NCBI GenBank assembly: GCA_021814565.1 | Contig: JAKAIC010000006.1 | Coordinates: 1 to 42,432 of the forward strand | Length of the DNA stretch: 42,432 nucleotides | From: Actinomycetes bacterium | GTDB lineage: Bacteria; Actinomycetota; Actinomycetes; S36-B12; UBA5976 | Direction of reading: 5' to 3' | Shown here: positions 1 through 42,432 of the stretch, in pieces | How the letters are laid out: each line of letters opens with the position of its first letter | Position numbering within the stretch: position 1 is the stretch's first letter | Program-made: the position numbers and the translations under genes | The notes under the pieces: model-generated | Databases searched by the model: none | The model's input: only the letters and a program-made list of their open reading frames with translations | Told to the model about the DNA's origin: nothing

Positions 1-317
1 CGCGCATGCCGCGGCGGCACCGCGAAGCGCATGACGTCGACGAAGGTGGCGGCATAGCGGTTGGCGACGGCTCGCACCAGTGCCGCCATATGGGGCGGCA
101 ACACCGGCACCGGCGAAACCAGCGCCCGGATGTCCGCGGTGGCATGGCTGGCGTCGTCGTGGAGCGCGATCACGAAACCGGAGACCAGACGTCCGGAGAA
201 CATCACGCGCACCCGCACGCCCACGGCGATGGTGTCGGCCAACTCCGCCGGCACGCGGTAATCGAAGCTGCGATCGAGATGCGGCAGTGGCACATCCACG
301 GCGACAGCAGCGATCAT
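1..317 (-). CDS. priA: Primosomal protein N' (PriA), N-terminal part only
   Basis: The gene runs off the left edge, so only the first 105 residues are visible. They read MIAAVAVDVPLPHLDRSFDY followed by RVPAEL, VGVRVRVMFSGR and LVSGFVI, which is the 3'-DNA-end-binding N-terminal domain of PriA, the replication-restart protein that reloads the replisome at stalled forks. The ATG at 317 is forced: an in-frame TGA lies a short way upstream and no other start codon intervenes. No strong Shine-Dalgarno is seen. It follows metK on the same strand after an 87-bp gap, the metK-priA order common in actinobacteria. Whether the helicase motifs are degenerate, as in many actinobacterial PriA proteins, cannot be judged because that part is missing. 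Confidence 0.85.
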   Translation of the reverse strand, partial: MIAAVAVDVPLPHLDRSFDYRVPAELADTIAVGVRVRVMFSGRLVSGFVIALHDDASHATADIRALVSPVPVLPPHMAALVRAVANRYAATFVDVMRFAVPPRHA

Positions 318-404
318 GTGCGGAGTCTGCCGGAGTGCGCCGTCCGCTCACACCTCAGTGACGCCGGCACTCCCAAGCGGGCCGGCGCCCTGCTGTGGAT
401 TGGG

Positions 405-1664
405 TCAACCGCGGACGGCGCGTGCGAGCAGTTCTGCGCGATCGGTGCGTTCCCAGGTGAAGATGGAGAGCCCGGATTCCACCTGATCCGAAGCACCCGG
501 CTTGATGCGGTTGTAGGTGACGTCGGTGCGACCGAAGTGGCCGTAGGAGGCCGTGGGGCGGTAGCGCACCACCTCGGTGTTGAGCAGGTCGAGATCGCGG
601 ATGATGGCGGCGGGACGCAGATCGAAGACGGCCAGCACGGCATCCTGGATCTGGGCATCGGGCAGCACCCCGGTGCCGAAGGTCTCCACGAAGAGGCCCA
701 CCGGGTGGGCCTTGCCGATGGCGTAGGCCACCTGCACCTCACAGCGCGTGGCCAGGCCGGAGGCCACGACGTTCTTGGCCACCCAGCGCATGGCGTAGGC
801 CGCGGAGCGGTCGACCTTCGAAGGATCCTTACCGGAGAAGGCGCCACCACCGTGGCGGGCCATGCCTCCGTAGGTGTCGACGATGATCTTGCGACCGGTG
901 AGGCCGGCATCGCCCATGGGACCGCCGGTGACGAAGCGGCCGGTGGGGTTCACCAACAGCGTGGCCTCGGCGACGTCGAGGCCCTCGATCTCGGCGAGCA
1001 CCGGCTCCACCACGTACCTGCGGATGTCCGGGGCCAGCATGCCGTCGATGCTCGTGCCTTCGGCGTGCTGCGAGGACACCACGACGGTGTCGAGGCGAAC
1101 CGGACGATCGCCGTCGTACTCGATGGTGACCTGGGTCTTGCCGTCAGGACGCAGATAGGGCAGTTCGTGGGTCTTGCGCACACCGGTGAGCCGCTCCGCC
1201 AGGCGATGCGCGAGTTCGATGGGGAGAGGCATCATGGACGCGGTCTCGTTGGTGGCGTATCCGAACATGAGGCCCTGATCACCAGCACCCTGGGCATCGA
1301 GCGGATCATGGGAGGCCTCGGTGCGCGTCTCGAAGGCGGTGTTCACGCCCTGCGAAATGTCCTGGCTCTGCTTGCCGATGGAGACCTGAATGCCACAGGA
1401 CTCGCCGTCGAAGCCCTTGTTGGAGGAGTCGTAGCCGATGTCGAGCACCACCTGGCGCACGATCTGCATGACGTCGGCGAAACCGTCCGTTGTGACTTCG
1501 CCGGCCACGTGTACCTGGCCGGTGGTGAGCAGGGTCTCGACGGCAACCCGGCTGTGCGGATCCTGGGCCAGCAGATCGTCGAGGATGGCATCGGAGATCT
1601 GATCCGCCATCTTGTCGGGGTGACCCTCGGTCACGGATTCGGAGGTGAAGAGCCGGTTCGCCAC
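405..1664 (-). CDS. metK: S-adenosylmethionine synthetase
   Basis: MetK makes S-adenosylmethionine from methionine and ATP in the cytoplasm. The 419-residue protein has the full family pattern: GHPDK (14-18), the GAGDQG loop (126-131), GGGAFSGKD at about 272-280 followed by [10 protein letters not shown], and [10 protein letters not shown] near the C-terminus. The start is taken as GTG at 1664 ([11 protein letters not shown]), with AGGGAG placed 5 nt upstream. A longer open frame to 1748 exists, but its extra N-terminus does not resemble MetK. It lies 37 bp after coaBC and before priA, at the end of the long pyr-mihF-gmk-rpoZ-coaBC run. The length is normal and no key motif is missing. Confidence 0.97.
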
Positions 1665-1701
1665 GATTACTCCCTGCCGTGCGGAGCGCGTGTCGCCCCG
1701 G

Positions 1702-2931
1702 TCACTGCGTGCGAATGAACTGTCCCCCGATGGCGTCCAGCACGGCATCCGCGACCGCCGCCTTGCTCATACTCTGGAACGCTTGCTGCGAACCATTCGC
1801 AGCAAGGATGGTGACGGTGTTGGTGGCGCTGCCGAAACCTTCCGCTCCGGAAACGTCGTTGACCACCAGCAGGTCACAACCCTTGGCCGCCAACTTGCGC
1901 TGTGCATGCTCCATGACCGAGCCCTCGCTGTCGCCGGTCTCGGCGGCGAATCCCACGATCACCTGACCCGGGCGACGGGACTCCACCAGCGCGCGCAGGA
2001 TGTCGCGATTCTCGCGCAGTTCGATGGCAGCCGGCGCCGTCCCTTTCTTGAGCTTGACCTCTGCAACCTGTGCCGGGGAGAAGTCCGCGACCGCGGCGGC
2101 CATGATGATGACGTCCGCAGACGAGGCGGCCCGATGCATGGCGTCATCCAGTTGGGCCGCGGTCGAGACCTCGACCAGGTCAACGCCGGCCGGGACCGGC
2201 AGGGACACATTGGCACTCACCAGGGTGACGCGTGCGCCGCGTCCGGCCGCCATGGCCGCGAGGGCATAACCCTGGCGGCCCGATGAGGAGTTGCCGATGA
2301 AACGCACGGCATCGATGGGTTCACGGGTTCCACCCGCGGACACCACCACCCGCCTGCCCTGGAAGTCGGCTGTCGTTCCCCGGCGACGGAGCGCCTGCAG
2401 CACCACTTCGGTGATCTCCGCCGGCTCGGGCAGGCGGCCCTTGCCGCTATCGGGCCCGGTGAGCCGACCCACGGCGGGCTCCAGCACGATCAGGCCGCGC
2501 TCGCGCAGAACCCGCACATTCGCTTGTGTGGCAACGTGTTCCCACATTTCGGTGTGCATGGCCGTGGCAATGACCACGGGTGCGCGGGTGGTGAGCAGGG
2601 TGGCACCGAGCAGGTCGTCGGCCCGGCCTTGCACGGTACGGGCCAGGAAGTCGGCAGTGGCAGGCACCACGACCACGGCGTCTGCCGAGCGCCCCAGCGA
2701 CACATGCGGGACGTCCTGCACATCGCCCCAGATATCGGTCGCGACAGCATTGCCGCTGAGGGCGGCGAAGGTGGCCTCGCCGACAAACCGCAAGGCAGCG
2801 AGGGTGGGGATGACAACCACGTCAGCGCCGGACTGCTTGAGCCGGCGGATGACCTCACAGGCTTTGTAGGCGGCAATGCCACCGGTGACGCCGACGATGA
2901 CGCGCGGAACGCGCGCCGCTTCCGGCGCCAT
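1702..2931 (-). CDS. coaBC: Bifunctional phosphopantothenoylcysteine decarboxylase / phosphopantothenate-cysteine ligase
   Basis: CoaBC (Dfp) carries out two successive steps of coenzyme A synthesis. The CoaC flavoprotein half (about 1-185) shows [11 protein letters not shown], the catalytic histidine in PHVSLG (H76) and the TAMHTEMW motif. The substrate flap reads [14 protein letters not shown], without the cysteine found in the E. coli flap; I believe this is usual in actinobacteria. The CoaB half (about 190-409) shows [28 protein letters not shown] and VVNDV. The ATG at 2931 is 5 bp after the rpoZ stop, so translation is probably coupled; there is no clear Shine-Dalgarno of its own. Confidence 0.96.
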
Positions 2932-2936
2932 AGGGA

Positions 2937-3197
2937 TCAGGCTTGGTCGAGGTGCTTGATGGTCAGCAGGCCCTCATTGATCTCCCGCAGGGCAATCGAG
3001 AGTGGCTTCTCCTGCAGGTGCGTGTCAACCAGCGGGCCGACATTCTCGAGCAGGCCCTCACCGAGCTGTGCGTAGTAGGCGTTGATCTGACGGGCTCGGC
3101 GCGCGGCGTAGACGACGAGTTGGTACTTGCTCCCCGCAATCGAGAGCAGATCATCGATAGGCGGGTTGGTCATACCTTCGGGTCGGACGTTCGACAC
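2937..3197 (-). CDS. rpoZ: RNA polymerase omega subunit
   Basis: This 86-residue protein is the omega subunit, which binds the beta-prime subunit and helps RNA polymerase assemble. It shows the family core: PPIDDLL, then [20 protein letters not shown] (about 24-43), and the C-terminal stretch [10 protein letters not shown]. The GTG at 3197 is chosen because GAGG lies 8 nt upstream. An internal ATG (residue 9) has a purine-rich site too close to it. The gene sits 12 bp after gmk and 5 bp before coaBC, the usual gmk-rpoZ-coaBC order. Confidence 0.95.
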
Positions 3198-3209
3198 GGG
3201 CGTACCTCA

Positions 3210-3788
3210 TCACTTGGTGCTGGCGGATTCCAACAAGTCTACCAATGCCTGACCGGCCCTGGAGACGTCGTCATTGACAATCGTGACATCGAACTCCGGT
3301 TCACAGGCCATTTCCTCACGGGCGGTGGCCAATCGGCGCTCGACCAGCTCCGGCGATTCGGTGCCCCGACCGGTGAGTCGGCGCACCAATTCCTCCCACG
3401 ATGGCGGCTTGATGAAGACCAGCCGGGCGTCGGGCAGGCGTCGTCGCACCTGCCGAGCACCCTGCAACTCGATTTCGAGCAGCACCGGTTGGCCGGCGGC
3501 AGCGTGGTCGAGCAGGGGCTGCAAGGGCGTCCCGTAGCGGTTCCCGGCGTACTCCGCCCATTCCAGGAAGGCGCCGTCACGCACCATGGCATCGAATTGC
3601 TCGCTGCCCAGATAGTGGTAGTTGACACCGTCACGCTCCCCTGGCCGGGGCGCACGCGTGGTGGCCGACACTGACAGCCAGGCCCGTGGCATGTGCTCGC
3701 GAGCCCAGGCGATGACGGTGCCCTTGCCCACGCCCGAAGGTCCGGCTACCACGATGATGGGCGCGTGCCGCAGCACGGCGTCGCTCAT
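3210..3788 (-). CDS. gmk: Guanylate kinase
   Basis: Gmk phosphorylates GMP to GDP with ATP. The 192-residue sequence has the P-loop GPSGVGKG (16-23), the GMP-binding stretch [35 protein letters not shown], and the lid region with RLTGRGTES. Length is normal. The ATG at 3788 overlaps the mihF stop by 4 nt (ATGA), so the two are probably translationally coupled. Confidence 0.97.
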
Positions 3789-4099
3789 AAACCCTCGAAA
3801 TGGTCGGCAATGGCGCGAATCTGCTGCACACCGAGACCCCGGACCCGGCGGTTGTCGGCGACGCCCACGGCCAGCATGATCTCGCGGGCACGCACCTTGC
3901 CGATGCCCGGCATCGACTCCAGCAGGGCCGTCACCTTCATGCGACCGATGGCGTCATCACCCTGGCCCTGCAGCATGACCTCGGTGATGGATGCCCCGGC
4001 GAATTTCAGGCGGTGGCGCACCAGTGCGCGCTGCTGGCGCGCCTCTGCCGCTTTGGCCAGCGCGGCAGCTCGCGCCTCAGACGTCTGGTTCGGCAACAT
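3785..4099 (-). CDS. mihF: Integration host factor, actinobacterial type (mIHF)
   Basis: A 104-residue protein of the actinobacterial mIHF/sIHF family, a nucleoid-associated DNA-binding protein unrelated in fold to E. coli IHF. A basic, alanine-rich N-terminal helix ([20 protein letters not shown]) precedes [20 protein letters not shown], which matches the family's helix-two-turns-helix DNA-binding core, and then [10 protein letters not shown]. The chosen ATG at 4099 shares one base with the pyrF stop (TGATG) and gives an N-terminus like mycobacterial mIHF (LPQLT...); an ATG four codons upstream is possible but lacks a Shine-Dalgarno. The pyrF-mihF-gmk placement is a strong lineage marker. 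Confidence 0.93.
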
Positions 4100-4776
4100 C
4101 ACAGTTCCCATGCAATCGCCGCGGCCGCCCGTGCCGGGTCGGCAGCCGCCGTGATGGGCCGGCCGATGACAACGATATCGGCTCCTTGGGCGATCGCCTG
4201 TTGTGGAGTGGCGATGCGCTTCTGGTCGCCCACCTCGGCTCCCAGGGGGCGCACGCCGGGCGTGATGAGAACGATGTCCGCTGGCACCACAGCGCGGATG
4301 GCCGCCACCTCGAGCGGTGAGCAGACGATGGCACGAGCCCCGGCGGTCACCGCCAGAACCGCCAGCCGCACGGCCGCGTCCAGTGCGCTGTCCTGGATGC
4401 CGATGGAGCGCAGTGCCGGCTCGTCCATCGAGGTGAGCACTGTTACGGCGGTGATGCGCGTTCCCGGCAGCGCTGCTGCGGCAGCCGACACCATCGCCGC
4501 GCCCCCCAGTGCATGCACCGTCAGGTATTGCGGCGTGAAGCGCGCGACCGAACGCGCGGCACCGGCCACTGTGTTCGGGATGTCGTGCAGTTTGAGGTCG
4601 AGGAACAGATCGCAGCCGGTGCTGCGCACGGCCTGGATGGCCGCCTCGCCGTCGCGCAGATAGGTCTCCAAGCCCACCTTGAGCGTCGACACATGCGGAG
4701 CCACCGCCTCCGCCCAGCCCACGATGGTCTGCAAGTCGGGGCCATCGAGTGCGACGGCGATGGGTGCCTTGGCCAT
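4099..4776 (-). CDS. pyrF: Orotidine 5'-phosphate decarboxylase, group I type
   Basis: PyrF decarboxylates OMP to UMP, the last step of de novo UMP synthesis. The 225-residue protein carries TLKVG (catalytic-site Lys33) and the signature DLFLDLKLHDIPNTV (about 56-70, with Asp60, Lys62 and Asp65), plus TPGVRP and VIGRPIT near the phosphate site. This is the short group I form. As I recall, Mycobacterium and Streptomyces pyr operons usually carry a longer group II PyrF with a DAKRGDIG signature, so this is unusual for the context. The ATG at 4776 has AGGAGAG 4 nt upstream and begins 25 bp after pyrD. Confidence 0.95.
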   Translation of the reverse strand: MAKAPIAVALDGPDLQTIVGWAEAVAPHVSTLKVGLETYLRDGEAAIQAVRSTGCDLFLDLKLHDIPNTVAGAARSVARFTPQYLTVHALGGAAMVSAAAAALPGTRITAVTVLTSMDEPALRSIGIQDSALDAAVRLAVLAVTAGARAIVCSPLEVAAIRAVVPADIVLITPGVRPLGAEVGDQKRIATPQQAIAQGADIVVIGRPITAAADPARAAAAIAWEL

Positions 4777-4801
4777 GCTGCTCTCCTCTGTTGTGTGCGA
4801 G

Positions 4802-5746
4802 TCACGCCTGATGCGCGATGCCGATGACATCGCGCAGCCTGCTGAAGCCCCGTGACGCGAGTTCGTCACGCAACTCGTTCTGGATACGCAGCGGCGCCGA
4901 CGGGTCGTTGAAGATGGCGGTGCCCACACTCACCGCGGACGCCCCGGCGGCAAGGAATTCCAGTGCGTCTCGGCCACTGCGGATGCCACCCATGCCCAGG
5001 ATCGGCACCTGCGGCAGGGCCGCGTGCACCTGGTAGACCGCACGCACTGCGACCGGACGAATGGCCGGGCCTGACAGGCCGCCGGTGCGGCCACCGAGTT
5101 GCGGGCGCAGCGTGACGGGATCGATGACCATGCCCAGCAGGGTGTTGATCATGGCCAGCCCGTCGGCACCGGCGTCGATGACCGAATGTGCGATCTCGAC
5201 GATGTCCGTCACGTCGGGTGAGAGCTTGGCAAGGAGAGGCAGCCCGGGCTGCGCATGCTTCCTGACTTCTGCCACCACCTCCGCTGCGCTGCCGGGGTTG
5301 CAGGCGAAGACCAGGCCACGATTGGCGACGTTGGGACAGGAGATGTTGATCTCGAGGCCGGCCACACCTTCGACTCCGCGCAGGCGACGGGCCAGCCGAC
5401 CGAACTCCAGCACGTTGTTGCCGGCAATCGAAACTATCGTCCGCGCGCCCCGCTTGCGCAGCCAGGCCAGGTCGTGCTCGATGAAGGATTCGATGCCGGA
5501 CCCTTGGAGTCCGATGGAATTGATCATGCCGCTCGGCGTTTCCGCCATGCGAGGCGTGGCACGGCCGGAGCGGGGCTCCATCATGATGCTCTTGGTGACG
5601 ATGGCGCCGATGCTGGTGATGTCGAAATAGCTGTCGAGCTCGCGACCGTAACCGGCGCAGCCACTGGCTGTGAGCACCGGTGCCGGCAGTTGCAGTTTGC
5701 CGAGTGCGGTGGAGAGATCCACCTGCACGTGCTGGATATTCGTCAT
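4802..5746 (-). CDS. pyrD: Dihydroorotate dehydrogenase, class 1B catalytic subunit
   Basis: This FMN enzyme oxidises dihydroorotate to orotate. At 314 residues it lacks the N-terminal membrane extension of class 2 enzymes. It has cysteine as catalytic base in NISCPNV (Cys137), where class 2 enzymes use serine. Other matches are INSIGLQG, LLAKLSPDV, GGRTGGLSGPAI and the FMN phosphate region GMGGIRSGRDALEFLAAGA. Class 1B enzymes pass electrons to NAD through PyrK, which is encoded 1 bp upstream. The ATG at 5746 has AGGTGG 8 nt upstream. A longer open frame to 5881 is mostly antisense-like sequence inside pyrK and was not used. Confidence 0.95.
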   Translation of the reverse strand: MTNIQHVQVDLSTALGKLQLPAPVLTASGCAGYGRELDSYFDITSIGAIVTKSIMMEPRSGRATPRMAETPSGMINSIGLQGSGIESFIEHDLAWLRKRGARTIVSIAGNNVLEFGRLARRLRGVEGVAGLEINISCPNVANRGLVFACNPGSAAEVVAEVRKHAQPGLPLLAKLSPDVTDIVEIAHSVIDAGADGLAMINTLLGMVIDPVTLRPQLGGRTGGLSGPAIRPVAVRAVYQVHAALPQVPILGMGGIRSGRDALEFLAAGASAVSVGTAIFNDPSAPLRIQNELRDELASRGFSRLRDVIGIAHQA

Positions 5747-5747
5747 T

Positions 5748-6595
5748 TCAGTGCCCACCTGCCGGGGGCGCACCCACTGCGTCCGCTGGCACGCTGCCGA
5801 TGGCGTCCCAACGCACGCGATCACCACGGAACACCGGGCCCTCGGTACAGGCCCGCACCATGCGGGTGCGGCCGTCGTCACCGATGACCGGCAGCACGCA
5901 GGTCATGCAGACGCCGACGCCGCAGGCCATGGATTCCTCCACGGCACACTGCGCGATGGCACCCGTCGAGGCCGCAACGAGGGATACCGCCTGCAGCATG
6001 CCCATGGGCCCGCAGGCGTAGACCACGGCCGAATCCGCCCGTTGCATGACCTCGGGGAGGACGTCACTCACCCGACCACGCACACCCAGGGAACCGTCGT
6101 CGGTGGTGATGACGATGGAATCGGAGATGCGCTTGAGGTCCAGCACTCCATACAACTTCGATTCCGTGGAGGCACCGAGCACGACATCGACCCGGCAGCC
6201 GCGGGAACGCAACTCCTCTGCCAGCGTGATCATGGGTGCTGCACCGTAACCGCCGGCGACCAGTACGCAGGGCACCCGCTCCTTGGGCAACTGGAAGGGC
6301 TTGCCGAGGGGAGCCACCATGTCGACCAAGACACCCTCATGCTGGCTGGTGAGCCACCTGGTGCCGGCTCCCTTCGCTGACACGATGAGTTCGATGGTGG
6401 TGCCCACATTGGCTTTGCTGCTCACGCGATGAATGGAGAAGGCACGCCGAAGCAGCATGGCGGAGTCCGGCCCGCCCACGGCTACAGCAGCGAAGTGGCC
6501 GGGCTTGACCATGCCGATGTCCGCCGAAGTGACGAACACCAGGTGCCGGTACTCCCCCACCGCGCGATTGCCCGCCAGCCGGGCACGGAACTGTG

Positions 6596-6599
<4 letters not shown>
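5748..6599 (-). CDS. pyrK: Dihydroorotate dehydrogenase electron-transfer subunit (FAD, 2Fe-2S)
   Basis: PyrK forms a complex with class 1B PyrD and moves electrons from its FMN to NAD. The 283-residue protein is laid out like ferredoxin-NADP reductases. The FAD site has RRAFSI (51-56), followed by VAPLGKPF and [11 protein letters not shown]. The NAD domain ends in YACGPMGML. The C-terminal [2Fe-2S] loop has cysteines 226, 231, 234 and 251 ([13 protein letters not shown] and later RACTEGPVF). It overlaps the carB stop by 4 nt (ATGA) and ends 1 bp before pyrD, so both subunits are probably made in step. Confidence 0.95.
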
Positions 6600-9879
<3,280 letters not shown>

Positions 9880-9880
<1 letters not shown>

Positions 9881-10998
9881 CAGCGACCAACTCCCGACAT
9901 ACTCGTGACGAATTCGTCGAAGAGTCCGACGGCATCGTGCGGACCGGCCGCTGCCTCGGGGTGGTACTGCACGCTGAAGGCACGGGCGTCGAGCGCACGC
10001 AGCCCCTCGACCACCTGGTCATTGAGGCAGACATGCGAAACCTCAACGCGGCCGAAGGGCGTCTCGCTCACGCGGTCCAGCGGGGCATCCACCGCGAAGC
10101 CGTGATTGTGCGCGGTGATGGCGACGCGCCCGCTGCGCCGATCCTGCACCGGCTGGTTCACACCGCGATGGCCGTACTTGAGCTTGTAGGTGTCGAAGCC
10201 GAGGGCGCGCCCGAGAATCTGGTTGCCGAAGCAGATGCCGAAGAACGGGCGATCAGCCGCGAGCACGGCGCGTGCCAACTCGGTGGCATGGGCCGCAGTC
10301 GAGGGATCGCCGGGTCCATTGCTGAAGAACACTCCATCGACACCACGCTCGAGCAGTTCCTCAGCGCTGGCGGAGGCAGGCAGCACATGGGTTTCGATGC
10401 CACGCTCGGCCATACGGTGGGGCGTCATGCGCTTGATGCCGAGGTCCAGGGCCGCGACGGTGAGCCGATGCTCAGCGATTGCCGGCACCACGTACGCGGC
10501 CCGGGTGGTGACATCGTCCACGTAACTGGCGCCCACCATCGCAGGCGAGGCCAGCACCTGTGCCACCAGTGCGTCAACATCCGACAGCACGGCATCGCCG
10601 GTGAAGAGTCCGACACGCATGGCACCGCGCTCGCGGAGATGGCGGGTGATGGCACGGGTATCCACGCCCGCGACGCCGACAACGCCCTGTGCCCGCAGTT
10701 CAGCATCGAGCGATCGCTGCGAACGCCAGTTGGAGGCGATGGGCGAAGGATTGCGCACCACGAAGCCGTTGACCCAGATGCGATCCGATTCCGGATCCGC
10801 ATCGTTCATGCCGGTGTTGCCGATGTGCGGTGCCGTCATGACGACGATCTGCCCGCGATAGGAGGGATCGGTCAGCGTCTCCTGGTAGCCGGTCATACCG
10901 GTGTTGAAGACGGCCTCGCCGAAGGCGCTACCGTCGGCACCGAAGGCGCTACCGCGGAATACGCGGCCGTCCTCGAGGACGAACAGAGCGGGATTCAC
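9880..10998 (-). CDS. carA: Carbamoyl-phosphate synthase small (glutaminase) subunit
   Basis: CarA hydrolyses glutamine and passes ammonia to CarB. The 372-residue protein has the N-terminal CPSase small-chain domain ([17 protein letters not shown]) and a C-terminal class I glutamine amidotransferase domain. The nucleophile is Cys256 in [10 protein letters not shown] and the His/Glu pair is His346 and Glu348 in QYHPEA. The start is GTG at 10998, which overlaps the stop of the upstream PH-like gene by 4 nt (GTGA). Confidence 0.97.
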
Positions 10999-11477
10999 GA
11001 TGCAACCTCCTGCGAAAGTGCCGACAGCGCGGCGAGATGTTCAGCGGTGTCGGGGAAGCGCATGCCGATGTCGATGCTCTCCTGACCCAGCCGGAAACTG
11101 ATGACGATGATGCCGCCATCCTCGAAAGCACGACCAGCGATGCCCTTGTCCGCCCGCACACCGATCACCTCAGTGCGCGGGATGGAAAAGGAGCGCTCGT
11201 TCTCGCGCTCGAGGTCGATGGCATGGGCGGTGAGGCGCAGGCGCACCAGTGATCGCGCGCCCAGCGAGTGCGCATCAATGCGGTCAAGCCACCGACCTGC
11301 ACGCGTGGCGCCCAGGTAGATGCCGGACCACGGTCCGGCGACGGTCGGCTCAGACGATTGCGGCTGCGGCAAGGGCAGCTCGCGTTGTGAGGCAACGCGC
11401 GCCTGCCAGCCTCGGTACATGCCCCAGTAGGTGAGCGCGATGACGGCGATGATGCCGAGGACCAGTGCCATTCTCAT
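10995..11477 (-). CDS. PH-like domain membrane-anchored protein of the pyr operon, function unknown
   Basis: A 160-residue protein without an assigned activity. It has one N-terminal membrane segment (about 4-20, ALVLGIIAVIALTYWGM), a Pro/Gln-rich linker (about 32-48), then a beta-rich domain with WSGIYLGATRAGRWLDRI, LTAHAIDLER and FSIPRTEVIGVRAD, which I read as a PH-like fold. A protein of similar size and layout sits between pyrC and carA in Mycobacterium and Streptomyces. It overlaps pyrC by 4 nt (ATGA) and carA by 4 nt (GTGA), so it is translated in step with the pathway enzymes. Two adjacent ATG codons (11477 and 11471) could serve as start; the first gives the overlap. Confidence 0.85.
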   Translation of the reverse strand: MRMALVLGIIAVIALTYWGMYRGWQARVASQRELPLPQPQSSEPTVAGPWSGIYLGATRAGRWLDRIDAHSLGARSLVRLRLTAHAIDLERENERSFSIPRTEVIGVRADKGIAGRAFEDGGIIVISFRLGQESIDIGMRFPDTAEHLAALSALSQEVAS

Positions 11478-12760
11478 AGTGCCAGGGCTCCATTCAGCAC
11501 GGTGGCGGTACCACGGAGGAAGGTGGCGACCACACGGCCACGCATGGTGCGCGCGGCATAGGGCGTATTGCGCGAACGCGAGGCCAGCGCCGCCGGGTCG
11601 ACCAGCCACGCGGCCCCGGGGTCGACGACGCAGAGGTTCGCGTACTCCCCCGCGGCTAGGGGATTGCCATGATCGGTCACTCGGCCGATACGGGCCGGAT
11701 TGGTGGACATGCGCTCGGCCACCTGACGCCAGGTCAGGCGCCCGCTGTCAATCATGGTCTCGATGACGACGGACAGCGCGGTCTCCAGACCCAACATGCC
11801 CATGGCGGCCGCGGCCCACTCGCAGTCCTTGTCCTCGGTTGGATGGGGTGCGTGATCGGTGGCGACGATGTCGATGGTGCCATCGGCCAGGCCGGCGCGT
11901 ACCGCCTCCACATCGGCTGCCGTGCGCAAGGGCGGATTGACCTTGTAGACCGGGTCGTAGGTGGCCGCCAGCTCGTCAGTGAGTAGCAGGTGATGCGGCG
12001 TCACCTCGGCCGTGACGTTGATGCCGCGCGACTTGGCCCAACGGATGATGTCGACCGAACCCTCGGTGGAGAGGTGGCAGAGGTGGAGGCGCGATCCCAC
12101 GTGCTCGGCCAGCAGTACGTCGCGCGCAATGATGGCCTCCTCCGCCACCGCAGGCCAACCGGCCAGACCCAGACGCGCGCTGACCACGCCTTCGTTCATC
12201 TGCGCGCCCTCGGTGAGGCGTGGCTCCTGCGCATGCTGGGCCACGACGCCGTCGAAGGCCTTCACATATTCGAGGGCACGGCGCATGAGCAAAGGATCGG
12301 AGACGCACTTGCCGTCATCTGAGAAGACGCGCACCTGTGCCGCGGAATCGGCCATGGCACCAAGCTCAGCCAGACGTTCGCCCTTGAGACCCACGGTCAC
12401 GGCGCCCACCGGGCGCACGTCAACATAGCCCGCCGCATGTCCGAGCCGCAGCACCTGCTCCACTACGCCGGCAGTGTCGGCCACCGGGTCGGTGTTGGCC
12501 ATGGCATGCACCGCGGTGTAGCCGCCCAGAGCGGCCGCACGGGTGCCGGTGAGGATGGTCTCGGCATCCTCACGGCCCGGCTCGCGCAGATGCGTGTGCA
12601 GATCTACCAGACCGGGGAGCAGCACCTCGCCGCTGAACTGGTGGACGAGATCACCGACACCGGTACCGACCGGCACCAGCGCGGCGATGCGATCGCCGTC
12701 GAGCACCACGTCAACGGCTTGCTCGCCGTAGGGCGCAACATTGCGCAGGACCGTCTTCAT
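11474..12760 (-). CDS. pyrC: Dihydroorotase
   Basis: PyrC closes carbamoyl-aspartate to dihydroorotate. The 428-residue protein is a zinc amidohydrolase: DLHTHLREPG holds metal-binding His55 and His57, FSDDGK carries the bridging aspartate used by the long (class I) dihydroorotases in place of carboxylated lysine, HAQE and LHLCHLST supply further histidines, and ATDHAPH the catalytic aspartate. The ATG at 12760 shares one base with the pyrB stop (TGATG). Confidence 0.97.
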   Translation of the reverse strand: MKTVLRNVAPYGEQAVDVVLDGDRIAALVPVGTGVGDLVHQFSGEVLLPGLVDLHTHLREPGREDAETILTGTRAAALGGYTAVHAMANTDPVADTAGVVEQVLRLGHAAGYVDVRPVGAVTVGLKGERLAELGAMADSAAQVRVFSDDGKCVSDPLLMRRALEYVKAFDGVVAQHAQEPRLTEGAQMNEGVVSARLGLAGWPAVAEEAIIARDVLLAEHVGSRLHLCHLSTEGSVDIIRWAKSRGINVTAEVTPHHLLLTDELAATYDPVYKVNPPLRTAADVEAVRAGLADGTIDIVATDHAPHPTEDKDCEWAAAAMGMLGLETALSVVIETMIDSGRLTWRQVAERMSTNPARIGRVTDHGNPLAAGEYANLCVVDPGAAWLVDPAALASRSRNTPYAARTMRGRVVATFLRGTATVLNGALAL

Positions 12761-13707
12761 CAGTTGCCACCAATCCCGGACTCGGCGCCACCAAGCAGCA
12801 GGTACATCACTGCCATGCGCACACTCACGCCGTTGGAAACCTGCTCGACGATGACCGAGCGCTTGCTGTCGGCAACATCCGCCGCGATCTCCATACCCCG
12901 GTTCATGGGGCCGGGATGCATGACGATGGTGTGTGTCGGCAGTGTCGACATGCGTTGCGCGTCAAGGCCGTAGCGCCGCGAGTATTCGTGGGCGCTGGGG
13001 AAGAAGGAGGCGTTCATGCGCTCCAGCTGCACGCGAAGCATCATCACCGCATCCGCATCGGCGATGGCCTGGTCGAGGGCGTAGGAGACCGCGCATGGCC
13101 ATTCCTCCACGCCGACAGGCAGCAGAGTGGGCGGCGCGCACAGGGTCACATGTGCGCCCAGGGTATTGAGCAGCAGCACATTGCTGCGGGCCACGCGGGA
13201 GTGCAGCACATCGCCGACGATGGTGATGCGCGCGCCGGCGAGGTCGCCGTCGCCATCGCGCAGGTGCTTGCGCAAGGTGTAGGCATCCAGCAGCGCCTGC
13301 GTGGGGTGCTCGTGCGTGCCGTCGCCGGCGTTGATGACGGTGGATTCGATCCAGCCCGAATGGGCAAGGCGATGCGGTGCACCGCTGGCGGCGTGGCGGA
13401 TCACCACGGCGTCGGCGCCCATGGCCTGCAGCGTGAGCGCGGTGTCCTTGAGGCTCTCGCCCTTGGAGACGCTGGAGCCCTTGGCGGAGAAGTTGATGAC
13501 ATCCGCACTCAGGCGTTTGGCGGCCGCCTCGAAGGAGATGCGGGTGCGGGTGCTGTCTTCGTAGAAGAGGTTGACCACCGTGCGACCACGCAGCGTCGGC
13601 AACTTCTTCATGGGCCGATCCGAGATCTGCGCCAGCTCAGCGGCGGTGTCGAGGATCAGCAGCGCATCGTCGCGCGTGAGGTCGGCGGTGGAGAGCAGAT
13701 GCTGCAT
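12760..13707 (-). CDS. pyrB: Aspartate carbamoyltransferase catalytic subunit
   Basis: PyrB joins carbamoyl phosphate and aspartate, the committed pyrimidine step. The 315-residue protein contains the carbamoyl-phosphate loop [13 protein letters not shown] (48-60), [26 protein letters not shown] and the aspartate-side motif [12 protein letters not shown]. No pyrI regulatory subunit is encoded nearby, so control probably acts at expression level through PyrR. The ATG at 13707 is 2 bp after the pyrR stop. Confidence 0.97.
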
Positions 13708-13709
13708 GG

Positions 13710-14261
13710 TCAGGCACCGGCCGTTCCCACGTAGACGCCGTCTTCGCCGTCGTGCTCGATGAGTTGCACGCGCACGCTCTCGCGCAGGGAGGTGGGGAGG
13801 TTCTTGCCCACGTAGTCGGCGCGAATCGGCAGTTCGCGATGACCACGATCGACGAGCACCGCCAGCTGCACCATGCGGGGCCGGCCGATGTCACCGAGCG
13901 CATCGAGTGCCGCGCGCACGGTACGTCCGGAGAAGAGGACGTCGTCGACCAGGATCACCGTCTTGTCATCGATACCGCCAGCAGGGATCTCCGTGGGCAG
14001 CAGGGCCCGCGCCTTCTTCAGACGCAGGTCGTCGCGGTACATGGTGATATCGAGCGATCCCACGGGAATCGCATGGGCCTGGATCTCGGCCAGTCGCTGT
14101 GCGACGCGCTGCGCCAGCGCCACTCCGCGGGTGGGGATGCCGAGCAACACGATGTCGTCCGCACCCTTGGTGCGTTCATCGATTTCATGAGCAATGCGCG
14201 AAAGTGCACGCGCTACATCTGCAGGCTCAAGGACCGCACGCAAGTCTGCCGTGTCGGACAT
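13710..14261 (-). CDS. pyrR: PyrR: pyr operon RNA-binding regulator / uracil phosphoribosyltransferase
   Basis: PyrR senses uridine nucleotides and binds pyr leader RNA; many members also make UMP from uracil and PRPP. The 183-residue protein has the type I phosphoribosyltransferase PRPP loop [13 protein letters not shown] (102-114), [12 protein letters not shown], and [13 protein letters not shown] typical of PyrR. The ATG at 14261 is preceded by a strong Shine-Dalgarno (AAAGGAGGT, 4 nt away). It is the first gene of the pyr operon, and its own ribosome-binding site is embedded in a PyrR-type hairpin (see 14266-14305), which implies autogenous control. Confidence 0.97.
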
Positions 14262-14265
14262 CGAG

Positions 14266-14305
14266 ACCTCCTTTCCCGCCTCACAGGACGGTTCTTAAAG
14301 GATGT
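14266..14305 (-). promoter_or_regulatory. PyrR-binding leader hairpin that sequesters the pyrR Shine-Dalgarno
   Basis: Read on the minus strand, the leader contains CCG-UCCUGUGAGG-CGG (14291 to 14276), a short stem whose loop matches the PyrR-binding consensus UCCNGNGAGG. Outside it, ACATCCTTT (14305 to 14297) can pair with AAAGGAGGT (14274 to 14266), the pyrR Shine-Dalgarno, with 8 of 9 positions complementary and one A-G mismatch. PyrR bound to the loop would therefore be expected to stabilise a structure that hides the ribosome-binding site. This resembles the translational repression described for Mycobacterium smegmatis, not the antiterminator scheme of Bacillus. Pairing was judged by eye. 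Confidence 0.75.
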
Positions 14306-14315
14306 CGTTGGCCGC

Positions 14316-14321
14316 AGTCTA
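14316..14321 (-). promoter_or_regulatory. Probable -10 element of the pyr operon promoter
   Basis: TAGACT on the minus strand fits the actinobacterial TAnnnT -10 pattern. A start about 7 nt downstream (near 14309) would put the 5' end just before the PyrR hairpin, giving a leader of roughly 48 nt. No convincing -35 hexamer is visible. The pyk terminator lies upstream, so the pyr operon needs its own promoter here. Confidence 0.5.
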
Positions 14322-14370
14322 GCCTGCCCATGCGGCCGGCTCGGCTGCGGGTGCCTCACCCCGGACAGCG

Positions 14371-14395
14371 GAAAGGCCCGCCGCAGCGGGCCCCT
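14371..14395 (-). terminator. Rho-independent-type terminator after pyk
   Basis: On the minus strand GGCCCGC-TGCG-GCGGGCC (14392 to 14375) forms a 7-bp G+C stem with a 4-nt loop, followed immediately by TTT. It begins 6 bp past the pyk stop codon. It would close the his-trp-glt-pyk train and insulate it from pyrR. The short T tract suggests it may be incomplete. Confidence 0.75.
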
Positions 14396-14398
14396 CTG

Positions 14399-15820
14399 CT
14401 ATCGACCGCGTCCCATGGTGTGGACACGCACCATGTTGGTGCCGCCCACGACGCCGGGAGGTGCACCGGCCACGATCACGACCTTTTCGTTGAGCGATAC
14501 CCGTCCTGATGCGAGGAGCGCCGCCTCCAGCTGGTCGACCATGTGGTCGGTGTGTTCCACGGCGGGCACCAGGTAGGTCTGGAGGCCCCACACCAGCGAC
14601 AGCACCGAACGCGTGCGCGTGTGCGGCGTGAAGGCGAGCAGCGGTGTGTCACGACGGTGCCGGGCCAATGCACGTGCCGAATGGCCGGTCTCGGTGAAAG
14701 CAACCAGATAGCGCGCCTTCAGGGCATGCGCGATCTCGGTGGCCGCCCAGGTGACAACCAGGCCCGTTCGCGGATCCTCCTCGACGTAGGGCAGGTGCGG
14801 CAGCGCCGTCAGCGATTCCGTCTCCATGTGCTCGATGATGCGACCCATGGTCTCCACCGCACTGATGGGATGGTCACCGACACTTGTCTCACCACTCAGC
14901 ATCAGGGCGTCGGCACCGTCCAGCACCGCATTCGCGACGTCGGAAACCTCCGCGCGGGTGGGACGTGAGGCGTGCTCCATGGAGTCGAGCATCTGCGTGG
15001 CCACGATGACGGGACGGCCAGCCAAGCGTGCGGCCATGATGCAGCGCTTCTGCACGAGCGGCACCTGCTCCAGCGGCAACTCCACGCCCAGATCGCCACG
15101 CGCCACCATGATGCCGTCGAAGGCCTCGATGATCTCGTCGAGTGCCTGCACCGCCTGCGGCTTCTCGATCTTGGCAATGACCGGGACGTGGATGCCCTCC
15201 TCGTCCATCACCGCCTTGACATCCTCGAAATCGGCGGCGTTGCGAACGAAGGACAGCGCGATGAAATCCACGCCGGTATGCAGCGCCCAGCGCAGGTCAT
15301 CCACGTCCTTCTCGGACATGGCGGGCACGCTCACCGCAACACCCGGCAGGTTGATGCCCTTGTTGCTGGAGATGAATCCGCCTTCGATGACCTCGGTGAT
15401 TACCTCGGTGTCGGAGACCTTGACCGCCTTGAGGGCGATACGTCCGTCGTCGATGAGGATGCTGTCGCCCGGCTTCACGTCCCCGGGCAGGCCCTTGTAG
15501 GTGGTGGAAGCGCGGTTCTTGTTGCCGTCAATGTCGTCGATGGTGATGGTGAAGCGATCGCCCCTGCTGATCTCGACCTTGCCGGCGGAGATGACACCGA
15601 GACGGATCTTGGGACCCTGCAGGTCGGCGAGGATGCCGACCGCCTGGCCGGACTCGTCGGAGGCCTGACGCACGTTGTTGTAGCGCGCCAGGTGCTGAGC
15701 ATGGTCTCCATGCGACATGTTCAGCCGGGCGACGTTCATGCCTGCCGCAACAAGTGCCCGAATCTGGTCGAGCGACTCTGTTGCCGGCCCAAGGGTGCAC
15801 ACAATCTTGGCGCGACGCAC
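14399..15820 (-). CDS. pyk: Pyruvate kinase
   Basis: Pyk converts phosphoenolpyruvate and ADP to pyruvate and ATP. The 473-residue protein starts RRAKIVCTLGPATES and shows GMNVARLNMSHG, LADLQGPKIR, the catalytic-lysine stretch VIAKIEKPQAV, the metal-binding motif MVARGDLGVELP, and VATQMLDSM, with a complete C-terminal regulatory domain ending in GGTNMVRVHTMG. The GTG at 15820 is used because AGAGGA lies about 4 nt upstream and the protein starts as expected; the frame is open further to 15970 but reads as antisense of gltD. It follows gltD after 38 bp and is the last gene before the terminator. Confidence 0.96.
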   Translation of the reverse strand: MRRAKIVCTLGPATESLDQIRALVAAGMNVARLNMSHGDHAQHLARYNNVRQASDESGQAVGILADLQGPKIRLGVISAGKVEISRGDRFTITIDDIDGNKNRASTTYKGLPGDVKPGDSILIDDGRIALKAVKVSDTEVITEVIEGGFISSNKGINLPGVAVSVPAMSEKDVDDLRWALHTGVDFIALSFVRNAADFEDVKAVMDEEGIHVPVIAKIEKPQAVQALDEIIEAFDGIMVARGDLGVELPLEQVPLVQKRCIMAARLAGRPVIVATQMLDSMEHASRPTRAEVSDVANAVLDGADALMLSGETSVGDHPISAVETMGRIIEHMETESLTALPHLPYVEEDPRTGLVVTWAATEIAHALKARYLVAFTETGHSARALARHRRDTPLLAFTPHTRTRSVLSLVWGLQTYLVPAVEHTDHMVDQLEAALLASGRVSLNEKVVIVAGAPPGVVGGTNMVRVHTMGRGR

Positions 15821-15858
15821 AATTCCTCTTTCGTCGGGGATGAGCGAAGCGTAACCGC

Positions 15859-17313
15859 TCACACCACCAGCGATCGCGTAGTGGGTGCGATGGGCACCGG
15901 CAAAGCGCTGCTGCCCATGAGGAATCGGTCCACCGCAGCCGCCGCAGAACGGCCTTCTGCAATGGCCCACACGATGAGCGACTGACCGCGACCAGCATCG
16001 CCTGCCACGAAGACCCCGGGCACGTTGGTTGAGAATTCTGCGTCACGGGCGATATTGCCGCGCGTATCGAGTTCCACGCCCAGTTGCTCGACGAAGCCAC
16101 CCGGGTCCACACCCGTGAACCCCATGGCAAGGAACACGAAATCGGCAGCAAGTTCGCGACGCGTGTCCGGCACCTCGACCAACCTGCCGGCCTCCCACCT
16201 CACGTCCGAGATCACCAGTGCGCGCAGGTTTCCGTGCTGGTCCTTGAGGAACTCCTGTGTCTGGACTGCGTAGACGCGTTCGCCACCCTCCTCATGGGCG
16301 GAGGTGACCTTGAAGGTCATGGGGAAGGTGGGCCAGGGCCAGTTGTCCGGTCGTGTCTCGGAAGGACGGGGCATGATCTCCAACTGCGTCACCGAAGCCG
16401 CACCCTGGCGGTGGGCGGTACCCAGGCAGTCCGCGCCGGTGTCGCCACCGCCGATGATGACGACGTGCTTGCCGCCAACGTGAATTGGGGGCTGCGCGTA
16501 ATCGCCCTGCGTGCAGCGATTGGCCTGGGGCAGGTACTCCATGGCCTGGTGCACACCGATCGCGTCACGACCCGGAATGGGCAGGTCACGAGCCGCGGTG
16601 GCACCCACCGTCAGCACCACAGCGTCGTAACGCGCGCGCACATCGGCCGCAGACACATCCTGTCCGACGTCGACACCCGGACGGAAGCGCACGCCCTCCG
16701 CCTCCAGCTGCGCGATGCGACGATCGAGGAAGCGCTTCTCCATCTTGAACTCCGGGATGCCGTAGCGCAGCAGACCGCCGACGCGATCGGAGCGCTCGAA
16801 CACCGCGACCGTGTGGCCCGCTCGTGCCAACTGCTGTGCGGCAGCGAGGCCGGCGGGACCGGAGCCGATGACGGCAACCGTCCTGCCGGAGAGACGCTCG
16901 GGTGGGCGCGGCGTGAGCCAGCCCTCCTTGAAGGCGCGCTCGACAATCGTGACCTCGATCTGCTTGATGGTGACGGGATCCTGGTTGATGCCCAGCACGC
17001 AGGCGGATTCGCAGGGCGCCGGGCACAGGCGACCGGTGAACTCCGGGAAGTTGTTGGTGGCGTGGAGTCGATCGCTCGCCGTCTTCCAATCATCCTTCCA
17101 GGCCAGATCGTTCCACTCGGGGATGATGTTGCCGAGCGGACACTGGCTGTGACAGAAGGGAATGCCGCAGTTCATACAGCGTCCGGCTTGCTTCTGCAGG
17201 TGATCGACCGGGAAGTCCTCATAGACCTCGCGCCAGTCCTTCAAGCGCACCGCGACCGGACGTCGTGACGGAGTCTCGCGTCCTGTGGTGAGGAAACCGC
17301 GCGGATCAGCCAT
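15859..17313 (-). CDS. gltD: Glutamate synthase (NADPH) small subunit
   Basis: GltD brings electrons from NADPH through FAD and iron-sulfur centres to GltB. The 484-residue protein has the N-terminal cysteine cluster [17 protein letters not shown] and [13 protein letters not shown] for [4Fe-4S] centres, the FAD Rossmann motif [12 protein letters not shown], the pyridine-nucleotide motif [12 protein letters not shown], and a C-terminal FAD contact [18 protein letters not shown]. Length is typical. The ATG at 17313 overlaps the gltB stop by 8 nt, which suggests coupled synthesis of the two subunits. Confidence 0.97.
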
Positions 17314-20300
17314 GTGTCGCCTCCATGATTGCGGCCAGCTCGTCGCGGCCTTCCAACTTCGCCTTGGCCGACGCCTCGAGTACGCGCTTGTAGTCGCGCG
17401 GCATGATCTTGCGGAAGCGTGTGACCTCAAGGTCCCAATCCGCAAGCAGCGCCCGGGCCAGCTCCGATGCCGTTTCGTCGGCATGCTCCTGCACGATTGC
17501 ACGAACTTCGCGACGATCGCTCTCGGTCAGCGGCTCGACATCGACCATCTCGGTGTTCACGCGCGAAGTGGTGAGGTCAAGCACGTACGCGACACCGCCG
17601 GACATGCCGGCCGCCAGGTTGCGACCGTGCTTGCCCAGGATGACAGCGCGTCCACCCGTCATGTACTCGAGTGCGTGATCACCAACGCCTTCCACGACCA
17701 CGGTGGCGCCGGAGTTGCGGACGCAGCAGCGTTCTCCGACGACACCGCGCACGTGGATGACGCCGCTGGTGGCGCCGTAGGCGAGCACATTGCCCGCAAT
17801 GACGTTCTCTTCAGCCTTGAAGGTTGCTGCTCGATCGGGACGCACCACGATGCGACCACCCGAGAGACCCTTGCCGACATAATCGTTGGCATCGCCTTCA
17901 AGGCGCAGGGTCATGCCACGCGGAATGAACGCACCGAAGGACTGGCCCGCGGATCCGGTGAAGGTGAAGTCGATGGTGCCTTCCGGCAGGCCGGCGCCGC
18001 CGTGCTGGCGCGTGATCTCGGAGCCCAGCATGGTGCCGACGGTGCGATTGACATTGCGGATCGTGAGTTGTGCACGAACCGGTTCACCGCTCTCCAGGGC
18101 CGGCCCGGCGATGGCAATGAGCTGGTTGTCGAGCGCCTTGGCCAGGCCGTGATCCTGCTCGGTGGTGTGGCGTAGGTCGCCCACTGCTGCGGGGCGATGG
18201 AAGATGGGGGCCAGGTCCAGCGATGCCGCCTTCCAGTGCTGCACTGCATCATCGACATCGAGCAGTTCGACGTGACCGATGGCCTCATCGATGGAGCGCA
18301 GGCCCAGCGCAGCGAGATGCTCGCGCACCTCCTCGGCCACGAAGCGGAAGAAGTTCTCCACATGTTCGGGCTTGCCGGTGAACCGTGCACGCAACTCGGG
18401 ATTCTGGGTGGCCACGCCGACCGGACAGGTGTCGAGATGGCAGACCCGCATCATGATGCAACCGCTCACGACCAGCGGAGCGGTGGCGAATCCGAACTCC
18501 TCGGCGCCCAGCAGCGCGGCGATGACGACGTCACGGCCGGTCTTGAGCTGACCGTCCGTCTGCACCACCACGCGATCGCGCAGGCCATTGAGCAGCAAGG
18601 TCTGCTGCGCTTCGGCCAGACCCAGTTCCCAAGGGCCTCCCGCATGCTTGAGCGAGGTGAGTGGCGAGGCACCGGTACCGCCGTCGTGACCTGAAACCAG
18701 GATGACATCGGCGTGCGCCTTGGCCACGCCCGCCGCCACCGTACCGACGCCCACCTCCGCCACCAGCTTCACGTGGATGCGAGCACGGGGATTGGCGTTC
18801 TTGAGATCGTGGATCAGCTGCGCGAGATCCTCGATGGAGTAGATGTCATGGTGCGGTGGGGGCGAGATGAGGCCGACACCGGGCGTGGAATGTCGCGTCC
18901 TGGCCACCCACGGGTACACCTTGTGGCCGGGCAGCTGGCCGCCCTCGCCGGGCTTGGCGCCCTGCGCCATCTTGATCTGGATGTCGTCGGCGTTCACCAG
19001 GTATTCGCTGGTGACACCGAAGCGACCGGAGGCCACCTGCTTGATTGACGAGCGCTTGGAATCGCCATTGGCCATGGGCAGGAAACGCTCGGGGTCCTCC
19101 CCACCCTCACCGGTGTTGGACTTGCCGCCCAGACGGTTCATGGCGATGGCCAGCGTTTCGTGTGCCTCCTGCGAGATGGAGCCGTAGGACATGGCACCGG
19201 TCTGGAAACGCTTGACGATGCTCTCCACGCTCTCCACCTCATCGATGTCGATGGGCTGGCGATCAGGATTGAACTTGAAGAGGCCACGCAGCGTCATCAG
19301 CCGCTCGGACTGCTCATCGATGCGCGCGGAGTACTGCTTGAAGACGTCGTATCGGTTGTTGCGCGTGGCATGCTGCAGGCGGAACACCGACTCCGGGTCG
19401 AACATGTGCGGCTCGCCCTCGCGGCGCCACTGGTACTCGCCACCGATTTCGATACGTCGGTGCGGCGGCACCACGCCATTCACCGGGTAGGCGGCGTCGT
19501 GACGCATCTCGATCTCCTTGGCCAGGACCTCGAGACCTACACCGCCGAGCTTGGAGGTGGTGCCGGTGAAGTACTTGTCGATGACCTCCTGCGAGAGGCC
19601 GATGCATTCGAAGATCTGCGCACCGCGGTAGGAGCCCACTGTGGAAACGCCCATCTTCGACATCACCTTGAGCACGCCCTTGCCCAGCGCCTTGATGAGG
19701 TTGCGCATGGCCTTCTCGGGGCTGATGCCCACGATCGCTCCCTGCTGCACCATGGTCTCGACCGACTCCAGGGCCAGATACGGGTTCACGGCAGCGGCGC
19801 CGTAGCCGATGAGCAGAGCCACGTGATGCACCTCGCGCACGTCACCTGCCTCAACCAGCAGGCCCACCATGGTGCGCGTGCGCTGGCGCACCAGGTGGTG
19901 GTGCACGGCGCTGGTCAGGAGCAGCGAGGGGATGGGAGCCATGTCCATGTCGGAATCACGGTCGGAGAGGATGATGAACTTGCGTCCCTGGCGGATGAGG
20001 GCGTCGACCTCCCGGCAGATCTCGTCGAGACGACGAGCCAGCGCCTCTCCCCCGCCGAGCACCGGGTACAGGCCCTTGATCTTGGCCGCGGAGAAACCCG
20101 GTACACCGCCGGATGCGTTGATGTGCAGGATCTTGGCCAGATCGTCATTGTCGATGACCGGGAAGGGCAGCAGCACCTGACGGCAGTGCTCCGGCGACTC
20201 GTCGAGCAGATTGGACTCAGGGCCCATGGTGGTGCCCAGCGAGGTGACGATCTCCTCGCGAATGGCATCGAGCGGCGGGTTCGTCACCTGCGCGAAAAGC

Positions 20301-21838
20301 TGGGCGAAGTAGTCGAAGATGGAACGCGAGCGCGAGGACAGCGCAGCGATGGGCGCATCGTTGCCCATGGAGCCGAGTGGTTCTCCGCCGGTCTTGGCCA
20401 TCGGCGCCAGGATGATGCGCAGTTCCTCCTCCGTGTAACCGAAGGTGCGCTGACGGCGCGTCACCGAGGACGCGGTGTGCATGACGTGCTCGCGGTCGGG
20501 CAGTGCGTCGAGATGAATGACGCCGTTCTTCAGCCACTCGCCATAGGGCTGGCGGGCTGCCAGTTCGGCCTTCACCTCCTCGTCCTCGACGATGCGGCCC
20601 TTGGCCGTGTCGACCAGGAACATGCGTCCGGGCTGCAGGCGTCCTTTGCGCACGACCGAAGCCGGGTCGATGTCGAGCACACCGGACTCCGAGGCAAGTA
20701 CCACCAGGCCGTCATCCGTGACCCAGAAGCGCCCGGGGCGCAGCCCATTGCGGTCGAGCACCGAGCCGATGAGCGTGCCATCGGTGAACGACATGGAGGC
20801 CGGGCCGTCCCACGGCTCCATGAAGTTGGAGTGGAACTCGTAGAAGGCGCGACGCGCTGGATCCATCTCGGTGTTGTTCTCCCAGGCTTCGGGAATCATC
20901 ATGAGCATGGCGTGCGGCAGCGAACGGCCACCCAGGTGGAGAAGTTCCAGCACTTCATCGAAGGAGGCGGAATCCGAACCCTCCTCAGTGACGATCGGGA
21001 ACAGGCGCTCAAGATCGCCGAACACATCACTGGTGAGCATGGCTTCACGGGCCCGCATCCAATTGCGGTTGCCCTTGACGGTGTTGATCTCACCGTTGTG
21101 CGCGACCAGACGGTACGGATGTGCCAGCGGCCACGAGGGAAAAGTGTTGGTGGAGAAGCGCGAATGCACGAGCGCGATCTCGGACGTGACCCGCTCATCG
21201 GTGAGGTCGGGGAAGAAGGTCTTGACCTGGCCGGTGGTGAGCATGCCCTTGTAGATCAGCGTGCGCGACGACAGCGACGGGAAGTACACCGCCACCTCAT
21301 GCTCCACCCTTTTCCGCAGGGCGAAGACCATGCGCTCAAGTTCGAGGCCGGTGGCCACTGCACCAACACCCTGCACGAAGAGCATGGCAAAGGCGGGCAT
21401 GACGGAGAGGGCGGTGCTGCCCAGGCCCTGGGGGTTGACCGGGAGTTCGCGCCAGCCCAGCAGCTCAAGGCGTTCCTCGCGGGCGATGCCGGCGATGTGC
21501 TCGCGCACGGCTGCGTCTGCGGCCGGGTCGGTGGGGAGGAAGGCGATGCCGACCGCATACCGACCCCGGGCGGGAAGCTCGAAGGGCACTTCCGCGCGCA
21601 GGAACTCGTCGGGAATCTGGATCAGGATGCCGGCGCCATCACCGGACTCCGGCTCGCGACCCGCCGCGCCGCGGTGTTCAAGATTCTCCAGCGCGGTGAT
21701 GGCCTTGACCACGATGTCATGTGTCGCCCGGCCCTTGAGTGTCGCCACCCAGGCCACGCCACACGCGTCATGTTCGGCCTTGCCGTCGTAGAGACCTTGC
21801 GGCTGGGGCTTGGCCTGCTGGAAATGCTGAAGACCCAC
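17306..21838 (-). CDS. gltB: Glutamate synthase large subunit
   Basis: GltB transfers the glutamine amide to 2-oxoglutarate. The roughly 1510-residue protein starts with a short propeptide before the N-terminal glutamine-amidotransferase nucleophile in [17 protein letters not shown] and [21 protein letters not shown] follow. The central and FMN-binding domains contain [33 protein letters not shown] (in segments), the glutamate-synthase motif [16 protein letters not shown], and the [3Fe-4S] motif [13 protein letters not shown]. The C-terminal GXGXG beta-helix domain is complete. The start is uncertain: GTG at 21838 has GGGAG 8 nt upstream and is preferred; TTG at 21865 would add nine residues but has no Shine-Dalgarno. 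Confidence 0.96.
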
Positions 21839-21915
21839 GGAGCACACTCCCGTCGATACCTGCAATGAATGGAAAAGCAGGGACGACGTTGGCCCAGCGC
21901 CGAAATGCTAGCAGG

Positions 21916-22716
21916 TCACTTCCGGCGCAGTCGTCGGTAGACGGCAAAGGCGGCCAGGCCCACTATCACCGAGGTGAACTCGTTGAGGCGCAGGCCGAAG
22001 AAGCGGTGCGCCGTGTCGATGCGGAAGGACTCCACGACAAAGCGCAGTGCGCAGTACAGCGTCACATAGAGGGCGAAGAGCTGGCCCTTCTGCGGCGCCA
22101 GTCGGTCGCCGAAGCGGATGAGAATCCAGGCGATGATCACACAGCCCAGCAGTTCATAGAGGAAGGTGGGATGGAAGGTCGCGTACTGCCCGTAGCCGGC
22201 GGGGCGGTTCGCAGGGTCGATCTCCAGTCCCCAGGGCAGGGTGGTGGGGCGCCCGAAGAGTTCCTGGTTGAACCAGTTGCCGAGCCGACCGGCGGCCTGC
22301 GCCAGCACGATGCCGGGCGCCGCCGCATCGGCGAACTCGGCAACACTGAGGCCCATGCGCCGGCAGGCGTACCAGGCAGCAAGGAAACCGAGGGCGATGG
22401 CGCCCCAGATGCCCAGGCCACCGCGCCAGATGCTGAGCGCTGCCACGATGCCGCGCCCCTGGTCACCGAAGTAGGTCTGCCAGTCGGTCGCCAGATGATA
22501 GAGCCGGCCACCGATGATGCCAGCAGGCACCGCCCACATGGCCACGTCCATGACGTCCTCAGCACGGTGGCCGCGCGCGACCCAGCGTTTGGTGGTGAGC
22601 CAGACCGCAAGCACGATGCCCGTGATGATGGCGAGCGCGTATCCACGAATGGGGATGGGGCCCAGATGCCACACGCCCTGCGATGGGCTGGGAATGCTCG
22701 CCAACAGCGCAGCCAT
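21916..22716 (-). CDS. lgt: Prolipoprotein diacylglyceryl transferase
   Basis: Lgt transfers diacylglycerol from phosphatidylglycerol to the lipobox cysteine of prelipoproteins at the membrane. The 266-residue protein is multi-spanning and has IPIRGYALAI, GGRLYHL, GGLGIWGAIALG, the Lgt signature GRLGNWFNQELFG (143-155, with Arg144, Asn147, Asn150 and Glu152) and HPTFLYE. The C-terminus is basic (RRLRRK). The ATG at 22716 shares one base with the preceding gene's stop (TGATG). lgt after trpA is the usual actinobacterial position, here with a DsbA-like gene between. Its partner lspA is at the other end of the window. Confidence 0.96.
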   Translation of the reverse strand: MAALLASIPSPSQGVWHLGPIPIRGYALAIITGIVLAVWLTTKRWVARGHRAEDVMDVAMWAVPAGIIGGRLYHLATDWQTYFGDQGRGIVAALSIWRGGLGIWGAIALGFLAAWYACRRMGLSVAEFADAAAPGIVLAQAAGRLGNWFNQELFGRPTTLPWGLEIDPANRPAGYGQYATFHPTFLYELLGCVIIAWILIRFGDRLAPQKGQLFALYVTLYCALRFVVESFRIDTAHRFFGLRLNEFTSVIVGLAAFAVYRRLRRK

Positions 22717-23486
22717 CACTTGCCGTTCTTCGTGATGTAGTCCGTGAGTGTCGCCGGGCTGGCCAGTGCTGCGGTGGGAACGACCTTGCCGTCCAACCAA
22801 AGGGTGGGTGTGCCCTGGATGCCCTTGTCGCGGAAGTACTGGTTCAGGTTGTCGGCCCAGCCCAGATAGGTGCCGTCGTTGTAGCAACTCTGGAACTTCG
22901 CCAGCTTGTCACCGGAGAGTCCGGCGGTGGCACCGAGCTTGCGCAGCAGGTCATCGGTGAAGCCATCACCCTCCGTCTTGGCCTGATTGGCGTAGATGAG
23001 GGTGTGATAGGCCTCGCCGACGCCCTGGTCGATGGCGCAGCCGAAAGCGTTGAGCGCACGGCGCGAGGCGTGGTTGCTCTGGGGGAAATTGTCATCGAGG
23101 AAGGTGGCCATCTGGTAGACGACATTGACCTTGCCACTGGTCGCCAGCTGCTTCACCGTCGAGCCGAAGGCCTTCTCGAAGATGTCGCAGAAGGGGCACT
23201 GCGGGTCTTCCCAGATGGTGAGCGTCGACTTGGCCGCATTCACCGGGACGATGGGCCAGCCGTAGCTTCCGGCAATGGTGCCGGTCGGCTGCTTGGCAGC
23301 AGCGTCAGCATGGGGCTTGGCCGACTGCGCGCCCAGGTATCCGGCTACCACGATGCCGAGGGCGACCACGACCACGCCGATGCCGCCGAGCATCTTGATG
23401 CGCCGGTCGCGTGCGCGGGCCGAGGAGGCCTCCGCCTTGACTGCCGCTGCCTGGGCGCGACGTTCCGCGCTTTGATCCTTCGCCAT
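22716..23486 (-). CDS. Membrane-anchored DsbA-like thioredoxin-fold protein
   Basis: The 256-residue protein has a charged, alanine-rich cytoplasmic N-terminus (1-31), one membrane segment (about 32-53, LGGIGVVVVALGIVVAGYLG) and an extracytoplasmic thioredoxin-fold domain with the active site WEDPQCPFC (Cys97 and Cys100) and the cis-proline region GIQGTPTLWLDG. This layout fits the DsbA-like family (thioredoxin_4) that forms or isomerises disulfides in exported proteins. The substrate is unknown. It starts 38 bp after trpA and shares one base with lgt, which suggests a link to envelope protein maturation. The exact redox role (oxidase or isomerase) cannot be read from sequence. Confidence 0.9.
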   Translation of the reverse strand: MAKDQSAERRAQAAAVKAEASSARARDRRIKMLGGIGVVVVALGIVVAGYLGAQSAKPHADAAAKQPTGTIAGSYGWPIVPVNAAKSTLTIWEDPQCPFCDIFEKAFGSTVKQLATSGKVNVVYQMATFLDDNFPQSNHASRRALNAFGCAIDQGVGEAYHTLIYANQAKTEGDGFTDDLLRKLGATAGLSGDKLAKFQSCYNDGTYLGWADNLNQYFRDKGIQGTPTLWLDGKVVPTAALASPATLTDYITKNGK

Positions 23487-23525
23487 CTACTGCCTCCGGG
23501 AGTCGTCCGCCAATGCTAGAGGCGG

Positions 23526-24326
23526 TCAGCGCTGGCGTACGCCAGCGGCCAGTGTGCTTGCGAGATCTTCAACGGCCATGAGTGCGGCTGCATGGTCCGG
23601 CGCATCCATTACGGCACGGACGAAGGCCGAGCCCACGATGACGCCGTCGGCGAAGCGAGCGATGTCGGCAGCCTGCCGCGGAGTGGAGACGCCGAGCCCG
23701 ACAGCGAGGGGACGTGACGTGACCTCACGGGTGCGGCGGACCAGGGTCTCGGCCGCGCTGGACAGTGCGCTGCGTTCACCCGTGACGCCCATCAGCGAGG
23801 CCGCGTAGACGAAACCCGTGGTCTCGTCAGCAACGATCTTCAGCCTTTCGGAAGTGGACGACGGAGCCACCAGGAACACGCGCGCCAGGTCGTGGGTATC
23901 GGTGGCAGCGTTCCAGGGGCCGGCTTCCTCGGGCGTGAGATCGGCTGTGATAACTCCCACTCCCCCGGCAGCGGCCAGATCACGCGCGAAGCGCTCCACA
24001 CCGTAATGCTCGATGGGATTCCAGTACGACATGAGCAGCGTGGGGGCACCCGTCCCGGCCACTTCCGCCACCACCTGCATGACGTCAGCAGTGTGAGTTC
24101 CGTTCACCAGCGCTGCCTCCACGGCCCGTTGGATGACCGGGCCGTCCATCAGCGGATCGGTGTAGGGCAGCCCCACCTCCACAACGTCGACGCCTCCGCG
24201 CACCATGGCGGTGATGTACGCGATGGACGACTCCACGGTGGGGAAACCAGCCGGGAAGTAGCCGATGAGTGCCGCACGCCCCTCGCCACGGGCGGTGGCG
24301 AAAGCGTCATCGAGTCGGGCGTTCAT
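23526..24326 (-). CDS. trpA: Tryptophan synthase alpha chain
   Basis: TrpA cleaves indole-3-glycerol phosphate and passes indole to TrpB. The 266-residue protein has ALIGYFPAGFPT and VDVVEVGLPYTDPLMDGP, containing the two catalytic acids (Glu50 and Asp61, counted from the chosen start), plus VYAASLMGVTG and the phosphate-site stretch LAVGLGVSTPRQA and GVIVGSAFV. The ATG at 24326 shares one base with the trpB stop (TGATG) and has GGAGG about 4 nt upstream; an in-frame start at 24350 would lie inside trpB. Confidence 0.96.
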   Translation of the reverse strand: MNARLDDAFATARGEGRAALIGYFPAGFPTVESSIAYITAMVRGGVDVVEVGLPYTDPLMDGPVIQRAVEAALVNGTHTADVMQVVAEVAGTGAPTLLMSYWNPIEHYGVERFARDLAAAGGVGVITADLTPEEAGPWNAATDTHDLARVFLVAPSSTSERLKIVADETTGFVYAASLMGVTGERSALSSAAETLVRRTREVTSRPLAVGLGVSTPRQAADIARFADGVIVGSAFVRAVMDAPDHAAALMAVEDLASTLAAGVRQR

Positions 24327-25519
24327 CAGGCCTCCGCCAGTCCGAACCAACGTGCGGCGGTGACCACATCCTTGTCACCCCGGCCGGACAGGTTCACGAT
24401 GATCGAGGCCGCAGGTCCCAGGGTGTGACCCAGGCGCAGTGCGCCGGCCAGCGCGTGCGCACTCTCGATGGCGGGGATTATGCCCTCGGTGCGACAGAGC
24501 AGGGCAAAGGCATCCATGGCCTTGTCGTCATTGACCGGCTCATAGCGGGCACGGCCGATGTCCTTGAGATAGGCGTGCTCGGGGCCGACACTGGGGTAGT
24601 CGAGGCCAGCGCTCACCGAGTAGGACTCAATGGTTTGGCCGTCAGCATCCTGCAGCAGATAGGAGCGGGCGCCATGCAAGACGCCCGGTTCGCCGCCGGT
24701 GAGGCAAGCCGAATGTTCGCCGGTCTCGATGCCCTTGCCACCGCCTTCGAAGCCCCACAGTTGCACATCGTCATCAAGGAAGGCGTGGAAGATGCCGATG
24801 GCGTTGCTCCCGCCGCCCACGCAAGCCGCGATGGCCGTTGGCAGGTGCCCGGTGGCTTCCAGGAACTGCTCACGTGCCTCGATCCCGATGATGCGATGGA
24901 AATCGCGCACCATCTCCGGGAAGGGATGCGCACCCGCCACCGTGCCCAGCAGGTAGTGCGTGCTGTCGACGTTGGTGACCCAATCGCGCATGGCCTCGTT
25001 GATCGCGTCCTTGAGGGTGCGGGAGCCCGAGGTGACGGCGACGACCTCAGCCCCCAGCAAGCGCATGCGTGCCACATTGAGTGCCTGGCGCTGGGTGTCC
25101 ACTTCGCCCATGTAGACGACGCATTCCAGTCCCATCAGGGCAGCAGCCGTGGCCGTGGCAACACCGTGCTGTCCCGCGCCGGTCTCGGCGATGACGCGAC
25201 GCTTGCCCATGCGCTTGGTGAGCAGCGCCTGGCCCAGGACGTTGTTGATCTTGTGCGAACCCGTGTGGTTGAGGTCCTCACGCTTGAGGAAGATGCGCGC
25301 CCCACCGGCGTGCTGGGAGAAACGCCGGGCCTCGGTGAGCGGCGAGGGCCTTCCCGAGTAGGTCCGGTGGAGGTGCGCGAGCTCATTGATGAATTCAGGA
25401 TCGACCTTGGCCTTGCGGTAGGCCTCGTCGAGTTCGTCAAGGGCTCGCATGAGCGCCTCGGGAACGAACCTGCCTCCGTACTGCCCGAAGTGGCCGCGGC
25501 TGTCCGGTAACTGCTCCAT
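24326..25519 (-). CDS. trpB: Tryptophan synthase beta chain
   Basis: TrpB joins indole and serine using pyridoxal phosphate. The 397-residue protein shows [14 protein letters not shown], the PLP lysine in [10 protein letters not shown] (Lys90), [12 protein letters not shown], the PLP-phosphate loop GGGSNAIG and the C-terminal NLSGRGDKD. These mark it as the standard TrpB1 form that partners TrpA. It begins 8 bp after trpC. Confidence 0.97.
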
Positions 25520-25527
25520 GCGGTGGC

Positions 25528-26334
25528 CTATCGCTCGTGCCGGATGGCGGGATGCGCACCAGCCGTGACCAGCTGATGCACGGATTCACGGGGGTCGCGA
25601 CCGGTGACCAACGACTCGCCGACGAGCACGGCGTCGGCTCCGGCCTTGGCGTACTGCAGCAGATCCTCGGGCCCGCGAACACCAGACTCCGCCACCTTCG
25701 CGATGTGCGAGGGGATGAAGGGCGCAACCTGCGAGAACTGGCCGCGATGCACCTCCAGGGTCCGGAGGTCCCGGGCATTGATACCGATGATGCGAGCACC
25801 TGCGGCGACTGCGCGCTCCACCTCCTGCTGGTCATGCACTTCCACCAGCACCGACAGGCCGATGGACTGGGCCCGTTCATGCAGGCATTCCAACGCATCC
25901 TGGTTGAGTGCAGCCACTATGAGCAGCACCAGATCGGCACCATGGGCACGCGCCTCCCACAGTTGGTACGAGGACACGATGAAGTCCTTGCGCAGGACGG
26001 GAATGTCCACCGCAGCGCGGACCGCGGCCAGATCAGCGAGCGACCCGCCGAAGCGTCGCTGCTCGGTCAGCACGGAGATGACATGCGCGCCGCCCGCTTC
26101 GTACTGGGCGGCCAGGGCTGCCGGGTCGGTGATCTCCGCCAGCACGCCCTTGCTCGGTGATCTGCGCTTCACCTCGGCGATGACAGCGATGTCCTCACCG
26201 CGGAGCACGGGAAGCACCGGAAGCGCAGGGCGCTGCTTGGCGGCGCGTGCCTTGAGTTCATCAAGCGACACTTGCGCCTGGCGCAGGGCGAGATCCTCGC
26301 GGACTCCGACGATGATGTCGTCCAGAACGGTCAC
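25528..26334 (-). CDS. trpC: Indole-3-glycerol phosphate synthase
   Basis: TrpC closes the indole ring from carboxyphenylaminodeoxyribulose phosphate. The 268-residue protein has [13 protein letters not shown] (Glu54 and Lys56), PVLRKDFIV (Lys116), [24 protein letters not shown] and [12 protein letters not shown]. It is monofunctional: no PRA isomerase (TrpF) domain is attached. The GTG at 26334 has GGGGAG 5 nt upstream. It starts 24 bp after the histidine kinase stop, so it probably shares the transcript of the two-component genes. Confidence 0.97.
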
Positions 26335-26358
26335 GGCGTCTCCCCTCTGCAGGAAAGA

Positions 26359-27813
26359 CTAGACGTTGATCACGGGTGCTCCCGACGCGGGCGCGCGTCC
26401 CCATTCACGTGGCAGGTACACCGTGAAACTGGCGCCACCCTCAGGCGCCGAACCCGCCTGCGCCCTGCCCCCCAGCCGCTGCGCCAGTCGGCCCACCAGA
26501 GCCAGGCCCACGCCTGTGCCCACCGGACGGATGCCGATGTAGCGGTCGTGCAATGCCGACGGCTCGAAGGCGACCGACATATCGTCCTGGGAGAGGCCGG
26601 GACCGCCGTCGCGAACCTGCAACTCCACGCCACCGGGGACCTCGTGCAGTGCCAGCACCAGTGGTTGTCCGGCGGGCGTGACGCGGAGCGCGTTCTCGCA
26701 CAGGTTGTCGATGATCTGGCGCACTCGCACCGCGTCAGTGGTGATGCGCGCAGGTGACTCCGGCAGTTCAAGGCTGAACTCCAATTGCTCGCGATCGCAG
26801 CGATCACGCCACACCTGGCCGGCGCCCACCACCAGTTCGCGCAGGTCCACATCCTGTGGATCCAGCCGCAATTCCACAGCGCCGGCACGCGAGAGGTCCA
26901 GCAGGTCATGGACCAGTCGTTGCAGGCGAAGCGATTCATCGAGCATGACTGCGCCTGTGGCCTCGACGTCGTCACCACCGATGACACCATCCGCCAGCGC
27001 CTCGGCGTAGCCTGCGATGGCGGTGAGTGGGGTGCGCAGTTCGTGCGACACCGAGAGCAGGAACTGTCGCTGTCGGTCCTCGCTGTTTGCCAAGGCGTCC
27101 GACAGCTCGTTCATGGATCGGGAGAGGTCGGCGATCTCTGCCACCCCTCCCTCGACCAGGCGCACGTTCCGCGATCCGTCCGCCATGCGTTCGGCAGCGA
27201 TGACCGCGTCGCGGATGGGCCGAGTTTCACGGCGGGTGTAGAAGACCACCACGGCCATAGCCAGCATGAGCACCAGCAGCGAGCCGTAACCCATCTTGAT
27301 GAGGAGCAGGCGCGTGGGTACATCGGCCACCGATTCCGGCTCCGTCAGGTACAGCGAATAGCCGCCGTCAAGCCCACGGAACTCGTAGAACACGGCCGTG
27401 CCGTTGGCGTCCAGGCGTACGTCACTGATGCTCTTGTGGTGCAGTACGGGGGAACGGTCGCTGCTCTCCATGGGAGCGGTGACCTCGGCCACTGGGGATA
27501 CCAGCACCGCCGTCACATGGTGGTCCCGCAGGATCTCCAGGATCTGCTCGGGAATGCTGGCGTTGGCCGCATCCAGCGGCCCCGGGCTGTCCAGGAATCG
27601 GGCCAGGGAATCGGCTTGGTTGGACAGCGCCAGCCGCGTCAGCTCGGTCGAGGAGCCGCGCACGGAGGGATAGGCGAAGGCAATGGTGGAGGCGGTGGCG
27701 ATGAACAGCGCCACACCCACGATGAAGGCAATGCGCGTGGAGAGAGGCCGGCCCCTCTTCGCAAGCATGCGTTCACCAGTGGGGGCGGCACGGAACTGGC
27801 CGCCATCATTCAT
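26359..27813 (-). CDS. Membrane sensor histidine kinase
   Basis: A 484-residue sensor kinase. The order is: cytoplasmic N-terminus, membrane segment 1 (about 28-48), an extracytoplasmic domain of about 120 residues, membrane segment 2 (about 169-192), HAMP linker (about 193-245), HisKA domain with the phospho-accepting His257 in SVSHELRTPLTAIAGY, and a HATPase domain with the N box IIDNLCENALR, RDGGPGL and GTGVGLALVGRLA. The sensor domain resembles nothing I can name, so the signal is unknown. The start at 27813 overlaps the response-regulator stop by 8 nt; ATG codons at 27825 and further in are alternatives. It sits between trpE and trpC, which is unusual. Confidence 0.93.
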   Translation of the reverse strand: MNDGGQFRAAPTGERMLAKRGRPLSTRIAFIVGVALFIATASTIAFAYPSVRGSSTELTRLALSNQADSLARFLDSPGPLDAANASIPEQILEILRDHHVTAVLVSPVAEVTAPMESSDRSPVLHHKSISDVRLDANGTAVFYEFRGLDGGYSLYLTEPESVADVPTRLLLIKMGYGSLLVLMLAMAVVVFYTRRETRPIRDAVIAAERMADGSRNVRLVEGGVAEIADLSRSMNELSDALANSEDRQRQFLLSVSHELRTPLTAIAGYAEALADGVIGGDDVEATGAVMLDESLRLQRLVHDLLDLSRAGAVELRLDPQDVDLRELVVGAGQVWRDRCDREQLEFSLELPESPARITTDAVRVRQIIDNLCENALRVTPAGQPLVLALHEVPGGVELQVRDGGPGLSQDDMSVAFEPSALHDRYIGIRPVGTGVGLALVGRLAQRLGGRAQAGSAPEGGASFTVYLPREWGRAPASGAPVINV

Positions 27814-28525
27814 CGGCAGCGGCATCCTCGGCGTCGTCTGTCGGCGCCTCAGCGCCGTATCCGACGCCACGGACGGTGCGAATGGGGCTGGCGTCACCCA
27901 ACTTGGAACGCACCTGGGCCACATGGACATCGACCGTGCGCGTGGTCACGACCGCGGCATAACCCCAGACGTCAGCGAGCAGTTGCTCTCGGGAGATGAT
28001 GCGGCCCGGTCGCGACATGAGATGCGCGAGCAGGTCGAATTCGGTGGCTGTGAAGACCACCTCCTGGCCCTTCACCATGACGCGACGGGCTGCCTTGTCG
28101 AGCGTCACCTCGCCCATGGTGATGGTCTCCGAATCGCCCTGGGCAGCCCGGTCGTTGCGACGCACCGCGGCCCGCACGCGGGCCACCACCTCGCGAGGGC
28201 TGAAGGGCTTGGTGATGTAGTCGTCCCCGCCCAGCTCCAATCCCAGCACCCGGTCGACTTCATCATCGCGGGCCGTGCAGAAGAGGACGGGAATCCATAC
28301 GCCCTCAGCGCGCAGCGTGCGGCAGACCTCGATGCCATCGGGGCCGGGAATGCCGACGTCGAGCAGGATGGCACTCGGATGCAGGGTGCGAGCGGCACGC
28401 AGGGCGCCCTCGCCGGTGGTTTCGACGTGCACGCCGAAGCCCGCCTTGGTCAGGTACAACTTGTGCAGGTCGGCGATGTGGCGTTCGTCCTCTACGACGA
28501 GGATCAATCCGTGTGCAGTACTCAC
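27806..28525 (-). CDS. OmpR-family response regulator
   Basis: A 239-residue DNA-binding response regulator. The receiver domain (1 to about 120) has acidic residues Glu12 and Asp13, the phospho-acceptor Asp56 in ILLDVGIPGPDG, Thr84 and Lys106 in TKPF. A winged-helix domain follows (about 131-230) with FTATEFDLLAHLMSRPGRI, REQLLADVWGY and the recognition-helix region TRTVDVHVAQVRSKLG. The C-terminus is acidic. GTG at 28525 is the only in-frame start after an upstream stop; it lacks a well-placed Shine-Dalgarno. It is 57 bp after the small membrane protein and overlaps its partner kinase. Targets are unknown; control of the surrounding trp genes is conceivable but unproven. Confidence 0.93.
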   Translation of the reverse strand: MSTAHGLILVVEDERHIADLHKLYLTKAGFGVHVETTGEGALRAARTLHPSAILLDVGIPGPDGIEVCRTLRAEGVWIPVLFCTARDDEVDRVLGLELGGDDYITKPFSPREVVARVRAAVRRNDRAAQGDSETITMGEVTLDKAARRVMVKGQEVVFTATEFDLLAHLMSRPGRIISREQLLADVWGYAAVVTTRTVDVHVAQVRSKLGDASPIRTVRGVGYGAEAPTDDAEDAAADE

Positions 28526-28582
28526 GGCGCTAGCGTCGCATATTCCTTACAAAAGTCCGATGCAGGAGGGGTTCGGGCATTG

Positions 28583-28795
28583 TCAGCCCGCCGAGCGCTC
28601 CGGTCGGGTCTGGCCGAACCCGAGCATCTGCAGCACCTTGCCCAGGATGCCGCCCAGTACGGCCAGGGCCACTGCCGCCCAGAACACGATCCAGTTGAGC
28701 AGGAGCACGCCGATACCCCCGATGACGAAGGCGGCCATGATCACGCCGACTGCCGTCCAGGCAGCAACGGTGTTGCCGTGGTGAACTTCCGCCAT
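28583..28795 (-). CDS. Small trp-region membrane protein (HGxxxAAW family)
   Basis: A 70-residue protein starting MAEVHHGNTVAAWTAVGVIM, with two hydrophobic segments (about 13-33 and 36-57) and a short charged C-terminus. It belongs to the small HGxxxAAW membrane proteins (DUF6704-like) found next to trpE or trpC in many actinobacteria. No activity is known to me. The ATG at 28795 has a strong AGGAGG 6 nt upstream. It begins 86 bp after trpE. Confidence 0.88.
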   Translation of the reverse strand: MAEVHHGNTVAAWTAVGVIMAAFVIGGIGVLLLNWIVFWAAVALAVLGGILGKVLQMLGFGQTRPERSAG

Positions 28796-28881
28796 CGCTT
28801 GCCTCCTGGGGCCGGCGCGGTACCCGCGCATGGCCGAAGTGTTCCACAGGTGTGCGCGCTGGCCGTCATGCGACGCCCCCT

Positions 28882-30438
28882 TCAGCCGGCCAAGTGCTCC
28901 ATCGAGTCGGCCACCGCGACCGCGCGCAGCACCGCCCGGGCCTTGTTCTCGCATTCCCGGCACTCGCTCTCCGGCACGGAATCGGCCACGATCCCCGCGC
29001 CCGCCTGCACGTAGGCAACCCCCTCACGCATCATGGTGGTGCGAATGGCGATGGCGGTATCCATGTTGCCGGCGAAGTCGAAGTAACCGATACAGCCGCC
29101 GTAGGCACCGCGCCGCACCGGCTCCAGGGCTTCGATGATCTCCATGGCCCGCGGCTTGGGGGCGCCCGAGAGGGTGCCGGCTGGGAAAGTCGCTGCTAGC
29201 AGGTCGTAGGCGGTGCGGTCCCGGCGCAGGTGCCCGACCACGGTCGAGACGATGTGCATCACGTGCGAGTAGCGCTCGATGGTCATGAAGTCGACCACCT
29301 CCACCGAACCGGCCTCACACACCCGTCCCAGGTCGTTGCGACCCAGGTCGACGAGCATGAGGTGCTCCGCTCGCTCCTTGGGATCGTGCAACAGCTCCTT
29401 GGCCAGCAGGATGTCATCCTCCGTGCTGGCGCCGCGTGGACGGGTGCCGGCAATGGGGTGCAGCAGCGCTCGACCGTCGGTGAGTTTCACCAGCGCCTCG
29501 GGGCTGGAGCCCACGATGTCGAAGGCCACATCATGGGACATGCCCTGCCCTGTGCCCTCCGCATGAGGGAAGCGCAGCAAGTACATGTAGGGACTGGGAT
29601 TCGCCACGCGCAGTGCCCTGTACACATCGAGCGCTGAGGCATGCGTCTGCACCTCGAAGCGCTGCGAGAGCACGATCTGGAAGGCGTCCCCGGCACGAAT
29701 GTGTTCCTTGCAGGTCTCCACATCGGCAAGGAACTTGGCGCGCGGGGTGCGCGAGTGCACGACGGGTTCGGCGTCGACATCCCAGACGGCGGTGGAAGAT
29801 GCCAGTGGCGCCGCCAGATCGGCGGCCATGGCGTCGAGCCGTTGCACGGCATCCGCCCAGGCCTCGTCGACGCGTTCGTCGCTGTCGTCCCAGTTGATGG
29901 CATTGGCGATGAGCAGCACGGTGCCATCGGCGTGATCGAGGACGGCAATGTCTGTGGCGAAGAGCATCGCCAGTTCGGGTACCTGCGTGTCGTCCAGGCT
30001 GTGGTCACCGATGCGCTCCCAGTTGCGGACGGCGTCATAGGCGATGAGCCCCACCAGACCGCCGGTGAAGGGCGGCAGCCCCTCCATGGCTTCGGTGTGC
30101 AGCAGGCGCAGGGTCTCCCGCAGTGCGGGCAGTGCCGGCCCCGAGGTGGGGAGGCCGCTGGGCACTTCGCCTATCCAGCGGGCCTCACCGTCGACCGAGG
30201 TGAGCATGGCGCGCGAGCGCACGCCCACGAAGGAGTAACGGGACCACATGCGGCCGTGCTCCGCCGATTCCAACAGGAAGGTGCCGGCCTGTTCCCGGGC
30301 CAGCTTGCGGTAGAGGCCGATGGGCGTCTCGGTGTCCGCAAGCAGTCGACGCACTACGGGAATGACCCGCTTGCCCGGTGCCAGTGCACGGAACTCCTGG
30401 AGTGCCGGGCTGGTGTCGCCGAGGCGCGGGCTAGTCAT
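28882..30438 (-). CDS. trpE: Anthranilate synthase component I
   Basis: TrpE makes anthranilate from chorismate with ammonia from TrpG, which is not in this window. The 518-residue protein has the tryptophan feedback-site motif LLES (55-58), RYSFVG, the chorismate-binding domain with [64 protein letters not shown] and [17 protein letters not shown]. The presence of the LLES motif suggests the enzyme is still feedback-inhibited. The ATG at 30438 overlaps the hisI stop by 8 nt, so the histidine and tryptophan genes are physically joined here. Confidence 0.96.
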
Positions 30439-30778
30439 GCTCAGCCGCCAGCAGCAGGTCGCTCTCGAAGCAGCTGCGCGTGCCGAGGTGGCAGGCAGCA
30501 CCGCTCTGATCGACTATGTAGAGCACCGTGTCGGCGTCGCAGTCGACGCGGACCTCGTGCACAAACTGGGTGGAGCCGGAGGTCTCACCCTTGATCCACT
30601 GCTGCTGGCGACTGCGACTGTAGTAGGTGCCACGGCGCGTATTCAGGGTGTGGCGCAGGGCTTCGGCATCGGCCCAGGCCAGCATCAGCACCACGCCCGA
30701 TGCACGGTCCTGCACGACGACGGGTACGAGACCGGCCTGGTTGAAGCGGACGCGCGCGGTGATCTCGTCGATCTGCAT
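30431..30778 (-). CDS. hisI: Phosphoribosyl-AMP cyclohydrolase
   Basis: HisI opens the adenine ring of phosphoribosyl-AMP in histidine synthesis. The 115-residue protein has [36 protein letters not shown], and the metal-site cysteines in VDCDADT and [12 protein letters not shown]. It is the stand-alone cyclohydrolase; the HisE pyrophosphohydrolase domain is absent and must be encoded elsewhere. The ATG at 30778 lies 4 bp after the hisF stop. Confidence 0.96.
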
Positions 30779-30782
30779 GGGC

Positions 30783-31562
30783 CTAGTCTGCCGTAGCCAT
30801 GATGCGCACCGGATATCCCGCATCCAGCAGTGCCTGCTTCACCGCAGAGACGCGCAAGGTGCCGAAGTGGAAGACGCTGGCGGCCAGCACCGCATCCGCA
30901 CCTGCGGCAACAGCTGGTGCAAAATGCTGCAGTGCCCCCGCTCCCCCACTGGCGATGATGGGAACGTGCACCTGCTGGCGCACCAGGGCGATGAGCTCGG
31001 TGTCGTAGCCGTTGGCGGTGCCGTCGGCATCCATCGAGTTGAGCAGGATCTCGCCGGCGCCCAGCTCGGCAGCGCGCACCGACCACTCGACCGCATCGAT
31101 GCCGGTACCGGTGCGACCGCCATGGGTCGTGACCTCGAAACCCGATGGCGTGTTGGCTGCCCGTCGGGCGTCCACCGAGAGCACGATGCACTGCGCCCCG
31201 AAACGATCCGCGCCCTCGGCCAACAATTCGGGATGCGCGATGGCGGCAGTGTTCACGCTCACCTTGTCGGCCCCGCAGCGCAGCAGGGTGTTGATGTCGT
31301 CGATGGTGCGCACGCCACCACCCACCGTGAGTGGGATGAACACCTGCTCCGCGGTACGGCGCACCACGTCGTACATGGTCGAGCGATCGCTGCTGCTGGC
31401 GGTGATGTCGAGGAAGACCAACTCATCGATGCTCTGCCGGTCGTAGGCCGCGGCCAGTTCGACGGGGTCACCGGCGTCGCGCAGGTTCACGAAGTTCACA
31501 CCCTTGACCACCCGACCGGCATCGACGTCGAGGCAGGCGATGACGCGGACCGCGAGCGTCAT
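30783..31562 (-). CDS. hisF: Imidazole glycerol phosphate synthase cyclase subunit
   Basis: HisF uses ammonia from HisH to make imidazole glycerol phosphate and AICAR. The 259-residue beta/alpha barrel has [18 protein letters not shown] (catalytic Asp12), [26 protein letters not shown] with the second catalytic aspartate, [10 protein letters not shown] and IIASGGAG. It overlaps the upstream isomerase by 4 nt (ATGA). Confidence 0.97.
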
Positions 31563-32308
31563 GGTGCCACCGATCCGTCGGCGGCCTGGCGCATGGCGGC
31601 CAAGGCGTCCTGCAGGGTGAAGGCACCGGCGTACAGGGCCTTGCCCACGATGGCTCCCTCGACGCCGATCGGCACCAGCGCGGCAAGCGAGCGGAGGTCG
31701 TCGAGCGAGGAGACACCACCGGATGCCACCACGGGCTGGTCGGTCCTGGCGCAGAGTTCGCGCAGTAGCTGGAGATTGGGACCGGTCAGCGTGCCATCCT
31801 TGGTGACGTCGGTGATGACATACCGAGCGCAGCCGTCGCGCTCAAGGCGTTCGACCACCTCCCAGAGGTCGCCGCCCTCCTGCGTCCACCCGCGTGCCGC
31901 CAGTGTGGTGCCGCGTACGTCGAGACCGATGGCGATGCGATCCCCGAACTCCCCGATGATGCGCGAGCACCACTCCGGATGCTCGAGCGCGGCAGTGCCG
32001 ATGTTCACGCGACGGCAGCCGGTGGCCAGCGCCGCGCGCAACGACTCGTCGTCTCGGATGCCGCCGCTCATCTCCACCTTCACATCGAGACGGCCCACCA
32101 CCTCGGCCAGCAACTGCTCATTGGTGCCACGGCCGAAGGCGCGGTCGAGATCGACCAAGTGGATCCACTCCGCCCCTGCTTCCTGCCAGGCCAGTGCCGC
32201 GGTGAGCGGATCGCCGTAGGTGGTCTCGCTGCCCGCCGCGCCCTGGACCAGGCGCACGGCCTGGCCATGGGCAACGTCGACGGCAGGGAGCAGTTCCAGG
32301 TAGGTCAT
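31559..32308 (-). CDS. priA: Bifunctional phosphoribosyl isomerase A (HisA/TrpF, PriA type)
   Basis: This 249-residue beta/alpha barrel catalyses the HisA step (ProFAR isomerisation) and, in actinobacteria, usually the TrpF step as well. Visible features: [20 protein letters not shown] with catalytic Asp11 and Arg19, [17 protein letters not shown], the PriA-specific loop [12 protein letters not shown] (Arg139 and Trp141, the pair that allows both substrates to bind), [13 protein letters not shown] with the second catalytic aspartate (Asp171) and VVASGGVSS. No trpF gene occurs among the trp genes here, which supports the dual role. The ATG at 32308 overlaps the hisH stop by 4 nt and has GAGGA upstream. 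The symbol is unrelated to primosomal priA. Confidence 0.94.
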
Positions 32309-32943
32309 GACTTCCTCACACTTGCCACCCAGTTGGCGAGCAGGCGCGCGCCGGCGTCTCCGCTTTTCTCGGGATGGAATTGGGTTGCGGACAGGGGACC
32401 GTTCTCCACGGCGGCAAGGAAGGGCGAGCCGTATTCGCACCAACTCACGAGTGGTGGCGCCAGTCGTTGGGCCTGCTGCTCGAACTGCCAGCTGCGCACG
32501 CCGAAGGAGTGCACGAAGTAGAAGCGCTCGCCCTCGACGCCCTCGAACAGCACACTGCCGGTCGCCGGTGTGACCGTGTTCCAGCCCATATGCGGCAGCA
32601 CCGGTGCCTGCAGAGCGTCCACCACGCCCGGCCATTGCGCCAGGCCCGGCGTGTTCACGCCGTGCTCGACGCCGCGCGTGAACATGACCTGCATCCCGAC
32701 ACAGATGCCGAGCACCGGGCGTCCACCAGCCAGCCGGCGATCGATGATGCGCTCGCCATGGACGGCAAGCAAGCCCTTCATGCAGGCAGCGAAGGCACCG
32801 ACACCGGGCACCACCAGCCCATCTGCTTCCAGCGCGATGCGCTCGTGTGGAGTGACGATGACGTTGGCTCCAGTGCGTACCAGTGCGCGCTCCACGGAGC
32901 GGAGGTTGCCGGAGCCGTAATCGAGAACTGCGATGGTGGTCAT
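32305..32943 (-). CDS. hisH: Imidazole glycerol phosphate synthase glutaminase subunit
   Basis: HisH hydrolyses glutamine and passes ammonia to HisF. The 212-residue class I amidotransferase has [24 protein letters not shown], the nucleophile Cys81 in [22 protein letters not shown] and the His/Glu of QFHPEKSG. It overlaps hisB and the PriA-type isomerase by 4 nt each. Confidence 0.97.
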
Positions 32944-33536
32944 GCGTCGCCGAGCACACCCTTGGTGGACGGCACGCCCACCGTGCGGGCGTCGTAGGCG
33001 CAGGCGTCGCGTAGAGCGCGGGCGACCGCCTTGAACTGGGCCTCCACGATGTGATGCGAGTTGCGCCCGCTCACCACCCTCACGTGCAGGCAGATCTGCG
33101 CGGCATTGGCGATGGACTCCCAGATGTGCTGGGTCATGGTGGTGTCGTAGCTGCCGATGAGTTCGACGACCGGCGGCTCCTCGTGCACCAGATAGGGCCG
33201 GCCGGATACGTCCACGGCCACCTGCACCAGTGCCTCGTCAAGTGGCACCAGCGCGTTGGCGAAGCGACGGATGCCGGCCTTGTCGCCCAGTGCCTGGCGG
33301 AGCGCCTGCCCGATGGCGATGGCGGTGTCCTCGATGGTGTGATGGGAGTCGATGTGGAGATCACCCTTGGTGCGCACCGTGAGATCGAATCCGCCGTGCT
33401 TGCCCAACTGCTCGAGCATGTGGTCGTAGAAGCCGATGCCGGTGTCGATGCTGCACACCCCGGTGCCGTCGACGTCGAGTTCGACGTAGACCGCGCTTTC
33501 CTTGGTGGTGCGTTCCACCTTGCCGATACGGGTCAT
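32940..33536 (-). CDS. hisB: Imidazoleglycerol-phosphate dehydratase
   Basis: HisB dehydrates imidazole glycerol phosphate. The 198-residue protein is the monofunctional form, with no phosphatase domain. Metal-binding histidine motifs are [34 protein letters not shown] and [17 protein letters not shown] at 33536 is preferred to the one two codons upstream: it gives a 4-nt ATGA overlap with hisC and puts AAGGTGG 7 nt away. Confidence 0.97.
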
Positions 33537-34618
33537 CGCCATCCCACCTTCGCCAGTGCTGCCTTGAATACTTCGATCTCCGCTTGCGTGCCGATGCTGA
33601 CGCGCAGGAAGCCCTCGGGTCCCACCTCACGCACCAGCACGCCCTCATCGACAAGGGCCTGCCACTGCGCATGGCGATCGGCGAACTTGCCGAACATGAC
33701 GAAGTTGGCATCGGAGGACGTGGTCTCGTAGCCCTGGGCATCAAACCAGGTCACGAGTGCGTCCCGCTCCTCGCGAATGAGCTTCACCTGCGTCTTGAGC
33801 TCGGTGGCGTGCTGGAGGGCCGCCAGCGCCACCGCCTGCGTGAGCGAGGACAGGTGGTAGGGCAGCCGCACGATACGCAGCGCATCGACGACCCCAGCAT
33901 GCGCGGTGAGATAGCCGACCCGTGCACCAGCGAAGCCGAAGGCCTTGCTCATGGTGCGGGTGACGATGAGCCGGGGATTGTCCTGCACCAGGCTGACGGC
34001 GGACGGCACCCCGGGACGACGGAACTCGGCGTAGGCCTCGTCCACCACCACCATGCCCGTGGTCGCCTGCAGGAGCGCTTCCACGACCGCCAGATCCAGG
34101 GCGGTGCCGGTGGGGTTGTTGGGTGAGGCCAGGAAGGTGACGTCGGGGTTCAATGCCGAAACCTCACGGCTTGCACGCTCGGCGTTGATGGTGAAGTCGG
34201 CGTCGCGCTCCATGGTGACGAACTCGGTGAAGGTGTTGCGCGCGTACTCCTGATACATGGAGTAGGTGGGCACGAAAGTGAGGGCACGCCGACCGGGGCC
34301 GCCGAAGGCCTGCAGCACATGCATCATGACCTCATTGGAACCGTTGCCCACCCAGATCGCGTCGGCGTGGATGGTCGGGACTCCGGCTTCGCGCGAGAGG
34401 TAGAGGCCGAGCGCCTCGCGCAGCTTGGTGGCCTCGCGATCGGGATACCGGTTCAGGGTCTTGGCCACATCGACAACCGCGGTTCCGAGGTCCTCGATGA
34501 AGTCACGCGGTGGCTGGAAGGGGTTCTCGTTGGTGTTGAGGCGCACCGGCACGTCGATCTGGGGCGCGCCGTAGGGATGCAGTCCGCGCAACTCCTCGCG
34601 GATCGGGAGCTGCGTCAT
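33533..34618 (-). CDS. hisC: Histidinol-phosphate aminotransferase
   Basis: HisC transaminates imidazole acetol phosphate with glutamate. The 361-residue fold-type I aminotransferase has [41 protein letters not shown] and the PLP lysine in [12 protein letters not shown] (Lys225), then ARVGYL. The ATG overlaps the hisD stop by 4 nt. Confidence 0.96.
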
Positions 34619-35919
34619 GACAAGCGCACCGATACCGCTGCGGCATGACCGGGCAGGTCCTCTGCGGTGGCCAGGGTGACCACATGCTCCGCGACTTCCT
34701 TGAGCGCGACCTCGGTGTAATCGATGAAGTGCACTCCCTTGAGGAAGGTCTGCACCGACAGTCCGGAACTGTGGCAGGCACAGCCACCGGTGGGCAGCAC
34801 GTGATTGGAACCGGCGATGTAGTCGCCGAGACTCACCGGCGACCAGTCTCCGATGAAGACGGCGCCCGCGTTGCGGATCCGGGTTGCGACCTGGCGTGCG
34901 TGCTCGGTGTGGATCTCCAGGTGCTCCGCGGCGTAGGCATTGACCACGTCGATACCCTGCGTCAGGTCGCGTACAAGCACGATGCCGCTCTGCGGTCCGC
35001 TCAGCGCCTCTTCGATGCGTCCGCGATGCTTGGTGGCAGCGACCTGCACGGACAGTTGGGACTCCACGTCGCGAGCGAGGGTCTCCGAGGTGGTGACGAG
35101 CAGGGAGGCGGCGATGACGTCGTGCTCAGCCTGACTGATGAGGTCGGCCGCCACGAAGGACGCGTTGGCGGTGTCGTCAGCGAGGATGGCGATCTCGGTG
35201 GGTCCGGCTTCCGAGTCGATGCCGATGCGCCCTTTGAGCATGCGCTTGGCTGCCGTTACGTACACGTTGCCGGGGCCCGTGACCATGTGCACGGGCTCGC
35301 AGCGGCTGCCGTCGGGCAGGGCCACGCCGTAGGCCAGCATGGCCACGGCCTGGGCACCACCTACGGCGTAGACCTCATGCACGCCGAGCAGTGCACAGGC
35401 GGCGAGGATGGTGGGGTGCGGCAGGCCGCCGAAATCCTTCTGCGGCGGTGAGGCCACCGCGAAGGAGGTCACACCGGCCACCAGCGCGGGTACCACGTTC
35501 ATGACGACCGAACTGGGGTACACGGCGCGGCCACCGGGCACGTACAGCCCCACCCGGTCAACGGGGATGAATCGCTCGGTGACGGTTCCGCCCTGCGCGA
35601 CTTCGGTGACGATGTCGGTGCGGCGCTGGTCCTCGTGCACCATGCGGACGCGGCGGATGGCCTCCTCCAAGCCCTCCCTGACACGCGGGTCCAGGTCCAG
35701 GAGTGCGTGCTGCAACATGGTCTCGGGGACGCGCAGGTGTGCCGGACGTACACCGTCGAACTTTTCGCAGGCGTCGAGCACGGCCGCGTAGCCCCGCGCT
35801 GCGATGTCGTCGATGGTCGGCTTAACCAGCGCGATGGCATGGTCCACGTCCAGGGCGGCCCGGGGCATGAGGGATCGCGGATCGACGTCCGATTGCCTGA
35901 GATCCAGCACGCGCAGCAT
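34615..35919 (-). CDS. hisD: Histidinol dehydrogenase
   Basis: HisD oxidises histidinol to histidine in two NAD-dependent steps. The 434-residue protein shows [58 protein letters not shown] (zinc ligands Gln and His), AAEHLEI and [12 protein letters not shown]. It is the first gene of the his-trp train. No Shine-Dalgarno is seen before the ATG, but a -10-like TACACT lies 6 nt upstream, so the mRNA is probably leaderless. Confidence 0.97.
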
Positions 35920-35925
35920 GGGGCA

Positions 35926-35931
35926 AGTGTA
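35926..35931 (-). promoter_or_regulatory. Probable -10 element of the his-trp train, leaderless
   Basis: TACACT on the minus strand fits the TAnnnT actinobacterial -10. Only 6 nt (TGCCCC) separate it from the hisD ATG, so transcription would begin at or next to the A of the start codon. No clear -35 hexamer is present. Confidence 0.5.
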
Positions 35932-35954
35932 ATTGCCGCCATTTCAGGCGGGTT

Positions 35955-35972
35955 TCGGCAGCCCCCTGCCGA
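35955..35972. repeat. Palindrome between divergent hisD and ybaK
   Basis: TCGGCAG-CCCC-CTGCCGA is a perfect 7-bp inverted repeat in the 69-bp space between the divergent starts. It lies about 23-40 bp upstream of the hisD -10 and just upstream of the ybaK -10, a position suited to an operator for one or both genes. It could equally be a chance G+C hairpin; no regulator is identified. Confidence 0.45.
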
Positions 35973-35976
35973 GAAC

Positions 35977-35982
35977 TAGGGT
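35977..35982 (+). promoter_or_regulatory. Probable -10 element of ybaK, leaderless
   Basis: TAGGGT fits the TAnnnT pattern and is 6 nt before the ybaK ATG at 35989, mirroring the arrangement at hisD. No Shine-Dalgarno precedes the ATG. Confidence 0.45.
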
Positions 35983-35988
35983 CGTCGC

Positions 35989-36462
35989 ATGGCTGGTGGC
36001 ACCCCTGCGGTGGTCGCACTGCAGGCTGCGGGCATTGCCTTCACTGAGCACCGGTACGACCATGACCCGGCCGCGCCGTCGTACGGCCTCGAAGCGGCAA
36101 TGGCACTCGGACTCCCCGCGGAGCAGGTGTTCAAGACCCTGCTATGCGGCATCGACGGCCGCGCGCACGTGGCCATCGTGCCGGTCACGACCCAGCTCGA
36201 CCTCAAAGCCGCCGCGGCAGCCGTGGGCGGAAAGCGAGCGGAGATGATGCCGGTGGATTCAGCGGAACGCATGACCGGCTACATAGCCGGCGGCATCTCC
36301 CCCTTCGGCCAGAGGAGGCTGCTGCCGACACTGATCGACGAGACCTGCGAGCTCTTCGACACCATCTACGTGAGCGGGGGACGCCGCGGCTTCGACATAG
36401 GCCTGGCGCCCGCTGATCTCATCCGAGTGCTCAGCGCAACTGTCACCGACCTCACCCGCTGA
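35989..36462 (+). CDS. ybaK: YbaK/EbsC-type aminoacyl-tRNA deacylase (Cys-tRNA(Pro) deacylase)
   Basis: This 157-residue protein belongs to the YbaK family, which removes cysteine wrongly attached to tRNA(Pro). It shows GIAFTEHRYDHDP, the family's lysine stretch EQVFKTLLCG, HVAIVPVTTQLDLKAAA, AERMTGYIAGGISPFGQRRLLPTLID and SGGRRGFDIGLAPADLI. Length matches the family. It is the only plus-strand gene in the window, diverging from hisD and converging on dnaE. Confidence 0.93.
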   Translation: MAGGTPAVVALQAAGIAFTEHRYDHDPAAPSYGLEAAMALGLPAEQVFKTLLCGIDGRAHVAIVPVTTQLDLKAAAAAVGGKRAEMMPVDSAERMTGYIAGGISPFGQRRLLPTLIDETCELFDTIYVSGGRRGFDIGLAPADLIRVLSATVTDLTR

Positions 36463-36466
36463 CGCA

Positions 36467-36537
36467 GAACCGCCGACGGCTCCTTTGTGGGGCCTTCGCG
36501 CCAGCTGAAGGCCCCACAAAGGAGCCGTCGGCGGTTC
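36467..36537. terminator. 31-bp perfect inverted repeat between convergent ybaK and dnaE; probable bidirectional terminator
   Basis: The left arm (36467-36497, GAACCGCCGACGG to GGGGCCTTC) is exactly complementary to the right arm (36507-36537), with a 9-nt loop GCGCCAGCT. It fills the space between the ybaK stop (ends 36462) and the dnaE stop (begins 36539). The position fits a terminator for both genes. There is no T run after the stem on either strand, so it would be of the tail-less type proposed for actinobacteria. The perfect 31-bp stem is longer than most terminators; a small repeated element is an alternative. Confidence 0.75.
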
Positions 36538-36538
36538 G

Positions 36539-39500
36539 TCAGGCCAGGGCGGAGGGGCCGAGCAGGGCCTTGAGATCGCCGTAGAGCGCGGTGGAGGTGG
36601 TGACACGCAGACGGTCATCGATGCGAAGCAGCGTTTCACGGCCGCCATCAAGCAGGCGAAGGCGCACTTCAGTGGTGCCGGGATGATTCCGCAGCACCTC
36701 CTTGAGCGGATCAATGACCGCCGGCACACACCTGGCAATGGCCATGCTGATGACCAGCGGCCCGCTGCGCGGCTCCGTGAGATCCGGCATGGTGACCTCC
36801 ATGGCCACCAGCCGCGCGGCGTCCTCGTCGCTCTTCTCCAGGCGCCCCTTGATGAAGACGACGTTGTCCTCGGAGATCATGGACGCCACGCTCTGGTAGG
36901 TCTGCGGCCAGATCATGACCTCGACCCCGCCCTCCAGGTCCTCGACCGTGGCGATGGCCCAGGCATTGCCCTGCTTGGTGACCTTGCGCTGCAGGCCGGT
37001 GATGAGACCGGCAATGGTGACGACCTGGCCGTCGCTGTAGTCGTCGCCGCTCAGTGCGGCAATGGAGGCGTCGGCGCCGGCCTGCAGGATGTGCTCCACG
37101 CCGAACAGCGGGTGATCACTGACGTACAGCCCCAGCATCTCTCGCTCGAAAGCCAGCAACTGCGATTTCTCCCACTCTTCGTCGCCGATGCTGAGGGTGA
37201 GACCGGCACCATCCTCGCCGTCACCTTCGCCAACGCCGCCGAAGAGGTCGAACTGGCCCACGGCCTCCGCGCGCTTGATCTCGAGCACCGAATCCACGGC
37301 CTCGGCATGGATGTAGACAAGTGACTTGCGCGCGTGTCCCAGCGAATCAAAGGAACCGGCCTTGATCAGCGACTCCAGCGTGCGCTTGTTGCAGACGGAG
37401 GCATCGACCTTGGCCAGGAAATCGATGAATGAGGTGTAGCGGCCCTTGCCGCGGCGGGTGGCGATGATGGAATCGACGACGTTGGCGCCGACGTTGCGAA
37501 TCGCCGTGAGGCCGAAGCGGATGTCGTTGCCGACGGGTGCGAAGTCAGGCTCGGATTCGTTGACGTCGGGTGGCAGCACTTGGATTCCCATGCGGCGGCA
37601 CTCGTGGAGGTAGCCGGCCAGCTTGTCCTTGTCGTCCTTAACCGAAGTGAGCAGCGCTGCCATGTACTCCGGCGCGTAGTTGGCCTTGAGGTAGGCAGTC
37701 CAGTAGGAGACCAGCCCGTAACCGGCAGTGTGCGCCTTGTTGAAGGCGTAGTCGGAGAAGGGCACCAGGATGTCCCACAGCGTCTTGATGGCATCCTCGG
37801 AGTAGCCATGCTGCTTCATGCCCGCGGAGAAGGGCACATACTCCTTGTCGAGGATCTCCTTCTTCTTCTTGCCCATGGCTCGGCGCAGCAGATCGGCCTT
37901 GCCCAGCGAGTAGCCGGCCACCTTCTGCGCGATGGCCTGCACCTGCTCCTGGTAGACGATGAGCCCGTAGGTCTCATCGAGGATCGAGGAGAGCGGCTCG
38001 GCCAATTCGGGGTGGATGGGCACCACCGGCTTGCGCTTGTTCTTGCGATCCGCGTAGTCGTTGTGGGCATTGGCGCCCATGGGCCCGGGGCGGTATAGGG
38101 CCAGGACGGCGGAGATGTCCTCGAAGGAGTTGGGCGCCATGGAGCGCAGCAGCCCACGCATGGGGCCGCCGTCGAGCTGGAACACGCCGAGCGTGTCGCC
38201 ACGCGCCAGCAGTTCGTAGGTGGCCACATCGTCGAGCGGCAGCTTCTCGAGGATGACTTCCTCACCGCTGCGGTTGGCCTTGATATGACGCACGCAGTCG
38301 TCCAGCACCGTGAGGTTGCGCAGGCCCAGGAAGTCCATCTTGAGCAGCCCCAGCGACTCGCAGGCGCCCATGTCGAGCTGGGTGATGATGGCGCCGTCCT
38401 GCTCGCGCCGCATGATGGGGATGACGTCGAGCAAGGGCTCAGCCGAGAGGATGACACCAGCGGCATGGACACCCCAGCCCCTACGCAGCCCCTCAAGTCC
38501 GCGTGCAGTGTCGACCACCTTGCGTACCTCGGCATCGGCCTCGTACTGGGTGCGGAACTCGCCGGCCTCCTTGTAGCGCTCATGCGACTCGTCGAAGATG
38601 CCCGAGAGCGGAATGTCCTTGCCCATGACCGCAGGCGGCATCAACTTGGTGATGCGCTCCCCCATCTGGAAGGGCATGCCGAGCACTCGACCAGCGTCCT
38701 TGATGGCAGCCTTGGCCTTGATGGTGGTGAAGGTGACGATCTGCGCGACCCGCTCTTCGCCGTATTTCTCGGTGGCATAGCGGATCATCTCCGCGCGTCG
38801 ACGCTCATCGAAGTCCATGTCGATATCGGGCATGGAGATGCGCTCGGGGTTGAGGAATCGTTCGAACAGCAGACCGAAGCGAATGGGATCGAGCTCGGTG
38901 ATCCCCATGGCCCAGGCCACGAGCGAGCCGGCCGCGGAACCACGGCCCGGTCCCACGCGGATACCGACCTGCTTGGCGTGTCGCACCAGGTCCGCCACCA
39001 CCAGGAAGTACCCCGGGAACCCCATCTGCCGAATGACGGCGAGCTCGTACGCGGCCTGGTCGAGATGGGCCTGCGGCACCGGATCCGGCGCAAAGCGCTC
39101 GATCAGGCCGCGCTCCACTTCCGCCACCAGAAAGCTGCCTTCGTCATAGCCCTCGGGCAATGGGAAGCGGGGCATGAGATCGCGTGGCTCACCGAATTCC
39201 ACACTGCAGCGTTCGGCGATGAGCAGCGTGTTGTCGCAAGCCTCCGGGATCTCGGACCACAGGTGTCGCATCTCCGCCGCCGATTTCAGGTAGAAATCCC
39301 GGGCGTCGAACTTGAAGCGGTTGGGATCGCTGAGGTTCTTGCCGGTCTGCACGCAGAGCAGGGTTTCGTGCGTGTCCGCATCGGAGGCGTAGGTGTAGTG
39401 CAGATCGTTGGTGGCCACCAAGGGCAGTTGCAGGGTCTTGGCGATGCGCATGAGGTCGTCGCGAGTGCGCCGCTCGATGGCGATGCCGTGGTCCATGAGC

Positions 39501-40084
39501 TCGCAGAAGAAGTTGTCCTTGCCCAGGATCTCCTGGTAGTCGGCTGCCGCCGCCAGGGCCCGGTCATATTGCCCGGCCTGCAGCCAACGGTTGACCTCGC
39601 CCGACGGGCATCCCGTGGTGGCGATGATGCCGCGGCCGTAGCGGTCCAGCAATTCACGATCGAGTCGGGGGTACTTGCGATACTGCCCCTCGAGTGAGGC
39701 CAGACTGGAGAGCCGGAACAGGTTATGCAGGCCCTCCGTGGTCTCCGACCACAACGTCATGTGGGTGTAGTTGACCTTGCCCTTGCCGGCACCCTCGTCA
39801 CCGACATCCTGTGCCACGTCACCGCCGAAGGAGAAGGGCGCGCGATCATGACGGGTGCCGATGGGCACGTAATAGGCCTCGAGGCCGATGATGGGTTTGA
39901 CCCCGACAGCCCTGCCCGCCTTGAAGAACTCGTAGGTGCCGAAGAGATTGCCGTGGTCGGTCATGGCCAGTGCCGGCATTTCCATGCGCGCGGCCTCTTT
40001 GAAGAGGTCTTTCACGCGCGCGGCACCATCGAGCATCGAGTACTCGGTGTGGGTGTGCAGATGGACGAAGGAGTCCCCAGCCAC
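36539..40084 (-). CDS. dnaE: DNA polymerase III alpha subunit
   Basis: The replicative polymerase catalytic subunit. The 1181-residue protein begins with a PHP domain (FVHLHTHTEYSMLDGAA, MTDHGNLFG, ATNDLHYTYASD). The polymerase palm follows, with catalytic Asp420 and Asp422 in MPDIDMDFDERRR, GPGRGSAAGSLVAW, GWGVHAAGVILS, MDFLGLRNLT and FNKAHTAGYGLVSYWTAY. A helix-hairpin-helix region, an OB-fold domain (VVTIAGLITGLQRKVTKQG) and a short C-terminal domain complete it. It is the DnaE1 type, without the exonuclease of PolC. The start is GTG at 40084 with GAGGTGA 4 nt upstream. A TATTCT about 54 nt upstream (40138-40143) could be a -10 element. Confidence 0.97.
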   Translation of the reverse strand: MAGDSFVHLHTHTEYSMLDGAARVKDLFKEAARMEMPALAMTDHGNLFGTYEFFKAGRAVGVKPIIGLEAYYVPIGTRHDRAPFSFGGDVAQDVGDEGAGKGKVNYTHMTLWSETTEGLHNLFRLSSLASLEGQYRKYPRLDRELLDRYGRGIIATTGCPSGEVNRWLQAGQYDRALAAAADYQEILGKDNFFCELMDHGIAIERRTRDDLMRIAKTLQLPLVATNDLHYTYASDADTHETLLCVQTGKNLSDPNRFKFDARDFYLKSAAEMRHLWSEIPEACDNTLLIAERCSVEFGEPRDLMPRFPLPEGYDEGSFLVAEVERGLIERFAPDPVPQAHLDQAAYELAVIRQMGFPGYFLVVADLVRHAKQVGIRVGPGRGSAAGSLVAWAMGITELDPIRFGLLFERFLNPERISMPDIDMDFDERRRAEMIRYATEKYGEERVAQIVTFTTIKAKAAIKDAGRVLGMPFQMGERITKLMPPAVMGKDIPLSGIFDESHERYKEAGEFRTQYEADAEVRKVVDTARGLEGLRRGWGVHAAGVILSAEPLLDVIPIMRREQDGAIITQLDMGACESLGLLKMDFLGLRNLTVLDDCVRHIKANRSGEEVILEKLPLDDVATYELLARGDTLGVFQLDGGPMRGLLRSMAPNSFEDISAVLALYRPGPMGANAHNDYADRKNKRKPVVPIHPELAEPLSSILDETYGLIVYQEQVQAIAQKVAGYSLGKADLLRRAMGKKKKEILDKEYVPFSAGMKQHGYSEDAIKTLWDILVPFSDYAFNKAHTAGYGLVSYWTAYLKANYAPEYMAALLTSVKDDKDKLAGYLHECRRMGIQVLPPDVNESEPDFAPVGNDIRFGLTAIRNVGANVVDSIIATRRGKGRYTSFIDFLAKVDASVCNKRTLESLIKAGSFDSLGHARKSLVYIHAEAVDSVLEIKRAEAVGQFDLFGGVGEGDGEDGAGLTLSIGDEEWEKSQLLAFEREMLGLYVSDHPLFGVEHILQAGADASIAALSGDDYSDGQVVTIAGLITGLQRKVTKQGNAWAIATVEDLEGGVEVMIWPQTYQSVASMISEDNVVFIKGRLEKSDEDAARLVAMEVTMPDLTEPRSGPLVISMAIARCVPAVIDPLKEVLRNHPGTTEVRLRLLDGGRETLLRIDDRLRVTTSTALYGDLKALLGPSALA

Positions 40085-40173
40085 CGAATCACCTCACCCT
40101 GTACGAAGCACCTTGGCCGGGGAAGCGGCCGATGGCGAGAATACCGCGCGGCACCGACAGCGAAGTCCGCCGT

Positions 40174-41100
40174 TCACCATTCGCGAATGCGCTCCAGGGC
40201 AGAGGCGAGGTCATGCGGATACGGGCTCTCGAAACTCACGCGAGCGCCACTGCCGGGATGCGCAAAGCCCAGTCTTCGCGCATGCAACCACTGCCGGGTG
40301 AGGCCCAGACGCTTGGTCAGCGTGGGATCGGCGCCGTAGGTGGCGTCACCCACGCAGGGGTGGCGAAGCGCGCTCATATGCACGCGAATCTGGTGCGTGC
40401 GCCCGGTTTCGAGATGGATCTCCAGCAGTGAGGCGTGCGGGAAGGCCTCGAGCAGTTCGTAGTGCGTGACACTCGGCTTGCCACCCTGCACCACAGCCCA
40501 CTTGTAGTCATGCGAGGGATGGCGATCAATGGGTGCGTCGATGGTGCCGGTGGAGGGATCGGGATGCCCCTGCACCAGCGCGTGGTAGACCTTGTCGACC
40601 GTGCGCACCTTGAACTGCTGCTTGAGCGAGGAGTACGCGCGCTCACTCTTGGCCACCACCATGATGCCTGTGGTTCCGACATCCAGCCGATGCACGATGC
40701 CCTGGCGTTCGGCCGCGCCGCTGGTGGAGATGCGGTAGCCCAGGCCGGCCAGCCCGCCGATGACGGTAGGGCCGGTCCACCCCACGCTGGGATGTGCAGC
40801 CACCCCGACCGGCTTGTCCACGACCACCACGTCGTCGTCATCGAAGATCACGGTGAGGCCGGGAACCTCCTGGGCAATAAGGCGCAATGGCTCATTCGGC
40901 GCGGGAATGGTGACCTCCAGCAGCGAACCCGCAAGGACGCGTGTCGACTTGTCCGGCACCACATCGTCAAGCAGCACCTCACCGGCCGCCACCAGCTCGG
41001 CGGCCTTGGTGCGACTGAAGCCGAGCATGCGTGCGATGGCGGAATCAACGCGCTCGCCGTCGAGTCCCTCCGGCACGACCACGCTGCGCACGTCACCCAT
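40174..41100 (-). CDS. RluA-family 23S rRNA pseudouridine synthase
   Basis: A 308-residue RluA/RluD-family enzyme that converts uridine to pseudouridine in RNA, most likely 23S rRNA. The N-terminal S4 domain (about 15-65: [20 protein letters not shown]) is followed by the catalytic domain with [13 protein letters not shown], the catalytic Asp140 in [19 protein letters not shown], and [13 protein letters not shown]. The ATG at 41100 overlaps the lspA stop by 8 nt. The exact RNA target cannot be assigned, though lspA-rluD is a conserved pair. Confidence 0.93.
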
Positions 41101-41575
41101 GTTCGCGTCGCCCGTCGGTGGGGAAGCCGAGGACGGAGGCCATGAACATGAGCGCGACGCTGACCACAATCGCACTGTCAGCGAGGTTGAAGACCGGGAA
41201 ATGCGGAGTGGCGATGAAATCCACGACATGGCCCAGGCCCACCGAGGGCGGCCGAATGAGACGGTCCGTGAGATTGCCAGCGGCGCCGCCGAGCAGGCCG
41301 CCCAGCCCCGCCAGCCAGATACCGGTCGTCACCCTTGCCGCACGAACCAGGATGCCGACGATGACCAGCGAGGCCAACACGGTGAACACCCAGGTGGAGC
41401 CGGTGCCCATGCTGAAGGCCGCTCCCGGATTCCAGGTGAGCTGCAGCCACAGCAGATTGCCGACCAGGTGCAGGCTGTGGCCATCGGCCAAAGTCGTCAG
41501 TGCCCACTGCTTGGAGACATAGTCGAGCAACCAGACGAACATGCCGATTGACAGCACGGAAAGGCGGGAGCGCAC
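41093..41575 (-). CDS. lspA: Lipoprotein signal peptidase
   Basis: LspA cuts the signal peptide from diacylated prolipoproteins, the step after Lgt. The 160-residue protein has four hydrophobic segments and the conserved [32 protein letters not shown] (Asn101 and catalytic Asp104) and [12 protein letters not shown] (catalytic Asp133). GTG at 41575 has AGGA directly against it, too close for a normal Shine-Dalgarno. TAGGCT lies 6 nt upstream, so a leaderless start is likely; ATG at 41542 would cut into the first membrane segment. Confidence 0.95.
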
Positions 41576-41581
41576 TCCTGC

Positions 41582-41587
41582 AGCCTA
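41582..41587 (-). promoter_or_regulatory. Probable -10 element of lspA, leaderless
   Basis: TAGGCT on the minus strand fits TAnnnT and ends 6 nt before the lspA GTG, the same spacing seen at hisD and ybaK. It falls in the 36-bp gap between the DksA-like gene and lspA. No -35 hexamer stands out. Confidence 0.4.
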
Positions 41588-41611
41588 GTCAGAAGCGCAG
41601 GGAGCGCGCAG

Positions 41612-42432
41612 TTACGCGCGATCCTCACGTTCTTTGCAGTTGATGCAGAGGGTCGCCGCGGGCCGCGCCTGCAGCCGGTACTTGCCGATGGGATTGCCGC
41701 AGGATTCACAACGCCCGTAACTCCCGTCATTGAGGCGACGCAAAGCGCGAGAGGTCTGGTCGACGAGATCGCGCAGATTGGCGTTGAGGCTCATCTCCTG
41801 CTCGCGTTCCAGGGTGTTGCTGCCGACGTCGGCGGTGTCGTCCCCCACGAAGTCCTCATTGCGCACCAACTCCGAGAAGGCGCCTTCAGCCTGCATCAGT
41901 TCCGCTTGCAGGCGCGCCAGCTCCGCCTCCAGCATGCTTCGCTGTTCCTTCAGCTCCTTGCTGGTCCAAGGCGTCTCGTCCTCGCGCACGTGGGGCTTGG
42001 GGCGGGCGATGGAGTTCGGCTGCTGCATGGCCTTGGGGATCTGAAGGGTGGGGCCCTCGGGGGCGATGGGCACGGGTGTGTGGCTGGGTTTCTCGATGTG
42101 ACCGCGACGCACGGGCTTGGCCTCCGCCGTTTCGGCAACTGCCAGGGCAACCGCGACGGGAGCCGTCGTCTTCGCTGGCGCCGTCCGCTTGGCCACATCC
42201 GACTTGGCAGGTGCGGCCTTCTTGGCTGGTGCGGTCTTCTTGGCCGGTGCGGCCTTCTTCACAGGCGCGGTCTTCTTGGCCGGTGCGGCCTTCTTCACGG
42301 GCGCGGTCTTCTTGGCCGGTGCGGCCTTCTTCACGGGCGCGGCCTTCTTCACGGGCGCGGCCTTCTTCACGGGCGCGGCCTTCTTCACGGGCGCGGCCTT
42401 CTTCACGGGCGCGGCCTTCTTCACGGGCGCGG
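41612..42432 (-). CDS. DksA/TraR-family zinc-finger protein with Lys/Ala/Pro-rich tail (5' end outside window)
   Basis: The gene runs off the right edge, so its start is not visible. The C-terminal half has a coiled-coil stretch (ELKEQRSMLEAELARLQAEL and following) and the DksA/TraR zinc finger with cysteines in GRCESCGNPIG and LCINCKERE. This family binds RNA polymerase through the secondary channel. The visible N-terminal part is a basic low-complexity tail of KKAAPV and KKTAPV or KKTAPA units, similar to histone-H1-like tails, followed by a Pro-rich linker. DksA-like proteins with such tails next to lspA are known in actinobacteria. The tail may bind nucleic acid, but that is inference. 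It ends 36 bp before lspA. Confidence 0.88.
   Translation of the reverse strand, partial: APVKKAAPVKKAAPVKKAAPVKKAAPVKKAAPVKKAAPAKKTAPVKKAAPAKKTAPVKKAAPAKKTAPAKKAAPAKSDVAKRTAPAKTTAPVAVALAVAETAEAKPVRRGHIEKPSHTPVPIAPEGPTLQIPKAMQQPNSIARPKPHVREDETPWTSKELKEQRSMLEAELARLQAELMQAEGAFSELVRNEDFVGDDTADVGSNTLEREQEMSLNANLRDLVDQTSRALRRLNDGSYGRCESCGNPIGKYRLQARPAATLCINCKEREDRA
42321..42432. repeat. 18-nt perfect tandem repeat, at least 6.2 copies, running off the window
   Basis: GCGGCCTTCTTCACGGGC repeats without a mismatch from 42321 to 42428 (six units) and continues to the window end. On the minus strand each unit encodes KKAAPV. Just to the left (about 42220-42320) the same unit alternates with a diverged one, giving a 36-nt period. 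The repeat lies inside the DksA/TraR-family gene and keeps its frame, so copy changes alter tail length without breaking the protein. Confidence 0.9.

Follow-up and report, generated by a model that had tools for sequence, protein, structure and literature searches.

A perfect palindrome between the convergent ybaK and dnaE genes is one copy of a dispersed repeat family and a candidate two-way terminator

REP/REPIN elements with their RAYT transposase are short dispersed extragenic palindromes that combine conserved ends with a middle in which changes are compensated (PMC3116915, PMC3733652). According to the available part of the latter report, REPs are found chiefly on the downstream side of genes, where the gap is tandem or convergent, several REP families may share one genome, and CGTC-type REPs apparently have no dedicated transposase (PMC3733652). 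Similarly, stem-loops in 40 genomes were found to concentrate on the 3' side of flanking genes (PMC1590033), and a terminator role was proposed for some of the SLS repeat families of Petrillo 2006 and Cozzuto 2008 (PMC1590033, PMC2267715). For Streptomyces clavuligerus, Term-seq revealed structured transcript ends that lack a U tract, and two-way ends were described to have longer and more stable stems (PMC8269248).

The window analysed here, a stretch of 42,432 nucleotides with a GC content of 66%, is contig 11 of a 2.0-Mb draft genome (G000). When its DnaE and a GroEL were compared with solved protein chains, two chains stood well ahead of the others in both cases (1540 and 1301 versus 876 bits for DnaE, 913 and 838 versus 711 for GroEL); these entries are mycobacterial, which points to Actinomycetota. 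As had been noted in the original prediction, the gap between the stop codons of ybaK and dnaE is filled by two 31-nt arms that match without a mismatch around a 9-nt loop, and this description is exact (Table 1). The gene names are supported by matches to the models TIGR00011 YbaK and DnaE. The TGA stop codon of ybaK (36460-36462) is separated from the palindrome by the 4-nt spacer CGCA and the stop codon of dnaE (36539-36541, TCA on the forward strand) by a 1-nt spacer, G. The reported lack of a T tract after the stem holds too, both strands having been checked. In the 42-kb window, the palindrome is the sole perfect stem of at least 12 bp (loop of up to 30), the runners-up reaching 11 and 10 bp, and the chance expectation of such 31-bp stems in the window is about 6e-12 if bases are independent. 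The 71-nt RNA of the palindrome yields a computed fold of -72.8 kcal/mol (z of -13.8 versus shuffles), and together with its flanks it folds far beyond shuffles on either strand. The palindrome is real and far above chance.

Table 1. Coordinates in the window of the palindrome, its parts and the neighbouring genes, and dimensions of two further palindrome families of G000.
Feature	Position	Strand	Remarks
Family A palindrome, copy under study	36467..36537		31-bp arms and 9-nt loop
61-bp core	36472..36532		gapless alignment of 14 full family A copies (G000)
Left arm	36467..36497	+	exact reverse complement of right arm
9-nt loop	36498..36506	+	GCGCCAGCT; between copies the sequence varies, the length is constant
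Right arm	36507..36537	+	exact reverse complement of left arm
Variable-but-paired stretch, left half	36484..36493		pairs 13-22; partner 36511-36520
ybaK, Cys-tRNA(Pro) deacylase	35989..36462	+	ends 4 nt before palindrome
dnaE, DNA polymerase III alpha	36539..40084	-	ends 1 nt from palindrome
Family B, G000			TTCTGCCA...TGGCAGAA, 64 bp; 13 places, 11 full
Family C, G000			CGCTTCAC...GTGAAGCG, 61 bp; 9 copies by exact ends

BLASTN of the element against its own genome (E <1e-5) located it at 17 places, comprising 14 full copies and three that are cut by contig ends (C43, C65, and C91), and a search with the end pattern returned 12 copies in its strict and 14 in its relaxed version. The mean density amounts to about one copy per 117 kb (17 in 1,995 kb). 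What appeared to be a lone odd terminator turns out to be one copy of a repeat family, here called family A, and its uniqueness is refuted by the copy number. The small dispersed palindromic element that had been suspected was thereby found, with 17 copies in G000 and end-pattern matches scattered over the genome; the search proposed along with it, run with the element, gave these copies in the own genome and none in the relatives searched. A 17-base piece of the arm has 22 exact matches, 20 of them paired and the other two at contig ends, so that the unit is the whole palindrome; an uptake-signal (DUS/USS) terminator was rejected on the same counts, lone single-arm copies being absent. Family A was not found in 58 relatives (E 0.001), which include G001, the only genus mate compared, where two matches to the end pattern were obtained, neither of them a palindrome. 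The core pattern gave two single non-palindromic matches in genome_contigs, judged to be due to chance, and none in viral_contigs, and BLASTN with family A gave no match in plasmids, all three being collections from which records of the own or a very near genome were possibly omitted. As far as searched, family A appears to be limited to one genome, G000, and is best read as a dispersed palindrome repeat that has recently multiplied.

Like REP/REPIN elements, family A is dispersed, extragenic, palindromic and multi-copy, and has conserved ends, a constant length and compensatory changes in the paired middle. However, a Y1_Tnp match is absent from G000 and G001, and no unpaired GTAG/CGTC tag was seen by eye at the family A ends, where CGTC occurs only within the paired stem and where the flanks are mostly AAC plus C, A or G on the left and mostly GG on the right. 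Also, the 61-bp core forms one near-perfect stem, whereas REPs are given as 20-40 bp in the available text. Because transposase and tag were not found, family A was not classed as REP/REPIN and is best described as a new repeat family of a known kind, a REP/REPIN-like stem-loop. The SLS families (PMC1590033, PMC2267715) are likewise intergenic stem-loop repeats, but their 40 genomes belong to other species and nothing resembling family A was seen among them in the available parts of these reports. A literature search, which does not prove absence, found no description of the three families A, B, and C.

The 14 full copies of family A align without gaps over 61 bp with a mean column identity of 94%. 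They share an outer block, the outer 12 bases of the left arm (GCCGACGGCTCC) being invariant in 14 of 14, followed by a part-variable middle, an inner block ending in CTTC, and the 9-nt loop of differing sequence. The middle is changed in four copies (C31, C66, C154, and C21), and in each of them the opposite arm is altered to match. When pairs were counted on the 14 full copies, of which 10 are distinct, the paired share was 98.8% of 260 cells and all three unpaired cells fell into the outermost two pairs. Both sides were changed at 7 of 26 pairs (10 cells, few events that stem from the four differing copies) and one-sided changes amounted to 0. These values were reached by none of 500 shuffles, and slid controls were only 30-59% paired. 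The original prediction had taken the perfection of the stem for a sign of recent origin or ongoing correction, and both the column identity and the maintained pairing of the four changed copies fit this. Terminators of Bacillus cereus evolve via G-U intermediates (PMC5381666), and the missing one-sided or G-U intermediates in family A are, with about four events, suggestive of arm-to-arm copying by template switching. RNA hairpins maintained by template switching (PMC8794818) resemble family A in their perfect stems and several simultaneous paired changes, a likeness in stem pattern that concerns the mechanism alone.

A hairpin census over the fetched stretches revealed families B and C in G000 (Table 1). 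The end pattern of family C was found in 30 copies of 62 bp each in G001 and in none of the other 57 relatives. In G001, 91.4% of family C pairs are formed (24 distinct rows), with the weakest pairing by the bulge; of the inner pairs, 23 is not formed in 10 and 24 not in 12 of the 24 rows. The middles are strongly compensated (69 two-sided cells versus 24 in shuffles), and the 8-bp ends served as search key. Further long hairpins, some of them recurrent, occur in G001 at sites orthologous to G000 elements. One more G001 type, CGCTAGGACTC...GAGTCCTAGCG, was encountered four times in the fetched stretches (L108:495-560; L221, L225, and L220). In the arms of most family B copies, GAACGCGCGTTC and TGAACGCGCGTTCA are present (the latter for example at L212:736-799), and both resemble the Gram-positive LexA box, GAAC-N4-GTTC.

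Placement relative to genes was judged from neighbours predicted by a simple codon-usage gene caller, not a standard annotation, and some of its gene calls run into a palindrome. In G000, 29 copies had two neighbours (A 10, B 10, C 9), or 26 (A 8, B 9, C 9) under stricter thresholds; the remainder of the 17 copies of A and 11 of B, situated at contig ends or missing a predicted gene on one side, did not enter the placement tests. Gap orientations in G000 were ++4, +-3, --2 and -+1 for family A, ++3, +-5 and --2 for family B, and ++2, +-3 and --4 for family C. Hence, many copies reside between tandem genes, that is outside convergent gaps too, and divergent gaps hold 1 of the 29; family A taken alone does not avoid divergent gaps significantly (1/8, p of 0.28). 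Compared with a null model of uniform insertion into intergenic sequence, in which overlaps with gene calls were counted as 0 distance, a stop codon is no more than 12 nt away for 6/8 copies of family A (null 0.09, p of 1e-5) and no more than 25 nt away for 9/9 copies of family B (null 0.16, p of 8e-8). For family C, 4/9 copies in G000 lie within 40 nt of a stop codon (null 0.22, not significant), and in G001 its placement is random relative to gene ends (8/28 divergent, null 0.29). Thus, the 3'-end habit belongs to families A and B in G000 and not to all such palindromes, and the behaviour of family C in the two genomes indicates that such palindromes need not be terminators.

As to the proposed bidirectional terminator, its positional part stood, since A and B copies hug stop codons and only one copy in 29 sits in a divergent gap; beyond position, nothing was found to support it. 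Of the traits of an intrinsic terminator, the palindrome displays a stable hairpin, rich in GC and placed immediately behind a gene, and lacks the U tract on both strands. In 12.4 kb of the window, one match to a U-tract terminator was obtained versus 4.8 (sd 2.7) in shuffles, so there is no sign that U-tract terminators are common in the window. The 3' bias may also arise from loss of promoter insertions. With moderate confidence, we favour the reading that the palindrome is one copy of the dispersed REP/REPIN-like family A which serves ybaK and dnaE as a two-way terminator without U tract and whose stem is kept perfect by selection and/or arm copying. If transcribed from either side, the palindrome would form a very stable hairpin immediately past the stop codon, and this hairpin would most likely pause RNA polymerase and release it, and/or shield a 3' end generated by Rho or nucleases. 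Unpaired arms would be counter-selected and/or corrected through template switching onto the opposite arm, resulting in a perfect stem. Judged from sequence, a role as terminator is probable though not proven, and by analogy the palindrome would work like a REP that is used as a terminator. With the transcript ends of S. clavuligerus it shares a strong stem without U tract; in contrast to family A, those ends are not presented as members of a single repeat family in the available part of that report (PMC8269248).

Within about 30 nt of the A, B and C copies in G000, the sequence is C-rich and G-poor before and G-rich after the palindrome, and thus C-rich upstream on both strands, which could be a Rho-loading signature. 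Left and right flanks of the same copy fold no better than mixed pairs, so there is no larger enclosing hairpin.

In G001, the ybaK-dnaE gap measures 63 nt and folds no better than shuffles (z of 0.23), so this gene pair can manage without such a hairpin. Considering all G000 element sites with an orthologous G001 gap, however, 13/28 carry a long hairpin in G001 versus 9/87 background gaps (Fisher p of 1e-4), the latter being taken from G001 contigs 1-17 and part of 111 and not drawn at random. When only gaps of at least 60 nt were considered and divergent background gaps were dropped, the proportions are 13/23 versus 8/45 (p of 0.002), the 23-site subset having been picked by hand with no orientation filter and without C21 (gaps 36 and 528). 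The 28 sites were tallied by hand from 37 sites in G000 (17 A, 11 full B, and 9 C); omitted were seven sites for which no ortholog was found (C44 for A; C141 (12930) and both C86 for B; C36, C127 and C44 for C), the A copy of C66 was dropped because of a contig end, and the pair of sites in C33 entered as one. Among the 13 positives, five (C10, C145, C19, C40, and C33) lie in G001 loci that were first fetched for holding family C, and the remaining orthologous sites were looked up by a composite search; the B site of C40 was counted as positive by family despite a hairpin score of 10 (cut-off 13). In 12 of the 13 cases the hairpin in G001 is of another type than the one in G000: G001 has family C where G000 has A at C10 and C145 and where G000 has B at C19 and C40, with both flanking genes conserved at C40, and family C is present in both genomes at C33 only. 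At the other 15 of the 28 sites, C31 among them, G001 lacks a long hairpin. Conversely, when family C sites of G001 were followed into G000, long hairpins were present there at 8 of the 18 that were informative (with two sites in one gap), as counted by hand from 30 sites, 11 of which had no ortholog found and one of which lay at a contig end. The orthologous-gap hairpins speak for a site that is favoured or useful and whose hairpin can be exchanged, and insertion hot spots would give the identical pattern.

A less probable explanation is that of a selfish or neutral miniature mobile palindrome which has no role here and persists between gene ends as insertions into genes and promoters are purged. 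The random placement of family C in G001 (30 copies, 28 with both neighbours) agrees with it, as do the several palindrome types side by side in each genome and the C31 gap, whose 84 nt in G000 include a family A copy and which in G001 is 9 nt long; in a search for empty sites in G001, C31 was nearly one, and other gaps hold diverged filler. On this explanation one would not expect families A and B to lie so much nearer to stop codons than the uniform intergenic model predicts, nor hairpins to recur at orthologous gaps more often than in background gaps. Clear marks of transposition were not obtained either. Y1_Tnp/RAYT transposases numbered 0 in G000 and G001, and the Y1_Tnp search was positive in 0/36 genomes of their taxonomic family, in 1/59 overall, and in 5/14 control genomes. 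Around the core, direct repeats 4-14 bp long were not clearly in excess when compared with mixed flanks (A 1.5 versus 0.92, sd 0.49; B 1.3 versus 1.38; C in G000 1.0 versus 0.56, sd 0.44; C in G001 0.13 versus 0.41), and no clear target duplication of at least 4 bp was found at A, B or C copies. No insertion sequence with family A ends was seen in the draft G000, where significant matches are two-armed or cut by a contig end.

The favoured reading, a family A copy in use as a two-way terminator, might be extended to the genus, in that interchangeable dispersed palindromes would be used as transcript-end modules: unrelated types would swap at 3'-end sites and spread without a REP transposase, stems would be kept by arm copying, and the site would outlast the wholesale turnover of its sequence. 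We consider this extension rather doubtful. The 14 full copies with some paired stem variants and the two sister genomes with differing palindromes at some shared sites provide a natural series, which lets one ask how palindromes spread without RAYT and whether they are co-opted as terminators.

It is improbable that the palindrome acts at the level of DNA, through a cruciform or its arm blocks and not through RNA, as a site for protein binding, chromosome organisation, or a landmark in replication or recombination. Such a site might account for the outer 12 bases of the left arm, which are invariant in 14 full copies with a partly variable middle, for the average spacing of one copy per about 117 kb, and for the sequence in most family B arms that resembles the LexA box; a tight link to stop codons would be unexpected, and family A was not found in G001. 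A fold-back chimera produced by the assembly, which three contigs that terminate inside a copy (C43, C65, and C91) might suggest, is very improbable because the window copy sits between genes whose order is conserved in G001, and contig ends within repeats are expected anyway. Finally, a unique strong intrinsic terminator that evolved in place would suit a stable hairpin between convergent stops but is extremely improbable given 17 closely similar genome copies, the lack of a U tract, and an orthologous G001 gap without such a hairpin.

Two identities were also rejected. The 13 Rfam matches, mostly to eukaryotic miRNA models and with four bacterial sRNA-type rows, are all under the gathering scores and were attributed to the long stem, and an integron attC site was discarded because the conserved box, judged by eye against the consensus, is lacking.

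Some copies have conspicuous surroundings. Immediately behind one family B copy (L214, right of 3029) lies a 24-nt tandem repeat, cctgagccggtcagggtagggcgg. Same-family palindromes occur as pairs about 1 kb apart, B-B at L210:19-1103 (C86 of G000) and C-C at L206:2987-4098 (C33 of G000), and such pairs around genes are possibly a cassette-like arrangement. The gene between the family B pair has a DUF559 match barely above and an AbiEi_4 match barely below the cut-off, and the frame tested between the family C pair has no family match. In C124 (L097:158-898), a gene with a DUF559 match at the cut-off stops 5 nt before a family A copy.
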